Source of the DNA: Cohnella algarum
GTDB taxonomy: Bacteria; Bacillota; Bacilli; Paenibacillales; Paenibacillaceae
Direction: 5' to 3'
Length of the DNA: 64,000 nucleotides
Assembly (NCBI RefSeq): GCF_016937515.1
Contig: NZ_JAFHKM010000002.1
Location: 4,397,001-4,461,000 of the forward strand
The notes under the pieces were generated by a model. The model searched no databases. It was not told where the DNA came from and saw only the letters and a list, made by a program, of their open reading frames with translations. Below are positions 1 to 64,000 of the stretch, in pieces. The first letter of the stretch is position 1, and each line of letters begins with the position of its first letter. Made by a program: the position numbers and the translations under genes.

Positions 1-557
1 TTACGTGGACTTCGGGGCTGAAGTCGCCCATTTACTGCGACAATCGGCTGACGATGTCGTTTCCGGAAATCCGCGATCTGATCGCGGAAGGCTTCGCCGC
101 CATCATCCGGGACCAATATCCGGATTGCGAAGCGGTCGCCGGCATTGCGACGGGCGGCATTCCCCATGCGGCCTGGGTCGCCCAAAAGCTGAGCCTGCCG
201 ATGCTGTACGTGCGGGACAAGGCGAAGGGGCACGGCAAGACGAACCAGATCGAAGGCAGCTTCAAACCCGGCCAAAAAGTCGTGCTGATCGAGGATTTGA
301 TCTCGACCGGCGGGAGCTCGCTCAAGGCGGCGGTAGCCGTCCGCGATGCCGGCTGCGAAGTGCAGGGCGTCGTCGCGATTTTCACGTATCAGTTCGAAAA
401 GGCGACCGACGCGTTCGCGGCGGAAAACATTCCACTGCATACGCTGTCGAACTATACGGCGCTCGTCTCCGTCGCGCTCGAGACCGGAGCCATCCGCGAG
501 GAAGACGTCGCGCAGCTGAAAGCGTGGCGCGAAAATCCGGCGGCTTACGGCGTATAA
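1..557 (+). CDS. pyrE: Orotate phosphoribosyltransferase, 5'-truncated by window edge
   Basis: The reading frame is open from base 3 and reads directly into the window, so the true start lies upstream; the ATG at 54 is internal. The product transfers a ribose-5-phosphate from PRPP to orotate, the fifth step of de novo UMP synthesis, in the cytoplasm. Visible family signatures are the N-terminal stretch TSGLKSPIYCDNR at the window edge and the PRPP-binding motif VLIEDLISTGGSS near the middle. The C terminus is complete and is followed by a strong terminator, so pyrE is probably the last gene of a pyrimidine operon lying upstream. The identification is secure; only the start is missing. Confidence 0.95.
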   Translation, partial: TWTSGLKSPIYCDNRLTMSFPEIRDLIAEGFAAIIRDQYPDCEAVAGIATGGIPHAAWVAQKLSLPMLYVRDKAKGHGKTNQIEGSFKPGQKVVLIEDLISTGGSSLKAAVAVRDAGCEVQGVVAIFTYQFEKATDAFAAENIPLHTLSNYTALVSVALETGAIREEDVAQLKAWRENPAAYGV

Positions 558-580
558 GCTTGTCGGCGCATCTTTGCATC

Positions 581-619
581 ACCCCCGTTTCGGTCGAAAC
601 CGGCGGGGGTATTTTTTTT
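581..619 (+). terminator. Rho-independent terminator after pyrE
   Basis: An inverted repeat with arms ACCCCCG and CGGGGGT around a short internal hairpin is followed by eight T residues. It lies 24 bases after the pyrE stop. Confidence 0.85.
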
Positions 620-745
620 GAGCGCGCCGGAACCCGATTCCCAATATTTACGCGTGCTTGCCCGTGCTGCTTCTCTGATAGGATAGAGGGATAGAGGCAA
701 AAGAGGATAGAGGGATATCTGTCCTGCCGGAAAGAGGTGCGGGTT

Positions 746-2353
746 TTGCGTTTTTATCGTTTGTTGAATTTGGGGTTGGCCGCCTTTCTCGCCTGCGGGA
801 TCGCGCCGCCGGCGTTTGCGGCCGGAACCTCGGTCGGAACGCCGTTTCGCGATATCGCGTCCAGCTTCGCCAAGGCGGATATCGCCGCGTTGTACGCAAA
901 AGGCATCGTCGGCGGAACGAGCGCCGATACGTTCAGTCCGAAGCGGGGGGTCACGCGCGCGGAATTCGCGGCGCTCCTGATCCGTCTGTTCGGGCTTGAG
1001 CCGGTGGCGAGCCGCATTTCTTCTTTTATCGACGTTCCGCTCGGCGCATGGTATTACGGTTCGACGGAGGCGGCGTCCCAGCTCGGCATCGTGAACGGGA
1101 CGGGGGCCGGCGCGTTTCGCCCGGCGGCATCGCTGACGCGGGAGCAGGCGGCTGTCCTCCTGGCGCGGGCTTTAAAATTGGAGGGTTATGGCGGCGGCGA
1201 ATCGTCTTCGTACGAGGACGCGGACGACATAAGCGTTTGGGCGGTCGCCTCGGCGCAGGTTGCGACGGAAGCGGGGCTGATCGAAGGGGATAGCGAAGGC
1301 CATTTCCGTCCGCAGGATGCGCTGACCCGCGAGGAGACGGCCGCGCTGCTGAACCGGATCGTTCGGAACGACGAATGGGCGGACGGTCTGGAGCGCGAGC
1401 CGGAAATGGGGCTGCAGCTCGGCTGGCAGTACTTGCAGACGACGGCGGAATTTATCGCAAGCGTAAAGCGGTCGACCGTGAATACGCTCGTTCCGCGCGT
1501 CTTTTTTCTGGAATCGGCTTCGGCGGTTTCAGACAGCACGGACGAAACGCTTGTCCGATGGGCGGACGAGAGCGGGAAACAGGTGTGGGGGATGGTCGGC
1601 AACCGATCGGATGCGGAGCTGACCCATCGACTGCTTGAAGACGAGAGCAACCGGCAGGACGTCATCGATCAGCTCGTCGCTTACGTCGACCATTACGGAA
1701 TGGATGGTCTTAATCTCGACTTTGAAAACGTGCTGCCAATAGACCGCTTCGGCTTGACCGCCTTCGTCGAAGAGTTGGCCTGCCGGCTGCACCGGATCGG
1801 GGCGGTGCTGTCGGTGAACGTTTCCCCCGATCTCGGTTCCGACTGGACGGCGGCGTTCGACTACGCCGCTTTGGGGGAAGCGGCCGATTATATCGTCCTG
1901 ATGGGGTACGACGAGCATTGGGGCGGTTCCCCGGTTGCCGGATCGGTCGCTTCGCTGCCGTGGGTGGCGAGCGGCTTGGACACGCTGCACGAGGCCGTGC
2001 CGGCGTCGCGGACGATTCTCGCCTTGCCGACGTACACCCGGAAATGGACGCTTGCGCCGTCCGTCTCCTCGACGATTTTGTCGATCCGCGAGCAGGCTGC
2101 GGCCGTCGAGTCGCTCGGGGCGGGGAGTTGCTCCTGGGACGAGACGATCGGACAGTACGTCTACACGTTCGCCAATTCGGGAACGACGTACAAGATTTGG
2201 GCGGAGGACAGCCGCTCCCTCGCGCTGAAGACGGCGGAGGCCGCGAAGCGGGGGATGGCGGGGCTCGCCTACTGGTACATCGGCGGCGAGACGCCCGATA
2301 TTTGGCCGGCCGTCCGGAACGCGGCCAAGTACGCATCGTTCGCGTCCGGCTGA
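746..2353 (+). CDS. SLH-domain cell-surface protein with GH18 (chitinase-like) domain
   Basis: The product is a secreted protein with a signal peptide ending near AFAAG, three S-layer homology repeats (about residues 30-220, each with a TRAE/TREQ/TREE core) that should anchor it to pyruvylated wall polymer, and a C-terminal glycoside hydrolase 18 domain (about residues 225-530). The GH18 signature reads DGLNLDFE and keeps the catalytic Glu, so it is probably an active endo-hydrolase on chitin-like or peptidoglycan glycans, similar to YaaH/YdhD spore and wall enzymes. A frame-compatible GTG exists at 737, but the AAAGAGGTG ribosome site overlaps it. TTG 746 sits six bases after that site and is preferred. 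It converges on nagZ. The exact substrate is unknown. Confidence 0.88.
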   Translation: MRFYRLLNLGLAAFLACGIAPPAFAAGTSVGTPFRDIASSFAKADIAALYAKGIVGGTSADTFSPKRGVTRAEFAALLIRLFGLEPVASRISSFIDVPLGAWYYGSTEAASQLGIVNGTGAGAFRPAASLTREQAAVLLARALKLEGYGGGESSSYEDADDISVWAVASAQVATEAGLIEGDSEGHFRPQDALTREETAALLNRIVRNDEWADGLEREPEMGLQLGWQYLQTTAEFIASVKRSTVNTLVPRVFFLESASAVSDSTDETLVRWADESGKQVWGMVGNRSDAELTHRLLEDESNRQDVIDQLVAYVDHYGMDGLNLDFENVLPIDRFGLTAFVEELACRLHRIGAVLSVNVSPDLGSDWTAAFDYAALGEAADYIVLMGYDEHWGGSPVAGSVASLPWVASGLDTLHEAVPASRTILALPTYTRKWTLAPSVSSTILSIREQAAAVESLGAGSCSWDETIGQYVYTFANSGTTYKIWAEDSRSLALKTAEAAKRGMAGLAYWYIGGETPDIWPAVRNAAKYASFASG

Positions 2354-2392
2354 CGGCGGCCGGGCGTTCGGCTGCATTCGAAGATGCGGGAT

Positions 2393-3742
2393 TCATTCGA
2401 TTCGACCGCGCCAATCGCGAATCCTGGCATTGAGACCGTCAAGGTCGGGCGCTTCCGTTTCCTCGTCGGACAGGCGGGCCCGCTCTTTCAGCTTCAGGAT
2501 GCGATAGACGCTCTCGTCGATCCGGGTTTCCGCGATCGTGCCGTCCTTGACGCAACGGACAAGCGACTCGAAAACGGCCCGTTCGTTGTCGTAACCGTGG
2601 CCGATCAGCAGGATGTCGACGCCCGCTTCCACGGCATCGGCGGCGGCGTCGGCCAGCTTGTAGTTTTTGACGATCGCGCCCATTCCCAAATCGTCGGTCA
2701 TGACGACGCCGTCGTAGCCCATTTTTTCCCGGAGCTGCGTGCCGACAATCGTCTTCGACAGCGAAGCCGGCCGCTTTGGATCGACTTTCGGAAATAGAAT
2801 ATGGGCGACCATGATCGCTTCGGCTTGCTCCTTGACCGCGGCCTGGAACGGGAGCCATTCCTGCTTCGCCAACTGCTGCGGCGTCTTGTTCACGACGGGC
2901 AAATCGAGGTGGGAATCGACGGACGTGTCGCCGTGCCCCGGAAAATGCTTGACTACGGGAATGACGCCGCCCCCGCGAATGCCCTTCATGGCTGCGATGC
3001 CCATTTCGGCCACGCGTTCGGCGGAACTGCCGAACGAGCGATCGCCGATGACGGGATTGTCCGGGTTGCTGTTGACGTCCAGCACGGGCGCGAAATCCAT
3101 ATTGAAGCCGAAAGCCAGCAGCGCTTCGGCAAGCAGATTTCCCATTTCCTCGGCCTGCTCCGGCTTGCCGCCGGCGCCGACGGCGGCGCTGGCCGGAAAC
3201 GGTTCGACCTCGTCCGGCAAACGGCTGACCCGGCCGCCTTCCTGGTCGACGCCGATGAAGATCGGCGCGGGATTCCCTGCATTTGCGCGTTTGATCGCGT
3301 TAATGAGGGAAACCGTTCCGCCGACATCCGATATATTGTCCCCGTACAGGATGATGCCGCCGATTTTGTGTTCGCGGATCATTTTTATCGCTTCGTCGTC
3401 AAGCTCGTCGCCTTCGATGCCGGCCAACACCATTTGCCCGATTTTCTCCTCCGGCGTCATGTTCCGGATCTTCAACCGGATCGGATCTTCGGAGGCGGAC
3501 GGCGGGGCTGCGGAAGAAGGGGAAGCTTCCGGCGGAACCGTTGCCGAAGGCGGCGCATTTTCGCCGGTTGCCGGGTTCGGCGCCTGTTCGCCCCCGGCCG
3601 TCGCCGTCGGCGGCGAAGCGGCGGTCGAAGCGGTCGGCGATGCGGAAGGGGAAGCGGGCGGCTCGTTATTCGCAGCGCATCCGGCTGCTCCTGCGATCGC
3701 GGCGGCAAGCAGAGCGAGTCTCGCGAGCGGACGCCATTTCAT
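2393..3742 (-). CDS. nagZ: Beta-N-acetylhexosaminidase, glycoside hydrolase 3 lipoprotein
   Basis: The product is a GH3 beta-N-acetylglucosaminidase that removes GlcNAc from peptidoglycan fragments. A lipobox (AGAAGC) and a long Pro/Ser/Thr/Ala-rich linker (about residues 20-75) place it on the outer membrane face. The catalytic domain has the family motifs GVDQEGGRV, the KHFPGHGDT segment characteristic of NagZ-type enzymes with their His general acid/base, and MTDDLGMGAI with the nucleophile Asp. ATG 3742 is chosen because AAGGAGTG lies seven bases upstream; the longer TTG frame from 3766 would contain that ribosome site. It lies tail to tail with the GH18 gene, which suggests related wall or amino-sugar recycling. 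Confidence 0.92.
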   Translation of the reverse strand: MKWRPLARLALLAAAIAGAAGCAANNEPPASPSASPTASTAASPPTATAGGEQAPNPATGENAPPSATVPPEASPSSAAPPSASEDPIRLKIRNMTPEEKIGQMVLAGIEGDELDDEAIKMIREHKIGGIILYGDNISDVGGTVSLINAIKRANAGNPAPIFIGVDQEGGRVSRLPDEVEPFPASAAVGAGGKPEQAEEMGNLLAEALLAFGFNMDFAPVLDVNSNPDNPVIGDRSFGSSAERVAEMGIAAMKGIRGGGVIPVVKHFPGHGDTSVDSHLDLPVVNKTPQQLAKQEWLPFQAAVKEQAEAIMVAHILFPKVDPKRPASLSKTIVGTQLREKMGYDGVVMTDDLGMGAIVKNYKLADAAADAVEAGVDILLIGHGYDNERAVFESLVRCVKDGTIAETRIDESVYRILKLKERARLSDEETEAPDLDGLNARIRDWRGRIE

Positions 3743-3851
3743 GGGACGGTCACTCCTTTCGGGCAATACGTTACGGGCGGCAAACGGTGCTCCCAGGAAA
3801 AACAGACTTGGATTCGCACGAAACGAAACTTATCCTTTCCGAATCGTCGAA

Positions 3852-3880
3852 CAAAAATAGCGGTCGATCCCGACCGCTAT
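3852..3880 (-). terminator. Rho-independent terminator of glnS
   Basis: Ten-base perfect arms (ATAGCGGTCG and its complement) enclose a four-base loop, and five T residues follow on the minus strand. The hairpin lies just beyond the glnS stop. Confidence 0.85.
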
Positions 3881-3978
3881 TCGCGCACGTATTGAAGCCG
3901 ACCTGTCTTGCGCTACCGGCGATCCGCCCCCACGCCGGTAGCCGCCCGCGCCCAAGACCGGGCGAGAGGGCGCTCGGC

Positions 3979-5643
<1,665 letters not shown>

Positions 5644-5816
5644 TCCGACCAACCTTCCCTGGGAATTCTCTTGTTATTCCTTCATCATACACAAAATATC
5701 CCCTTCTTATAAAGAGGAAAGCAAAAAAATAAGCGCCGGAAGCCCTTTCTGTCGCAAGCTGCCGAAAAAATAGGCCCTTCCTCCTCTCATCTTTCTCATA
5801 AAAAATTGCTAAAGAC

Positions 5817-5842
5817 GTAACTTTTCCTCGGTTTGGATCGTT
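5817..5842 (+). promoter_or_regulatory. Candidate ECF-sigma-like promoter of the ABC operon
   Basis: A GTAACTTTT -35-like element is separated by 17 bases from CGTT. The layout (AAC, 17 bases, CGT) is the same as in the clearer SigW-like promoter upstream of nfeD at 52260. A TATAAT overlaps at 5842-5847 without a good sigma-A -35, so either reading is possible. Confidence 0.4.
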
Positions 5843-5921
5843 ATAATTGATGGAGCCATGGGGAAAGAACTGCATTCGTCGTCAATTTTTGCTATAGGCA
5901 ACAGGGGGAGGAGCCAGAATC

Positions 5922-6707
5922 ATGCGGTCATGGTTGCAGCGAAAAAAAGGTCCCGAGCCGCCGAAATCGATTGCGGCCGTCCTTGAGCCCTCGGAGCGGG
6001 AACAGCCGCCCGACGCCGCTTCCGCGCCGGCGGAGCCGCTTTTGACGGTGCGCGGGGTGGAGCGCTCGTTCGACGTCGGCAGCCAGAAGCTGCGCGTGTT
6101 GAAAGGAATCGATTTGCAGTTATATCCGAAACAGCTCGTCATGCTGAAAGGCCGGTCCGGCTCCGGCAAAACGACGCTGATGAACTTGATGGGCGGGCTC
6201 GATACGCCGACCGCCGGCGAAATTTATTTTCAGGGACGCCCCTTTCACAAATTGGACGACCGTAAGCGAACCGAGGTGCGCCGCAGCGAAATCGGATTTA
6301 TTTTTCAGGCTTACGCGCTGCTGCCGCTGCTGTCGGCTTACGAGAACGTGGAGCTGACGCTGCGGATGGCGGGAGTTCCGAGAACCCAATGGAAAAAACG
6401 GATCACCGAATGCCTGGAAATGGTGGGGCTCGCGAAACGGATGCACCATCGGCCTTCCGAGCTTTCCGGGGGAGAACAGCAGCGGGTCGCGATCGCCAAG
6501 GCGATTTCGCATCGGCCGAGCTTGCTGCTGGCGGACGAACCGACGGCCGAGCTGGATTCGCAGATGACCGCCCAGATTATGGGGGTTTTTCGGGACATCG
6601 TTTCCGCGGAGAAAGTGACGATTTGCATGACGACTCACGATTTGACGATATTGGAGGTTGCAGACCATGTCTATGAAATGGTGGACGGCGTATTCGTATC
6701 CAAGTGA
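5922..6707 (+). CDS. ABC transporter ATP-binding protein (MacB/LolD type)
   Basis: This is the first gene of a six-gene operon. It encodes a 261-residue cytoplasmic ATPase with Walker A GRSGSGKTT near residue 76, the Q-loop in IFQAYALLP, signature LSGGEQQR near residue 180, Walker B LLLADEPT near residue 202 and an H-loop in MTTHD. This is the subfamily that powers FtsX/MacB-type permeases (mechanotransmission rather than substrate channelling), and such a permease is two genes downstream. An unusual basic and proline-rich N-terminal extension of about 40 residues precedes the domain. A GGGGGAGGAG ribosome site precedes ATG 5922. The transported or sensed compound cannot be told from sequence. 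Confidence 0.9.
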   Translation: MRSWLQRKKGPEPPKSIAAVLEPSEREQPPDAASAPAEPLLTVRGVERSFDVGSQKLRVLKGIDLQLYPKQLVMLKGRSGSGKTTLMNLMGGLDTPTAGEIYFQGRPFHKLDDRKRTEVRRSEIGFIFQAYALLPLLSAYENVELTLRMAGVPRTQWKKRITECLEMVGLAKRMHHRPSELSGGEQQRVAIAKAISHRPSLLLADEPTAELDSQMTAQIMGVFRDIVSAEKVTICMTTHDLTILEVADHVYEMVDGVFVSK

Positions 6708-7770
6708 CCGGAAAGGAGCTTGGCGCGGCTCCAAGCGAAAGCTGGCTTCGGCGTTCGCCGTCCTGTCCTTGAGCGCGGCGCTGGCCGGCTGCTCGCTGCT
6801 GCCCGACGAGCCGGAAGAGGAGGACCTGTCGGCGATCCAGCTGCCGCAAATTTCGAAAAAGCCGGAATACGAAGTTACCACGAAGACGCTGGAGACGAAG
6901 GTTCAGGGCACGGGCAAAATCATGTCCGAAGAGGAAAAAACGCTCTACTATACTTCCTCTTCTTTGGAAGGCAAAAGACTCAAAACGCTGTACATATCAA
7001 ACGGCGACGCCGTGAAAGCGGGACAGGTCATCGCCGAACTGGACGTGGAAGATTTGAAAAAATCGCTCCGCAGCCAGAAGCTGCAATTCCGGAAGCTCGA
7101 GCTCGACATGAAAAACACGCTCCGCCAAAAGGACGAAATGGACCCGCTCGAATTCGAGCAAAAGCAAATCGAATTCGAGGAAGCGCGACAGGCGATCACC
7201 GACATGGAGCAGGACATCGCCGCCGCCGTGCTTACCGCGCCTTTCGGCGGAACGGTCGTCTCGGTGAGCGCCGAGGAGGGCAAGCAGATCAAGGCGTACG
7301 ACCCGATCGCGGTCGTGGCCGACACGAGCCGTCTCGTCGTCGCCGCCAAGCTGTCGAGCGACAATCTCGCCAAGGTCGCCGTCGGGATGGAGGTCAAGGT
7401 ATCCATTAATAACGTCGGCGAGCTGACGGGCAAAATCAAGGCGCTGCCCGAGCCGTCGAACGACCAGGAGAATCCGGGCGAAGCCCAGATCGACAAGGTG
7501 AGCAATTATTTGCTCGTCGACGTTCCGGATCTGCCGGCGGAAGCGACGAGAGGAACGCCGCTTACGGCGTCGGTCGTCACCAACCGCAAGGAAAACGCCG
7601 TCGTCATCCCGACTTCCGCGCTGCGAACGATCGGGGCGAGAACGTACGTGCAAGTCGTCGAGGCGGACGGCAGCAAGCGGGAGGTCGATATCGAAGTCGG
7701 CCAGCAGACGTCGACGGACGTCGAAGTGCTCCAAGGGTTGACTCCGGGACAGAAAGTCGTGGGTCGGTAA
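6667..7770 (+). CDS. Lipoprotein membrane-fusion (HlyD/RND-type) adaptor of the ABC system
   Basis: This is an extracytoplasmic adaptor with a lipobox LAGCSLL about 40 residues in, a coiled-coil segment (about residues 130-190), flanking lipoyl/barrel-sandwich halves (a second half around TAPFGGTVVSVSAEEG) and a C-terminal beta-barrel and membrane-proximal domain. Adaptors of this type work with MacB-like permeases, as YknX does with YknYZ in Bacillus. ATG 6667 follows TTGGAGG by nine bases and makes the gene overlap the preceding ATPase by 41 bases, which suggests translational coupling. A second good ribosome site (GGAAAGGAG, 6711-6719) comes after the ATPase stop but has no in-frame start behind it, so the start is not fully certain. 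Confidence 0.85.
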   Translation: MSMKWWTAYSYPSDRKGAWRGSKRKLASAFAVLSLSAALAGCSLLPDEPEEEDLSAIQLPQISKKPEYEVTTKTLETKVQGTGKIMSEEEKTLYYTSSSLEGKRLKTLYISNGDAVKAGQVIAELDVEDLKKSLRSQKLQFRKLELDMKNTLRQKDEMDPLEFEQKQIEFEEARQAITDMEQDIAAAVLTAPFGGTVVSVSAEEGKQIKAYDPIAVVADTSRLVVAAKLSSDNLAKVAVGMEVKVSINNVGELTGKIKALPEPSNDQENPGEAQIDKVSNYLLVDVPDLPAEATRGTPLTASVVTNRKENAVVIPTSALRTIGARTYVQVVEADGSKREVDIEVGQQTSTDVEVLQGLTPGQKVVGR

Positions 7771-7773
7771 GCT

Positions 7774-10629
7774 ATGGGCGCGCTCATTCGTTTTTTATTC
7801 CGAAAAATGTGGAACACCCGCTGGCTGACGCTCAGCACGCTCGCCGGCCTGCTCTTCGCCGTGGCGTTCACGACGAGCATTCCGATGTACGCCGACGGGG
7901 CGCTGAAGCGGGTGGTCGCCCAATCGCTCCAGGACAACAGCGAGGGGCTGCCGGCTGGATCGCTCTTGCTCCGCTACCAATCGACCGACGGAAAGACGGA
8001 TTTGAACAGCTTTGCCGACGCGGACCGTTACATTACCGAAGACGTGCCCGCTTCGATCGGCTTTCCGATCGAAGCGAAGCAGCGCAGCCTGACGATCCGC
8101 AATACGCAGGTTACGCCGGAAGACCCGACCAAGGTCGACGCGAGCCGGACGAGAACGATGACGCTGGCCGCCTTCGGCGGGCTTAAAGACCAAGTCGAGC
8201 TTGCGGGCGGCAAATGGTTCGCGGACCGGGCCGCGGCGGACGGAACGCTGCAGGCTGTCATGATGGAGGAGGCGATGTTCCGCAACGATCTGCATGTCGG
8301 CGACGTGCTGCTCTACCCGATCTATGGCGGATTGAACATTACGCTCCGCGTGGAAATCGTCGGCTCCTACAAGCCGCTCGACGAAACGAGCGCCTACTGG
8401 TATCAGGGGCTTGACAGCCTGATGAACACGCTGTTCATCGCCGACGACGCGATGCTCCAGGACGTTGCCGGCGCGCAAGGCATTCCGCTGCAGACGGCGA
8501 ACTGGTACGCGGCGTACGATCTTCGCGACATCCAGACGAGCCAGCTGTCGGATTTGAGCGCCACGCTTGGCCGGATCGACATCGAAGCGTACCAGAAGCT
8601 GAAAGGAACCGGCGTCGAGCTTTCGTTCGCCGACATGCTGAGCGATTTCCGCCGCGACAGCGTGCAACTGCAGACGATGCTGTTCATGCTCGCGGCGCCG
8701 ATGATCGCGATGGTGTTCTACTTCATTACGATGAACGCCCGCCAATCGCTGGAGAAGCAGCGTTCCGACATCGCGGTCATGCGAAGCCGGGGCGCGGGCA
8801 CGCGGCAAATTTTCATGCTGTTTTTGCTCGAAGGCGTTTTGCTTGGCGCCGTTTCGCTCGTCGCGGGTCCATTCATCGGCTGGTTCATGGCCAAAAGCAT
8901 CGGCTCGGCCAGCGGATTTCTCGAATTCGTCAACCGGAAGGCGATTCCCGTCGGATTCGGAACGGACGGGATTTTGGCCGGAACCGCGGCCGTGCTCGTC
9001 GCCATCGGGGCCGCCGTCATTCCGGCGCTCGTCTTTACGCGGACGTCGATCGTCGACTACAAGCGGAAGATGGCGCGGGCGGACCGTTCGCCGGTATGGC
9101 AGCGCTGGTTTCTCGACGTCGCGCTGCTCGGCGTCGCCGGCTACGGCTGGTACTTGTTCAACGAACGCCAGATGGTGTCGTTCGCGACCGGCGTCACGAC
9201 GGACCAGCTGAACGTCCAGCCGTTTCTGTTTTTCGTGCCGGCGCTCGCGATTTTCGCCGCCGCGCTCGTCTTTTTGCGGCTGTTCCCGCTGCTGCTGAAG
9301 CTGTTCAACTGGATCGGAAAGTCGTTTCTTCCGGTGTCGCTTTACTTGACGCTCACGCAGCTGTCGCGTTCGTCCCGCTCGTATTACCCGCTCATGATTT
9401 TGCTGATATTGACGCTGGGGCTCGGCGTGTACAACGCTTCGGCCGCCCGCACGATCGGGCTCAATTCGGAAGAGCGGATTTTGTACAAATACGGCGCCGA
9501 CGTCATCGTTAAAACGAGCTGGGAAGCAAGCCCGGAATTCGAAGCCCCGTCCGGCGGTTCCGGCGGCGGCGGCCAGGGGCAAGGCGGAGGAGGTTCGGGC
9601 GGCGGCGGCCAGACGCCGACGGTTACCCGGGTCAACTACAACGAGCCGCCGTTCGAAGTGTTCCGCACGCTTCCCGGCGTGGAGCACGCCGCAAGGGTGC
9701 TGCAAACGAAGGCGAACATTACGATTTCCGGGCGAACGGCGGGGCAAGGGACGATCGTCGGCATCGACAACGTCGATTTTGCCCGGGTCGCCTGGTTCCG
9801 CGACGATTTGTATCCGGCCCGTCCGTACAAATATCTCGAATTGATGGGGAAAGCGCCGGAATATGCGCTCGTCAGCTCGAACCTGGCGAACCAATACAAC
9901 ATGAAAGTCGGGGATATCGTGCAAACCGTGCTGCAGGAGCAGCCGGTCGAGTTCGTGGTCGCGGCGATCCTTCCGTATTGGCCCGCCCAATATCCGGACC
10001 AGTCGCCGTTCATCGTCGCCAATCTGGACTACATCTACGACCAGGCGCCGCTTATGCCCTACGACGTGTGGCTGAAGATGGAACCCGACGCCTTGACGGC
10101 TCCGATCATTCCGGTGCTGCAAGAGAAAAGCATCCAGATCGCGTCGATCGACGACGCCCGCAGCGAGCTGATTACCCAGGCGAAGCATCCGGCCCGGGGC
10201 GGCGTGTTCGGCATTTTAAGTCTCGGATTCCTCGTGACGATCATCGTTTCGCTGTCGGGCTACATTTTGTTCTGGTTTTTCAATTTGTCGGGAAGAATCG
10301 TGCAAATCGGGACATTGCGGGCCATGGGCTTGTCGCGCGGGCAATTGACCGGCATGCTGCTTTTGGAGCAGATTTTTACGGCAGGGCTTTCGATCGGTCT
10401 CGGCATCGGCATCGGCAAGGCGACGAGCCTTCTGTTTCTCCCGTTTTTGCAAACGACCGACAACGCCGCCAATCAAGTGCCGCCGTTCAAAGTCGTGTTC
10501 GACAATGCCGACGATTTCCGGCTGTACGGCGTCGTCGGCGTCATGATGGCGATCGGCATCGCGATGCTCGTGACGCATATTCGCCGCTTGAAAGTGCATC
10601 AAGCCGTCAAGCTGGGAGAGGAGCGGTAA
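7774..10629 (+). CDS. Large FtsX-family ABC permease with Gly-rich linker
   Basis: The 951-residue membrane protein has an N-terminal TM helix, a large extracellular domain, an FtsX-like TM block (about residues 305-425), further TM helices (about 450-560), a second extracellular domain and a C-terminal FtsX block (about 815-940). This two-module plan resembles LolC/BceB/MacB relatives, in which the permease couples ATP hydrolysis to movements outside the membrane. A glycine-rich insertion (about residues 593-613, nucleotides 9552-9612) begins the second extracellular domain like a flexible tether. The gene begins three bases after the adaptor stop and ends just before the second ATPase. Substrate unknown: a peptide, antibiotic or lipid are the usual options for the family. 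Confidence 0.88.
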   Translation: MGALIRFLFRKMWNTRWLTLSTLAGLLFAVAFTTSIPMYADGALKRVVAQSLQDNSEGLPAGSLLLRYQSTDGKTDLNSFADADRYITEDVPASIGFPIEAKQRSLTIRNTQVTPEDPTKVDASRTRTMTLAAFGGLKDQVELAGGKWFADRAAADGTLQAVMMEEAMFRNDLHVGDVLLYPIYGGLNITLRVEIVGSYKPLDETSAYWYQGLDSLMNTLFIADDAMLQDVAGAQGIPLQTANWYAAYDLRDIQTSQLSDLSATLGRIDIEAYQKLKGTGVELSFADMLSDFRRDSVQLQTMLFMLAAPMIAMVFYFITMNARQSLEKQRSDIAVMRSRGAGTRQIFMLFLLEGVLLGAVSLVAGPFIGWFMAKSIGSASGFLEFVNRKAIPVGFGTDGILAGTAAVLVAIGAAVIPALVFTRTSIVDYKRKMARADRSPVWQRWFLDVALLGVAGYGWYLFNERQMVSFATGVTTDQLNVQPFLFFVPALAIFAAALVFLRLFPLLLKLFNWIGKSFLPVSLYLTLTQLSRSSRSYYPLMILLILTLGLGVYNASAARTIGLNSEERILYKYGADVIVKTSWEASPEFEAPSGGSGGGGQGQGGGGSGGGGQTPTVTRVNYNEPPFEVFRTLPGVEHAARVLQTKANITISGRTAGQGTIVGIDNVDFARVAWFRDDLYPARPYKYLELMGKAPEYALVSSNLANQYNMKVGDIVQTVLQEQPVEFVVAAILPYWPAQYPDQSPFIVANLDYIYDQAPLMPYDVWLKMEPDALTAPIIPVLQEKSIQIASIDDARSELITQAKHPARGGVFGILSLGFLVTIIVSLSGYILFWFFNLSGRIVQIGTLRAMGLSRGQLTGMLLLEQIFTAGLSIGLGIGIGKATSLLFLPFLQTTDNAANQVPPFKVVFDNADDFRLYGVVGVMMAIGIAMLVTHIRRLKVHQAVKLGEER

Positions 10630-10633
10630 CTTT

Positions 10634-11515
10634 GTGATTACTTGCGAAGGATTGGTCAAAATTTACAAGGCGGACGATCTCGAGGTCGTCGCGCTGCAGG
10701 GGCTGAATTTGGCCGTCGCCCCGGGCGAAATGATGGCCATCATCGGCAACAGCGGAAGCGGCAAGTCGACGCTGCTGAACATTTTGGGCGGCCTCGACCG
10801 CCCTTCGGCGGGCCAGGTGACCGTCGGCCCATGGAACCTGCTCAAGGCGAGCGACGACGATCTCGTGAAATACAAGCGGGAGACGGTCGGCTTTATCTGG
10901 CAGAACAACGCGCGCAATCTGCTGCCCTTTCTGACCGCGCTGGAAAACGTCGAGATGCCGATGATGTTTTCCGGCAAGCTGGACCGGGCTTACGCCAAGC
11001 AACTGCTGGAGTGGGTAGGTCTGAAGGAGCGCATGCACAACAAGCTCACCCAGCTGTCGGGCGGCGAGCAGCAGCGCGTGGCAATCGCGATTTCTTTGGC
11101 CAACAAGCCGCAGCTGCTGCTGGCCGACGAGCCGACGGGATCCGTCGACACGCGGACGTCGGATCTCATCATGGACATTTTCCGGCGATTCAACCGGGAG
11201 CTGGGGTTGACGATCGTCATCGTTACCCACGATCTGTCGCTGGCGAGCAAGGTCGACCGCGTCGTGGCCATCCGCGACGGCCTGACGAGCACCGAATTTA
11301 TCAAGCGGAATCCGAATTTGGACGACGCGCCTCCTCTCGGAGGGGGGTTGAACGAAGAACACGAAGCCTTTGTCGTCGTGGACCGCGTAGGACGGCTGCA
11401 AATTCCGAAGGAGTATTTGCAAGCCCTGGAAATCGGCGACAAGGCGAGCATGGAGTTTGACGGGGAACAAATTGTCATCAAAGCACCGAAACCGATCGAG
11501 GAGGAACCCGCATGA
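10634..11515 (+). CDS. ABC ATP-binding protein fused to a C-terminal AbrB/MazE-like domain
   Basis: This is the second ATPase of the operon, started by GTG 10634. The first 230 residues are a standard MacB-type ATPase: Walker A GNSGSGKST, signature LSGGEQQR near residue 141, Walker B LLLADEPT and H-loop VTHD. After a short linker, residues about 244-285 read VVVDRVGRLQIPKEY then LEIGDKASMEFDGE then IVIKAP, matching the swapped-hairpin AbrB/SpoVT pattern (VDxxGRxxIPxE, L-I-x-x-G-D, I-x-I-K). That fold normally binds DNA in AbrB, SpoVT and MazE; here it could dimerise, bind nucleic acid or regulate the ATPase. Its stop overlaps the start of the next gene by four bases (ATGA), showing coupling. 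Confidence 0.88.
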   Translation: MITCEGLVKIYKADDLEVVALQGLNLAVAPGEMMAIIGNSGSGKSTLLNILGGLDRPSAGQVTVGPWNLLKASDDDLVKYKRETVGFIWQNNARNLLPFLTALENVEMPMMFSGKLDRAYAKQLLEWVGLKERMHNKLTQLSGGEQQRVAIAISLANKPQLLLADEPTGSVDTRTSDLIMDIFRRFNRELGLTIVIVTHDLSLASKVDRVVAIRDGLTSTEFIKRNPNLDDAPPLGGGLNEEHEAFVVVDRVGRLQIPKEYLQALEIGDKASMEFDGEQIVIKAPKPIEEEPA

Positions 11516-13068
11516 AGAACAACCGATTTCGCAAGCTCGCGCTGGCCGGAATAAGCCTGACGCTAGCCGGCACTTTGCTCGCCGCTTGCAGCGGAGGCAA
11601 CGAGACCGACGACCCGAACAACCGCCGTACGCTGCGCATCGGGACGATGTACGGCAGCAGCCAGGACGAACAATATTTCCGCCAGCAATATACCGACCTG
11701 TTCGAATTTACGCACGGCAACATCGACATCGAAATCGTGCCGGCGATCGACTGGACCGAGACGCAGTTCGAGGAGCAAACCCCGGAAACGCAGCAGCCGG
11801 ATCCGCTGGAGAAGGTAAAGGAAATCATGACGGGGCCGAACCCGGTTGACGTCATGATTTTGAACGATTCGAGCATGCTGAGCACGATGGTGCAGGAAAA
11901 TCTGCTCAAGCCGCTCGATCCGCTGATGAAAGAAGACGAAATCGACACCGCCGAATACGTTCCGGCCGTCATCGAAGGCATCAAGGACCTGGGCGACGGC
12001 CAAAATCTGTACGCTCTCGCGCCGACGTACTCGCCTTCCGCGCTTTTTTATAATAAGAAGATGTTCAGCAACCTCGGCATCACCCCGCCGACGAACGGCA
12101 TGACGTGGGAAGAATTGTTCAACCTGGCGCGCCAACTGAAGACCGGCGAAGGCCAGGATGCGACGTTCGGGTTCACGTTCAACCAATGGGGCTACAGCAA
12201 CGGCTATTACGATCTGACCAGCTTCGCCGCGCCGCTGCAATTGAAAATGTTCGACGAAAAAGGCGAAACGATGACGATCAATACGCCGCAATGGAAAAAC
12301 GTATGGACGACGTACACCGATCTGTTCAAGGAAAAGGTGCTCCCGTCGCAGGAGGATCTCGTGTTCGAGCAGCCGGCGACCGACGGACCGTACCGCTACA
12401 ATCCTTACGAGCAGCAGCCGTTTTTCCGCGGCAAAGTCGCGATGGTCATCGGCTCGTACAGCATGATCAGCGAAATCGACACGTTCAACCGCAACGTAGA
12501 CAAGTTCGAAAACATGGAGGCGCTCGATTGGGATGTCGTGTCCGTGCCGACGTTCGCGGAAGCGCCCGGGATCAGCGGATATATTTATATGAATACGCTC
12601 GCCGCCATCAACTCGCAGGCTCCGAATCCGGACGACGCCTGGGAATTCGTCAAGTTCATGAACGGCAAGGAGTGGGGCAAGCTGCGGGCCCGCAGCAGCT
12701 ACGAGCTTCCGTCGCTGATCGAATACGCGAAGCCAAAGGAAGGCATGAGCTACAACATGGAAGCCTTCACGACGACGAAGCCGATTCCGCAGCAAAATTT
12801 GGCGGTCTACACGAAACTGTATCAGGAACGTCCGAATTTGAACCTGATCGATTCGCTCGCCAATACCCAGTACAACAAAGTCGTCAACGGCGAAATGTCG
12901 GTAGAGGAAGCGCTCGCCGAATTCGAGACGAAGGGGAACGAACTGCTGCAGAAAATCAAGCTGACGCCGAACGGTCCGATCGAAGGCGTCAACGACGACG
13001 TGTACGGCGGAGGAGGCGGTCCGATTCTTTACGACTCGGCTACGTCTGCCGCGGTTGCAGTCGGCTGA
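11512..13068 (+). CDS. Extracellular solute-binding lipoprotein 1
   Basis: This is a 518-residue lipoprotein with a signal peptide and lipobox LLAAC (Cys26), followed by a family-1-type solute-binding fold of the kind used for sugars and oligosaccharides. The mature N terminus DDPNNRRTLRIG is shared almost exactly with the downstream paralog at 13154, as are the GPNPVDV and FYNK segments. It is translationally coupled to the ATPase-AbrB gene. Solute-binding proteins normally serve importers, yet this operon encodes an FtsX-type permease with an adaptor and no importer-type permease. The pair may therefore act as ligand sensors or substrate carriers for the export-type machine. A terminator-like hairpin follows the gene. 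Confidence 0.85.
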   Translation: MKNNRFRKLALAGISLTLAGTLLAACSGGNETDDPNNRRTLRIGTMYGSSQDEQYFRQQYTDLFEFTHGNIDIEIVPAIDWTETQFEEQTPETQQPDPLEKVKEIMTGPNPVDVMILNDSSMLSTMVQENLLKPLDPLMKEDEIDTAEYVPAVIEGIKDLGDGQNLYALAPTYSPSALFYNKKMFSNLGITPPTNGMTWEELFNLARQLKTGEGQDATFGFTFNQWGYSNGYYDLTSFAAPLQLKMFDEKGETMTINTPQWKNVWTTYTDLFKEKVLPSQEDLVFEQPATDGPYRYNPYEQQPFFRGKVAMVIGSYSMISEIDTFNRNVDKFENMEALDWDVVSVPTFAEAPGISGYIYMNTLAAINSQAPNPDDAWEFVKFMNGKEWGKLRARSSYELPSLIEYAKPKEGMSYNMEAFTTTKPIPQQNLAVYTKLYQERPNLNLIDSLANTQYNKVVNGEMSVEEALAEFETKGNELLQKIKLTPNGPIEGVNDDVYGGGGGPILYDSATSAAVAVG

Positions 13069-13089
13069 CGCAACAGGGTAGCGAAACGT

Positions 13090-13131
13090 CGCCGCGCAGT
13101 CAACCGACGGGGCGGTCTGCGCGGCGTTTTT
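13090..13131 (+). terminator. Terminator/attenuator between the two solute-binding genes
   Basis: A perfect ten-base stem (CGCCGCGCAG and its complement) with a 17-base loop is followed by five T residues, 22 bases after the first lipoprotein gene. It would reduce read-through into the second. Confidence 0.8.
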
Positions 13132-13153
13132 ACAAGGATAAGGGGGAATTTTC

Positions 13154-14701
13154 TTGCGCTCATTTCTTCGATTACATACGTTGAAGTCGCTGTCCGTCGT
13201 GCTCGTTTTGTCCGTCGTCGCCGCTCTCGCCGCCGCGTGCAGCGGAGGAGACGCGTCAGACGATCCGAACAATCGCCGCACGCTGCGCATCGGCATGGTT
13301 TCGGGCAGCCAGGACAGCGAATCCTATTACCGTCAGGAATACACGGATATGTTCGAACTATCCAAAGGGAACATCGACATCGAATTCCAATATGCGACCG
13401 ACTATTCGGAGATGATGTACGCTTCGGAAGAGGAGCAAAAGGAATTTCAGCAAATCGATACGTACGAACGGCTCAAGGAAATGCTGACGGGACCGAATCC
13501 GGTCGACGTGCTCGTCACCGATCAGGGAACGATGGGCCGGCTGATTCAGGATAATTTGCTCGTTTCGCTGGATTCGTACATCAAGAAAGACAAAGTGGAT
13601 TTGGAAGCGTTCGTGCCGTCCGTCATCGAAAGCATCCGGGAGGCGGGCAACAACCAGGTTTACGGGCTGACCTCTACGTTCAGCTCCAGCGTTTTGTTTT
13701 ACAACAAGACGTTGTTTTCGAAAGCGGGCGTCACTCCGCCGACCGACGGGATGACGTGGGACCAAATTTTCGACCTGGCCACTCAAATGAGCACGGGAGA
13801 GGGCGCCGAGCGGATATTCGGATTGACGTTGAACGACTGGAACTCCGAATTGAGCATGTACAGCGTCAATAACATCGTCGCCCCGCTGAAACTGAGGATG
13901 TTCGACGACAAGGCCGAGACGATGACGGTCAATACGCCGCAGTGGGAACGGGCCTGGGAGCGCCCGATCGAGCTGGCGCAGCAAAAAGTGATTCCGAGCG
14001 CGGAAGATTTCGTGGAGGAGATGCCCGCCGACGGCAACTACCGCTACAATCCGTATTCGAACCGTCCGTTCTTTACGAACCGCGTCGCCATGATGATCAG
14101 CAACAATTACCTGATCAACGAGCTCAAGACTTATAACGATAACGTAGACAAAATGGAAAATTACGAGCCCCTTGATTGGGATGTCGTCACCTACCCGGTG
14201 CTTCCGGAGATGCCGGAAGCGAGCAGCGGGATGTACCTGGGCGAAGTGATGGTGATCAACGCCAACGCGGCCAATGCGGACGATGCCTGGGAGTTCATCA
14301 AGTTCAGCACGAGCAAGGAAACGGCCAAATTCAAGGCAAGAAGCACGTACCAGATGAGCTCGCTGACCGAGTTCGTCAAGCCTCTCGACGGCATGGCCTA
14401 CAATATCGAGGCGTTCTACAAGCAAAAGCCGATTCCTTACGAGTATAATCAGGCCGAGCAAAGCCTTTATCGGGAACGCCCCAACCTGGGCTATATTCAG
14501 CAACTCGGCGACCAATCGTTCCAAAAGGCGGTCCGCGGCGATTTGGGCGTCAAGGAAGCGCTGCAGGAATGGCAGGAAAACGGCAACGAGCTGCTGCAGG
14601 AAATCAAGCAGAACCCGACCGGGGAGATCGATCTTACGCCTTATTTGGGCGATCAGGAAGCGATCCAGAGGGAAATGCTCCGTCGGGCGTCGGGAGGCTG
14701 A
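13154..14701 (+). CDS. Extracellular solute-binding lipoprotein 2 (paralog)
   Basis: This 515-residue paralog of the preceding gene has a signal peptide with a lipobox ending at Cys29 (ALAAAC), the shared mature start DDPNNRRTLRIG and the same solute-binding fold. The ligand-facing middle and C-terminal parts differ more, so the pair may bind different ligands. The start is TTG 13154, with AAGGGGGA six to seven bases upstream. It lies behind a terminator hairpin, so it is either expressed at a lower level through read-through or from a promoter I could not identify. No permease gene follows. The next feature downstream is a 54-residue hypothetical protein. Confidence 0.84.
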   Translation: MRSFLRLHTLKSLSVVLVLSVVAALAAACSGGDASDDPNNRRTLRIGMVSGSQDSESYYRQEYTDMFELSKGNIDIEFQYATDYSEMMYASEEEQKEFQQIDTYERLKEMLTGPNPVDVLVTDQGTMGRLIQDNLLVSLDSYIKKDKVDLEAFVPSVIESIREAGNNQVYGLTSTFSSSVLFYNKTLFSKAGVTPPTDGMTWDQIFDLATQMSTGEGAERIFGLTLNDWNSELSMYSVNNIVAPLKLRMFDDKAETMTVNTPQWERAWERPIELAQQKVIPSAEDFVEEMPADGNYRYNPYSNRPFFTNRVAMMISNNYLINELKTYNDNVDKMENYEPLDWDVVTYPVLPEMPEASSGMYLGEVMVINANAANADDAWEFIKFSTSKETAKFKARSTYQMSSLTEFVKPLDGMAYNIEAFYKQKPIPYEYNQAEQSLYRERPNLGYIQQLGDQSFQKAVRGDLGVKEALQEWQENGNELLQEIKQNPTGEIDLTPYLGDQEAIQREMLRRASGG

Positions 14702-14814
14702 TTTTCGGCTTTCCCGCTCTTCGGATCGTCCGTACGGCTAGCCCCTAAGAGTAGACCGAAGCGCGAAGGAGCATCCTAAAGCCTGGAGCTTATTCACCGG
14801 AAGGATGGCCAGCG

Positions 14815-14979
14815 ATGAATTGGGTCTATTGGTCGAGGCTGTACGACAGCAAGTTCCAGGCAGGCTGTCTCGTTCGCCGGATGGAGCACGACGGGTGGCT
14901 GTTCGGGATCGACATGCCGCGGGAAATCGAAGTGTTTCGATCGCGCAAAGGGAAGTACGGAGTTCGTTTTATGCCTTAG
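14815..14979 (+). CDS. Hypothetical small protein, 54 residues
   Basis: ATG 14815 follows a GGAAGGA ribosome site by about ten bases and opens a 54-codon frame beginning MNWVYWSRLYDSKFQ and ending KYGVRFMP. It is rich in aromatic and charged residues, has one Cys, and shows no signal peptide or TM helix. An overlapping longer frame from ATG 14805 runs through yycC and looks like a shadow. I do not recognise the family. Support is the ribosome site, the natural amino-acid composition and the fit between neighbours; a non-coding status cannot be excluded. Confidence 0.5.
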   Translation: MNWVYWSRLYDSKFQAGCLVRRMEHDGWLFGIDMPREIEVFRSRKGKYGVRFMP

Positions 14980-15069
14980 CCGCCAAGGCCGGATTCGCCG
15001 TTTGCCGCGAAGCCGGCCTTGGCAGCGTGAAGGGGTTGTGTTATCGTTTTAGAAGAAAGGGGCGGGAGC

Positions 15070-15237
15070 ATGCGAAGAATGCCGTTGACGGCGGAAACCG
15101 CGCAAAAGCTTGCCGAACATTTGAAGGTGCCGCTCGAGCATCTGATGCATATGCCGCAGCATATTTTGCTGCAGAAGTTGGCGGAAATGGCAAAGGCCGA
15201 TGCGGCCTCCGGCGGAAACGTCAAAAAGGAGGAATAG
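15070..15237 (+). CDS. yycC: YycC family small protein
   Basis: This 55-residue cytoplasmic protein contains the run EHLMHMPQHILLQKLAEM, which matches what I recall of the Bacillus YycC family (about 50 residues, with an MHMP-HIL core). Its function is unknown in the family. ATG 15070 is preceded by AGAAAGGGGCGGGAG. It lies between the hypothetical 54-residue gene and a tRNA cluster that has its own promoter. The assignment rests on the conserved core and the matching length. Confidence 0.68.
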   Translation: MRRMPLTAETAQKLAEHLKVPLEHLMHMPQHILLQKLAEMAKADAASGGNVKKEE

Positions 15238-15286
15238 CTCAAGCCGGAAGCGCGACGACTTTTTTTAACGGATTGTTATTTTTTCC

Positions 15287-15316
15287 TTGACTTATTCATT
15301 ACTCTTGTAGTATATT
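15287..15316 (+). promoter_or_regulatory. Sigma-A promoter of the fMet/Ile2 tRNA pair
   Basis: TTGACT (15287-15292), an 18-base spacer and TATATT (15311-15316) lie about 37 bases upstream of the first tRNA. Confidence 0.7.
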
Positions 15317-15352
15317 AATTCTTGTCGCTGTCGACAGATTGATGGTGAACGT

Positions 15353-15429
<77 letters not shown>

Positions 15430-15458
15430 AACTTAAACCTCAAACGGACTTCAGACGA

Positions 15459-15535
15459 GGGCCCTTAGCTCAGTTGGTTAGAGCGGTCGGCTCATAACCG
15501 ATTGGTCGGGGGTTCAAGTCCCTCAGGGCCCACCA
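15459..15535 (+). tRNA. tRNA-Ile2 (CAU, lysidine type)
   Basis: This 77-base cloverleaf has acceptor GGGCCCT, CAT anticodon in GGCTCATAACC, GGTTCAAGTCC T arm and encoded CCA. The acceptor and D arm resemble the Ile2 tRNAs whose C34 is converted to lysidine by TilS more than elongator tRNA-Met of Bacillus. Elongator Met is the alternative. Confidence 0.8.
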
Positions 15536-15693
15536 CTGAGGATGCAAGCAGCGATGCAAAGGCGAATGCGAATCGTCTCTACTTCCCAAGCCGGTTAACG
15601 GCATCAAGCGGAAGGAGGCGTTTTTTTGTTTGTGCGGGAAACGGGCGCGAACGGCGGAAAGTCGGGCGCGGAAAGCGGGCCAATGATAAAAAG

Positions 15694-15714
15694 AACGCCC
15701 CGAAGGGCGTTTTT
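15694..15714. terminator. Bidirectional terminator between tRNA pair and small minus-strand gene
   Basis: AACGCCC, a CGAA tetraloop and GGGCGTT are flanked by A-rich and T-rich sides, so it works on both strands. It ends the tRNA pair and also the small minus-strand gene at 15754. The rest of 15536-15690 shows no further feature. Confidence 0.8.
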
Positions 15715-15753
15715 GACAGGCTGCGTTGAATGCGGGAATTGCGAATTGAGAGA

Positions 15754-15855
15754 TTAGAGGGATAGCGGATTTCTGCGTCTCCGATGCTTGCAAATGATAA
15801 TCGCTTTTTGACCGGGGCGGAGTTTGACGACGATCGTTTTTCTCCTCAAAGACAT
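15754..15855 (-). CDS. Hypothetical basic micro-protein, 33 residues
   Basis: A 33-codon minus-strand frame starts at ATG 15855 eight bases after an AAGGTGGT ribosome site and ends before the bidirectional terminator. The product (core VVKLRPGQKAIIICKHRRRR) is very basic at its C terminus and has a short beta-like segment VVKLRPGQK. A TATACT sits just upstream on the same strand. The combination of ribosome site, possible -10 and terminator supports a real small gene of unknown role, perhaps a nucleic-acid binder. The region 15856-15990 holds no other gene that I can see. Confidence 0.45.
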   Translation of the reverse strand: MSLRRKTIVVKLRPGQKAIIICKHRRRRNPLSL

Positions 15856-15992
15856 CGTAAGCCACCACCTTTCAGCTTCATAGTATAGTTTATGATGGAA
15901 GAAGAGGATGGCTTGGACGAAATCATTCGCAGATTCCCCCATTCTTGCGCGCCCGCTCTGCCATTGCTGGGGGAAGCCGGCCCGCGATTTTG

Positions 15993-16021
15993 TTGACGCG
16001 TATGCCCGGACGTGGTAATAT
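15993..16021 (+). promoter_or_regulatory. Sigma-A promoter of tRNA-Leu
   Basis: TTGACG, a 17-base spacer and TAATAT are present. The tRNA begins about 80 bases downstream, leaving a 5' leader to be removed by RNase P. Confidence 0.65.
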
Positions 16022-16102
16022 GTAGAACGTTGATCGTTTTCGAATGGTCGATTTCGCGGTTGGCGGAATACGCGCCAATGCGCGCGGCAGCGCGATTTTC
16101 GC

Positions 16103-16191
16103 GCCGGGGTGGCGGAACAGGCAGACGCACAGGACTTAAAATCCTGGGGGTGGTGACACCCGTACGGGTTCGATTCCCGTCCTCGGCACCA
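16103..16191 (+). tRNA. tRNA-Leu (UAA)
   Basis: This is an 89-base class II tRNA with acceptor GCCGGGG, anticodon TAA in GGACTTAAAATCC, a long variable arm (GGGTGGTGACACCC) and encoded CCA. Confidence 0.95.
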
Positions 16192-16231
16192 TTTTTTTAA
16201 GGAGCACTCCTTAACATTTAACGCCAGTTGT

Positions 16232-16264
16232 CCTGTCCGGCTAAACGCCGAGGCAGGATTTTTT
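16232..16264 (+). terminator. Terminator after tRNA-Leu
   Basis: An imperfect hairpin (CCTG-CGGC paired with GCCG-CAGG, internal mismatch) is followed by TTTTTTG. Confidence 0.6.
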
Positions 16265-16369
16265 GTTTTCCGGGCGGAACCGCAAGGGGACTTCGCGGCG
16301 GTTTCACGGATGTCCGATAGATTGCTATAATAGAAGAGTTAACGACGACAGAAAATGGAGGAACGCAAG

Positions 16370-17092
16370 ATGGCGGCCGTATTCCGCAATGATTGGGGAC
16401 CGGTTCTCGAGCCGGAAATGGAGAAGCCGTACTATCGGGAGCTAAGGCGGCAATTGGCGGAGGAGTACAGGGACAGACGCATTTATCCGGATATGTATCA
16501 TATTTTTCAGGCGCTTCATCTGACGGCTTACGAGGACGTTAAGGTGGTCATTCTCGGGCAGGACCCGTACCACGGAGCCGGCCAAGCGCACGGGCTCAGC
16601 TTTTCGGTGATGCCGGGCGTGAAGACGCCTCCGTCGCTGCAGAACATTTACAAGGAGCTGCGGGACGATCTGGGTTGCGCGATTCCGAGCCACGGCTTTC
16701 TGGAGCATTGGGCCAGGCAGGGCGTGCTGCTGCTGAACGCGGTGCTGACGGTGCGCGAGGGCCAGCCGAATTCGCACAAAGGTCTCGGGTGGGAAAAGTT
16801 CACGGACGCGGTCATCGCGGCGCTCAACGAGCGAGAGAAGCCGATCGTGTTCATCCTGTGGGGAAGGCACGCGCAGGAAAAAGCGTCGTTCATCGACCGG
16901 TCGCGGCACCACGTCATCGCTTCGCCGCATCCGAGTCCGTTTTCGGCGCACAACGGATTTTTCGGCAGCCGTCCGTTTTCGCGAACAAACGCTTTTTTGC
17001 GGTCCGTCGGAGAATCCGAGATCGACTGGCAGATTCCGGAGGCGGACCGAGCCGCTGAAGGTCTTCGGGCGTCCGGAGGCGGAGCGCTTTGA
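16370..17092 (+). CDS. ung: Uracil-DNA glycosylase
   Basis: This family 1 uracil-DNA glycosylase removes uracil from DNA to start base excision repair. It carries the water-activating motif GQDPYH near residue 60 and the DNA minor-groove motif HPSPFSA near residue 185, and has the usual length of about 240 residues. ATG 16370 is chosen because GGAGG lies eight bases upstream; the ATG at 16355 overlaps that ribosome site. The gene stands alone between tRNA-Leu and tRNA-Val and shows no obvious regulation. Confidence 0.96.
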
Positions 17093-17385
17093 CGAGAGGG
17101 AAGGGGGCGGGACATCATCGGCCCCTTGGCGAAGCGGAATACGGCGCAGACGTTAACGGAGTCGGGGAATCGCCGTCCATCCTTAATTAACGGCCTAAAA
17201 TGACCGACGCGGTTTGAAAAATGCGCCGACTTGCCGCGCATCTTTTTGCATAGCGGAGCCGCACGCGTTCCCGGCACGAGCGGTTTCGCTGTATAAGCGG
17301 CCAATCTTGCCGCAGGCGGGGAGAAGGGCTCGTAAAGCCTGTCCCGATGCTGCGCCGCCAACCGTCCCCTGTCGAGCCCAAGCAA
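17093..17385. other. Non-coding stretch, nothing recognised
   Basis: Between ung and the minus-strand tRNA-Val terminator I find no convincing gene. Short frames here lack ribosome sites or run into the tRNA. Confidence 0.6.
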
Positions 17386-17408
17386 AAAACCCCGCCAGCC
17401 GGCGGGGC
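17386..17408 (-). terminator. Terminator downstream of the first tRNA-Val
   Basis: On the minus strand, GCCCCGCC pairs with GGCGGGG around a short loop and is followed by six T residues, just beyond the CCA end of tRNA-Val. Confidence 0.85.
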
Positions 17409-17421
17409 TTCAAATGCGATA

Positions 17422-17497
17422 TGGTGATCTGAACAGGGATCGAACCTGTGACCCCCACCCTGTCAAGATGGTGCTCTCCCAGCTGAGCTATCAGATC
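17422..17497 (-). tRNA. tRNA-Val (GAC), copy 1
   Basis: This 76-base cloverleaf has acceptor GATCTGA, anticodon stem CCATC/GGTGG with loop TTGACAG (anticodon GAC) and encoded CCA. It is identical in sequence to the copy at 18357. Confidence 0.93.
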
Positions 17498-17577
17498 AAG
17501 AAGTGTTTCGACTTGATCTATTATAGCGGGATGCAGCCGGAATGTAAAGAGGGATCGGGAATTTTTTTTCGAATTCT

Positions 17578-18246
17578 TCAGCTTCGGTTGATTTGGCGCT
17601 GCTTGTCCCAAACGCGGTTGATCTGGTCGTGGATTCTCGCTTTTTCCTTCTCCAGCAGCTTGCTTTCGATCGTCTCCGCGCTGATGCCTTTCTCCTTGCC
17701 GATTTGCACGACGGATTTGCCCTTTTTAAGCTCTTCGATCAGCGCTTTCGGTTCCATGCCAAGCACTTGCGAGATGTCGTTCAACCGCTTCGCGCCCCGA
17801 AAGTGACGATGGTGCATGCCGCCTTTGCTGTCGACGAGCAGCCGCACTCGTTCCTCCATCTTCGATTTCCATTTGCCGGCTTCGTCTTCGGTAATCTGTC
17901 CGGCTTTGACCGCTTCGTTCAGCCTTTTCACATGCTGGCTGACGAGCAGATCGACGACCTTTTGTTTCGCAACGCCTTTGCTCGCGGCGACGTCCGCCAA
18001 CGATTTGCCGGCGGCCAGCTCGTTATGGAGCGTAGTCTCGTCGATTTTCAACAGCTTGAGCAGTTCTTCGTTCGGGACGGGACGAGGCGGATGGGCCATC
18101 CGCTTATGAATCGAAGAAACGGAGGGCGTCTCGGCCCGGACGGCTTCGGGGGACGGTTCGGCCGCGCCGGCGGCGGCGGGCAGGAGAAGCAGGAAAGCAA
18201 GCGTCAACAGCAGCGTACGGCTTGTCGTGGATTTTTTGTTCGGCAT
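17578..18246 (-). CDS. Secreted helical repeat protein of unknown function
   Basis: The 222-residue exported protein has a clear signal peptide (hydrophobic core then AAGAAE) and two related helical units, one around residues 62-120 (LLKIDETTLHNEL, then GKSLADVAASKGV) and one around residues 160-205 (VLGMEPKALIEEL, then GKSVVQIGKEKGI). Each unit has a leucine-rich helix, a GKS turn and a KG-I/V helix, resembling extracellular repeat proteins often found in Gram-positive bacteria; several His, Arg and Lys residues surround MHHRHFRG. No catalytic motif is visible. It is flanked on both sides by identical tRNA-Val genes on the same strand, so the three genes may share the tRNA promoter. I do not know its function. 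Confidence 0.75.
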   Translation of the reverse strand: MPNKKSTTSRTLLLTLAFLLLLPAAAGAAEPSPEAVRAETPSVSSIHKRMAHPPRPVPNEELLKLLKIDETTLHNELAAGKSLADVAASKGVAKQKVVDLLVSQHVKRLNEAVKAGQITEDEAGKWKSKMEERVRLLVDSKGGMHHRHFRGAKRLNDISQVLGMEPKALIEELKKGKSVVQIGKEKGISAETIESKLLEKEKARIHDQINRVWDKQRQINRS

Positions 18247-18313
18247 GTTGTCTTCACTCCTTCGTTAACCTATTGTTGGTACGATGGAGCATCTCTAAAC
18301 GGGTAACAAAAAG

Positions 18314-18342
18314 AAAAAAACCTTCCCGCGAATACGGGAAGG
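18314..18342 (-). terminator. Terminator after second tRNA-Val
   Basis: CCTTCCCG and CGGGAAGG form an eight-base stem that is followed on the minus strand by seven T residues. It separates the tRNA from the secreted-protein gene. Confidence 0.85.
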
Positions 18343-18356
18343 CTGGCTGTCGATTA

Positions 18357-18432
18357 TGGTGATCTGAACAGGGATCGAACCTGTGACCCCCACCCTGTCA
18401 AGATGGTGCTCTCCCAGCTGAGCTATCAGATC
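18357..18432 (-). tRNA. tRNA-Val (GAC), copy 2
   Basis: Its 76 bases are identical to the copy at 17422. It has GAC anticodon and encoded CCA and lies behind a consensus promoter. Confidence 0.93.
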
Positions 18433-18457
18433 ATACTATCTCGCAAGCACATTTTGT

Positions 18458-18486
18458 ATAATACCAACTTCGGAAAGCCGTGTCAA
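18458..18486 (-). promoter_or_regulatory. Consensus sigma-A promoter of tRNA-Val
   Basis: On the minus strand TTGACA (18481-18486), a 17-base spacer and TATTAT (18458-18463) are present, about 25 bases upstream of the tRNA. Confidence 0.85.
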
Positions 18487-18613
18487 CCGTTTGGGCGGGA
18501 ATTGTTTTGCACAAAGAACGCCAAATTTTCGCGGACGGAAAAAGTAAAAGTAATGAAGCTTTCGGACCGGCGTATGTATAAAATAAATGCCTTGGAACGG
18601 GAGGAACGGTCCG

Positions 18614-18784
18614 ATGGAGGAAGGCGTCATCCTGACGCTGGCGCTGCTCGCCATGTTCGGTCTGATCGGGGCGGTCATGCTGGCCGTCGCCCGCATGGTG
18701 CGCGAGGATTCGCTCAAACACGACCGGCGGTTCATTTGGACGATCAAGGACGATCCGGGCAAAAAAGGCGATCCGACGGATTAA
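18614..18784 (+). CDS. Small single-span membrane protein, 56 residues
   Basis: ATG 18614 lies nine bases after GGGAGGA. The product has a short acidic start, one TM helix (about residues 5-27, VILTLALLAMFGLIGAV) and a charged cytoplasmic tail ending KKGDPTD. I do not recognise the family. Good ribosome site and composition support coding. It may form a unit with the lipoprotein gene 80 bases downstream. Confidence 0.65.
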   Translation: MEEGVILTLALLAMFGLIGAVMLAVARMVREDSLKHDRRFIWTIKDDPGKKGDPTD

Positions 18785-18862
18785 GACCCGGATGCGGCGG
18801 GTATTCTGAGTAAAACGGAGCGACAGCGCAGCGTTCCGAATGAAAGGAAGGAGGCCGCCGCC

Positions 18863-19111
18863 ATGCCGTTCGGTTTAGCGAACCGCCGCCGGGCGCTTCG
18901 CCGCTTCGCCGTTGCCGCCCTCCTGTCGGCGACGATCGGCCTGGCCGCCTGCGGCCAAAAGCCGGCCGTTCCCGCCGGCGCGATCGCCCCCGGCGCTTCG
19001 GATTCGGCCGAATCGAAGGTATTCGCGAGCGTATACCCGAGCGAAGTCTCACAAGACGTGTACCGGTCGCGAAACGTCACGCCGGGCCTGGAGTGGGGCG
19101 TCGGGTGGTAA
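18863..19111 (+). CDS. Small lipoprotein, 82 residues
   Basis: A GGAAGGAGG ribosome site precedes ATG 18863. The product has a basic start, a hydrophobic core and a lipobox IGLAAC, then a short Ala/Ser/Pro-rich mature part ending WGVGW. The mature domain is only about 50 residues and has no recognised motif. It is followed by a bidirectional terminator. Function unknown. Confidence 0.65.
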   Translation: MPFGLANRRRALRRFAVAALLSATIGLAACGQKPAVPAGAIAPGASDSAESKVFASVYPSEVSQDVYRSRNVTPGLEWGVGW

Positions 19112-19146
19112 GCTCGCCGCGCCCGCCGCAAGCGCCGAATCATAGC

Positions 19147-19183
19147 AAAAGCTCCGCTGCCGCTTGAAGGCGTCGGAGCTTTT
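19147..19183. terminator. Bidirectional terminator
   Basis: Ten-base arms AAAAGCTCCG and CGGAGCTTTT surround an inner hairpin. It serves the lipoprotein on the plus strand and the micro-protein on the minus strand. Confidence 0.85.
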
Positions 19184-19188
19184 GTCGT

Positions 19189-19290
19189 TCATTCTTCCCA
19201 TTTGCGGGAGTAGGCTTTTTTGGTGACCCAGAGCAGCACCCAAATCATGACGACGAGCAGGATCGCGGATATCACGTAGGCGGCAACCAA
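19189..19290 (-). CDS. Single-span membrane micro-protein, 33 residues
   Basis: A minus-strand frame from TTG 19290, behind an AAAGGA-containing ribosome site, encodes one TM helix (ISAILLVVMIWVLLW) followed by the basic/aromatic tail TKKAYSRKWEE. It ends at a bidirectional terminator. Upstream in-frame stops rule out a longer protein. It resembles other small single-helix accessory proteins (CcmD-like size and layout), but I cannot name the family. Confidence 0.5.
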   Translation of the reverse strand: MVAAYVISAILLVVMIWVLLWVTKKAYSRKWEE

Positions 19291-19351
19291 AACGCAGGCA
19301 TCCTTTCCGTAGGCGAATTTTTCTCATCATACCGCATTCCGGATCCGGTTG

Positions 19352-20092
19352 TCATCCCGAAAACGGAAGAGTATAGCGTTTATGCTGGTCGACGAACGTC
19401 ATTTTTCCGGTTTTTCCGATGAAATCGGGCTGATCGTCTCCGTAATGCATAAGCCGGATTCGTTCCTGGATGTCGTCCGGCAGCGTCAGCAGCTGGGGAA
19501 GGCACGCGTGAACGGTTCCGGGCTCATGCAGCTGGCAGTCGTGAAAAATCGTAGTCACGCCCCGTTCGCGAACGAGCTTCGCGAGCAGTTCCGGATTAAA
19601 CTTCATATCGGCCGTATAAAAGAACGAGTCGTTCAGCAAAATCGAGTAGCTGTATTTGTTCGGAATGTGATCGGTTCGAAGCAATTCCGCCCTCAAACCG
19701 CTTAGCAGCTCGACGCGAGTTCCTTCGGGAAGCGGCCGCACGTCGAAAAAATGCTGCAGCGAGTCGTAATGCTCCTGCTCCAGCCCGCCCCGCAGCGAAT
19801 GCTGCCATAGCGATTCGACAAGCGTTTCGGCGATATACAACGGCTTTCTCGTCTTATATGTAAATTTGTACTTGAACGCGAGTTCTTCGAGTCCTCCGAC
19901 GTGGTCGGCGTGGATGTGCGAAATCAAGATGGCGTCGATATCGTCCGGCGAAATGCCGAGTCGGTAAAGCATCTTCGGAGCCGTATGCCCGCAATCGATC
20001 AAAAGGATGCGGCCACCGGAATAGATCAGCGCATTGTTGTTGAAAAACGTTTTGGCGAAGGCGCTTCCCGTCCCCAGCATTTGGATATCCAT
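19352..20092 (-). CDS. MBL-fold metallo-hydrolase
   Basis: This 246-residue cytoplasmic metallo-beta-lactamase-fold hydrolase carries the metal ligands SHIHADH near residue 66 and a second cluster with TADMKFN, FHDCQLH and MHYGDDQ. The layout is closest to RNase Z/ComA-like or cyclic-phosphate hydrolase MBL proteins rather than to a beta-lactamase. ATG 20092 follows GGGAGG by six bases; the longer frame to 20233 lacks such a site and reads basic junk. It is monocistronic. Substrate not predictable. Confidence 0.85.
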   Translation of the reverse strand: MDIQMLGTGSAFAKTFFNNNALIYSGGRILLIDCGHTAPKMLYRLGISPDDIDAILISHIHADHVGGLEELAFKYKFTYKTRKPLYIAETLVESLWQHSLRGGLEQEHYDSLQHFFDVRPLPEGTRVELLSGLRAELLRTDHIPNKYSYSILLNDSFFYTADMKFNPELLAKLVRERGVTTIFHDCQLHEPGTVHACLPQLLTLPDDIQERIRLMHYGDDQPDFIGKTGKMTFVDQHKRYTLPFSG

Positions 20093-20276
20093 TCCAAGCC
20101 TCCCAGCTGTCTCATCTGCCAGTTTGAATCGTTGCAAACGAACGCATTTAAAACTGAATTGAATATACCATAATCTGTATCGATGCAAAAGATTTCGTTG
20201 CAAAAAACGAAGCATTGCCCCGCCCTCCCGCATACGTTATGGTGGCTGCCATTTTCGCAGGGAAGGGGGGAGCCGC

Positions 20277-20486
20277 ATGAGCAAACCGAAAGGCAAAGGG
20301 GCGTCGAAAAAGAAGGAGCTGTCCTCCGTCGTCCACCGCCCGCAAATGAAAATCGTCACCTCGGACGCGTGCGCGGTTTGCCGCACTCCGTGCGCGCGAG
20401 GGTTAGCCTATTTGGCCAGAATGTCGGAGCCGGGAGCGATCGGCAACGGCGTTCCGTGCGTGCTTACGCTGCCCAAAGCCAATTGA
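20277..20486 (+). CDS. Small cysteine-containing hypothetical protein, 69 residues
   Basis: GGAAGGGGGGAG precedes ATG 20277. The product starts with a lysine-rich stretch (KPKGKGASKKKE) and then has four cysteines in CAVCRTPCARG and VPC, a spacing compatible with a small metal site. No TM helix or signal is seen. I do not recognise a named family. The clustered cysteines and conserved-looking glycine/proline pattern favour a real protein. Confidence 0.6.
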   Translation: MSKPKGKGASKKKELSSVVHRPQMKIVTSDACAVCRTPCARGLAYLARMSEPGAIGNGVPCVLTLPKAN

Positions 20487-20692
20487 ATCCCGGCAAACCG
20501 CGGGGAAATGGCGGAGCCATTATTTCCCGGGCGAGCGCACAATCGGAGCGGATTCGACACGTTCCGTCATGCCGAAGGGAGGGCCGCGGCGGATGTCCGC
20601 TCTGAATTTTCTTTCGCGTTCTCGCAACTTTTGCCCGGTTGTTCGGTATAACCATACAGGTAAAAGAGTGCGAACGACGGAGGTCATGCAGA

Positions 20693-21271
20693 ATGAACAT
20701 CCGCAAGCTGCTTTTGTTGACCGTGGCCCTATTGCTCGTAGGCGGTTCCGCGGTTTTTGCGGATACGGTTGCGCAGAAGGTGCGAATCGTATTCAATAAG
20801 CAAACGATCGAGGACGGCGGCATCCTCGTGGACGGCAAAGCGTATTTGGGCGTGCGCGAGGTCGGCGATCTCGTGCAGGGAATGGTCGCCTGGGACGAAA
20901 AGGACAAGAAAGTGACCGTCTCGAAGCCGAACGTACATATGTTTGCCATGAACGGCAGCACGCCGTTCGGCTCGGTCGAGAAAAACCAGAAGGTCAACTT
21001 CATCGTTTTTGCTCAAATCGACAACCTGCAAGCGGACATTTCCGCCTTCAAGGTCACGATTGCCGATCCTTACGGGGACGAGACCTATATCGACGGCAAA
21101 ACGACCAAGGACAAGGATTTTCCGACCAAGGACAACTTCTGGTTCACGACCAGCGACAAATTCGGCTACGAGTTCAAATCAAGCGGCAAGTACACGATCC
21201 GCTTCTGGATGCAGCCCGCAGGGAGCTCGTCCATGCAGGTCGTCTCGGAAAAAACGATCATCTCGAAATAA
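20693..21271 (+). CDS. Secreted protein with copper-amine-oxidase-like N-terminal domain
   Basis: The 192-residue exported protein has a signal peptide (LLLLTVALLLVGGSAVFA) and an N-terminal region like the stalk-type copper amine oxidase N-terminal domain common in Paenibacillus (GILVDGKAYLGVREVGDLV, VAWDEKDKKVTV), followed by a beta-rich Ig-like half (about residues 80-190). These domains are wall or surface modules and carry no copper chemistry by themselves. ATG 20693 is chosen because GGAGG lies nine bases upstream. It is monocistronic with a GC-rich hairpin behind it. Confidence 0.8.
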   Translation: MNIRKLLLLTVALLLVGGSAVFADTVAQKVRIVFNKQTIEDGGILVDGKAYLGVREVGDLVQGMVAWDEKDKKVTVSKPNVHMFAMNGSTPFGSVEKNQKVNFIVFAQIDNLQADISAFKVTIADPYGDETYIDGKTTKDKDFPTKDNFWFTTSDKFGYEFKSSGKYTIRFWMQPAGSSSMQVVSEKTIISK

Positions 21272-21275
21272 GCGG

Positions 21276-21305
21276 CGGCGCTCCTCCCGATCCGGGGGAG
21301 CGCCG
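21276..21305 (+). terminator. GC-rich hairpin, weak terminator
   Basis: CGGCGCTCC pairs with GGAGCGCCG right after the stop; the following T content (TTCGTTTG) is low. Confidence 0.5.
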
Positions 21306-21381
21306 TTCGTTTGACCCGGGGATTTGGAAATGATACGATACGATGGAAAAGTAAATCCAACCGACTGAACGGAGGTTCCAC

Positions 21382-21675
21382 ATGAGCGATCATGTTCATG
21401 ACGAAAACTGCAACCACGAGCACGATGAAGAAGCCGTTTTCGTCGTAACGGACGAAGAAGGCAACGAACACGAAATGGTGCTTGTGTACACATTCGAGAG
21501 CGGCGATAACGCTTATGCCGTTCTGCTTGACCGCAACGATCCCGAAGACGACGGCGTCATTTTCCGCATCGAGGAAGACGGCGAAGACGAAGTGCTCGTC
21601 AATATCGAAGACGACGAAGAGTGGGAGCGGGTCATGAAAGTTTACGAAGAGCTCGCCGCCCAGGAAGCGGACTGA
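21382..21675 (+). CDS. DUF1292 domain protein (YrzB type)
   Basis: The 97-residue, very acidic cytoplasmic protein matches DUF1292 with its FVVTDEEGNEHEMVLVYTF and DGEDEVLVNIEDDEEW segments. An N-terminal His-rich tip (HVHDENCNHEHDEE) could bind metal. The family is widespread in Firmicutes and has no firm function; in Bacillus yrzB lies with yrzL/yrrK, a context not present here. A GGAGG site precedes ATG 21382. Confidence 0.85.
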   Translation: MSDHVHDENCNHEHDEEAVFVVTDEEGNEHEMVLVYTFESGDNAYAVLLDRNDPEDDGVIFRIEEDGEDEVLVNIEDDEEWERVMKVYEELAAQEAD

Positions 21676-21691
21676 GCCATCGCTTTTCGCG

Positions 21692-21742
21692 GGAGCTGCC
21701 AGGCATGCGCGTTTCGGCATGCCGCGGCAGCTCCGTTTTTTT
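21692..21742 (+). terminator. Strong terminator after the DUF1292 gene
   Basis: A nested hairpin (GGAGCTGCC...GGCAGCTCC with inner GGCATGC/GCATGCC) is followed by seven T residues. Confidence 0.9.
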
Positions 21743-22160
21743 ATTTTCTGGAGCTGAAAACCATCGAGCGGCCGTTGAACAACGTGACTTCCGCCAGCAG
21801 CTGCCGGCCGAGCCATTTGCAATATTCGTTCGCTTTCGCTTTGTCGGCGTGCGTGGAGCCTTCGGGAAGGACGACCTGGATGTACGGAACGGAGCGTTCG
21901 CCGTCCGGGCGGCGGCCGACGCCGAAAACGATGAAGCGGTAGGGGGGCCTGGAGCCTTTCAAATAAAACCAGGCGTGCTTCTCGGAATTTTGGTCCTCGA
22001 TGGAGTAGGGAAAGGCGGCGCCGGCGTAATCCCAGCCGAGCTGTTTGCCGGTCCGAGACGCCTGGTCGATATAAAGGCGAAGCTTGGCCTTTACGTCGTC
22101 GAGCGTCACTTCGGTTGCGGCGGATCCTTGGACGAGCGAAATGAAAGCGCTTTGACTCAT
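21741..22160 (-). CDS. DUF1885 family protein
   Basis: The 139-residue cytoplasmic protein has the family features QLGWDYAGAAFPY, a central FIVFGVG strand, VVLPEGSTHADKAKANEYCKWL and a final LFNGRSMVF. The DUF1885 fold is known structurally but its function is not. ATG 22160 has a GGAGG site upstream. It is convergent with the DUF1292 gene and independent of speA, which has its own terminator. Confidence 0.75.
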   Translation of the reverse strand: MSQSAFISLVQGSAATEVTLDDVKAKLRLYIDQASRTGKQLGWDYAGAAFPYSIEDQNSEKHAWFYLKGSRPPYRFIVFGVGRRPDGERSVPYIQVVLPEGSTHADKAKANEYCKWLGRQLLAEVTLFNGRSMVFSSRK

Positions 22161-22226
22161 CGTTTTCCACCTCCAAGCCCATCATAGCAAAATCGGATAT
22201 CGCCTACAATCGTTTTGCCCGAACGT

Positions 22227-22262
22227 AAAAAAACCCCCCTGCGCCGGCATTGGGCGCGCGGG
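22227..22262 (-). terminator. Terminator of speA
   Basis: On the minus strand a CCCCGCGCGCC/GGCGCAGGGG stem with small mismatches is followed by seven T residues. Confidence 0.75.
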
Positions 22263-22296
22263 GATAGACTGCGACCGGCGGAATGCTGCGGGCCGC

Positions 22297-23766
22297 CTAC
22301 GAAATCGCCGTCTCTTCGACGATCACCTTGATTTCCCTGACCGTCCGATCTTCCGGTCCTTTGACCGGCAGGCCGACCTCCAGATGGTCGACGATGTAAT
22401 CGATGTTTTCCTGCGAGATGACTTCGCCCGGCAGCAAAATCGGAATGCCCGGCGGATATACGTAAATAAACTCCGCGATGATCCGGCCGGCGGATTCGGT
22501 CAGCGGGATCGTTTCCGTCTCCCCGTAAAACGCGTCTCTCGGCGTCAGCGACAGGTGGGGAATTTCGGGAACCTTGACGACGATGTCCGGAATTTCGCGC
22601 GTGTCGCGGAACTGCTCCGACATTTCGCGCAGCGCGTTCACGAGCAGACCGACGGAAGCGTCGTCGTCGCCCGGCGTAATCAGGCATAAAATGTTGTACA
22701 TGTCGCTAAGCTCGACTTCGATCCGGTAACGCTCGCGAAGCCAGTTTTCCGCGTCGTAGCCGGTAATTCCGAGCCGCCGGACGTGAATGGTCAGCTTCGT
22801 CGGGTCGTAGTCGTAGGTCGCCTCGTCGCCGAGAATGTCTTCCCCGAACGAATAGAGCCCTTCGATTTCGTTCACCGCCTGCCGCGCGCGGTTGGCTAGC
22901 TCCACCGCTCGGGCCGCGAGCTCTTCCCCGTGCAGCGCGAGCTGGCGCCTTGCCGTATCGAGCGAAGCGAGCAGCGGATACGAGGTGGACGTCGTCGTCA
23001 GCATGCTCAAAATCGTTTGCACGCGCTGGACGTTGACCAGCCCGTTTCGCACGTTCAGGATGGAGCTCTGGGTCATCGAGCCGCCGAGCTTGTGCACGCT
23101 GGTCGCGGCCATATCGGCGCCGGCTTGCATCGCGGAGAGCGGGAGCTTGTCTGAAAAATGAATGAGCGCGCCGTGCGCCTCGTCGACGAGAACCGGGATA
23201 TCGTACTCGTGAACGAGGTCGACGATTTCCTTCAGGTTCGCGCTAACGCCGAAATACGTCGGATTGATGACCAGAACCGCCGCCGCGTCGGGATGACGCT
23301 CCAGCGCGCGGCGGACCGAACGGGTCGTTACGCCGTGATCGATGCCGAGCTGATGATCGCGCGCCGGCGACAGGAAAACCGGCCGCGCCCCGGCGAAAAT
23401 AATGGCGGACAGAATCGATTTATGAACGTTGCGCGGGACGACGATTTTGTCCCCGTTGCCGCATACGGACAAAATCATCGTCATGATGGCCGTGCTCGTT
23501 CCTTGCACGGAAAAAAAACAGGCATCCGCTCCGAAGGCGTCCGCGGCCAGCTTCTGGGCTTCGAGAATGACGCCGACCGGCTGATGAAGGTCGTCGAGCG
23601 GCGCGATGTTGATCAGGTCGATATCGAGAACGTTTTGCCCGACATACCGGCGGAATTCGGGATCCATGCCGGCGCCTTTCTTGTGCCCGGGGATGTGAAA
23701 CTGCACCGGCCCGGCCTCGGAATGGCGCAGAAGCGCGTCGAACAAAGGGGTGCGGGTATGATCCAA
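22297..23766 (-). CDS. speA: Arginine decarboxylase-type PLP enzyme (Orn/Lys/Arg decarboxylase family)
   Basis: The 489-residue PLP-dependent enzyme matches SpeA-type arginine decarboxylase of Bacillus in length and plan. It has the N-terminal FHIPGHKKG signature, VDEAHGA and the PLP-lysine segment SVHKLGGSMTQ near residue 225, then a C-terminal domain with YPPGIPILLPGE. It would convert arginine to agmatine for polyamine synthesis. Lysine decarboxylase activity (YaaO-like paralogs) is the main alternative. The start is TTG 23766, with GAAAGGCAGG about 13 bases upstream. It is divergent from the MFS exporter and ends with its own terminator. Confidence 0.85.
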   Translation of the reverse strand: MDHTRTPLFDALLRHSEAGPVQFHIPGHKKGAGMDPEFRRYVGQNVLDIDLINIAPLDDLHQPVGVILEAQKLAADAFGADACFFSVQGTSTAIMTMILSVCGNGDKIVVPRNVHKSILSAIIFAGARPVFLSPARDHQLGIDHGVTTRSVRRALERHPDAAAVLVINPTYFGVSANLKEIVDLVHEYDIPVLVDEAHGALIHFSDKLPLSAMQAGADMAATSVHKLGGSMTQSSILNVRNGLVNVQRVQTILSMLTTTSTSYPLLASLDTARRQLALHGEELAARAVELANRARQAVNEIEGLYSFGEDILGDEATYDYDPTKLTIHVRRLGITGYDAENWLRERYRIEVELSDMYNILCLITPGDDDASVGLLVNALREMSEQFRDTREIPDIVVKVPEIPHLSLTPRDAFYGETETIPLTESAGRIIAEFIYVYPPGIPILLPGEVISQENIDYIVDHLEVGLPVKGPEDRTVREIKVIVEETAIS

Positions 23767-23994
23767 AATGGATAGCGCCTGCCTTTCTTACCTAGCATGA
23801 GTCGAAGTTTGTTTCAAACTAGGTTGAGTATAGCAAAAATAGGGGGGAATGCAACAAGTTTGCCGCGCAGCCGATTTCCGTCCGAATCGGCTGTCACGAA
23901 AACGACAAATGGCGGCATTTGGAACGGGCTGCTTGCTGTGTTACCATATTTTAAGGAAAAACGACACTGCGTTTTAGAGGAGAGAACGACGTCC

Positions 23995-25173
23995 ATGAGA
24001 AGCAAGCTCGCCATCGTAGCGCTCATGCTCATTACGACCTTTATCGGCTTCGGCATTATTATTCCGGTTTTGCCGCAAGTCGTATCCGACATCGACCCGG
24101 AAGCGGCCAATTTGCACACGGGCTTGATGCTTACGCTGTACTCGCTCGTCTCGTTTGTCGTATCCCCGCTGTGGGGCTCGCTCTCCGGCAGGGTGGGACG
24201 GCGGCCCGTCATCATGATCGGCGTTGCCGGCTTCTGCCTCAGCTTCCTGCTCTTTGGCCTGGCCGGCGACAATTTGACGCTGATGTACGCGTCCCGGCTG
24301 ATCGGCGGCTTGTTTTCCGGCGCGGTGACCGCTTGCATCGTCGCGTACGTAGCCGACATTACGACAAACGAAGACCGGACGAAAGGAATGGCGGTCGTCG
24401 GGATGAGCATCGGTCTCGGCTTCACCTTCGGTCCTTTCGTCGGCGGCGTGCTCAGCCGCATTTCGCTCAGCGCGCCGTTTTTTGCCGCCGCGGGGCTGGC
24501 GCTCGTTACGCTGCTCGCGGCATGGGCGAAGCTGACGGAATCGCTCACGCCCGAGCAGCGGGCCAAAACGGCGGCGGCGCCCAAAGTTTCCCGGTGGACC
24601 GCCTTTCAGGGCCCGCTTAAAAATTTGTACGTGCTGGCGTTTTTCGTGACGTTTTCGCTGGCGATTCTGGAAGCGACGATGCAATTGTTCGGCATGGAGC
24701 GCTTCGAGGTCACGCCCTATAAAGTCGGCATCATGTTTTTCTTTTGCGGGCTGGCCGGCGCGCTCGTCCAGGGAGGCATCGTTCGCCGGTACGTGAAAAA
24801 GGGGCGCGAAGGGGCGTTCATCGCGGCGGGGCTCGTGCTGTCGGCGATCGGATTTTTCCTGCTGCTGACCGCGGACAACTGGATCGCCGCAACGGCGTAC
24901 CTGTGCATTTTCGGCATCGGCAACTCGCTGACCCGGCCGTGCGTCACATCGCTCATTACGCAAAAAACGACGGTCGAGCAGGGGGTCGCATCCGGCCTCA
25001 GCTCTTCGATGGACAGCCTCGGCCGGATCGCGGGCCCGCTGCTCGGCACGCTCCTGCTCGGCGTGTACGATTGGCTGCCGTACGTCGTGTCCGGCGTCAT
25101 TTCCCTGCTTGCGATCGGCCTGCTGGCCCGGTTCCGCATGGCGGACGGCGCATCGGCGAAGCCGAACGCGTAA
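23995..25173 (+). CDS. MFS drug-efflux-type transporter
   Basis: The 392-residue integral membrane protein has 12 predicted TM helices and the MFS motif A (LWGSLSGRVGRRPVI) between helices 2 and 3, plus the motif C-like GLGFTFGPFVGG of DHA1 proton antiporters related to TetA/Bmr. It probably exports a drug or metabolite. ATG 23995 with AGAGGAGA upstream is chosen; the frame is open to 23797, but that part has no ribosome site and no protein character. Its terminator is strong. A TetR gene lies tail to tail, so regulation by it is possible but not implied by position. Confidence 0.9.
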   Translation: MRSKLAIVALMLITTFIGFGIIIPVLPQVVSDIDPEAANLHTGLMLTLYSLVSFVVSPLWGSLSGRVGRRPVIMIGVAGFCLSFLLFGLAGDNLTLMYASRLIGGLFSGAVTACIVAYVADITTNEDRTKGMAVVGMSIGLGFTFGPFVGGVLSRISLSAPFFAAAGLALVTLLAAWAKLTESLTPEQRAKTAAAPKVSRWTAFQGPLKNLYVLAFFVTFSLAILEATMQLFGMERFEVTPYKVGIMFFFCGLAGALVQGGIVRRYVKKGREGAFIAAGLVLSAIGFFLLLTADNWIAATAYLCIFGIGNSLTRPCVTSLITQKTTVEQGVASGLSSSMDSLGRIAGPLLGTLLLGVYDWLPYVVSGVISLLAIGLLARFRMADGASAKPNA

Positions 25174-25197
25174 TCGATCGCCTTTGCCGCGCTGCGA

Positions 25198-25229
25198 AGC
25201 TCTCCCCGCTTTTTGGGGAGAGCTTTTTT
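25198..25229 (+). terminator. Terminator of the MFS gene
   Basis: AGCTCTCCCC and GGGGAGAGCT form a ten-base stem followed by T residues. Confidence 0.88.
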
Positions 25230-25248
25230 GACAGAGCCGAAAAGCGGA

Positions 25249-25287
25249 AACGGCAGCGCCCATCTCTGCGGGGAACGCTGCCGTTTT
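25249..25287. terminator. Second hairpin between MFS and TetR genes
   Basis: AAACGGCAGCG pairs with CGCTGCCGTTT around a loop of about 16 bases. It ends in TTTTT on the plus strand and has a weaker T tract on the minus strand, where it would end the TetR transcript. Confidence 0.65.
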
Positions 25288-25306
25288 TGCGCGCCGAAGC
25301 GCCGGT

Positions 25307-25915
25307 TTATGCTTCCGAAAGCAAACGATCCAGGTGCAGCCGGACGATGCGGCGGATCGTTTCGGGCGTCATGACGTCGGGACGGGAAACGCCGTGAACG
25401 AGGAGTCCGTCCACGAGCGCGTTCAATCGTCTCGCTTCCAGCTCGGCGTCGAGGCTCGAACTTGCGCCCGATTCCGCCTCGCGGAAGACGATGAGCGCCC
25501 GCACGAGCCGCAACATCCCCGCGTACAGTTCGTCGTACACCTGGGCGTTCAGCTCCGCCAGGGCGGGATCGGTCAGTTTCCGGCCCGTGAACGCGAGCCA
25601 AACCTCGCTTTCCGCGCGTTTTTCTTCATCGAGCGGAAGCAGTTCCCAGAGGATGCATTCCGCGTCCGCGCGGACGTCGCCGGACGGCTTGAAGTCCGCC
25701 AGCCGGCCTTTGACGCGATCGGAGACGAGGCGCAGCGAGAAGGCGAGCAGTTCCGATTGGGTCGAAAAATAATGCCTGAGCGATCCGAGAGACACCTCCG
25801 CTTCCTTCGCCACGTTTCGGACCGTCACCGCCTCCAGCCCCTCGCGCCGGATAATGCGCCATGCCGCTTCTCCCAGCTCCGTTCGGCGCCGATCATGATC
25901 GACGATTTTGGGCAT
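25307..25915 (-). CDS. TetR/AcrR family transcriptional regulator
   Basis: The 202-residue regulator has an N-terminal helix-turn-helix of BetI/AcrR type (AVTVRNVAKEAEVSLGSLRHYF, residues about 28-50; core VAKEAEVSLGSLRHYF) and a helical ligand-binding C-terminal domain. It should repress as a dimer and release DNA on ligand binding. It is divergent from a membrane-protein gene at 26003, with a palindrome in the shared gap. It therefore probably controls itself and that gene. Ligand unknown. Confidence 0.88.
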   Translation of the reverse strand: MPKIVDHDRRRTELGEAAWRIIRREGLEAVTVRNVAKEAEVSLGSLRHYFSTQSELLAFSLRLVSDRVKGRLADFKPSGDVRADAECILWELLPLDEEKRAESEVWLAFTGRKLTDPALAELNAQVYDELYAGMLRLVRALIVFREAESGASSSLDAELEARRLNALVDGLLVHGVSRPDVMTPETIRRIVRLHLDRLLSEA

Positions 25916-25922
25916 GCGATTA

Positions 25923-25959
25923 TTTTATCACTTTGTTTTTTAATACAACAGTGTTAAAA
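25923..25959. promoter_or_regulatory. Candidate TetR operator in the divergent gap
   Basis: Near-palindromic half-sites TTTTATCACTTTGTT and AACAGTGTTAAAA face each other across about nine bases just upstream of the TetR start. Confidence 0.55.
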
Positions 25960-26002
25960 TAAGCTTGTTTTCATACGATGTATTAAAAAGGGAGAATCGG
26001 TG

Positions 26003-26557
26003 ATGATCGGATTTTTAATCGTAGCGTGCGAAATCGGATTTTGGGTGTTCGTCGGCGCGGGGCTTTTTTTCCGCTATGCGCTGAACAAAAGGAAGGCGGG
26101 CGCTTGGCTGCTGGCATGCACGCCCGTCGTCGATCTGATCCTGCTCGCGGCGGCCGTCATCGATTTGCGCAGCGGAGCCGAGCCTTCATGGACGCACAAC
26201 CTGGCGGCCGTGTACGTCGGCGTATCGGTGGCGTTCGGCCATCGGATGATTCGCTGGGCCGACGCAAGGTTCGCTCATCGCTTCATGGGCGGGGAGGCTC
26301 CCCGCAAGCTGTACGGGAAAGAGCATGCGGCGCACGAACGCAAAGGCTGGCTGCTGCATCTGGCCGCGTGGGCGATCGGCGGCATTCTGCTGCTCGTCAT
26401 GAGCTGGCTGGCGGGGGAAAAGGACTTGAACGCCGAGTCTCCGTTCGTGTCTTGGATCCTGGGGTGGGCGGTCGTGCTCGGCATCGATTTTCTGATCAGC
26501 TTCAGCTATACGCTGTGGCCGCGCGAGCCGAAAGGGGAAACCTCCGCCCGAGGCTGA
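26003..26557 (+). CDS. Multi-pass membrane protein of unknown function
   Basis: The 184-residue protein has about five TM segments (at the N terminus, about 35-52, about 65-85, about 115-135 and about 148-168) and a cytoplasmic loop with RKLYGKEHAAHERK. ATG 26003 lies eight bases after GGAG. It is divergent from the TetR gene with an operator-like palindrome between, so it is the likely regulated target. I do not recognise a named family, although similar proteins sit beside TetR genes in related bacteria. Confidence 0.72.
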   Translation: MIGFLIVACEIGFWVFVGAGLFFRYALNKRKAGAWLLACTPVVDLILLAAAVIDLRSGAEPSWTHNLAAVYVGVSVAFGHRMIRWADARFAHRFMGGEAPRKLYGKEHAAHERKGWLLHLAAWAIGGILLLVMSWLAGEKDLNAESPFVSWILGWAVVLGIDFLISFSYTLWPREPKGETSARG

Positions 26558-26638
26558 CGTTCCGGCGAGCCGCCGACCGCTTCGGGCGATCGGCGGCTTT
26601 CGAATGAGAGCCGGAATGGGAGCGGCTCTTTCCTCGCG

Positions 26639-27304
26639 TTACGCGTTCGCCATCCGGTACAGGGGCAGCAGCGTGGCGAACACGGATTCCGCCTTGGCGA
26701 GCAGCGCTTTGCCGTCCCGGAGCACCGGGTCGTCCCGGCGAACGTGCAGGCCGCACGTCAGCTCGGCGGCTTTGATCTTGCGGAGCCGGACGAACAGCTC
26801 CTTCAGCTCCTCGTCGGACATGTCCTTGTGGGCGGTTCCTTCCGGTTTCATATGATCCTTGGACCATTGATAATCGGCGGGCACGGAGGAGCGGATCGAT
26901 TTCAGCTCATTTTCCGCGCGTACCGCGAGCACGTCTTTGGTCGGGCACTCATATATAATAGCGAACTGAATAAACAAATGCGTCGACCAGAGGCCGATCT
27001 GGAAATGCGGGAACATTTTGTAGCCCTTCGGGCTCGGAGACCATGCGACCCAAGTGTCGTCAGGCGGATTGACCGACCGCCTGGCGTGCTTGGCCACATG
27101 CGGATACAGCTGCGTTCCGGACAACCCGGTCAGGATCGGGGCAAGGGAATCGCCCAACGCGTGCAGCTTCGGCCGAACGCTTTCAATAATGGCGGACATC
27201 CGGTTTTCCAGGCCCGGGACGGCCATGGCGTCGAAGTCCGCGGCTTCGAAGCCGGCGAACTCGGCCGCGGGTTCGGCTGCGGAAGGTTTTGCGGTCGTGT
27301 TCAT
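26639..27304 (-). CDS. yktB: YktB family protein (UPF0637/DUF1054)
   Basis: The 221-residue cytoplasmic protein carries the family core YPHVAKHARRSVNPPDDTW and FPHFQIGLWSTHLFIQFA, which I recognise from UPF0637 proteins such as Bacillus YktB. It has an extra Ala/Pro-rich N terminus of about 15 residues. The family has a solved fold but no known activity. ATG 27304 lies six bases after GAGGTG; the ATG at 27331 precedes that site and is rejected. Confidence 0.85.
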   Translation of the reverse strand: MNTTAKPSAAEPAAEFAGFEAADFDAMAVPGLENRMSAIIESVRPKLHALGDSLAPILTGLSGTQLYPHVAKHARRSVNPPDDTWVAWSPSPKGYKMFPHFQIGLWSTHLFIQFAIIYECPTKDVLAVRAENELKSIRSSVPADYQWSKDHMKPEGTAHKDMSDEELKELFVRLRKIKAAELTCGLHVRRDDPVLRDGKALLAKAESVFATLLPLYRMANA

Positions 27305-27495
27305 TTTTTTCACCTCGTCTGAATCGTTCAAGCGTTGAACCCACTATACCGGATAACGGTCAAAAATCCAAGTTGACAAAATAGTCAAGAAACCAAGTTG
27401 CCAGAACATAAGATGGGGTATAAGATAGAAGTAAGCAAGAAATGTCTGAACATTCGGTCAATAACTCAAGCCGTGCAACGATGCGGGAGGGGGGG

Positions 27496-28098
27496 ATGGC
27501 CGTGAATCGAAGCTACGAAGTGGAATATTGCGACCTCGAGCTTCGTTTTGACCGCAGACAGATTCAAAATTGGATCCGCGAACTGATTCAGAACGGCTAC
27601 TCTCTGTACTGGAGCGAGAACGATCAACATTTTCTCGTTTCGGTGCGAAGCGGCCGGAAGCTGCTCAAGTTCCGATTTCAGCGGACCCGAACGCGTTACA
27701 AGATGGTTGGGACGTACGTGGTTAAGGACGAACGGCTTGCTCGCAGCATCGAGAAGCTGATCAACGATACGCGCGGCCATGCCGTCGTCAAACGGTTTCG
27801 AGATCGACAGTTGCTCATCGAGAACATCATGTTTGGAGAAATTATCCGTCTCGTGGAGGTGTCGGGCATGGAGCATCGCATTATTTTTCAAAAACGCCCC
27901 CAAATCACGCTGGAAGACATGGTGCAGGCCTTCAAATCCAAGCGCGCCGAACTCCGGGCGGGAGTGCTTCGTCTCGAGCTCGATTACGAGCTTGCGGTTC
28001 TTCATGAAGCGTTGCAGCAAGGAGATGCGGAAGCAGCGGAAGCAAGCAAACAGAAGCTAGTCGAAATGCGCAAGGAAATGCTGATGCTGGAGCTGTAA
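27496..28098 (+). CDS. Conserved Paenibacillaceae protein of unknown function
   Basis: The 200-residue cytoplasmic protein has a basic, beta-rich N-terminal half (ELRFDRRQIQNWIRELIQNGY, core FDRRQIQNWIREL) and an acidic helical C-terminal half ending KLVEMRKEMLMLEL. I recall close relatives throughout Paenibacillus, sometimes under the misleading label of a non-ribosomal peptide synthetase module; nothing here looks like an NRPS domain. The conserved GHAVVKRFRDRQLLIENIMF segment may be a binding surface. ATG 27496 is five bases from a GGAGG; GTG 27502 is an alternative. Role unknown. Confidence 0.75.
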   Translation: MAVNRSYEVEYCDLELRFDRRQIQNWIRELIQNGYSLYWSENDQHFLVSVRSGRKLLKFRFQRTRTRYKMVGTYVVKDERLARSIEKLINDTRGHAVVKRFRDRQLLIENIMFGEIIRLVEVSGMEHRIIFQKRPQITLEDMVQAFKSKRAELRAGVLRLELDYELAVLHEALQQGDAEAAEASKQKLVEMRKEMLMLEL

Positions 28099-28177
28099 CG
28101 ACAATTAACAAGCAACAATTCGACAGGCCGATTTGCCGGAGCGCTCGCGCAGAGCGTGAAGCCGTTGGAAATAGGGA

Positions 28178-28203
28178 AGGGCGCCGCGAGGGCGTCCTTT
28201 TTT
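28178..28203 (+). terminator. Terminator after the conserved protein
   Basis: AGGGCGCC and GGGCGTCCT form a short stem with a GCGA loop followed by seven T residues. Confidence 0.75.
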
Positions 28204-28290
28204 TGTCTTTTACTTGAACACGCTTACGAGCGGAGTATAATAAGGCTGTCTGGAAATGATTTCATATGCGGATTCGGGGGAGATCGGGAG

Positions 28291-28953
28291 ATGAAACTGG
28301 ACAAAGGCGACAAGCTGGTCATGATCGGAGATTCGATCACGGACTGCGAACGGACGAAGCCGGTCGGAGAAGGGCTGTTCAATGCCCTCGGCAGGGGCTA
28401 TGCCGCTTACGCGGACGGACTGCTTCAGGCCGTCTATCCGGAATTGGGAATTCGGGTCGTCAACATGGGAATCAGCGGGAACACGGTTCGCGATTTGAAG
28501 GCGCGGTGGCAAACCGACGTGCTCGATTTGAAGCCGGATTGGCTGTCGATCATGATCGGGACGAACGACGTGTGGAGACACTTCGATACGCCGACGATCA
28601 AGGAGTGGCAAGTGCCGGAGGAAGAGTATGCGGCGACGCTGGACGAGCTCGTGGCACGAACGAAGCCTCACGTCAAGGGGATCGTGCTGATGACCCCGTT
28701 TTATTTGGAGCCGAACCGCGCCGACGCGATGCGGGCCAAGATGGACCGCTACGGCGGCATCGTCAAGGAGACGGCGGAACGTCATGGAACGCTGTTCGTG
28801 GATACGCAGGCGGCATTCGACGCGGTTCTGGCTCATCTGTATCCGGCGACGCTGGCATGGGACCGCGTCCATCCGAACGTGAGCGGACATATGACGCTGG
28901 CGCGGTCTTTGCTGAACGCGCTCGGGTTCGAGTGGAATCCGCGTGGGCTCTGA
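28291..28953 (+). CDS. SGNH/GDSL-family hydrolase
   Basis: The 220-residue esterase has the SGNH blocks: GDSITD with the nucleophile Ser near residue 15, Gly in NMGISGNTV, Asn in IGTNDVW and the catalytic Asp-x-x-His in WDRVHPN near residue 196. There is no signal peptide, so it acts inside the cell, probably as a deacetylase or esterase on a carbohydrate or lipid. ATG 28291 follows a GGGAG site immediately upstream; the in-frame start at 28156 has no ribosome site. Confidence 0.88.
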   Translation: MKLDKGDKLVMIGDSITDCERTKPVGEGLFNALGRGYAAYADGLLQAVYPELGIRVVNMGISGNTVRDLKARWQTDVLDLKPDWLSIMIGTNDVWRHFDTPTIKEWQVPEEEYAATLDELVARTKPHVKGIVLMTPFYLEPNRADAMRAKMDRYGGIVKETAERHGTLFVDTQAAFDAVLAHLYPATLAWDRVHPNVSGHMTLARSLLNALGFEWNPRGL

Positions 28954-29111
28954 TGGCCGGCCGCCTCGCCGACTGGCTGTGGAACGTCCCGCATCGTTGC
29001 AGATTGTCTCGCATAGTTCCGGATAGTTTCGTATACAAGTCGAGAAGCACTCGCCGTTCGCGCCGGTTTGATTCCGGGCGGGCGGCTTATTTTTTTCAGG
29101 AGGGACGCGAA

Positions 29112-29408
29112 ATGAACGGTCCGGAAACGAATGTTTACGATCGATGGATGAGCGATCAGCTTAAAGGCAGCGGAGGGGAGCGCGCGGCCAGGCTGCGAAA
29201 GGGGCTTGGCCGCGGTTCCGAGACATTTTTGAAAAACGTATGGTGGCCTGCGTTCGGCAGCTTCGAAGGGCTTTTTCCCGAGTTCGAGCTCCGGGATTAT
29301 AAAGACGGCTGGCGTTACCTCGATTTTGCTTATCTAGCGGGCGGGTATCGAGTATGCTTGGCGGGATTTTCGGCAGCAGTCCGAATAGCGCTTGATCGGG
29401 TTGTATAG
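29112..29408 (+). pseudogene. 3'-truncated gene, endonuclease-like (DUF559-type) remnant
   Basis: ATG 29112 with AGGAGGG upstream opens a 98-codon frame. Its first about 75 residues (KNVWWPAFGSFEGLFPEFEL, then DGWRYLDFAYLAGGYRVCL) resemble the start of a family of about 140 residues in Paenibacillus that continues with an E-I-D-G endonuclease-like core. Here the frame departs into an unrelated tail (AGFSAAVRIALDRVV) and stops, and I find no remainder in any frame downstream. The recall of the full-length family is from memory and should be treated as inference. An intact small gene of unknown function is the alternative. Confidence 0.5.
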
Positions 29409-29443
29409 AAATTTTACCAAAAATGAAGATTCGGCAAAGAAGG

Positions 29444-29472
29444 TTTTCATCGGCGGGCAAAACGAGTACAAT
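29444..29472 (+). promoter_or_regulatory. Probable sigma-A promoter of gndA
   Basis: TTTTCA, a 17-base spacer and TACAAT lie 40 bases upstream of the gndA start. Confidence 0.5.
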
Positions 29473-29512
29473 AACGATATTGTGAAAAATTTGTCTAAAG
29501 GATGAAGCGAAG

Positions 29513-30928
29513 ATGTCTAAAGCACACATCGGCGTCGTCGGCATGGCCGTCATGGGACGCAATCTTGCTCTGAACATTGAAAGCCGCGGCTACACCGTAG
29601 CGGTATATAACCGTTCCCGCGACAAGACGGACGATCTGCTCGCCACGGACGGCAAAGGGAAAAACCTGGTACCGGCTTATTCCGTCGAAGAGTTCGTGGC
29701 ATCGCTTGAAAAGCCCCGCAAAATTTTGATCATGGTTCAAGCCGGCGCCGGCACGGACGCGACGATCGCGTCGCTTACGCCGCACCTCGACAAAGGCGAT
29801 ATCATCATCGACGGCGGCAACGCCTACTTTCCCGACACCCAGCGCCGCTCGAAGGAATTGACCGAGCAGGGCTTCAACTTTATCGGCACCGGCGTATCCG
29901 GCGGCGAGGAAGGCGCGCTGAAAGGCCCGTCCATCATGCCGGGCGGCCCCGAAGAAGCGTACAAGCTGGTCGAGCCGATCCTGACGGGCATTTCGGCGAA
30001 AGTGAACGGGGATCCTTGCTGCACGTATATCGGGCCGGACGGCGCGGGCCATTACGTCAAAATGGTCCACAACGGCATCGAGTACGGCGACATGCAGCTG
30101 ATTTGCGAAGCGTACCAGCTGCTTAAAGACGTGCTCGGCTTGTCCACCGACGAGCTGCACGAAATTTTCTCCGAATGGAACAAAGGCGAGCTCGACAGCT
30201 ACCTGATCGAGATTACCGCCGACATCTTCTCGAAAAAAGACCCGGAAACGGGCAAGCCGATGGTCGACGTCATCCTCGACGCCGCAGGCCAAAAAGGCAC
30301 CGGCAAATGGACGAGCCAAAGCTCGCTCGACCTTGGCGTGCCGCTGTCGATCATTACGGAATCGGTATTTTCCCGCTTCCTGTCGGCGATGAAGGAAGAG
30401 CGCGTCGCCGCCAGCAAAGTGCTGAGCGGACCGCAAAAGCCGGCCTTCCAAGGCGACAAGGCCGCCTTCATCGAGAGCGTGCGCAAGGCGCTGTACGCCA
30501 GCAAAATCTGCTCCTACGCGCAAGGCTTCGCGCAAATGCGCGCGGCTTCCGAGGAGTACGACTGGAACCTGCAATACGGCAACATCGCGATGATTTTCCG
30601 CGGCGGCTGCATTATCCGCGCCCGTTTCCTGCAAAACATCAAGGATGCGTACGACCGCGATCCGGCGCTGAAAAACCTGCTGCTTGACGAATATTTCCAA
30701 AACATCGTCCAAAACTATCAGGACGCATGGCGCGACGTCGTCGGAACCGCCATCCGCTACGGCGTTCCGGTTCCATCGTTCGCGAGCGCTCTGGCCTACT
30801 ACGACAGCTATCGGTCCGAACGGCTGCCGGCGAACCTGCTCCAGGCCCAGCGCGACTACTTCGGCGCCCATACGTTCAAGCGTCTGGACAAGGAAGGCGT
30901 CTTCCACCACAACTGGATGGAATCCTAA
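29513..30928 (+). CDS. gndA: 6-Phosphogluconate dehydrogenase, decarboxylating
   Basis: The 471-residue enzyme of the oxidative pentose phosphate pathway converts 6-phosphogluconate to ribulose 5-phosphate with NADP reduction. It shows the Rossmann motif [13 protein letters not shown] and NRS (2'-phosphate recognition, NADP), the family stretch [16 protein letters not shown], catalytic Lys/Asn in [14 protein letters not shown] and the C-terminal [13 protein letters not shown]. The length is typical. AAAGGATGAAG precedes ATG 29513. The small minus-strand gene behind it ends three bases from its stop. Confidence 0.97.
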
Positions 30929-30930
30929 GC

Positions 30931-31224
30931 TTAGGGGAGCATGTCCGCCAGCATCGCGCGCAAGCAAGCCGCATCTTCTCCGCACGGGTTTTGCCGGTGA
31001 AGCAGATGCATGGCGAGCCCCGCGTAGCAAGCGAAATGCGCCAGCAATCGTGGCCGATCGAGCGCCGTCCATTCGGGCGCTCCGTCGGCCACTTTTCTTT
31101 TGATATAGTCGAGCCCCCAGATCAGATCCTCCCGGCAAAGCGGATAGGAGGGATCGAGCAATCGTCTGAGCGGTTCGTCAAGCGCTTGCGGGCGAGGCAA
31201 ACGGCCGGTACCGGCGGAATTCAT
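30931..31224 (-). CDS. Hypothetical protein, 97 residues
   Basis: The frame starts at ATG 31224 behind AAGGTGGT and codes for an acid-base balanced, probably helical cytoplasmic protein (LLDPSYPLCREDLIWGLDYI, then PRLLAHFACYAGLAMHLLH). No signal or TM helix is apparent. I do not recognise a family. The ribosome site and the natural composition favour a real gene. Confidence 0.6.
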   Translation of the reverse strand: MNSAGTGRLPRPQALDEPLRRLLDPSYPLCREDLIWGLDYIKRKVADGAPEWTALDRPRLLAHFACYAGLAMHLLHRQNPCGEDAACLRAMLADMLP

Positions 31225-31368
31225 GGGCAGACCACCTTGGCTTCAAAAGTCGTAAGGACAATCCGATCATTATCACCATACGAAAAAAAGAACGGATTTA
31301 TACCTAGGGCGACCCGGCGGTTGTGTGATATGATAAGAAAAGTGTACAAGGGAGCGGGGAGAAAAGGT

Positions 31369-31899
31369 TTGAGCGAGCGAGCGACACCGAAAAATATCAT
31401 CCTGGTCGGATTTATGGGAACGGGAAAATCGACCGTAAGCCGGCTGCTCGCCGAGCGGCTCGGGTGGAAGCGGATCGATACGGACGAGGAGATCGTCCGG
31501 CAAGCGGGGAAGGCGATTCCCGACATCTTCGCGCAGAACGGGGAAACGGTCTTTCGCGATTGGGAAAGCCGCGTGCTGAACGAGGTGCTCGGCGGCAGCG
31601 GGCATGTCGTCGCGACGGGCGGCGGGGCCGTGCTCCGCGAGGAAAACCGGCGCCGCATGCTCGCCGGCGGCTGGGTCGTCGCCTTGGCGGCGGACCGGGA
31701 GACGCTGCTCAAGCGCGTCATCGAAGCCGACCCGGAAGGGACCGGAGCCAGGCCGCTGCTCAAGGGAGACGCGGCGGAGCGAATCGACCATCTGCTGCGC
31801 ACGCGGCGCCATGCCTACGATTTCGCGCATGCGACGGTCGACACGTCCGGCCGGTCGCCTCTCGAGGTGGCCGAGCTGCTCGTTCGCTGGGCGTTATAG
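31369..31899 (+). CDS. aroK: Shikimate kinase
   Basis: The 176-residue P-loop kinase phosphorylates shikimate at the 3-OH, fifth step of the shikimate pathway. Motifs are Walker A GFMGTGKST, DTDEEI (magnesium/shikimate), FRDWESR and the GGG of ATGGGAVL. TTG 31369 is chosen because GGGGAGA lies six bases upstream; ATG 31330 in the same frame is the alternative. aroA is 1.3 kb downstream, separated by rhodanese and FluC genes. Its 3' end overlaps the convergent rhodanese gene by six bases. Confidence 0.92.
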   Translation: MSERATPKNIILVGFMGTGKSTVSRLLAERLGWKRIDTDEEIVRQAGKAIPDIFAQNGETVFRDWESRVLNEVLGGSGHVVATGGGAVLREENRRRMLAGGWVVALAADRETLLKRVIEADPEGTGARPLLKGDAAERIDHLLRTRRHAYDFAHATVDTSGRSPLEVAELLVRWAL

Positions 31900-32196
31900 C
31901 TGCTGCCAGGCCAGCATGCCGCCAAGCAGGTTGACCGGCTTCTTGAATCCGAGCGAGGTCAAATATTCGCAGGCCTGCCCGCTGCGGTAGCCGCTGCGAC
32001 AAATGAAAATGACTTCCTCGTCCCGCGGAATTTCGTCAAGACGCTGGGGCACCTGGCCGAGCGGCAGGTGAAGGGCGCCGGGAATCATGCCCTGGGCGAC
32101 TTCCTCGTCTTCGCGGACGTCGATCAGATGCAGGTTCTCGCCCGCGTCGAGCCGCTCTTTCAGCTGTTCGACCGAAATCGTCGCGTACTCGCTCAT
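31894..32196 (-). CDS. Rhodanese-like domain protein
   Basis: The 100-residue single-domain sulfurtransferase has the CH2A-like start DVREDEEVAQG, the active-site loop CRSGYRS with the persulfide-forming Cys near residue 70 and the LLGGMLAW end. It can move sulfane sulfur to a thiol acceptor; the physiological partner is unknown. A GGAG site precedes ATG 32196. Confidence 0.9.
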   Translation of the reverse strand: MSEYATISVEQLKERLDAGENLHLIDVREDEEVAQGMIPGALHLPLGQVPQRLDEIPRDEEVIFICRSGYRSGQACEYLTSLGFKKPVNLLGGMLAWQQL

Positions 32197-32393
32197 TTTG
32201 CTTCGTCTCCTCTCGTCGAACCGGTGATCGGTATCGTGACCGTACCGACAGAATAATCATAATGAACCGCCGGATACGCTGTCAAACGAATCGGACGAGG
32301 CGAATCGGAAAGGCCGTTCGGCCAACCCGCGCATTGCGTAAGGCACGATTTTTTCAACGGAGCTTATTTCGGAACAGGGAGTCGCGATGCCAA

Positions 32394-32771
32394 ATGACCG
32401 TTATCGTTGCGATCGCGGTATGCGGATTTTTCGGGGCGGTTTCCCGGCACGGCTTGACGCTCGTCCTGCCGAACGGAGGAGGTTCGTCCTTTCCGTGGGC
32501 GACGCTGGCGATCAATTTGAGCGGCTCGCTGCTGCTCGGCTGGCTGTCGGGACTCGCGCTGCGCAAGCTGGTGTCGCCCTGGTGGAAGGAAGCGCTCGGC
32601 ACCGGATTTCTCGGCGCTTTTACGACGTTCAGCGCGTTTAACGCCCAGCTGTGGGAGCTTTGGCGGCACGACGCATATGCTGCGGCCGTTCTTTACGCCG
32701 CATCGAGCGGCATCGCCGGCTGGCTGCTCGCTTCGCTCGGGCTGAAGCTCGGAAGGGGGCGGGAACGATGA
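32394..32771 (+). CDS. crcB: Fluoride channel subunit FluC/CrcB, copy 1
   Basis: The 125-residue protein has four TM helices and the FluC motifs GGxSRHG-like (GAVSRHG), NLSGSLLLG and GFLGAFTTFSAFN, the last containing the Phe box and the sodium-site region. FluC exports fluoride passively as an antiparallel dimer. The stop overlaps the start of the second copy by four bases (ATGA), so the two are co-translated and may form a heterodimer, as with paired CrcB proteins in other Firmicutes. A longer in-frame extension to 32262 is basic and unlikely. Confidence 0.9.
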   Translation: MTVIVAIAVCGFFGAVSRHGLTLVLPNGGGSSFPWATLAINLSGSLLLGWLSGLALRKLVSPWWKEALGTGFLGAFTTFSAFNAQLWELWRHDAYAAAVLYAASSGIAGWLLASLGLKLGRGRER

Positions 32772-33151
32772 ACGGGTGGGCGCTTGCCTGTCTCGTCGGC
32801 GTCGGCGGTTCGATCGGCGCGGTGGCCAGGTACGGGGTCGGCCGCTGGACCGCGAAGCGGGGAGGCAAGCCGCGCAGCGCGACGCTCGCCGTCAATCTGG
32901 CCGGGTCGCTCGCGCTCGGCGCGCTGGTCGGCGCGAACGCCGACGAACGCAGCGAAGCGGCGTTCGCGTTCGCGGGAACCGGCATCATGGGCGGGCTCAC
33001 GACGTATTCGACGCTAAACGCGCAAAAAGCGGAGCTGACCCGCGAGCGCCAAGGGCGGCAGCTGGCCGTCTATGTATTTGCTTCCTACGCGGGAGGCATG
33101 GCGGCTTTCGCCGCCGGCTGGCTGCTGGGCCGGGCGCTGCTGCGCAACTGA
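32768..33151 (+). CDS. crcB: Fluoride channel subunit FluC/CrcB, copy 2
   Basis: This is the second four-helix FluC subunit, 127 residues, with GAVARYGVGRW, NLAGSLALGALVG and GIMGGLTTYSTLN. It differs from copy 1 in the Phe-box region (TTYSTLN against TTFSAFN) and carries more positive charge in its first loop, which fits opposite membrane orientation of the two chains. It overlaps copy 1 by four bases. I see no fluoride riboswitch upstream of the pair. Confidence 0.9.
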   Translation: MNGWALACLVGVGGSIGAVARYGVGRWTAKRGGKPRSATLAVNLAGSLALGALVGANADERSEAAFAFAGTGIMGGLTTYSTLNAQKAELTRERQGRQLAVYVFASYAGGMAAFAAGWLLGRALLRN

Positions 33152-33212
33152 CCGAACCAAGTCGTTTTTATCGGAACAAAAATGATGTCCAAGACAAGGG
33201 GCGTATGAACAG

Positions 33213-34508
33213 ATGGATATGATCGTCACTCCCACGGGAAAACTGCAAGGCGAAATACAGGCTCTTTCCTCCAAAAACTACACGACCCGCTATTTGCTCG
33301 TCGCGGCTTTGGCGGAAGGAACGAGCACGATCCGGTTCCCCGCCCACAGCGAGGACAGCGACGCGATGCGCCGCTGCATCCGCGATCTCGGCGCCGTCCT
33401 CGAGGAAGACGACGAGAAAATCGTCATTAAGGGGTTCGGGCGCTTCCCGTTCCCGGCGAAGTCGCTTAACGTCGGCAACGCGGGAGCGGTGCTGCGCTTT
33501 CTCATGTCCGTCGCCGCCTTGCTGCCGGAGGTGACGTTCGTCAACGCCTACCCGCAGTCTCTTGGCAAACGTCCCCACGACGATCTGATCGCCGCGCTGC
33601 AAAGCATGGGCGTCGAGGTGGAGCACCAGAGCGGGAAGCTGCCGATCACGATCCGCGGCGGAAAGCCGCGCGGCGGCAAAATCCAGGTTTCCGGAAGCGT
33701 GAGTTCCCAATACTTAAGCTCGCTGCTGTTTTTGGCGCCGCTGCTCGAAGAGGACAGCGAAATCGAAGTGCTTCACGATCTCAAGTCCAAGGTCGTCGTC
33801 GGCCAAACGCTGGAGGTGATGCGGGAAGCGGGAATCGTCGCGGAGGCGTCGGACGACCTGATGCGCTTCCGCGTTCCCGGACGCCAGCGGTATCTCGCGC
33901 AAACGTATACCGTGCAGGGCGATTATCCCGGCTCGGCGGCGATTTTGGCCGCCGCCGCGGTGACGGAGTCGGACGTGACCGTTCACCGGCTGCTGGAAAA
34001 CAGCAAGCAGGGCGAGCGAGCGGTCGTCGACGTTCTGCGCAGCATGCGGGTGCCTCTGACGCATGAAAACGGAATCGTGCGAGTAAAGGGCACCGGCAAG
34101 CTTGCGGCCGGGGAATTCGACGGCGACGAGTTTACGGACGGAGTGCTGGCGATGGTCGCCGCCGCGGTGTTCGCCGAAGGCACGTCGCGCTTTTACAACG
34201 TGGAGAATTTGCGCTACAAGGAGTGCGACCGCATAACCGATTATTTGACGGAGCTCCGCAAAGCGGGCGCGAACGTCGAGGAGAAGCGGGACGAAATCAT
34301 CGTTCACGGCCGTCCCGAAGGCGTGGAAGGGGGCGTGACGATCGATGCGCACTTCGATCATCGCGTCATTATGGCGCTGTCGATCGTGGGTCTCCGGTCG
34401 AAACGGCCGATCCGGATATCGGACGCGCATCATGTGGCCAAAAGCTACCCAAACTATTTCGATCATTTGGCCTCGCTTGGCGCGAAGGTCGAGTGGGTAA
34501 AGGAATAA
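33213..34508 (+). CDS. aroA: 3-Phosphoshikimate 1-carboxyvinyltransferase (EPSP synthase), divergent
   Basis: The 431-residue enzyme joins shikimate 3-phosphate and PEP. Family landmarks are SSKNYTTRYLL (substrate Lys/Arg), NAGAVLRF, SSQYLSSLLF, GDYPGSAA, ENLRYKECDRI with the catalytic Glu, FDHRVIMA and KSYPNYF. The PEP-site loop is unusual: the common NAGTAMRP reads NAGAVLRF, so Thr and Pro at the two positions best known for glyphosate response are Ala and Phe. ATG 33213 follows a modest AAGGGG site. Next to it is a CoA-binding gene 17 bases downstream. Enzyme identity is firm; glyphosate behaviour is only inference. Confidence 0.9.
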   Translation: MDMIVTPTGKLQGEIQALSSKNYTTRYLLVAALAEGTSTIRFPAHSEDSDAMRRCIRDLGAVLEEDDEKIVIKGFGRFPFPAKSLNVGNAGAVLRFLMSVAALLPEVTFVNAYPQSLGKRPHDDLIAALQSMGVEVEHQSGKLPITIRGGKPRGGKIQVSGSVSSQYLSSLLFLAPLLEEDSEIEVLHDLKSKVVVGQTLEVMREAGIVAEASDDLMRFRVPGRQRYLAQTYTVQGDYPGSAAILAAAAVTESDVTVHRLLENSKQGERAVVDVLRSMRVPLTHENGIVRVKGTGKLAAGEFDGDEFTDGVLAMVAAAVFAEGTSRFYNVENLRYKECDRITDYLTELRKAGANVEEKRDEIIVHGRPEGVEGGVTIDAHFDHRVIMALSIVGLRSKRPIRISDAHHVAKSYPNYFDHLASLGAKVEWVKE

Positions 34509-34525
34509 AAAGGAGGCGACCCGGC

Positions 34526-34960
34526 ATGGCATTCGAAAATCCGCCGCGCGAGCGGATCAAGGAAATTTTGGAGGGCGCGGGCAACATCGCCGTCGTCGGG
34601 TTATCCGACGATCCCGAAAAAACGTCGCATCAGGTGTCGGCGGCGATGCAGGCGAAAGGATACCGGATTATTCCGGTCAATCCGAACGCGGAGCGCATTT
34701 TGGGCGAAACGTGCTACGCGAGCTTGAAGGACATTCCCGAGCCGGTCGACATCGTCAACGTTTTCCGCCGGCCGGAGCATACGCCCGCCGTTGCCGCGGA
34801 CGCGGCCGCGATCGGGGCGAAGGTGCTGTGGCTGCAGCTCGGCATCGCCAACGACGAAGCGGCGGAGATCGCCCGCAAAGGCGGTCTGGAAGTCATTATG
34901 GACCGCTGCATCAAGGTCGAGGATTCGATTTTGCTTCCGGGCGGCAGAGCGGGACGTTAA
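34526..34960 (+). CDS. CoA-binding domain protein (YccU type)
   Basis: The 144-residue Rossmann-fold protein has the CoA-binding start NIAVVGLSDDPEKTSHQV, VNPNAERILGETCY and the end MDRCIKVED. The single domain resembles the CoA-binding part of succinyl-CoA synthetase alpha but lacks the phospho-His domain, so it is a CoA-binding protein of unknown purpose. AAAAAGGAGG precedes ATG 34526. It probably shares a transcript with aroA. Confidence 0.88.
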   Translation: MAFENPPRERIKEILEGAGNIAVVGLSDDPEKTSHQVSAAMQAKGYRIIPVNPNAERILGETCYASLKDIPEPVDIVNVFRRPEHTPAVAADAAAIGAKVLWLQLGIANDEAAEIARKGGLEVIMDRCIKVEDSILLPGGRAGR

Positions 34961-35178
34961 TACGAGACGATCCCGCCGGGCAGGCAACATGGGCGCTTCG
35001 CGGCAGACGTTTTCGGTTGCCGCGGGGCGCCTCTTGCTTAAACGAAAAATAGGCGCAAAGCGCTATATATAGTTGAAAGCTATGAACAAAATACTTTTTA
35101 TATATTTCACCTCTTGCCGACGTTGGGCTACAATCGGGATAAACGATCGCCGCCAGGCGGAAAGCGGGGAAATTAATC

Positions 35179-35862
35179 ATGTACGAACACGTTAAAAAAT
35201 TGTTCGACCTCGGAGCGGACGGCTACGATTGGCAGCGCAGAAGCCTTATACCCGACTTCGACCAGTTTTACGGGATGGCCGTGTCGCTCATCCGGCCGGA
35301 GCGCGCCGCTCCGTCCATCCTCGATTTGGGCGCCGGCACGGGGCTTCTGACGTCGTTTGTCGCCGCGGCCTGCCCGCAGGCGAAGCTGACGCTGATCGAT
35401 TTCAGCGAAAAAATGCTCGATCAGGCGCGAAAGCGGTTCGAGCGCCACCCCGCCGAAGTCCGGTTCATAACGGGCGACTACGCCGAGCGCGAATTTCCGG
35501 AAACGTACGATTACGTCGTTTCGTCGCTGTCGATTCACCATCTCGAGCATGCGGACAAGCAAAAGCTGTTCAAAAAGATTTACCGCATGATCCGTCCTGG
35601 AGGCGCATTCATCAACGCGGATCAGGCCGCGGGGGAAACGCCCTTCTTCGAGGCCTTCAATTTGCGGGAATGGGAGCGGGAAGTCGCCGCGACGGGATTG
35701 CCGCCGGAACTGATCGAGGCGTCCAAGGAACGGAGGAAGCAGGACCGCAACGCGACCGTCTCCGACCAGCTGCGCTGGCTGCGGGAAGCGGGCTTCGCGG
35801 ATGCGGACAGCGTGTACAAGCGGCTCGGGTTTGCGGTTTTTTACGCCCCGAAAGCGAAATGA
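35179..35862 (+). CDS. Class I SAM-dependent methyltransferase
   Basis: The 227-residue cytoplasmic enzyme has SAM motif I LDLGAGTGLLT near residue 50, the acidic motif II end LIDFS, motif post-I GDYAEREF and YDYVVSSLSIHHL. It has no specific substrate signature; the plan fits small-molecule methyltransferases. A possible -10 (TACAAT, 35129-35134) lies upstream. The gap 34961-35178 otherwise holds no gene. Confidence 0.85.
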   Translation: MYEHVKKLFDLGADGYDWQRRSLIPDFDQFYGMAVSLIRPERAAPSILDLGAGTGLLTSFVAAACPQAKLTLIDFSEKMLDQARKRFERHPAEVRFITGDYAEREFPETYDYVVSSLSIHHLEHADKQKLFKKIYRMIRPGGAFINADQAAGETPFFEAFNLREWEREVAATGLPPELIEASKERRKQDRNATVSDQLRWLREAGFADADSVYKRLGFAVFYAPKAK

Positions 35863-35866
35863 GCTT

Positions 35867-35896
35867 TTGACAAAACCGGCCGCATAGACGTAACAT
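35867..35896 (+). promoter_or_regulatory. Sigma-A promoter of the PTS operon
   Basis: TTGACA (35867-35872), an 18-base spacer and TAACAT (35891-35896) lie just ahead of the AAAGGAGG site of the PTS gene. Confidence 0.65.
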
Positions 35897-35923
35897 CGAG
35901 AGAAAGGAGGGGACTTCCGGCTC

Positions 35924-38194
35924 ATGATGGGTGTGGGCTATCTCCAACGGTTGGGGCGGGCGATGATGCTGCCGATGACGGTGCTGCCCGCAGCCGCCAT
36001 TTTTATCATGCTCGCGCATTTGCCATGGGCGATGCTCGGCTGGCCTCAAATGCCCGAATTGCTGCAGGCGGCCGGGTTGAATATATTTCAGTATGTGCCC
36101 TACGTGTTTGCGGTCGGCATCGCGCTCGGGCTGTCCAATCAGTCGGCGCTTGCCGGCATGTCGGCGCTTGCGGGAATGCTCATTTTCACGGCGGTAACCG
36201 CCGCTTACGATCCGGAAGGCGTGCAGCCGTCGATGTTCGCCGGAGCCGTGCTCGGGATCGCGTCGGGTCTCGCGAACGAGCGCTTCAAGGCGCTCAAGCT
36301 GCCGGAATATCTGCAGTTTTTCGGCGGCTCGCGCTTCGTTCCCGTCTTTATGGCCGGCGTATCGATCCTCTTCTCCTGGCTCATGATCGCCGTCGGCGCC
36401 GCGATCGGCGATTTCGTGGCGGCTTCCGGCGAGATGGTCGCCATGGCCGGAGGGTTCGGCGTCTTTTTGTACGGATTTTTGCACCGGATCCTGGTCGCGT
36501 TCGGCTTGCACCACATTTTGAATCATCTGTTCTGGTTCCAGGTGGGGGAGTACCGGACGGATGACGGAAACGCGTTTTTCGGGGACTTGCCGCGATTTTT
36601 CGCGGGGGACCCGACGGCGGGCGTCTACATGGCCGGCCTGTATCCCGTCATAATGTTCGCGCTGCCCGCCATCGCTTACGCGATCATTCACGAGTCGCGG
36701 GAAGATCTGAAGCCCAAAATCCGCAAGCAGTTCCGCGTTGCCGGCCTTACGGCCTTCCTTACCGGGGTGACCGAGCCTGTCGAATTCGCTTTTTTGTTCG
36801 TCGCGCCCTATTTGTTCATCGTTCACGCGCTGCTGTCCGGCGGCATCATGTGGCTGACGTACGAGCTCGGCATCCGGCACGGGTTCAGCTTCTCCGCCGG
36901 GGCGCTCGAATTTTTGATCAACCTGCCCTTGGCCAGCAGAGGCTGGCTGCTCATCCCGATCGGCCTTGCGGTCGGCATCGTTTATTACGTCATGTTCCGG
37001 CTCGTCATCCGCAAGTTCGAGTTGTCGACGCCCGGCCGGGAGGACGCTTCCAGGCTTGACGACTGGGCGGGCGACATTCCGTACCGCGCGCCGCTCGTGC
37101 TGCAGGCGCTGGGCGGCAAGGAGAACATCGTCCGGCTGGACGCCTGCATCACGCGGCTCAGGCTGACGCTTTCCGACGACCGCCGGATCGATTCGAAGTC
37201 GCTTCGCCATCTCGGCGCCGCGGGCGTCATCCATTTGGGCGCGGGCAACGTGCAGGTCGTATTCGGCACGTACTCGGATTTGATCCGCGAGGAAATTTTC
37301 AAGCTGATGCAGCAGGACGTTCACCAGGTACAGTTCCATGCGCCGGTTCAGGGCCGCATGATTCCGATCGAAGAGGTGGACGATCCGATCTTTTCGCAGC
37401 GGCTCGTGGGCCGGGGCGTCGCGTTTCTGCCCGACAGGGGGGAGCTCGTCGCCCCCGTCGCGGGGCGAATCGTTCATTTGTACCCGACGAAGCATGCGAT
37501 CGGGATCGCGACCGACGAAGGGCTCGAAGTGCTGCTCCACATCGGGATCGACTCTTCGCAAATCAAGGATTGCTTTACGGCATTCGTAAAAGAGGGAGAC
37601 GAGGTCACGCCGGGACAGCCGCTGATCCGCTTCCACCTGCCGAAGCTGAAACATCAGGCCAAGTCGATTGCCACTCCGATGGTGATCACCAATCCGGACG
37701 TCGTCAAGTCCTGGCGCTATGCGCCGTTTAAAGCGGTCAAAAAAGGTCAGGCGGCCGTCATGTCCGTCGTCGTGAGAGAGAGAGAGAACAAGGGGGGAGA
37801 GCATGATACAGGGATTGGGAGCCTCGGAAGGGATCGCGATCGGCAAGGCGTTCGTCTTGCCCAATTGGGAATGGGAGCTGCCGGAGCAGAAAATCGACGT
37901 CAGCGATTTGGCCGCCGAATTCGACCGCCTGTACGAAGGCGTGAAACGGTCCAAATCGGAGATCTACCAGATCAAGACGGAGATGGACGAAGCCGTCGGC
38001 CCCGAAGAGATCAGCATTTTCGACGCTCATTTGGCCATCCTCGACGATCCTGTGTTCATGAACGAAATCAAGGGCATCATCCAGCGGCAGTACAAGGCCG
38101 CCGAGGTGGCGGTGAAGGAAGCGATCGATCATTTCGTCACGATGTTCGATTTGCTCGACGACGAATATATGAAAGAGCGGGCGCTCGACATTAA
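35924..38194 (+). CDS. nagE: PTS transporter IICBA, N-acetylglucosamine type; C-terminal read-through in this sequence
   Basis: The phosphotransferase permease imports and phosphorylates a sugar, most likely GlcNAc, because the IIC part matches NagE closely (HHILNHLFWFQVGEY, RFFAGDPTAGVYMAG, TGVTEPVEF, STPGRE). Domain order is IIC (1-365), IIB with phospho-Cys in LDACITRLRL near residue 406, then IIA with phospho-His in VLLHIGIDS near residue 538. The family part ends around 37790. As sequenced, the frame continues 390 bases out of phase into ptsI, adding an arginine-rich tail with no protein character. One extra G in the G6 run 37792-37797 would end the gene at TGA 37804-37806, overlapping the ptsI ATG. 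The (GA)7 tract just before is another possible slip site. Confidence 0.85.
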   Translation: MMGVGYLQRLGRAMMLPMTVLPAAAIFIMLAHLPWAMLGWPQMPELLQAAGLNIFQYVPYVFAVGIALGLSNQSALAGMSALAGMLIFTAVTAAYDPEGVQPSMFAGAVLGIASGLANERFKALKLPEYLQFFGGSRFVPVFMAGVSILFSWLMIAVGAAIGDFVAASGEMVAMAGGFGVFLYGFLHRILVAFGLHHILNHLFWFQVGEYRTDDGNAFFGDLPRFFAGDPTAGVYMAGLYPVIMFALPAIAYAIIHESREDLKPKIRKQFRVAGLTAFLTGVTEPVEFAFLFVAPYLFIVHALLSGGIMWLTYELGIRHGFSFSAGALEFLINLPLASRGWLLIPIGLAVGIVYYVMFRLVIRKFELSTPGREDASRLDDWAGDIPYRAPLVLQALGGKENIVRLDACITRLRLTLSDDRRIDSKSLRHLGAAGVIHLGAGNVQVVFGTYSDLIREEIFKLMQQDVHQVQFHAPVQGRMIPIEEVDDPIFSQRLVGRGVAFLPDRGELVAPVAGRIVHLYPTKHAIGIATDEGLEVLLHIGIDSSQIKDCFTAFVKEGDEVTPGQPLIRFHLPKLKHQAKSIATPMVITNPDVVKSWRYAPFKAVKKGQAAVMSVVVRERENKGGEHDTGIGSLGRDRDRQGVRLAQLGMGAAGAENRRQRFGRRIRPPVRRRETVQIGDLPDQDGDGRSRRPRRDQHFRRSFGHPRRSCVHERNQGHHPAAVQGRRGGGEGSDRSFRHDVRFARRRIYERAGARH

Positions 38195-39557
38195 AGATGT
38201 CGGCAATCGCCTGCTGAAGCATCTGCTCGGCGTTCCGGAAATCGCGCTGCCGTCGGACACGCAGCCGTTCGTGCTTGTCGTCCGGGAGTTGACGCCTTCG
38301 CAGCTCATTCACCTGAAGCCGGATGTCGTGCTCGGCATCGTGACGATGGTCGGCAGTCCGTCTTCGCATGCCGCCATCATGGCGCGGGCGTTCGGCATTC
38401 CGCTCGTGATGGGAATCGAAGGGAAGACGAAGGAGCCGATCGCGACGGGCGATTTACTGATTATCGACGGGGGAACCGGCCAGCTGCACGTAAACCCGAA
38501 GTCCGACACGCTGCAGCGCTACACGGAGCTGCGCAGGCTGCATCTGGAAACGCGGGTGCGGCTGCAGGCGCTCGCGTCGATCCCGCCGGTCACGCCGGAC
38601 GGCATCGCGCTCGAACTGGCCGCGAACATCAGCAGCGTCAAGGAGCTCGACGCGGCTTTGGGGAGCGGCGCGGACGGAGTCGGCCTGTTCCGGACGGAAT
38701 TTCTGTACATGGACCGCAGCCGGTTTCCGACGGAGGAGGAGCAGTTCGAAGTGTACCGGTCCGCGGCGGAACGGCTGAACGGCAAGCCGCTCGTCATTCG
38801 GACGCTGGACATCGGCGGAGACAAACATTTGGACTACCATGAAATGCCGGAGGAAGACAACCCGTTCCTGGGCTACCGGGCGATCCGGTTCAGCCTGGAC
38901 CGGAAAGACCTGTTCAAGGTGCAGCTTCGGGCGATTCTCCGGGCGGCGGTTCACGGCGAGGTTCAGGTGATGTACCCGTTGATCGCGACGCTGGAGGAAG
39001 TTCGCGCGGCCAACGCTTTGCTTGCGGAAGCGGCCGGCGAGCTGGCCGCCGAAGGCGTGCCGTACCGCGACGTGCCCGCGGGCGTCATGATCGAGGTGCC
39101 GGCGGCGGTCGTCATCGCCGAGCTGCTGGCGGAGGAAGTGAGCTTTTTCAGCATCGGGACGAACGATCTCGTGCAGTTCACGCTGGCGGTCGACCGGATG
39201 AACGAGCAGATCAGCCATCTGTACGAGCCGTATCATCCGGCGGTCCTGCGGATGCTGCGGACGGTGAGCGAAGCCGCGAACCGGCGGGGAATCCCCGTCC
39301 GGGTGTGCGGGGAGCTCGCCGGCGACGTGCGGGCGATGCCGCTTTGGCTCGGTCTCGGCATCCATGAGCTCAGCTTGTCGGCGCAGGCGATTTTGCCGGT
39401 CAAGGAGACGCTGCTGCGCACGAAAGCCCAGGACTGCCTCGGGCTCGTCGGCGAATTGTTCCGCTGCGGCACGGCCCGGGAAATCCGGGAACGCCTGGAG
39501 CGTTTCCATGCGGAAATCGCGCTGGCGGGAGGGAATGTCAAGCCGGGAGTGAACTGA
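37803..39557 (+). CDS. ptsI: Phosphoenolpyruvate-protein phosphotransferase (PTS enzyme I)
   Basis: The 584-residue cytoplasmic enzyme takes phosphate from PEP and passes it to HPr. It has the phospho-His segment GSPSSHAAIMAR near residue 187, the PEP-site motifs GVGLFRTEFLYM and DIGGDKHLDY, and the C-terminal SIGTNDLVQFTLAVDR. A ribosome site GGGGGGAGAG directly precedes ATG 37803. It is coupled to the IICBA gene. No ptsH lies between or beside them, unlike the usual ptsHI pair, so HPr must be encoded elsewhere. Confidence 0.96.
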   Translation: MIQGLGASEGIAIGKAFVLPNWEWELPEQKIDVSDLAAEFDRLYEGVKRSKSEIYQIKTEMDEAVGPEEISIFDAHLAILDDPVFMNEIKGIIQRQYKAAEVAVKEAIDHFVTMFDLLDDEYMKERALDIKDVGNRLLKHLLGVPEIALPSDTQPFVLVVRELTPSQLIHLKPDVVLGIVTMVGSPSSHAAIMARAFGIPLVMGIEGKTKEPIATGDLLIIDGGTGQLHVNPKSDTLQRYTELRRLHLETRVRLQALASIPPVTPDGIALELAANISSVKELDAALGSGADGVGLFRTEFLYMDRSRFPTEEEQFEVYRSAAERLNGKPLVIRTLDIGGDKHLDYHEMPEEDNPFLGYRAIRFSLDRKDLFKVQLRAILRAAVHGEVQVMYPLIATLEEVRAANALLAEAAGELAAEGVPYRDVPAGVMIEVPAAVVIAELLAEEVSFFSIGTNDLVQFTLAVDRMNEQISHLYEPYHPAVLRMLRTVSEAANRRGIPVRVCGELAGDVRAMPLWLGLGIHELSLSAQAILPVKETLLRTKAQDCLGLVGELFRCGTAREIRERLERFHAEIALAGGNVKPGVN

Positions 39558-39561
39558 CGCG

Positions 39562-39609
39562 AAAAGGAGGATTCCCGACCGGCGCAAGGCCGAAGGAATC
39601 CTCCTTTTT
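39562..39609. terminator. Bidirectional terminator between ptsI and PfpI gene
   Basis: Fourteen-base arms (AAAAGGAGGATTCC and its complement) enclose a GC-rich loop and end in TTTTT. Confidence 0.9.
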
Positions 39610-39614
39610 AACGT

Positions 39615-40139
39615 TTAGAGGCGGCCGAACAGCAAATCGCAAAACGCCTTGGCATATGCCGGCAAATCCGGCGGGCGCCGGGACGAAACGAGGTTGCCGT
39701 CGATGACGACGGGCTCGTCCACCCATACGGCGCCGGCGTTTTCCATGTCGTCCCGGATGCCCGGGGTCGAGGTGACTTTCCGTCCCCGCACGATTTTCGC
39801 GGAAACGAGCACCCAGCCGGCATGGCAGATTTGCCCGATCGGCTTGCCGGCGGCGTCCATTTGCCGAACGAACTCCAGCACGTTCGGATCGCGGCGGATT
39901 TTGTCGGGGGCCCATCCGCCCGGAACGAGCAAGCCGTCCGCCTTCGAAGCGTCCAGTTCGCCGTAGGAAAGGTCGGAAACGGCCGGGACGCCGTATTTTC
40001 CGATGTAGGTTTTCCCTTTTTCGGGAGCGGCGTACAGCACTTCCGCGCCTTCCTCGCGCGCCCGGTAAACGGGATACCAGAGCTCGAGGTCTTCGAATTC
40101 CTCGTCCAGCAGGCAGATGACTTTTTTGGTCTGAGTCAC
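39615..40139 (-). CDS. DJ-1/PfpI family protein
   Basis: The 174-residue protein has a class I glutamine-amidotransferase-like fold with the acidic EEFED loop near residue 13, the nucleophile elbow QICHAGWVL (Cys near residue 102) and TPGIRDDMENAG. Members act as deglycases, chaperones or peptidases against protein damage. GTG 40139 is chosen because AAAGGAGGA lies seven bases upstream; the frame is open to 40187 but that part precedes the ribosome site. Confidence 0.9.
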   Translation of the reverse strand: MTQTKKVICLLDEEFEDLELWYPVYRAREEGAEVLYAAPEKGKTYIGKYGVPAVSDLSYGELDASKADGLLVPGGWAPDKIRRDPNVLEFVRQMDAAGKPIGQICHAGWVLVSAKIVRGRKVTSTPGIRDDMENAGAVWVDEPVVIDGNLVSSRRPPDLPAYAKAFCDLLFGRL

Positions 40140-40265
40140 GGTTCTTCCTCCTTTTGAAAACCGACACGCGTTTTGCGGCTTCGTCAAAGCCGCGTCGCAC
40201 TTATTTTAACAGAATCGGACGTCCCGTTCATCCGAAATTAACCCGCAAAGGAGTTTTCAATCTTC

Positions 40266-40694
40266 ATGTCCAACGATTCCCCGACCGGCCGCCGCTTCGT
40301 TCGCTGGCTTCCCGCCGTCGTCGTGATGGCCGTCATTTTTATCTTGTCTTCCCGTACCGGAGACGAGCTGGACACCGTCCTGCCCTGGGTGCAAAAGCTG
40401 TTTCCATGGCTGGAAAGCTTCGATCCCGGACATTATGCCGCCTATTTCGTCCTCGCGCTCTGCTATGCGTTCGGCTTCGGTTTTCGCAGAATGAACGTCG
40501 GCAGGAGCTTGCTGGTCGTGTTGATGAGCTTGCTTTACGGCGTTACCGACGAATGGCATCAGTCGTTCGTCCCGAACCGGACGCCCGACTTGGCGGATTT
40601 GCTGCACGACGGGATCGGCGCGGCCGTCGCCGTCGTTTGCGTCGCCATATGGAACGGCTGGGAGCGCGGCCGCTCCGCAAGAAAACGCAAGTAA
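40266..40694 (+). CDS. VanZ family membrane protein
   Basis: The 142-residue protein has four TM helices and the VanZ signature: FILSSRTG after the first helix, GHYAAYFVLAL, and TDEWHQSFVPNRTPDLADLLHDGIG. Related proteins influence teicoplanin tolerance, but most, like this stand-alone one, have no known role. A CAAAGGAG site precedes ATG 40266. Confidence 0.88.
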   Translation: MSNDSPTGRRFVRWLPAVVVMAVIFILSSRTGDELDTVLPWVQKLFPWLESFDPGHYAAYFVLALCYAFGFGFRRMNVGRSLLVVLMSLLYGVTDEWHQSFVPNRTPDLADLLHDGIGAAVAVVCVAIWNGWERGRSARKRK

Positions 40695-40781
40695 ATACGT
40701 CTTGAAAATACCAGTATTTACAGCGCCTTATAAAGAAGGAGTTCCCTTCCGCAGGCGCGAATACGAGAGGGGAGAAACGAA

Positions 40782-40862
40782 ATGGCCCGGAACGCGGTTC
40801 CGGGGGTTGGGAGAGAATGTCGTTGCATAAGCGCTGTCCATGCGGCCACGGCCAGCAATTAA
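40782..40862 (+). CDS. Possible 26-residue leader peptide
   Basis: ATG 40782 follows AGGGGAG by eight bases and opens a 26-codon frame that overlaps the start of the next gene in another frame. A perfect seven-base hairpin (CCGGAAC-GCG-GTTCCGG) lies inside it. It could couple translation to the downstream zinc-finger gene. It may equally be chance. Confidence 0.3.
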   Translation: MARNAVPGVGRECRCISAVHAATASN

Positions 40863-41236
40863 CGCTCCGCACCGTTTTGCACGCGCGCAAGGCGAGCATT
40901 GCCAACGTGCCGGTCTATTCATGCGATGAGTGCGGTCGAAACGAAGTGTTTCCCGGAGTCAAGGCGGAGCTCGGACGCCTCATCGGCGAGCTCGGGCCGG
41001 CGCCGCGGCCGCAGACCGTTCTTTTCGACGAGCGGCATGAGTGGGTCGGCGTTCTTGCCGCTTTGCACAAGCGGGAAAGGCGGATCACGGCGACGGCCGT
41101 CGCGAGACGGACCGAGGAGCGGATGGACGAATTGCTGGATTTGCTGCTGGTCGCATCCAACGTCGGAGACGAACAATGGAAAACGGAGCTGAACGGACGA
41201 TTGTCGCAATTAAGCTCGCAATACATATGCTATTGA
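40823..41236 (+). CDS. YgiT-type zinc-finger protein
   Basis: The 137-residue cytoplasmic protein has an N-terminal zinc-ribbon pair (CPCGHG and CDECGRNEVFPG, residues about 5-45), as in YgiT/MqsA-like proteins, followed by a helical region of unknown function (ERMDELLDLLLVASNVGDE). It has no MqsA-type DNA-binding domain and no toxin neighbour, so an antitoxin role is not supported. TTG 40823 lies seven bases from GGGAGAG; ATG 40817 is the alternative but sits on the ribosome site. Confidence 0.7.
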   Translation: MHKRCPCGHGQQLTLRTVLHARKASIANVPVYSCDECGRNEVFPGVKAELGRLIGELGPAPRPQTVLFDERHEWVGVLAALHKRERRITATAVARRTEERMDELLDLLLVASNVGDEQWKTELNGRLSQLSSQYICY

Positions 41237-41339
41237 CGAATGGAGCGAAAACGGGGCGGCATCGCCTCGTTTTTTGCGAAAAAAACGATTTTCTGTTACC
41301 ATGAAAATAAAGAGCATCATTTTCAAGGAGGCATCGGCA

Positions 41340-41696
41340 TTGGCACAAATACGCCGTTTGATGACGGTAGACGATTGGGAAGACGCCCTTCGCGCCACGA
41401 AGGAGAAGCCTTTGCTCGTATTCAAGCACAGCACGCAATGCTCCGTAAGCGCGGGCGCGCACGAGGAGTGGCAGCATTATACGGCGGACGACGAAGCGGG
41501 CGGGGTCGACTACGCTCTCGTTCATGTGATCGAGGAACGGCCCGTCAGCAACGCGATCGCCGAATCGCTCGGCGTTACGCATAAATCCCCGCAAGTGATC
41601 CTGGTTCGGGACGGAAAGCCGGTCTGGGACGAGTCGCATTGGCGAATTACGTACGATTTTCTCAAAGACCGTTTGAGTTCCGCGGAAGCCGGATGA
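41340..41696 (+). CDS. ytxJ: Bacillithiol system redox-active protein YtxJ
   Basis: The 118-residue thioredoxin-like protein has a single active-site Cys in HSTQCSVSAG and the VIEERPVSNAIAESLGVTHKSPQ segment typical of YtxJ, a monothiol protein thought to act as a bacilliredoxin-like reducer of bacillithiolated proteins. TTG 41340 follows AAGGAGG by eight bases; the longer frame from 41274 has no ribosome site. It implies that the organism makes bacillithiol. It lies directly ahead of ccpA, as ytxJ and ccpA are also near each other in Bacillus. Confidence 0.9.
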   Translation: MAQIRRLMTVDDWEDALRATKEKPLLVFKHSTQCSVSAGAHEEWQHYTADDEAGGVDYALVHVIEERPVSNAIAESLGVTHKSPQVILVRDGKPVWDESHWRITYDFLKDRLSSAEAG

Positions 41697-41836
41697 GGCC
41701 ATTCGGCCAAAAGTCGAGATTTGGCTTTTCAAGCGGCCGTGTTACATTGCGTTAACGGCAAATTTGTCGTATCATTACCTTATTATCCCATGGACAAGCC
41801 CTATCGAGGATGTCTATGAACATTGGAGCGAGGACT

Positions 41837-42844
41837 GTGACGGTAACCATTTATGACGTGGCTCGTGAAGCTGGCGTGTCGATGGCGACAGTTTCCCGTG
41901 TCGTTAACAACAATCCGAACGTGAAGCCGCAGACACGCAAGAAAGTATACGAAGCAATCGAACGGCTCGGTTATCGCCCCAACGCCGTCGCCCGCGGGCT
42001 GGCGAGCAAGAAGACGACGACGGTCGGCGTGGTCATTCCCGACATTGCCAATGCGATCTTCGCCGAGGTTGCGCGCGGTATCGAAGATATTGCGAACATG
42101 TATCACTACAATATTATTCTCTGCAACGCGGACAAGCGCAAAGAGAAGGAAATCCGCGTCATCAACACCCTTCTGGAGAAGCAAGTGGACGGTTTGCTGT
42201 TCATGGGCGGAGCGGTGACGGACGAGCACCTTCAGGCGTTCAGCACTTCGAACGTTCCGATCGTCCTGTGCGCGACGACCGACGAGAAGGGGACGATGCC
42301 GTCCGTGGATATCGACCACGAAGCGGCTGCTTTCGACGCGGCGAGCAAGCTGATCGCGGACGGCCACCGGCGGATCGCCATGATCAGCGGTACCCTTCAG
42401 GATCCGGCCAACGGCTATGCCCGTTACCACGGATACAAGCGCGCGCTCGAGCAGGCGGGGCTTGCGCTCGACGAAACGTACGTGCGCGTAGGGAACTACA
42501 AGTACGAATCGGGAATCGAAGCGATGCAGTATTTCCTGGAGCTGCCGGAACGGCCGACCGCGGTATTCGCCGCAACCGACGAGATGGCGATCGGGGCGAT
42601 CCACAGCATCCAGGATGCCGGATTGAAAGTGCCGGATGACATTTCGGTCATCAGCGTGGACAACATTCGCATGGCATCGATGGTTCGCCCGCAGCTGACG
42701 ACGGTCGCGCAGCCGATGTACGACATCGGGGCGGTATCGATGCGGCTGCTGACGAAGCTGATGAAGAAGGAAACGGTAGACCAGGCGAGAGTCGTTCTCC
42801 CGCACGAGTTGATCGTTCGCCGTTCGGCCAGCGCTCTTTCTTGA
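41837..42844 (+). CDS. ccpA: Catabolite control protein A
   Basis: This is the LacI-family master regulator of carbon catabolite control. It has an N-terminal HTH ([20 protein letters not shown]), the hinge helix [15 protein letters not shown] and a periplasmic-binding-protein-like core that binds HPr-Ser46-P or Crh-P. GTG 41837 gives the usual start [10 protein letters not shown] and follows GAGCGAGG. ATG 41816 and ATG 41810 extend it by seven and nine residues. cre-like sites are seen at the acuA/acsA gap and upstream of rpsD. The gene ends with its own terminator. Confidence 0.95.
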
Positions 42845-42874
42845 GCCTGATCGCGCAAGCGGCCATACGACAGG

Positions 42875-42912
42875 CCCCGCTCGGGAAGTTTCCGTCCCGG
42901 CGGGGTTTCTTT
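42875..42912 (+). terminator. Terminator of ccpA
   Basis: CCCCGC-TCGGG pairs with CCCG-GCGGGG and is followed by TTTCTTT. Confidence 0.75.
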
Positions 42913-42933
42913 ATCTGAAAACGAAGGGAATGA

Positions 42934-43629
42934 ATGCCCGTGATCGGAATTATCGGGGCCATGCAGGAGGAAATCGACCTGCTCCTCCAAGGAATGCGCG
43001 ATGTCGTGACGATGAACCGCTCCGGCATCGATTACGTCATCGGGTCGCTCCATGACCGCAAAGTGGCCGTATGCAAATCCGGCGTGGGGAAAGTCAATGC
43101 CGCCGTTTGCACGCAAGTGCTGATCGACCGTTTTTTGGCGGATAAAATCATTTTTACCGGGGTGGCCGGCGCGGTGGATCCGAGCCTGGAAATCGGGGAT
43201 ATCGTCGTCGGGTCGAGCTGCCTTCAGCACGACATCGACGTGACGCCGCTCGGCTTCAAACGCGGAGTCATTCCGTATCAGGACGTATCGGAGTGGAAGG
43301 GCGACGACACGCTGATCCGAATGGCGGTCGAGGCCGGCGAACGGCTATACCCGGGACGCTGCAGGACGGGCGTCATTCTTTCCGGCGACCAGTTCGTCGC
43401 CGACCGCGATGTCGTTCGGGCGCTGCACGAGCAGTTCGGCGGCGCTTGCACGGAGATGGAAGGAGCGGCCGTCGCCCAGGTCTGCGCCATGAACGGGGTG
43501 CCCCACGTCATTATTCGCTCGATGTCCGACAAAGCGGACGGCTCGGCGCACGTCAATTTTGCGGAATTTACCGTCGAGGCGGCGGGCCGCTCCTTCGCGA
43601 TCGTCGACGACATGATTCAAAGGCTGTAA
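42934..43629 (+). CDS. mtnN: 5'-Methylthioadenosine/S-adenosylhomocysteine nucleosidase
   Basis: The 231-residue enzyme splits adenine from MTA and SAH, feeding methionine salvage and relieving methyltransferase inhibition. It has GIIGAMQEEI, TGVAGAVDP, SGDQFVAD and EMEGAAVAQV with the catalytic Glu, then SMSDKADG with the catalytic Asp. Length is typical. GAATGAATGCCC context gives a weak ribosome site (GAAGGGAATG). It stands alone between ccpA and acuC. Confidence 0.95.
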   Translation: MPVIGIIGAMQEEIDLLLQGMRDVVTMNRSGIDYVIGSLHDRKVAVCKSGVGKVNAAVCTQVLIDRFLADKIIFTGVAGAVDPSLEIGDIVVGSSCLQHDIDVTPLGFKRGVIPYQDVSEWKGDDTLIRMAVEAGERLYPGRCRTGVILSGDQFVADRDVVRALHEQFGGACTEMEGAAVAQVCAMNGVPHVIIRSMSDKADGSAHVNFAEFTVEAAGRSFAIVDDMIQRL

Positions 43630-43659
43630 CCCGAGCCGGAAAGGCAGGGCAGCCAGGCT

Positions 43660-44864
43660 TTACGCGAGGTGCTGGAGCGCGAGTTCCAGCACCTCGCGGT
43701 TTTTGGCGGCGATTTCGGCGCGTCTTGGCATTGGCGTCCACGCGGACGCATCGTCAAGCCAGGAAGCCGGCATGCCTTCGGGGACGCCGTCTTGCCGCGC
43801 CGGCAGCCAGGAGGCCGGCAGAGGCGCTCCGCTCGGCGCGGCGTCGATGGCTTCGAGAAGCGGATGGCCGGTCATTTCCAGCCACAGCAGCCCCCAAGCG
43901 CGGGGAACGACGCGGTAATGATCGTAGCCCCCGCCGCCCAGCGCGATCCAACGGCCGTCCGTCCATTCGTGGGCGAGGCGGTGGATCCGCTTTGGCATTT
44001 CGCGGTAGATGCGCATGCTGCAGTGAACGTGCGACAGCGGATCGAACGCATGGGCGTCGCAGCCGTGCTGGCTTACGATGACGTCGGGCTTGAACGCGCG
44101 GACGGCTTTCTCGATGGCGGCCCCGAAGCTGTCGAGCCAGGAATCGTCCTCCGTATACGGCTCCACGGGAACGTTCAGGCAAGCGCCGTAGCCGGACTGG
44201 GTTCCCCGCTCGTGGGCGAATCCCGTTCCCGGAAACAAATATTTTCCCGTCTCGTGAATGGACAGCGTAAAGACGTCGGGATCCGTGTAAAAACACCACT
44301 GCACGCCGTCGCCATGATGGACGTCCGTGTCGATGTACAGCACTTTCGCGTCATACTTCCGCCGTATCCAGGCGATGGCCGCCGCTACGTCGTTGTACAC
44401 GCAAAAACCGGCTCCCCGGTCGGGAAACGCGTGATGCAGCCCGCCCCCAAATGAAGCGCATGCGGCGCCGCCCCCGACATGACCGCCTCGGCCGCGGCGA
44501 TCGTGCCGTGCACGACCGCTTGCGCCGCTTCGTGAACGCCGGGGAAGTAAGGGGTGTCCCCGTCGGGCTCCAGACCGTACTTCGCCGCCAGTTCGACGGC
44601 TTCTTCGGCGGGAGAGGTCCCGCTCAAGCGGCGGACCGCCTCGATGTAGTCGGCGCGATGGATCCAGGCCAGCGCGGCTTCCCAGTCCGCCGGAGGCTGC
44701 GGGACGGCGATTTGCCGCGCTTCGAGCGCGCCGCATGCTTTCAGCAGCCGTTCCGTAAGCTTGAGGCGGACCGGGTGGAACGGATGGTCTTCGCGAAACC
44801 GGTACCGGCCCGAAGACGCGTTGTCGATCCAAATCGGGCCGGAAATCGGTGAATTCACAAACAT
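43660..44864 (-). pseudogene. acuC: Acetoin utilization protein AcuC, one-base frameshift
   Basis: This is a class I histone-deacetylase-like enzyme that in Bacillus activates AcsA by removing acetyl from its lysine. The first half (MFVNSPISGPIWIDNASSGR to APHALHLG) and the second half (GGGLHHAFPDRGAGFCVYND onward, with metal ligands DTDVHHGDG and the GYDHYR tail) lie in different frames. They join if the C5 run at 44444-44448 (G5 on the coding strand) is read as six. The catalytic HH falls right after the slip. ATG 44864 has AAAGGA upstream. All other parts of the protein are intact, so an undercalled base is likelier than decay. acuA is immediately upstream; acuB is absent. Confidence 0.88.
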
Positions 44865-44884
44865 CGCTTCCTTTCGTACGAGCG

Positions 44885-45517
44885 TTAGTACATAAACCGC
44901 TGCCGGAACCGGACCCGGTCGAACTTTTCCACGGAGGAAAGCGGCACGTCCTTGCCGATCCGGACCATGAGGCAGTTCGCCGGATGGGCGCAAATTTCCG
45001 GGTCGTCGGTTGCGAACCAGACCATCCCTACGGATTTCATCAATTTCTCCATCATCGCCCGGTATTCCCAGACGTTCAGTCCGCTTCCTTCCAGGTCCCA
45101 GTGCCAATAATACTCGGTCGTATAGACGATGGCGTTATCGAGCTGGCCGTCTTCGAAAGCCGTTTGAATCAGGCTCTTGCCGAGGCCGAGTCCCCGGTAA
45201 TCGTCCGCCACTTCGATGGCCCCGAGCTCGATCAAATCGTCCATCCCGCCTTGCGACCAGGTTTCCAGCTCGTCCGGGTAGTGAAACGTGACGTAGCCGA
45301 CGATCAGGTCGCCTTCGAGCGCCGCGACGATTCGGCCTTCGGGGAGCTCGGCGATTTCGACGAGCGCGGCATGCTGCTCCGCGGGACGCCGGAAAGCGTC
45401 CAGCTTCGGGTGAAGCCGGTACTCCCGGAGCCGTTCCGGCGGAATCGGGCCTTCGACGGAGATCGGACCGTTCGTCCCGTCGCGAATATGCCGGTGGAAC
45501 CGTTTCAGGTGCTCCAT
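44885..45517 (-). CDS. acuA: Acetoin utilization protein AcuA, GNAT acetyltransferase
   Basis: The 210-residue protein acetyltransferase acetylates and switches off acetyl-CoA synthetase in Bacillus, opposed by AcuC. GNAT features are the strand VGYVTFHY, the acetyl-CoA loop DDYRGLGLGKSLIQ and the end YEYRAMMEKL-like segment (WEYRAMMEK). ATG 45517 follows GAGGAGG by six bases. The gene leads an acuA-acuC unit and is divergent from its target acsA, with cre-like sites in between. Confidence 0.9.
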   Translation of the reverse strand: MEHLKRFHRHIRDGTNGPISVEGPIPPERLREYRLHPKLDAFRRPAEQHAALVEIAELPEGRIVAALEGDLIVGYVTFHYPDELETWSQGGMDDLIELGAIEVADDYRGLGLGKSLIQTAFEDGQLDNAIVYTTEYYWHWDLEGSGLNVWEYRAMMEKLMKSVGMVWFATDDPEICAHPANCLMVRIGKDVPLSSVEKFDRVRFRQRFMY

Positions 45518-45567
45518 GTCTTTCCCTCCTCGAATGCTGTCATTATACAACAAAAGGGGAGGAAGGA

Positions 45568-45597
45568 GGAGAGCGCTTACTTATAAAGCGCTTTATA
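45568..45597. promoter_or_regulatory. Two cre-like CcpA sites in the acuA/acsA gap
   Basis: TATAAAGCGCTTTATA (45582-45597) is a perfect 16-base palindrome centred on CG with the AAAGCGCTTT core of cre sites. GGAGAGCGCTTACT (45568-45581) is a second, weaker match. In Bacillus acsA and acuABC are CcpA-repressed from the same kind of gap. Confidence 0.6.
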
Positions 45598-45730
45598 TGA
45601 CAACATTGTGACGATTCGCCGGGTTTTATGATATACTTAATTTCGTTAGCCGGAAAACGAATGAATGAAAGCGCATTCCTTCGGCGTGATCGGCACTTTG
45701 AATTCGTATTCGAACGGGATGGTGAGGGCA

Positions 45731-47454
<1,724 letters not shown>

Positions 47455-47503
47455 TCCATGATCATCCGGCCATTCGGCACTCTTGAAAATAAATAAAAGC
47501 AAA

Positions 47504-47547
47504 CGAAGGGCGATCTTCGCGGTTTCGCAACCGGAGGATCGCCCTTC
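47504..47547 (-). terminator. Hairpin between acsA and the PBP gene
   Basis: GAAGGGCGATC arms enclose a GC-rich loop, followed by T-rich sequence on the minus strand. It likely ends the PBP transcript and may also serve acsA. Confidence 0.75.
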
Positions 47548-47564
47548 TGCCGTTCTTTATTCCG

Positions 47565-50500
47565 TTAGTTCGTTTTCACTTCGATCGCGGCGGAAGGCTC
47601 GGATTGGCCGACGCCGTTAATCGCCGTAATCCGGTACCAGCCGGCGTTGACCGGCGCCGGCGCTTCGTAGCCGGGGGTTTGCGCGGAGCCGAGCAGCGTG
47701 TACTTGCCGTTCTGGGACGGACTGTACCAGACCTCGTACTTGGTCACCGCGTCGGCGTCCGAATTCGGGTTCCACGACAGCGCGAGTCCGGTATCCCGGA
47801 TTTGCGCCTGAAGCCCGGAAGGCGAGCCCGGCGCCGCGAGCGGATTGCCCGTTCCGGGAGCTTCGGACCCCGGAGCCTCGGTTCCGGGAGCTTGGGTGCT
47901 GCCCGGATCGGAAGTTCCGCCGCTGCCCCCGTCGGTTCCGCCTGCGGGCGGCAAATTCGGATCGACCGGAATCTCTCCGGCGCCGCTTCCCGCGCTTACG
48001 ACCGCGCTGCGCCCGGACTCCTTGCCGACCACGTCCACGGCGGTGACGTAATATTGATAGGCGTTGCTGGACGAAATGTAATTGATGAACTTCGCCTCGT
48101 CACCCGTAAAAACGGAGTTTTCGACTTTTTGGAACGGGCCTCCGTTGACGGAGCGGTACAGGCGGTAGCCGGCCACGTCCTTTTGCGGGCTTGGCGTAAA
48201 CGTAATCCGAACCTTGCCTCCGTCCAGCGTTTCCGCCGAGACGTTGGACGGAGCGGAAGGCGTCCCTCCGTCGTCGCTGCGCGGGTCGGTCTTGGACGGG
48301 GCGCTGTCCTTGGCGTCTTTCGGCAAATAGTACGAGAGCGACTTGCGGCTTTCCGAAGAGACGTTCGGCAGCGCGGCCTGAAGTTCTCCGATCAGCTCGT
48401 CGATCGGCTTCTCGCGCTTCACCATAATCGCTTCCCGCAGCAGATCGGAAGGCGTTTCGTCGTGCGGCAAGTAGTTGACGCCGTTGTACGTGATATATTG
48501 GACTTTGACCAATGCGTCGTCGGACTCGGTCGGGATGAACTTCTTGTTGAAAATGTCCGTCGTAAGCCGTCCTGCCTGCCGAGTCAGATCGGTCGGCAGC
48601 TTTCCGCTGACGCTCGATACCGTCATCGAAACGATGCCGTCGGGCTTTTCGAACTTGTCGGTCGGGAACAGCTCGGGCTTCGCTTCGGTCACTTCGTTCA
48701 TGATTTTCGCCCAAATTTCCCTGGCGCGGGCGCGTCCTTTGGTCGACAGCGTGTGGGTCGATTTCTCGTAACCCGCCCACACGCCGAGCGTAATGTCCGG
48801 GGTGTAGCCCTCGAACCAGACGTCCGCATAATTTTGCGTCGTTCCGGTTTTGCCGACGACCGGGATTTTGCCGTAGTTCTCGAATTGCGATTTGATCGAC
48901 GTCGCCGTTCCGCTCGTAATGACCGTACGCATCATATCCGTCATCAAATAAGCGGACTGCTCCGAAACGACGCGCTGCGGATTCGGCGTGTGCTTGTAGA
49001 CGACGTTGCCTTCCGCATCGGTAATTTCTTCGATCATGTAAGCGTCGTTGAACACGCCCTTGTTGGCAATAGCGGCGTACGCGTTCGTCAATTCCTCGAC
49101 GGACACGCCGTACTTCAGGCCGCCGATGACGCCCGTTTGCGCGTAATTGTCTTCCTCGACGAGCGAGGTGATGCCGAGCTTGCGCGCGAAATCCCAGGCT
49201 TCCGGGATCGTCAGCTTTTCCAGGAAAATTTTCAGCGCGGCGGTGTTCAGCGACTTGTCGAGAGCCGTCCGCGCGGTGACGAGACCCGTGTACGTGTTGT
49301 TCGAGTTTTTCGGGATATGTTTGGCTCCGCCGCTTCCGTTGTTCAGAATGATCGGCGCGTCGTCCAGTACGCTCGCCGGCTGAATGAGCCCTTTGTCGAT
49401 CGCCGGCAAATAAGCGGCGATCGGCTTCATGGCCGATCCGGGCTGACGGAGCATTTGGGTCGCGAAATTCAATTGCTCGATATGAAATTCGCGGCCTTCG
49501 ATCATGCCGAGAATGGCGCCGGTTTTATGATCGATCATGATCGACGCGATTTGCTCGACGCCCTTCGTCGCGTCGTCCGGCGAGAAATTGTCCGGATTTT
49601 CGGCGATGTCGTGCATGAGGTCGTACACTTCTTTGTCGATCGTCGTCTTGACCTTGTAGCCTCCCCGCAGCAATTGCTCGCGGGCCTGCTCGAGCAGCGG
49701 GGCGTTCTCCTCCTTGCTCAAATCCTCTTTCGTCAGTTCGGGGTATTCCTTGAGCACGAGAAGCTGGGCCGCTTGGCGTTCGACCTCGAGCATTAAATAA
49801 GGATACGTATTGTAAGCCTTCTGGACCGGTTTGGCGAGCGAGGCGTAAAGATCGAACGCGAGCGCCTCCTCGTACTCCGCCTGGGTGATCTTCCCGTACT
49901 CCAGCATTTTGGCCAGGACGAGCTTTTGCCGGTTGACGGCCCGGTTGAACCGGCTTTCGTTGAATTCCCCTTTGCTGGTGAAAGCGGAATGGGCGGACGG
50001 AAGCTGCGGAACGCCGGCCAGGTAGGCGGCTTGCGCCAGATTGAGGTCCTTCAGCTCGACGCCGAAAATCCCCCTGGCCGCCGCTTTGATTCCGTACAGG
50101 TTGTAACCGGACGAGCCGTTGCCGTAAGCGATTTTATTCAAATAAGCGGTTAAAATTTCTTCCTTGTTCAAAAAGCGTTCGAGGCGCAGCGAGAGAAAAA
50201 TTTCCTTCGCTTTGCGCGTGTTCGTCCTGTCCAAGGTCAAAAATACTTGCCTTGCGAGCTGCTGGGTAATCGTGCTTCCGCCCGTCTGCACGGATTCGTT
50301 GAGCACCTGCTGCTTGACCGCGCGCATCAGCCCGTTCGAATCGATCCCGATATGATTGAAAAAATCTTTGTCTTCGATCGATAAGACGGCGTCGATGACG
50401 ATTTGCGGAATTTCGTCATAGGTGACGGGCTGCCGGTCTTCTTCGGTGCGAAGCTGGCCGACCAGCGTGTTGTCGTTGAAATACACGAATCCGGTAATGG

Positions 50501-50720
50501 CGTTTTCGTTGATTTTCTCCTCGATGAGCGAGCGCGGGCGCACCGGATCGTCCTTGACGAGCGCGGCTACGTAGCCCCCGACCGCTCCCGCGGCCACCAG
50601 TCCCGTCAGGATGCCGAACAGAATGAGCCATAATACGGTGTACACCGCAATCTTCACGCCGAGTAGCCAGCCTGAGCCTCTCCTTTTGGAGGGGGGAGGG
50701 GTCTGCATCGTTTCTTCCAT
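47565..50720 (-). CDS. pbpA: Class A penicillin-binding protein (PBP1a) with fibronectin III domains
   Basis: The 1051-residue bifunctional peptidoglycan synthase has a short cytoplasmic tail and a TM helix (about 20-50), then a GT51 glycosyltransferase domain (EDKDFFNHIGID with the catalytic Glu, GGSTITQQLARQ). The transpeptidase domain has the SxxK Ser in RQPGSAMKP, SLN in DKSLNTAA and KTGTT. The C terminus adds two fibronectin III-like domains separated by a Pro/Gly/Ser/Thr linker (about residues 930-965), probably wall-spanning. AAGGAGG lies six bases before ATG 50720. It is divergent from tyrS. Symbol given by family resemblance only. Confidence 0.93.
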   Translation of the reverse strand: MEETMQTPPPSKRRGSGWLLGVKIAVYTVLWLILFGILTGLVAAGAVGGYVAALVKDDPVRPRSLIEEKINENAITGFVYFNDNTLVGQLRTEEDRQPVTYDEIPQIVIDAVLSIEDKDFFNHIGIDSNGLMRAVKQQVLNESVQTGGSTITQQLARQVFLTLDRTNTRKAKEIFLSLRLERFLNKEEILTAYLNKIAYGNGSSGYNLYGIKAAARGIFGVELKDLNLAQAAYLAGVPQLPSAHSAFTSKGEFNESRFNRAVNRQKLVLAKMLEYGKITQAEYEEALAFDLYASLAKPVQKAYNTYPYLMLEVERQAAQLLVLKEYPELTKEDLSKEENAPLLEQAREQLLRGGYKVKTTIDKEVYDLMHDIAENPDNFSPDDATKGVEQIASIMIDHKTGAILGMIEGREFHIEQLNFATQMLRQPGSAMKPIAAYLPAIDKGLIQPASVLDDAPIILNNGSGGAKHIPKNSNNTYTGLVTARTALDKSLNTAALKIFLEKLTIPEAWDFARKLGITSLVEEDNYAQTGVIGGLKYGVSVEELTNAYAAIANKGVFNDAYMIEEITDAEGNVVYKHTPNPQRVVSEQSAYLMTDMMRTVITSGTATSIKSQFENYGKIPVVGKTGTTQNYADVWFEGYTPDITLGVWAGYEKSTHTLSTKGRARAREIWAKIMNEVTEAKPELFPTDKFEKPDGIVSMTVSSVSGKLPTDLTRQAGRLTTDIFNKKFIPTESDDALVKVQYITYNGVNYLPHDETPSDLLREAIMVKREKPIDELIGELQAALPNVSSESRKSLSYYLPKDAKDSAPSKTDPRSDDGGTPSAPSNVSAETLDGGKVRITFTPSPQKDVAGYRLYRSVNGGPFQKVENSVFTGDEAKFINYISSSNAYQYYVTAVDVVGKESGRSAVVSAGSGAGEIPVDPNLPPAGGTDGGSGGTSDPGSTQAPGTEAPGSEAPGTGNPLAAPGSPSGLQAQIRDTGLALSWNPNSDADAVTKYEVWYSPSQNGKYTLLGSAQTPGYEAPAPVNAGWYRITAINGVGQSEPSAAIEVKTN

Positions 50721-50770
50721 AAAGAACCTCCTTCAACAAACAGAAATATTATACCACAACTAACCATCGT

Positions 50771-50800
50771 TTGACTTCCTTCGAAGGGGTGTGCTATAAA
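50771..50800 (+). promoter_or_regulatory. Sigma-A promoter of tyrS
   Basis: TTGACT, an 18-base spacer and TATAAA leave a leader of only about 35 bases. Confidence 0.7.
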
Positions 50801-50840
50801 GAGAGAAATTGTGAACTTATTCGGAGGAATATGAGCCGCC

Positions 50841-52100
50841 ATGTCTGAAAATATAGGAACTTTGACTCAAGAACAGCAGCGGGAGGTCGACCGGCAGCTG
50901 GCGATCATCAGGCGCGGAGCCGTCGAAATCGTTCCGGAAGAGGAACTGGCGGCCAAAATCGCCGAGGCCGTCCGTACCGGACGATCGCTGAAAATCAAGC
51001 TCGGGCTCGATCCATCCGCGCCGGACATCCATATCGGCCATACCGTCGTGCTGCACAAGCTGCGGCAATTCCAGGAGCTCGGCCATGAAGTCCAACTGCT
51101 GATCGGCGATTTCACGGGGCGGATCGGGGATCCTACCGGCAAGTCCGAAACGCGCAAGCAGCTTAGCGAAGAGGACGTCAAGCGCAACGCAGAAACGTAT
51201 CAGAAGCAAATTTTCAAAATATTGGACCCCGGCAAAACGAAGGTCTACTACAATTCCTCCTGGCTGTCGCCGCTTCAATTCGCGGATATCATCCAATTGG
51301 CGGCCAAGCTCACCGTGGCGCGCCTGATGGAGCGCGACGATTTCACGAAGCGCTTCCAGTCCGGACAGCCGATCAGCGTGCACGAATTTTTCTATCCCTT
51401 GATGCAAGGCTACGATTCCGTGGCGCTGGAGAGCGACGTGGAGCTGGGCGGAACCGATCAGAAGTTCAATCTGCTGATGGGCAGGACGCTCCAGAAAGAG
51501 TACGGCAAGCCGACGCAGGCCGCCATCATGCTGCCGCTGCTCGAAGGGCTCGACGGCGTCAACAAAATGAGCAAAAGCCTCGGCAACTACATCGGAATCG
51601 ACGAGGAGCCGAACCAGATTTACGGCAAGGCGATGAGCGTGCCGGACGAATTGATGCTGAAGTACTACGAACTCGCGACAGACCTGACGAACGAGGAAGT
51701 TGGCGCTCTGCGGTCGGGACTGGAAGACGGAAGCGTTCATCCCCGCGACGCGAAGATGCGCCTCGCCCGGACGTTCGTCCGCATGTATCACGGGGAAGAA
51801 GCGGCGGCCGCGGCCGAGTCGCATTTCGTGACCGTATTCCAGCAGCGCGCGCTTCCCGACGACATCGAAACGCTGGAGCTGCCGGCAAGCGAGCTGGCGG
51901 ACGGTTCGATCCGACTCGCGAAGCTGCTGACGCTTCTGGGGCTGCAGGCTTCGGTAAGCGAAGCCAGACGCAGCATTCAGCAGGGAGCGGTGCGCTGGAA
52001 CGAAGAGAAGCTGACCGATCCGAATGCGGAAATCGCGCCGCAGGACGGCGACATCGTCCAGGTCGGCAAGCGGAAATTCGGCCGGCTGGCGATTCGCTAA
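50841..52100 (+). CDS. tyrS: Tyrosyl-tRNA synthetase
   Basis: The 419-residue class Ic synthetase charges tRNA-Tyr. It has the HIGH-type motif DIHIGHT near residue 58, the KMSKS loop [10 protein letters not shown] near residue 237 and a C-terminal S4 RNA-binding domain. The KMSKS form and length are closer to the TyrZ type than to the TyrS type of Bacillus. The leader is too short for a T-box, so the tyrosine-responsive control known for Bacillus tyrS is absent here. GGAGG lies 13 bases upstream of ATG 50841 and three bases from an out-of-frame ATG at 50831. Confidence 0.95.
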
Positions 52101-52135
52101 GAAAGACCGCATCGGCCGCATGGGCCGAAAAAACG

Positions 52136-52184
52136 AAAGGACGAGCGAAGGGAAGTCCATACTTTCCGCGCTCGTCCTTTTTCG
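52136..52184 (+). terminator. Terminator of tyrS
   Basis: AAAGGACGAGCG pairs with CGCTCGTCCTTT around a loop and ends in TTTTT. Confidence 0.85.
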
Positions 52185-52249
52185 CTTCTTTTTCCGTTTC
52201 GGTCGGACCCGGGTCAGGCTTTGTTGACGCCTTCGAACAGCTGTCTAAC

Positions 52250-52286
52250 GAAAGTTTCATGAAACTTTCACATATTTTGCGACGTA
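52250..52286 (+). promoter_or_regulatory. SigW-like ECF promoter with overlapping palindrome
   Basis: TGAAAC (52260-52265), a 17-base spacer and CGTA (52283-52286) match the SigW consensus. The Bacillus yuaF-floT operon is SigW-controlled. The -35 lies inside a perfect 20-base palindrome (52250-52269) with half-site GAAAGTTTCA. Confidence 0.75.
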
Positions 52287-52337
52287 TTATGAGAGTAAGG
52301 AAGGGAGTCCCAAGTTTGTCGGAAAGGAGGTAAACCG

Positions 52338-52862
52338 ATGGATATCGTGTTCGGATGCTGCCTTGCGTTCGGGGCTTTGCTTGCCGCCTTCACGCTTTTT
52401 TTCGGCGACATCCTCGACAGTGCCCTAGACGGGATGTTCGAATGGCTGTCGATCGACGCGCACGAGCTTTTCCAGCCGGTCGTCGTGACCGGGGGCATTA
52501 CCGTTTTCGGAGGCACGGGGCTGCTTCTGTCGCGTTATTCGTCCCTTCCGGCGGCAGGAGTGTATGCCGCGTCCGTTGGCATAGCGGCGCTCATCGCCAT
52601 CGGGATGTATTTCGTTTACGTCCGGCCGATGAAAAACAGCGAAAATTCGACGGGGTATTCCATTCAGGATTTGGCCGGAAAGCGCGCGGAGGTGCTCACT
52701 CCGATTCCGGCCGCCGGCTGCGGCGAAGTGCTCGTTCGGGTGGGGGCGGGCAATTCGAACCATGTCGCGGCAAGCTTCGAAGGCGTGGAGGTGGAGGCGG
52801 GAACGCCGGTTGTCGTCGTCGAAGTGAAGGAAGGCACGCTGTACGTAGCGAAGCTGGATTAG
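52338..52862 (+). CDS. nfeD: NfeD family membrane protein (YuaF type)
   Basis: The 174-residue protein has three TM helices (about residues 5-25, 48-68 and 72-95) and a C-terminal OB-fold domain (about 110-174, LAGKRAEVLTPIPAAG, then VVVVEVKEGTLYVAKL). It lacks the protease domain of long NfeD proteins. In Bacillus YuaF is co-expressed with flotillin FloT and affects membrane fluidity domains. GGAAAGGAGG precedes ATG 52338, and floT begins 24 bases after its stop. Confidence 0.88.
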   Translation: MDIVFGCCLAFGALLAAFTLFFGDILDSALDGMFEWLSIDAHELFQPVVVTGGITVFGGTGLLLSRYSSLPAAGVYAASVGIAALIAIGMYFVYVRPMKNSENSTGYSIQDLAGKRAEVLTPIPAAGCGEVLVRVGAGNSNHVAASFEGVEVEAGTPVVVVEVKEGTLYVAKLD

Positions 52863-52886
52863 CAACCAGGAGAAAGGGGTAATCGA

Positions 52887-54431
52887 ATGGAAAATTTTCC
52901 GGACTATTTGTACATACCCGTCATCGTCGTTGCCGTTCTCGCGGTAATCGGCATCGCGTTCTGGGCAAGGTATAAGACGGTGTCGCCGGACGAAGCGATG
53001 ATCGTCACGGGATCGTTTCTCGGCAGCAAAAACGTGACGGTCGACGATTCCGGCCGCCGCATCAAAATCGTCCGCGGCGGCGGCGCGTTTATTTTGCCGA
53101 TTTTTCAGCAATCGCAATTTTTGTCCCTGCTGTCGCACAAACTGGACGTCTCGACGCCCGAAGTCTATACGGAGCAAGGCGTGCCCGTCATGACCGACGC
53201 GGTGGCGATCATCAAGATCGGAGGCTCCGTGGAAGACGTGGCCACGGCGGCGGAGCAATTCATGGGGAAGCCGACCGACGCGCTCAAGGGGGAAGCCCAG
53301 GAGGTGCTGGAAGGGCACCTGCGGGCGATTCTCGGCATGATGACGGTGGAGGAAGTGTACCGCAACCGCGATAAATTCGCCCAGGAAGTGCAAAGCGTCG
53401 CGGCCCGCGACTTAAAGAAGATGGGCCTGCAAATCGTCTCCTTCACGATCAAGGACGTGCGCGACAAGCACGGGTATCTCGAAGCGCTCGGCAAACCGAG
53501 AATCGCGGCCGTCAAGCGGGATGCCGACATCGCCGAAGCCCAGGCGATCCGGGATGCCCGGATTCAGAAAGCGCTCGCGGAGGAAGAGGGACAGAAGGCC
53601 GAGCTGCTTCGGGATACGAACATCGCCGAAGCGACGAAGGAGAAGGAGCTGAAGGTCGCTTCCTTCAAGAAGGATCAGGATTTGGCCAAGGCGGAAGCCG
53701 ATCAGGCGTATGCCATTCAGGAGGCTCGTTCCAAGCAGAGCGTCGTCGAGGAGCAGATGAAGGTCGAACTGGTCCGCAAGGAGCGGGAAATCGATCTCGA
53801 AGCCAAGGAAATTCTCCGCCGCGAGAAGCAGTACGACGCGGAAGTGAAGAAGAAGGCCGACGCCGACAAGTACGCGGTCGAGCAGGCGGCGGAAGCGGAC
53901 AAGGCGAAGCGGATCCGCGAGGCGGATGCCGTGAAGTACCGCATCGAAGCGGAGGCGAAAGCGAATGCCGAGCTGAAGCGGCTGAACGGGATCGCGGAAG
54001 CGGAAGCGGAGCGGGCCAAAGGCACGGCCGAAGCCGAAGTCATCCGGCTGCGCGGTCTGGCGGAAGCGGAAGCGAAAGAAAAGCTGGCGCAGGCGTTCGA
54101 GAACTTCGGGGAAGCGGCGGTTCTCGACATCATCGCGAAAATGCTGCCGGAGCTGGCGGGCAAAGTGGCCGAGCCGATCGCGTCGATCGACAAGCTGACC
54201 GTCGTCGACACGGGTCACGGCGAAGGGGCCGCCCGGGTGAGCAATTACGTCACTTCGCTGATGGCGACGGCGCCCGAAATGCTGAAAAGCGTTTCCGGCA
54301 TCGACGTCGAAGGGCTGGTAAAGGGCTTGACGCGGAAAGTCGCGCCTCCTCCCTTACCGGTCGCGACGGTTAGGCCGGCCGCGGAAGCGAAGCTCGAGCC
54401 GAAACCCGATTCGCGGCCGGCCGCGGAATAA
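52887..54431 (+). CDS. floT: Flotillin-like membrane scaffold protein
   Basis: The 514-residue protein has an N-terminal membrane segment (about 8-28), an SPFH/band-7 domain (about 30-190) and a long coiled coil rich in Glu-Ala repeats (about 190-400), then a C-terminal tail with a Pro-rich end. Flotillins gather into membrane microdomains that organise signalling and secretion complexes. The gene is in an operon with nfeD behind a SigW-like promoter, so envelope stress should induce it. It ends at a perfect 17-base bidirectional terminator. Confidence 0.95.
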   Translation: MENFPDYLYIPVIVVAVLAVIGIAFWARYKTVSPDEAMIVTGSFLGSKNVTVDDSGRRIKIVRGGGAFILPIFQQSQFLSLLSHKLDVSTPEVYTEQGVPVMTDAVAIIKIGGSVEDVATAAEQFMGKPTDALKGEAQEVLEGHLRAILGMMTVEEVYRNRDKFAQEVQSVAARDLKKMGLQIVSFTIKDVRDKHGYLEALGKPRIAAVKRDADIAEAQAIRDARIQKALAEEEGQKAELLRDTNIAEATKEKELKVASFKKDQDLAKAEADQAYAIQEARSKQSVVEEQMKVELVRKEREIDLEAKEILRREKQYDAEVKKKADADKYAVEQAAEADKAKRIREADAVKYRIEAEAKANAELKRLNGIAEAEAERAKGTAEAEVIRLRGLAEAEAKEKLAQAFENFGEAAVLDIIAKMLPELAGKVAEPIASIDKLTVVDTGHGEGAARVSNYVTSLMATAPEMLKSVSGIDVEGLVKGLTRKVAPPPLPVATVRPAAEAKLEPKPDSRPAAE

Positions 54432-54444
54432 TCGGCTGCCTAAA

Positions 54445-54484
54445 AGAAACGCCCTTGCCGAGCAAGATCGGCAAGGGCGTTTCT
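54445..54484. terminator. Bidirectional terminator between floT and rpsD
   Basis: Seventeen-base arms starting AGAAACGCCC enclose a six-base loop, with A/T-rich flanks on both sides. Confidence 0.9.
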
Positions 54485-54498
54485 CTGGCGTCGCCGGC

Positions 54499-55098
54499 TT
54501 AGCGGCTGTAGAATTCGACGATTTGTTGCTCTTCGATGTCCTGGGACAGCTCTTCGCGGGAAGGAAGACGAACGTACTTGCCTTCCATCGCGTTCGCGTT
54601 GAAGTCCAGGTAGCCCGGCAGGTGGTGACGTCCTTCGAGCGCTTCTTTGATCGTTTTCAAGCCGCGGCTGCGTTCGCGAAGACCGATTACGTCGCCCACT
54701 TGAACGGTGTAGGAAGCGATGTCCACTTTGCGGCCGTTGACCGTTACGTGACCGTGCGATACGAGCTGGCGGGACCCGTAGCGGGTGTTCGCCCAGCCGA
54801 GGCGGTACACGAGGTTGTCGAGACGGCTTTCCAGCAGGAACATGAAGTTTTCGCCGGCTTTGCCTTTCATTTTCGATGCGCGGTCGAACAGGTTGCGGAA
54901 TTGCTTCTCGTTCAGGCCGTACATGTGGCGAAGCTTTTGCTTTTCTTGCAGCTGCACGCCGTAGCCGCTCAGTTTGCGGCGTTGGTTGGCGCCGTGCTGC
55001 CCCGGAGGGAATGCGCGTTTCAGTTCTTTGCCGGATCCGCTCAGGGAGATGCCGAGACGGCGGCTCAGTTTAAACTTCGGTCCTGTATAACGTGACAT
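54499..55098 (-). CDS. rpsD: 30S ribosomal protein S4
   Basis: The 199-residue primary rRNA-binding protein of the small subunit starts [15 protein letters not shown] and has an S4 RNA-binding domain ([26 protein letters not shown]) and the end [11 protein letters not shown]. It lacks the four-Cys zinc motif present in some S4 forms. ATG 55098 is set by GGAGC upstream; the frame is open to 55239 but that stretch is the mRNA leader. In Bacillus S4 represses its own synthesis through a leader structure, and this gene is likewise stand-alone with a long leader. Confidence 0.97.
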
Positions 55099-55297
55099 GG
55101 ATGCAAGCTCCTTTTTCCAAAAAAAGTTTTTTGAAAAATGGGTGCCGTTGCGCCGGATTTCTCCAAATCGAAAACTGGTTTCGATTCCGACAGGAAGTTC
55201 AGCCGCTGCCCGTCGGCGGATTGTCCGTGAGGGTGACACAAACCTTCAGCCCAATATTCAACTACTAATATTATAAGAATAAACGAGCCTATGTCAA
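55099..55297 (-). promoter_or_regulatory. rpsD promoter and long leader (candidate S4 autoregulatory leader)
   Basis: On the minus strand, TTGACA (55292-55297), a 16-base spacer and TATAAT (55270-55275) form a near-perfect promoter. About 165 bases of leader follow, including GC-rich pairing stretches around 55190-55225, which fits an S4-binding leader; I could not fold it here. Confidence 0.6.
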
Positions 55298-55311
55298 GTG
55301 CGCGCAGGGAT

Positions 55312-55325
55312 TGTAAGCGCTATCC
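55312..55325. promoter_or_regulatory. cre-like site upstream of rpsD and dgcP
   Basis: TGTAAGCGCTATCC matches the cre consensus TGWNANCGNTNWCA at all but the last base. The rest of 55326-55471 contains no gene; AT-rich stretches there could hold the dgcP promoter. Confidence 0.45.
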
Positions 55326-55471
55326 AAAACATATATTTCACGCCTGCGAATTCATGCCGCAAGTCCCCTTAATTTCGGTTCGATATAGTGCAAAATTCCT
55401 GTATTCATTGTATAGTTAGTGTATAAAAAGAGAAGAAGAGGGCACGAGCGGACGGTAAGGAGGATGGCGGG

Positions 55472-57454
55472 ATGGCAAATCATGACGGAAACCGCGGGAT
55501 TACCCGGTATATTCAGGCAAACGTTTTACCATCCCTTACTCCGAGCGAATTGCCGACGTGGGTGCAACGCCAGGATTTGTCGGAAGCGGACTTGCCTTAT
55601 ATACAGGCTTTGCTTACCGAAAGCTTCGCGGATTGGAACGAGCAGGCGGAACAATTTCCGTGGCTGGCGGGGTGTTCGATCGTTTTGCTTCACCCCGACG
55701 GCACGAAGGCGGCTTGCAAAGGAGAGCCGGACGGCGACAACCGGTTACCCGCGAACTGGAAGACGGAACGGATCGGAATGACGGCCGCCGGCTCGGCGCT
55801 GCAAACCTGCCGCCCGGCGCTTACGCGCGGAGACGAACATGAATTTGAGGCGTTTCGCTTTTTCGATATGATGGCCGCCCCGATGTTCACTAGGTCTTCA
55901 GGACTACTTTGCGGCGTGTTGGTCGGCTTGATGCCGGCCGGACAAGCGCAAGCCGGCGAACTGAAGCTGCTGCAAGCCGCAGCCCTTCATTTGCGCAGCT
56001 GCCTGTACCGGCGGTTCGAACTGATGCTTCTGGGCGACCATCTGCATTCGACCGAGCTGGTCAGGCGGGAAGAACGCCGAAGCACGCTGTTGTTCGAAGC
56101 GATGCGGAAGCTGAACGACCATATTTACGTGGAAGACGTTCTTTCGGAAATGCTGGGCATTTTGGATCAGGTTTATCCGTTCTGTTGCGCGGATTTGTTT
56201 TTGTCTCAGGATTACAGCAGCATGAACGAGAAAGTGAAGCCGCTTGCCTTCCATCAGCAGGAAATGGACTTGTGCTGGAAAGCGTTCATGGACGGCGAAA
56301 TCCGCGAGGAATTTCAGGGGACGAACCGCCGGATCGCCTTTCCGCTTGCGGGCAAGCAAGGCGTTTACGGCGTGATGCTGCTGGAAATGCGCGGCAAGCC
56401 TTTCGACGAAGCCGATCTGCGATTCGTGACGATGCTGACCGGCGTCGCCGGAACCGCATTCGAAAAGGCCAAGCTTCACGAGCAGGCCAATACGCTTGTC
56501 GGAGAGCTGCGGCTGATCAACGAGCTGACGCAGCGTCTGAACAGCAGCCTGAAACTGAAAGATACGATGACGTTCGCCACCGACGCGCTGCTCGATATGT
56601 TCAAGGCGGATTATTGTTTTATTTTGCAGCTCGATTCGTTCAAGGCCCAGTTCACCGTGATCGCCTCGAACGTGCCGGAAATGACGACCGAAGTGTTCGC
56701 GGCCGATTACGGATTTTGCGGCGTCATGCTGTCGACCAAGGAACCGATCATTTTATCGGATTATCATAACGCTACGCCCGTTCACTCGCGAATTATGGAT
56801 GAGACGATTTCCAGATCGCTGCTTGCTTCTCCGCTCATCATTAACGGGGAAGTGATCGGGGCCGTGCTCGTCACCCACCGGCTTCCCAACCATTTTTCGT
56901 ACGACAATTACAAGCTGCTTCAGGTGCTGGCCGCCCATCTGGGTCTGGCCGTTTCGAACGCCACGATGCACGCGGAAATGCGGCGGATGGTCATCACCGA
57001 CAATCTGACCGGCTTGTTCGCCCGGCATTATTTGAACGAGCGGATTCAGCGCAGACAGCTTCGGGACGGGTCGGGCTCGCTTATTTTGGTCGATATCGAC
57101 CATTTCAAAAAAATCAACGACACGTTCGGCCACCAGGTGGGGGACGTAATTTTGATGCAGGTCAGCAGCATCGTCCAATCGGCCATCCGGGATTCGGATA
57201 TCGCCGCCCGCTGGGGCGGGGAGGAGCTGGCGATTTATTTGCCCCAGCTCGGGCTGGAGCAAACGAAACGAATCGCGGAGCGGATCCGCAGGCGGGTGGA
57301 AGAGGAGACCGATCCGAAAGTTACGGTGTCGTGCGGGGTTTCGCAATGGACGACGGCCGACGAGCGGGTCAGCGTAGAATCGCTGTTTTACCGGGCGGAC
57401 ATGGCTCTCTACGACGCCAAGCACAGCGGACGCAACAACGTGGCCGTCGGATAA
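55472..57454 (+). CDS. dgcP: GAF-GGDEF diguanylate cyclase (DgcP/YtrP type)
   Basis: The 660-residue cytoplasmic protein has an N-terminal sensor-like region, at least two GAF-like domains (about 200-340 and 355-490) and a C-terminal GGDEF domain. The active-site motif reads RWGGEELAIYL, and an inhibitory I-site RDSD lies five residues ahead, so it should make cyclic di-GMP and be product-inhibited. Placement divergent from rpsD matches ytrP/dgcP in Bacillus. AAGGAGG precedes ATG 55472. GAF ligands are unknown. Confidence 0.9.
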   Translation: MANHDGNRGITRYIQANVLPSLTPSELPTWVQRQDLSEADLPYIQALLTESFADWNEQAEQFPWLAGCSIVLLHPDGTKAACKGEPDGDNRLPANWKTERIGMTAAGSALQTCRPALTRGDEHEFEAFRFFDMMAAPMFTRSSGLLCGVLVGLMPAGQAQAGELKLLQAAALHLRSCLYRRFELMLLGDHLHSTELVRREERRSTLLFEAMRKLNDHIYVEDVLSEMLGILDQVYPFCCADLFLSQDYSSMNEKVKPLAFHQQEMDLCWKAFMDGEIREEFQGTNRRIAFPLAGKQGVYGVMLLEMRGKPFDEADLRFVTMLTGVAGTAFEKAKLHEQANTLVGELRLINELTQRLNSSLKLKDTMTFATDALLDMFKADYCFILQLDSFKAQFTVIASNVPEMTTEVFAADYGFCGVMLSTKEPIILSDYHNATPVHSRIMDETISRSLLASPLIINGEVIGAVLVTHRLPNHFSYDNYKLLQVLAAHLGLAVSNATMHAEMRRMVITDNLTGLFARHYLNERIQRRQLRDGSGSLILVDIDHFKKINDTFGHQVGDVILMQVSSIVQSAIRDSDIAARWGGEELAIYLPQLGLEQTKRIAERIRRRVEEETDPKVTVSCGVSQWTTADERVSVESLFYRADMALYDAKHSGRNNVAVG

Positions 57455-57487
57455 ACGGATCGAAGCGGGGGAGAGCCTCGCGAACGG

Positions 57488-57540
57488 ACAATCGGCCGGA
57501 CCGGGAACGGATCGTTCCTGTCCGGCCGATTGTTTGCGTT
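57488..57540 (+). terminator. Terminator of dgcP
   Basis: Thirteen-base arms (ACAATCGGCCGGA and complement) around a 20-base loop are followed by a short T-rich stretch. Confidence 0.7.
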
Positions 57541-57611
57541 TGCGGCCGGGTTGCGTTTTAGCGGAATAAGCGGCACATATCGGGACACGATAGGGGGAAA
57601 CGAGCGGGGGG

Positions 57612-58421
57612 ATGAATATGGAGACGACGGACCGGACACGCGGCAGAAGCAAATTCAGGCGCTCCGGATTTCGCTGCAAGGGGCTTTGCGCGCTTGCGCT
57701 CATCGGGCTAAGCCTGTCCGGATGCCTGGCCGACTGGAACCGTTTGACCGCCGAGGAGGCGTTTGCCCGATCGGCATCGGCGCTTGCCGGATACGATTAT
57801 TTCGCCTTCGACGGCAATGTCGCTCTCTATGCGCCCGGAGGAAACGTAGAGAAGCAATTGGAGTTTCGCGGCGAGGTGGCGGGCCACAAGACGGCGGCGC
57901 TGGAATGGGACCGGGAAAACGTGCCCGCGCAAGAGAAGGGCGGCCACCCGTTGTCGCTGCTGAAAATCATGCAGTCGCAAGCGAAATCGGTTGCCTTCGC
58001 GCCGGATTCGGAGAAAGGGGCTGTCGCGCTGGCCATCCAGGTTCGGCCCGAAGCCGCGACCGCCCGGTTGAAGGATTCGATCCGGGAACGGATGGCCTCG
58101 GTCCGGGACGAAATCGAAAGCGGGCCGGCGGAGCCCGGAACGCTCCCGGCGGCGGGAGCCGGCAACGGCGGGAGGAAGCAAGCGAAACGAATCCTTGCCG
58201 AAGCGGAGAAAGAGCTCGAGGCCGCGCTGTCCACGTTGAAGGTGGAAACGGAGTGCCTGTGGACGGCGGACAGCAAAACCTGGTTCCCGAAGCGAATGAC
58301 GGAGACGACCGTGCTCACCTATGCGCTGAACGGGAAAACCTACACGGAAAAAAGGACGTCCGTCACCAATTTCCGCTTGGACCCGGGCGGTGATACAATG
58401 GATAAGCAACCAACCTTTTGA
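57612..58421 (+). CDS. Lipoprotein of unknown function, 269 residues
   Basis: The protein has a basic start, a hydrophobic core and the lipobox LSGC about 38 residues in, then a mixed alpha/beta domain with NRLTAEEAFARSASALAGYD. Its end ETTVLTYALNGKTYTEKRTS resembles the beta-sheet layer of LolA/LppX-like or sporulation lipoproteins. A central helical part (about 150-215) is rich in Glu, Lys and Ala. ATG 57612 or ATG 57618 follows a GGGGGG site. It is 21 bases from the aminopeptidase gene, so the two may be co-transcribed. Not recognised more precisely. Confidence 0.72.
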   Translation: MNMETTDRTRGRSKFRRSGFRCKGLCALALIGLSLSGCLADWNRLTAEEAFARSASALAGYDYFAFDGNVALYAPGGNVEKQLEFRGEVAGHKTAALEWDRENVPAQEKGGHPLSLLKIMQSQAKSVAFAPDSEKGAVALAIQVRPEAATARLKDSIRERMASVRDEIESGPAEPGTLPAAGAGNGGRKQAKRILAEAEKELEAALSTLKVETECLWTADSKTWFPKRMTETTVLTYALNGKTYTEKRTSVTNFRLDPGGDTMDKQPTF

Positions 58422-58442
58422 ATACCGGGGAGGAACACCGAA

Positions 58443-59558
58443 ATGCGAGATCCTCGTCTTGCGAAGCTTGCGGCCAATCTGGCCGGCTATTCCATCAACG
58501 TGCAGCCCGGCGACAACGTGCTGATCGAGATGATCGGCTCCGAACGGGAGCTTCTCAAATGCCTGATCGAAGAGGTGGCCAAGCGGGGCGGGCGCCCGTT
58601 CGTCGAAATCGAGGACCGTTCGGTCACGCGGACGCTGCTGAACGTCGCCACGCCAGAACAGATGGAAGTGTGGGCGGCCTACGATTTGGAGCGAATGAAG
58701 CGCATGCAGGGGTACATCGGCATCCGTTCCGGCGACAACGCGAGCGAACTCGCGGACGTGCCGTCCGACAAAATGAAGCTGTTCGACCGGGTTCACCGGC
58801 ATCCCGTGCATATGGAACAGCGCGTCAAAAAAACGAATTGGGTCATTTTGCGCTATCCGAGCCCCTCCATGGCGCAGTCCGCGAACATGAGCACGGAAGC
58901 GTTCGAGGATTTCTATTTCGACGTCTGCAATTTGGATTACGAGAAAATGGACCGCGCGATGGAACCGTTGCACGAGTTGATGGCCCGAACGGACAAAGTC
59001 CGGATCGTCGGCCCGGGAACGGAGCTCGAGTTTTCGATCAAGGGCATCGGCGCCAAAAAATGCTCCGGCAAGCGGAATATTCCGGACGGAGAAGTGTTTT
59101 CGTGTCCGGCGCGCAACTCCGTGAACGGAACGATCGCCTACAATACGCCGAGCGTCTATAACGGGTTTACGTTCGAAAATATCGCCTTTACGTTTGAAAA
59201 CGGAAAAATCGTCAAAGCGACGGCCAACGATACGGACCGCATCAACGCGATTCTCGACAGCGACGAAGGGGCGCGGCACATCGGCGAATTCAGCCTCGGA
59301 TTCAATCCGTACATCCTTCATCCGATGAAAGACACGCTGTTCGACGAAAAAATCGCCGGCAGCCTGCATTTTACCCCCGGCCAGGCGTACGAGGAGTGCG
59401 ATAACGGCAACCGCTCCTCCATTCACTGGGATCTGGTGCTCATTCAAAGGCCCGAATACGGCGGCGGGGAAATCTATTTCGACGACAGGCTCATTCGAAA
59501 GGACGGCTTGTTCGTCGTGCCCGAGCTCGAAGGGTTAAACCCGGATTCTTTGAAATAA
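58443..59558 (+). CDS. M29 family aminopeptidase (AmpS type)
   Basis: The 371-residue cytoplasmic metallo-aminopeptidase has the M29 features PGDNVLIEM, Glu metal ligands in GTELEFSI and FTFENI, RNIPDGEVFSCP and HWDLVLIQ near the C terminus. It trims N-terminal residues from peptides using two metal ions. Length and plan agree with AmpS. GGGGAGG precedes ATG 58443. It is followed by the small HPr-like gene, which has its own ribosome site and terminator. Confidence 0.93.
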   Translation: MRDPRLAKLAANLAGYSINVQPGDNVLIEMIGSERELLKCLIEEVAKRGGRPFVEIEDRSVTRTLLNVATPEQMEVWAAYDLERMKRMQGYIGIRSGDNASELADVPSDKMKLFDRVHRHPVHMEQRVKKTNWVILRYPSPSMAQSANMSTEAFEDFYFDVCNLDYEKMDRAMEPLHELMARTDKVRIVGPGTELEFSIKGIGAKKCSGKRNIPDGEVFSCPARNSVNGTIAYNTPSVYNGFTFENIAFTFENGKIVKATANDTDRINAILDSDEGARHIGEFSLGFNPYILHPMKDTLFDEKIAGSLHFTPGQAYEECDNGNRSSIHWDLVLIQRPEYGGGEIYFDDRLIRKDGLFVVPELEGLNPDSLK

Positions 59559-59642
59559 AGCGTTTTCCCTATTGCATCCGCAGGCGGGAACAAGGTATGA
59601 TGAGGGAAGAAATTGACCACCCTAACTTTTGGAGGGATTTCC

Positions 59643-59882
59643 ATGTCCAACAATGCAGCAATCGTGGAATTGTCTCAAACCGCCAACAAATTCCGCTCTT
59701 CGATTGTGCTACAAGCTGAAAATAAGTATATCGACGTTAAGAGCATTCTCGGCCTGTTTACGACGCTGGTCGGCGGCCATTCCTATGAGCTTCACGTTCA
59801 CGGTCCGGACGCCGACGAAGCGAAAGCCGAGCTTGGCAAAGTGTTCGAAAAGCACAACCTGAATGTGACGATCGTCGACTAA
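59643..59882 (+). CDS. HPr-like protein lacking the active-site histidine (Crh-like)
   Basis: The 79-residue protein has the HPr/Crh fold pattern: QTANKFRSSIVLQAENKYID aligns with the second strand, and VDVKSILGLFTTL corresponds to the HPr region around regulatory Ser46 (LKSIMGVMSL). The N-terminal strand and the GIHARPA loop with His15 are missing, so it cannot take phosphate from enzyme I. Ser46 is kept, so HPr kinase could still phosphorylate it and allow action with CcpA, as Crh does in Bacillus. GGAGG precedes ATG 59643. Upstream in-frame sequence does not restore the His loop. Crh itself keeps residue 15 as Gln, so this is a shorter form. Confidence 0.8.
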   Translation: MSNNAAIVELSQTANKFRSSIVLQAENKYIDVKSILGLFTTLVGGHSYELHVHGPDADEAKAELGKVFEKHNLNVTIVD

Positions 59883-59944
59883 GGCAGCTTCTCCGAAGCT
59901 CGCCGGCATGGATTTTCCGTTCCGCTTTTTTCATCCGGCAGCCT

Positions 59945-59974
59945 GCCCCCGTTCATTCGCGAACGGGGGCTTTT
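59945..59974 (+). terminator. Terminator of the HPr-like gene
   Basis: GCCCCCGTTC and GAACGGGGGC form a ten-base stem with a six-base loop and TTTT. Confidence 0.85.
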
Positions 59975-59987
59975 GACCAACGAGAGG

Positions 59988-60611
59988 ATGATGGCGTTGC
60001 CCGTTACCGACCTGCTTTTGGGGCTGATGTTTGAATTCGGGTACTGGGGGCTTTTGCTGGCGATGGCGCTAGGCATCGCGGGCTTACCCATGCCGGACGA
60101 GCTGCTGCTGACGGCCTCCGGCTATATGATCGCCCAAGGACGCATGTCGCTTGGCTTCACGATGCTGGCCGCCATCGGCGGAAGCGTCGCCGGCATGTCG
60201 CTCAGCTATTGGGTCGGAAGGAAAGCGTTCGCCGGATTCGTTCGGAAATTCGGTTCGCGCGTCGGATTGACCGAAGAACGTCAAGCGCGGTTCGACAGGC
60301 AATTCGAAAGGTATGGCCATTCCGTGCTGCTGATCGGTTTTTTCGTTCCGGGCATGCGGCATTTGACCGCGCTGTTGTACGGCGCCAGCCGCAAGCCTTT
60401 CGGCGCTTTCGCGCTGCACGCCGCATTGGGGTCGCTCACGTGGACGAGCGCGTTTCTGCTATTCGGCGTCATGCTCGGAGAAAATTGGCGCGACGCGGCG
60501 GAATGGGCGCAACGGGAGCTGGCCGCCGCGCTTGCCGTAATCGCGCTGATCGCGGCGATTGCCTGGCTTCACAAGCGGCATTTGGGAAAGCGGGGAGCGA
60601 GCGGAACGTAA
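59988..60611 (+). CDS. DedA family membrane protein
   Basis: The 207-residue integral membrane protein belongs to the DedA/VTT group, which flips lipids such as undecaprenyl phosphate or phospholipids. It has the family motif FVPGMRHLTALLYGASR, with its conserved Pro and Arg, then GSLTWTSAF and the early GLPMPDELLL stretch. Five to six TM helices fit. Several starts are possible; ATG 59988 is taken, while TTG 59973 overlaps the terminator T tract and TTG 59997 lies nine bases from AGAGG. Confidence 0.85.
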   Translation: MMALPVTDLLLGLMFEFGYWGLLLAMALGIAGLPMPDELLLTASGYMIAQGRMSLGFTMLAAIGGSVAGMSLSYWVGRKAFAGFVRKFGSRVGLTEERQARFDRQFERYGHSVLLIGFFVPGMRHLTALLYGASRKPFGAFALHAALGSLTWTSAFLLFGVMLGENWRDAAEWAQRELAAALAVIALIAAIAWLHKRHLGKRGASGT

Positions 60612-60736
60612 AAAAAGGGGCTTCCATCGAGGAAAAGATCGACTTTCCCGATGTCCTGTCCTTGTGCTGGCGGCCAATTTCGTCTAATATGAAAGGGATA
60701 GCTAAATTGGCAAGTTAGGGCACAGGGGGAGTGGGA

Positions 60737-61030
60737 ATGGCTTCATCGGATGTTATGGTGGATCTGAATCAGAAGGCTCTTCGCCTGCTGCAGGACGACG
60801 CCAGCAAAATCGAAAAACTGATCGCCATTCAAATGGAAAATTTGGCGACCCGCAAATGCCCGTTATATGAGGAAGTGCTGGACACGCAAATGTACGGCTT
60901 TTCCCGGGCGGTCGATTTTGCAGTAAGGGCAGGACTTGTGGAAGACGGCGCAGGGCGGCTTCTCGTCAGTCAGTTGGAACGCAACCTGGCGATTTTATAC
61001 GAAGCGATGGCACAGAAGGAAGAAGCTTGA
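60737..61030 (+). CDS. ylaN: YlaN family protein
   Basis: The 97-residue helical cytoplasmic protein contains KCPLYEEVLDTQMYGFSR and DFAVRAGLV, the hallmark of the YlaN/DUF1507 family. YlaN is conditionally essential in Bacillus and Staphylococcus under iron limitation and has been linked to Fur. ATG 60737 follows GGGGGAG. In Bacillus ylaN lies next to ftsW; here ftsW is 1.8 kb away, separated by the cation exchanger and Asp23-like genes. Confidence 0.92.
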   Translation: MASSDVMVDLNQKALRLLQDDASKIEKLIAIQMENLATRKCPLYEEVLDTQMYGFSRAVDFAVRAGLVEDGAGRLLVSQLERNLAILYEAMAQKEEA

Positions 61031-61056
61031 TTCAGGATCTGAACGGACGGCATACG

Positions 61057-61106
61057 TAAAGGGCATTCCGAAGCGCGGACGACGCGGCGCTTCGGAATGC
61101 CCTTTA
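61057..61106. terminator. Bidirectional terminator after ylaN
   Basis: A 20-base perfect stem, with arms starting TAAAGGGCATTCC, surrounds a ten-base loop. It separates ylaN from the convergent exchanger gene. Confidence 0.88.
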
Positions 61107-61130
61107 TTGCTTTTGGGAGGCTTGGGCCCT

Positions 61131-62197
61131 TCAGACGAAGTAGAAGGCGACTCCCAAAATGATGTAGACGAGAAGCAGCAGCGTGCCTTCGTACCAGGTC
61201 GTGGCGCCGTCGCGAGACACGGAGGTCGCGATGAAAACCGCGACCGCGATCGCGGCGAGCTCTACCGTCGTAAATAGAATGTCCATATGCGGCGTGAACA
61301 GCAAACTGACGAACACGAGCACCGGGGCGACGAACAGGGCGATTTGCAGGCTGCTGCCGACGGCGATTTCGATGGCCGCCCCCATTTTGTTTTTCAGGGC
61401 GAGCATGACGGCCGCGCTATGTTCCGCGGCATTCCCGACGATGGCGACGATAAAGGCGCCGACGAACAGCTCCGACAGCCCGAATGCGCGCGTGAACACT
61501 TCAAGCGTCCCGACGAGCCACTCGCTGATGAAGGCGACCATGACGGTGGCAAGGACAAGGTAGACGATCGACCGGCCTTTGGACCAGGCGGCCGTCTCCC
61601 CATGGTCGGGCGACGTCTCTTCATGGTCTTCGAGAAGCTGCTTGTGCGTTATCATCGAGTAGACGAGCCAACCGGCATATGCCACGATAAGCACGCCGGC
61701 GATGATGACGCTGAGCGCAAGCGAGTTCTGATTCGCAAGATGCTCGCTTTTGACGAATACGGCGGGAATAAACAAGGCAATGACGCCCAGCAGCATCAAG
61801 GTCCCGTTTTGGCCGGCGAGGTGAAGGTTGAATTTTTGTTCCTTGTATTTCAACCCCCCGGCAAGCGCGCTTGCTCCCAGCACAAGCAGAAGGTTGCCGA
61901 TGATCGAACCGGTCAGGCTCGCTTTGACCATTTCGAACAAGCCTTCCTTGACGAGAAAAATCGCGATAATCAGTTCGGCTGCGTTGCCGAACGTCGCGTT
62001 CAGAAACCCCCGAGCCTTTGGCCGGCGTAATGCGCCACGGATTCGGTCGACTTCCCTAGAAAGCCTGCCGCGAAGACGATCGCGACCGCCGCGACGACAA
62101 ACTGGGCGATCGCATTCCAATCGGCATAATGAGCGACGGCGCTGAGCGCAAATGTCGCAAAGAGCAGCGGGAAAAAAAGCTTTTTCAGACGGACCAC
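61131..62197 (-). pseudogene. Calcium/proton exchanger (CaxA type), one-base frameshift
   Basis: The roughly 355-residue cation antiporter has two Cax repeats, each with the acidic signature: GGFLNATFGNAAELIIAIF in the first and FIVAIVGNAAEHSAAVML in the second, and about 11 TM helices. The start codon frame (GTG 62197, FFPLLFATFALSAVAHY) stops at 62000 just before the first signature. Restoring one G in the coding-strand G5 run (C5 at 62007-62011) joins it to the rest. The GTG start is uncertain because GAGGTGG overlaps it. Everything else is intact. Confidence 0.88.
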
Positions 62198-62349
62198 CTC
62201 GGATCGGGTTTCGTGAAGTCAAGCGCTAAGGTCTAATATAACCAGATTTTAGGATAAAATAAATCGGAACCCGATCTTAAGTCCAGTTGCTTGCGCGGGG
62301 GAAATTCCGATACAATGGAATTACGAAATAACGGGAGAGTGAGCCGCCG

Positions 62350-62730
62350 ATGACCGAACATTTGCAGGATGGATTAATTCGAATTTCAAACGATGTCGTC
62401 GCAACGATTGCCGGAATGGCGGCATTGGAAACTCCGGGAGTCGCCGCTATGTCGGGAGGTATTTCGGAAGGACTTGCCAAACGCTTGAGCGGCCGAAACG
62501 CGCAGAAGGGCGTTTCCGTGGAAGTCGGCCAGGTGGAGGCGGCGATCGATTTGCGGATCGTCGTTCAATTCGGAATTCCGATTCAGGAAGTCGGCGTCCG
62601 GCTGCAGAACAACGTGCGCGAAGCGGTAGAGAATATGACGGGCCTTCGGGTCGTCGAAGTGAACGTGAAGGTCGAAGGCGTTGCCTTCAAAGACGAACCG
62701 GAAACGGAAGACGCGAATCGAGTCAAATGA
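62350..62730 (+). CDS. Asp23/Gls24 family envelope stress protein
   Basis: The 126-residue protein fits the Asp23 family with ISNDVVATIAGMAALETPGV, VEAAIDLRIVVQFGIPI and VNVKVEGVAF. Family members are membrane-tethered wall-stress proteins (Asp23/AmaP) or the YqhY type linked to acetyl-CoA carboxylase; this one has no TM helix and no accB neighbour. A GGGAG site precedes ATG 62350. It is convergent with ftsW across a bidirectional terminator. Confidence 0.88.
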   Translation: MTEHLQDGLIRISNDVVATIAGMAALETPGVAAMSGGISEGLAKRLSGRNAQKGVSVEVGQVEAAIDLRIVVQFGIPIQEVGVRLQNNVREAVENMTGLRVVEVNVKVEGVAFKDEPETEDANRVK

Positions 62731-62779
62731 AAACGGCGCCTGCGGGCTGTGAAAACAGCCGACGCAAGGCGCCGTTTTT
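62730..62779. terminator. Bidirectional terminator between Asp23-like gene and ftsW
   Basis: AAAACGGCGCC pairs with GGCGCCGTTTT around a nested GGCTG/CAGCC hairpin. Confidence 0.88.
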
Positions 62780-62788
62780 CGATTCGGT

Positions 62789-63987
62789 TCAGGAAGCGTT
62801 CGCCGTTCTGCGTTGAGAAGTTCTGGCGTTCGATTGCGAGGTTTTGCCGACCCGGTTGTATTCTCTGGAAATGCTGAGCAGCACGCCCATGCCCATCATC
62901 AAGCTGAGCATCGACGAGCCTCCGTAGCTGATGAACGGCAGGGTTACGCCCGTAATCGGGATCGCGCCGCTCACGCCCCCATGTTGATCAGCGCCTGGAT
63001 GGCGATCAGGGAAATCAGTCCGATGCCGACCAGCGTCCCGAAACGGTCCGGGCAGCGGATCGAGACGATCAGGCCGCGCCACAGGAACAGAACGTAAAAC
63101 AAAAGGAACAGCGTCGTCCCCACGAAGCCGAGCTCTTCTCCGATGACGGCAAAAATAAAGTCGTTATACGCATACGGCAAATAGAACAGCTTCTGAACGC
63201 TGTTGCCCAGCCCGGTTCCCGTAAACCCGCCGTGACCGAACGCTTCCAGCGAGCGCAGCAATTGCAGCCCGTAGCCCTGGGGATCGGAGAACGGATCGAG
63301 AAAGGCGGTAAAGCGCGCAAGCCGGTAACCGCCGTCGAAATCCGGATTGGCCAGCAAATAAACGCTGAGGCCGAGCGCTCCGATCCCGGCGATGATGCCC
63401 GCCGACAGCAGCAAGTGCTTCAAGTTGGCCCCGCCCGCGACGATGATCGCCGACGCGCACAGCAGCAAGATGACGCACGAGCCCAAATCCGGCTGAAGCA
63501 TGATGAGACCGGCGATAAAGCCGATGACGATCATGACCGGAAGCAAGCCCCGCTTGAACTCGCGGAATTTCTCCTGCTTCTTGGTGATGATGGCCGCCAG
63601 GTAAAGAATGACCGCAAGCTTGGCGAATTCGGTCGGCTGGATGCCGAAGCCGGCGATTTTCAGCCAGCTGCTGGCGCCGTTCACGTCGCCGACGAACGGC
63701 ACGATGAACAGCAGAACGATCGTGAACACCAAGAACGGCAAAAACAGCTTTTTGTACCGTTCGTATGGAATATTCATCAGGACAAGCATGGCCACCGTAC
63801 CGAGCCCGGCCCACATGACCTGCTTTTTCGTGAAGTACAAGGCGTCGTATCCGAAATCCTTCGACACGACCGTCATGCTGGAGCTGGCGCTGAACACCAT
63901 GACAAGCCCGAATCCAACGAGCAAAAGCGTCATGATCAACAGCAAAAAGTCAGGCGTTCCCCGCTGTCCGCTCCCCGGGTTTTTCAT
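62789..63987 (-). pseudogene. ftsW: FtsW/RodA/SpoVE family glycosyltransferase, one-base frameshift
   Basis: The roughly 399-residue SEDS protein, ten TM helices, is the peptidoglycan polymerase of division or elongation. Landmarks are VFSASS in helix 1, GIQPTEFAKLA, the LQPDLGS loop with the catalytic Asp, and GTGLGNSVQKL. The first frame stops after QALINMGA at 62971. One extra G in the coding-strand G5 run (C5 at 62976-62980) leads into GVSGAIPITGVTLPFISYGG, the standard continuation. Neighbouring ylaN supports the FtsW name over SpoVE or RodA. Loss of an essential gene is unlikely, so an undercalled base is the best reading. Confidence 0.88.
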
Positions 63988-64000
63988 TTGCTACCACCCG

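Follow-up and report, generated by a model that had tools for sequence, protein, structure and literature searches.

Motors of the FtsX type perform mechanical work on the outer side of the membrane, and solute-binding proteins (SBPs) are a hallmark of ABC importers. Among the machines with such permeases, YbbAP-TesA is not known to have an adaptor or an SBP, and BceAB(S) has one outer domain (between transmembrane segments TM7 and TM8), a homodimeric ATPase and a histidine kinase partner. The MacAB/YknWXYZ systems (PMC5985334) have a dimerizing 4-TM permease and one ATPase gene or domain, and are not known to carry an SBP.

The DNA analyzed here, called the window throughout, is a stretch of 64,000 nt from Cohnella algarum (contig NZ_JAFHKM010000002.1, positions 4,397,001-4,461,000, forward strand). 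Its positions 5922-14701 are filled by six ORFs, all on the same strand. A preliminary description had proposed a six-gene operon there, and the ORFs, their Pfam families and their tight spacing confirm it. Among the listed matches to open-access papers on the gene set or on Type VII systems, the portions of text available hold no account of this set. PMC12838199 was discarded as a relevant MacB paper: in the portion available, "MacB" is the name of a strain.

Table 1. Features of the operon and its promoter candidate, in window positions
Feature	Positions	Strand	Basis
ECF-sigma-type promoter candidate GTAACTTTT-N13-CGTTATAAT	5817..5847	+	motif count upstream of relatives' operons
ATPase 1	5922..6707	+	ABC_tran (Pfam 1.1e-33)
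HlyD/MacA-type membrane-fusion adaptor	6667..7770	+	HlyD_D23 (Pfam 2e-14), lipobox LAGC
FtsX-type permease, 951 aa, 10 TM	7774..10629	+	FtsX (Pfam 1.7e-18, two stretches)
ATPase 2	10634..11515	+	ABC_tran (Pfam 4.3e-32)
AbrB-like C-terminal domain of ATPase 2	11360..11512	+	profile vs 1z0r
SBP1, family-1 solute-binding lipoprotein	11512..13068	+	SBP_bac_1 (Pfam 2.7e-26)
SBP2, SBP1 paralogue (50%)	13154..14701	+	SBP_bac_1 (Pfam 2.2e-22)

The operon and its proteins

The adaptor ORF opens at TTG 6658. The alternative start at ATG 6667 is the most likely one because GGAGG lies at 6653-6657, and given this start the ATPase 1 and adaptor genes overlap by 41 nt. Farther along, 3 nt separate adaptor and permease and 4 nt separate permease and ATPase 2, ATPase 2 and SBP1 overlap by 4 nt, and 85 nt lie between the two SBP genes. 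Among the NCBIfam matches listed, RND_mfp (to the adaptor) was the sole one to pass its own cut-off.

The permease is internally duplicated, with 10 TM-like stretches and large outer domains between TM1 and TM2 and between TM7 and TM8. PF02687 matches it twice, and with its TM core plus outer domain it belongs to the Type VII (FtsX/MacB superfamily) permeases. It has neither the single outer domain of BceAB nor the 4-TM, one-outer-domain layout of YknXYZ/MacAB. In fold comparison the predicted model matched YbbP best and BceB second best, with YtrF among the closest and LolC/E and MacB also matching; YbbP was absent from the 17 sequence matches at E ≤ 10. The single ATPase gene and TesA-type hydrolase of YbbAP are absent here, there being two ATPase genes and no such hydrolase among the six proteins by Pfam. 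From the families involved, the operon would encode a machine of the Type VII class, working by mechanotransmission.

Both ATPases retain the catalytic motifs. The Walker A (with its Lys in ATPase 1), the signature, the Walker B Glu and the H-loop His are invariant in the 13 aligned rows of ATPase 1 and the 14 of ATPase 2. ATPase 2 had been described as fused to an AbrB-like domain, and this was borne out at the level of the family: the profile of the tail family hits the PDB entry of B. subtilis AbrB (1z0r, E = 5.7e-6) and assigns the tail to the SpoVT-AbrB swapped-hairpin fold, whereas the window copy alone gives only a MazE_antitoxin match (E = 0.02) under Pfam's cut-off, as do other single family members. 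The motif of the tail is present in 125 of 132 ATPase 2 ORFs (duplicate loci included) and by eye in 6 of the other 7, the ORF of L183 being truncated. AbrB binds DNA through the Arg pair R23/R24. In the window ATPase 2 this pair is replaced by Leu-Gln; none of 30 aligned tail rows has both Arg residues, and a few (L088, L121, L123, L125, L128 and L188, among others) keep one. The likely role of the tail is to join two machines or to hold a partner in the cytoplasm. A role of the operon in anti-phage defense was also considered and rejected: the ATPases gave generic ATPase matches only, and the other four proteins gave none.

By inspection, the adaptor, SBP1 and SBP2 each carry a lipobox. The lipobox cysteine is kept in all 45 aligned downstream SBPs, 39 of which match the lipobox pattern. 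The SBP_bac_1 match and the predicted two-lobed sugar-binding-protein fold place the SBPs in family 1. The pair noted in the preliminary description is indeed a pair of paralogues here, but the second arose by duplication within Cohnella, as the SBP tree shows. A further secreted protein, mostly of 690-1060 aa and, among those scanned, matching DUF4352 or Ig-like domains weakly, is also encoded in 16 of 65 loci with a downstream SBP, 1 of 7 with an upstream SBP and 2 of 60 without an SBP; the host genome has a 34% relative of it elsewhere, without the promoter motif.

Importer-type permeases had been reported absent, and we likewise found no BPD_transp_1 (PF00528) match in the six proteins at E ≤ 0.01; the permease of an SBP-dependent importer is therefore missing from the system. 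The host genome has 151 BPD_transp_1 matches. Among the strongest of these, which were listed, none lies inside the window and the closest are at 4245593 and 4518430, the window spanning 4397001-4461000.

Conservation and history of the SBP partnership

A strong permease relative (E ≤ 1e-140) is present in 162 of 197 same-family genomes, twelve weak rows being left out; at E ≤ 0.001 the count is 174 of 197, or 166 of the 189 good-quality genomes. All 20 loci fetched by the permease alone, which span 16 genera (four loci from the genus of the window and two from another), encode ATPase 1, adaptor, permease, ATPase 2 and SBP in this order on one strand; L052 has an extra SBP gene between those for permease and ATPase 2. 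Since the order including the SBP is the same in every locus and SBP1 has 24 matches in total in the host genome, the grouping is more than chance. The set is a stable unit, as had been supposed, and does not match an SBP-dependent importer. The neighborhood is not simply frozen, because the flanking genes differ among loci: glutaminyl-tRNA synthetase in the window, carbamoyl-phosphate synthase plus a chemoreceptor gene in P. gorillae (L178), orotidine decarboxylase in L140 and an HD gene in L088.

Further loci came from searches of class, phylum and order and from 80 named loci of at least 516 relatives in a genome-contig scan; none of the 80 listed is from Actinobacteria. L101 and L102 were dropped as relatives (a 27% FtsX match, or no permease match), and L157, which lies within L149, was left aside. 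Removal of seven duplicates and of L121, in which a stop splits the permease frame, reduced 140 loci to the 132 rows of the permease tree.

In this tree (made by a quick method) a single clade, supported at 100%, unites the 65 loci with a downstream SBP and the 7 that have it upstream; the 60 permease loci without an adjacent SBP all fall outside it. A careful 47-row tree gave the same split, 25 versus 22, with 100/100 support and in all 200 bootstrap trees. When the gene maps were recounted, an SBP adjoined the core in 65/65, 7/7 and 0/60 loci, respectively, and the core was complete throughout the SBP clade. Beside the permease of the 60 SBP-less loci stand ATPase 1 (48 loci), the adaptor (59) and ATPase 2 (52), some loci being cut by contig ends, and in at least seven (L151, L195, L207, L216, L220, L222, L230) SBP genes lie farther along. 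Other neighbors in SBP-less loci include S-layer-domain, GFO/IDH, GH42 and kinase/regulator genes (proteins of L155, L206, L196 and L230 only).

Within the clade the lipoproteins are dedicated partners of the machine: an SBP gene adjoins the core in 72 of 72 members, and SBP genes that are dispersed or linked with sugar importers, which would have made the grouping accidental, were not seen there. The core evidently can do without an SBP, because 60 of 132 relatives have none adjacent.

In the SBP tree 45 of the 46 downstream SBPs cluster together as a clade (92/85); the remaining one, L184_down2, is a distant SBP from the L184 locus. The upstream SBPs group with five other host-genome SBPs (100/98). 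The partner can thus be swapped, since the subclade with upstream SBPs carries an SBP of another lineage. Over 65 loci the distances of SBP and permease correlate with r = 0.89; the values are 0.68-0.88 for pairs of core proteins and 0.74-0.83 for the SBP with the adaptor and ATPases.

Promoter motif and candidate regulon

An unplanned count of 9-mers found GTAACTTTT upstream of ATPase 1 in 47 of 65 operons, and CGT(C/T) follows it at an almost constant spacing in each of them except L163. When the motif is counted in a strict form (12-14 bases between the halves) over the 2.3 kb before the permease gene, 46 of 65 loci with a downstream SBP have it and 19 lack it, and it occurs in 0 of 7 with an upstream SBP and 0 of 58 without an SBP, these being the ones among the 60 with enough upstream sequence. 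The 65 loci contain 49 strict sites in 2,448,202 bases, counting both strands. The window has a single match (Table 1) versus 0.01 expected. The shuffle controls used for the 9-mer count, for the strict count over the loci and for the glycosyltransferase loci below preserved base composition, not dinucleotides. No plus-strand sigma-70-type site was found between 5600 and 5922. An AAC -35 element and a CGT -10 element at ECF spacing make up the ECF-sigma promoter consensus, which the motif fits and on which the ECF label rests; for a sigma-W consensus the literature searched, including the available part of PMC3498285, gave no citable sequence. The motif suggests that an envelope-stress ECF sigma factor probably activates the operon.

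Elsewhere in the host genome there is one more exact site, with no visible gene start behind it. Across 59 family genomes the bare pattern occurs 0 to 5 times per genome, in most cases once or twice, and many of these genomes also contain matches to its reversed control; single extra sites carry little weight because of this recurrence and these control matches. Ten extra sites were chosen by hand as recurring or as coming from genomes without the operon. Two of the ten (two genomes, one genus) precede an LCP-family gene and three a GT2 glycosyltransferase gene, Pfam covering four of these five proteins, and the other five (L303, L304, L307-L309) have no assignable gene start within about 0.45 kb. 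The GT2 glycosyltransferase is present in 40 of 40 genomes (41 matches). Among the 30 of these matches listed, 3 have a strict site, 9 a looser one (0.1 expected) and 21 neither. The envelope-regulon link rests on few other genes.

A proposed envelope machine and its relation to known systems

The analysis establishes the gene set, its order and history, the predicted folds and the promoter motif; assembly, ligand, direction and regulation we infer. We see roughly an even chance that the system as a whole is a Type VII motor tuned by its SBP that acts outside the membrane and does not import. The YbbP-like duplicated permease would form the base of such a mechanotransmission machine, and the two different ATPases, presumably one for each permease half, would drive its two extracytoplasmic domains. 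The lipoprotein adaptor and the dedicated family-1 SBP lipoprotein would work at the outer face. There the SBP may bind a glycan, or an envelope polymer or precursor that bears one, dock on the outer domains of the permease or on the adaptor and so tune the ATPase cycle. The ATP-driven motion would then serve glycan handling or the activation of an envelope protein, and the ligand would stay outside.

An exporter that pushes a glycan, glycolipid or lipoprotein-borne polymer out via the adaptor, with the SBP as an outer chaperone catching the product, we consider unlikely. The adaptor is of the HlyD/MacA type, the matches include MacB and LolCDE, and two candidate regulon genes belong by family to those that make or attach glycan polymers. 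However, the folds that match best are those of YbbP and BceB, two 10-TM proteins neither of which to our knowledge has been described as an export channel, and we know of no SBP that is an exporter subunit. Slightly less probable is a system of the BceAB or YtrBCDEF kind that senses or detoxifies antimicrobials acting on the cell wall, the SBP being a decoy or sensor: the six proteins include no kinase or regulator by Pfam and the SBP fold is of the sugar-binding type, although BceB and YtrF are among the closest folds, the promoter candidate is of the ECF type and the B. subtilis ytr operon, which encodes two ATPases, influences the thickness of the wall and is responsive to lipid II antibiotics, according to the part of PMC8060467 available. 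The SBP could also be an orphan receptor, merely co-transcribed here, for a sugar importer that is encoded elsewhere and uses a shared ATPase such as MsmX. Its family-1 fold and the many importer permeases of the genome would allow this, but the unbroken linkage in the clade, the co-divergence of SBP and permease and the changing flanks (the tRNA synthetase, the pyrimidine and chemoreceptor genes, the HD gene) make it very improbable. A true importer, in which the FtsX-type permease passes the ligand of the SBP inward, has little beyond the presence of an SBP to recommend it and is hardly credible given the adaptor, the many relatives without an adjacent SBP and a YbbP fold for which we know of no import path.

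The SBP-tuned motor remains our preferred reading, and the interpretation in the preliminary description is partly supported. It is possible, if somewhat short of even, that a Type VII motor recruited an importer-type SBP lipoprotein once and permanently, giving an envelope machine gated by glycans and regulated by an ECF factor, with two ATPases that differ from each other and a cytoplasmic coupling domain derived from AbrB. The pairing of an envelope motor with a sugar-binding lipoprotein in the Cohnella/Paenibacillus group suggests an ATP-driven machine that senses or handles extracellular glycans, perhaps as a direct sensor of glycan or wall polymer. So long-lived and strictly inherited a union would widen the Type VII repertoire and, if the reading is true, would open a new route from extracellular sugar to mechanical work or signal. 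The two halves of the duplicated permease can be mutated independently, which also makes the system a test case for ATPase asymmetry, and the promoter motif points to a candidate regulon for the search for function.

Among known systems, family-1 sugar importers (MalEFGK type) share the SBP fold, but their BPD_transp_1 permease has no counterpart in this set. YtrBCDEF of B. subtilis resembles it in two ATPase genes, an FtsX-like subunit and an envelope role, as given in the accessible part of PMC8060467, but has separate YtrC and YtrD membrane proteins, its FtsX-like protein being YtrF and not a family-1 SBP. MacAB/YknWXYZ has in common a MacA-like adaptor, an FtsX permease and an ATPase; the misfit to that exporter type noted in the preliminary description stands, but the nearest relative is to be sought elsewhere. 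BceAB(S) shares the 10-TM FtsX permease. In the portions of its description available, the Type VII system YbbAP-TesA of E. coli has the same 10-TM duplicated permease with outer domains at TM1-2 and TM7-8, and differs in using a single ATPase gene twice and in its lipase partner. Judged by the predicted fold, the nearest architecture is that of YbbAP and BceB, not that of MacB/YknZ.

Candidate promoter and operon variants

A candidate ECF-type promoter, GTAACTTTT-N13-CGTY, is conserved in the window and among the upstream regions (46 of 65 in strict form) of the relatives in which a gene encoding a family-1 solute-binding lipoprotein (SBP) lies downstream of the core genes (ATPase 1, adaptor, permease and ATPase 2). 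This candidate was absent from the preliminary description. The motif is missing from a subclade of relatives (loci L096-L098, L154, L160, L188 and L190) having an SBP from another lineage, the gene of which is upstream of ATPase 1. A partial tandem copy at locus L047 contains the candidate promoter, an ATPase-2 remnant that retains the C-terminal AbrB-like tail, and a second SBP. A further copy of the motif having one mismatch is found in the host genome 5' of a lipoprotein gene, which gave a sub-threshold match to DUF4349.

Neighboring genes

A secreted Ig-like protein of about 690-1060 residues is encoded directly 3' of the SBP in some relatives (L089, L090, L095, L145-L147, L162, L164, L167, L175 and others), and its host-genome counterpart is unlinked to the operon. 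At L155 a core without an adjacent SBP adjoins genes matching the S-layer-domain and GFO/IDH families, together with a GH127 match that fell below the cut-off. The SBP-less cores of L216, L222, L223 and L227 have neighbors resembling those of L155, the locus among these five that was scanned for families.

Other elements

A motif search gave short elements of the GGGTAA-TTTTACTCA-GCGCGG kind that recur in the host genome.

Coordinates of the features (G000:C2, host genome; L256, a host-genome stretch)
Feature	Position	Remark
Candidate promoter	window 5817-5847	
One-mismatch promoter copy with its lipoprotein gene	L256:1500-2271	near G000:C2:4346582
Partial tandem copy	L047:10702-12685	
Ig-like protein counterpart	G000:C2:1098102-1099967	
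Small YycC-family gene	window 15070-15237	3' of operon
Two tRNA-Met, one tRNA-Leu	window 15353-16191	
tRNA-Val(GAC), two genes	window 17422-17497 and 18357-18432	about 0.9 kb apart; same Rfam score
GGGTAA-TTTTACTCA-GCGCGG-type element	near G000:C2:936683, 1839118 and 2339017
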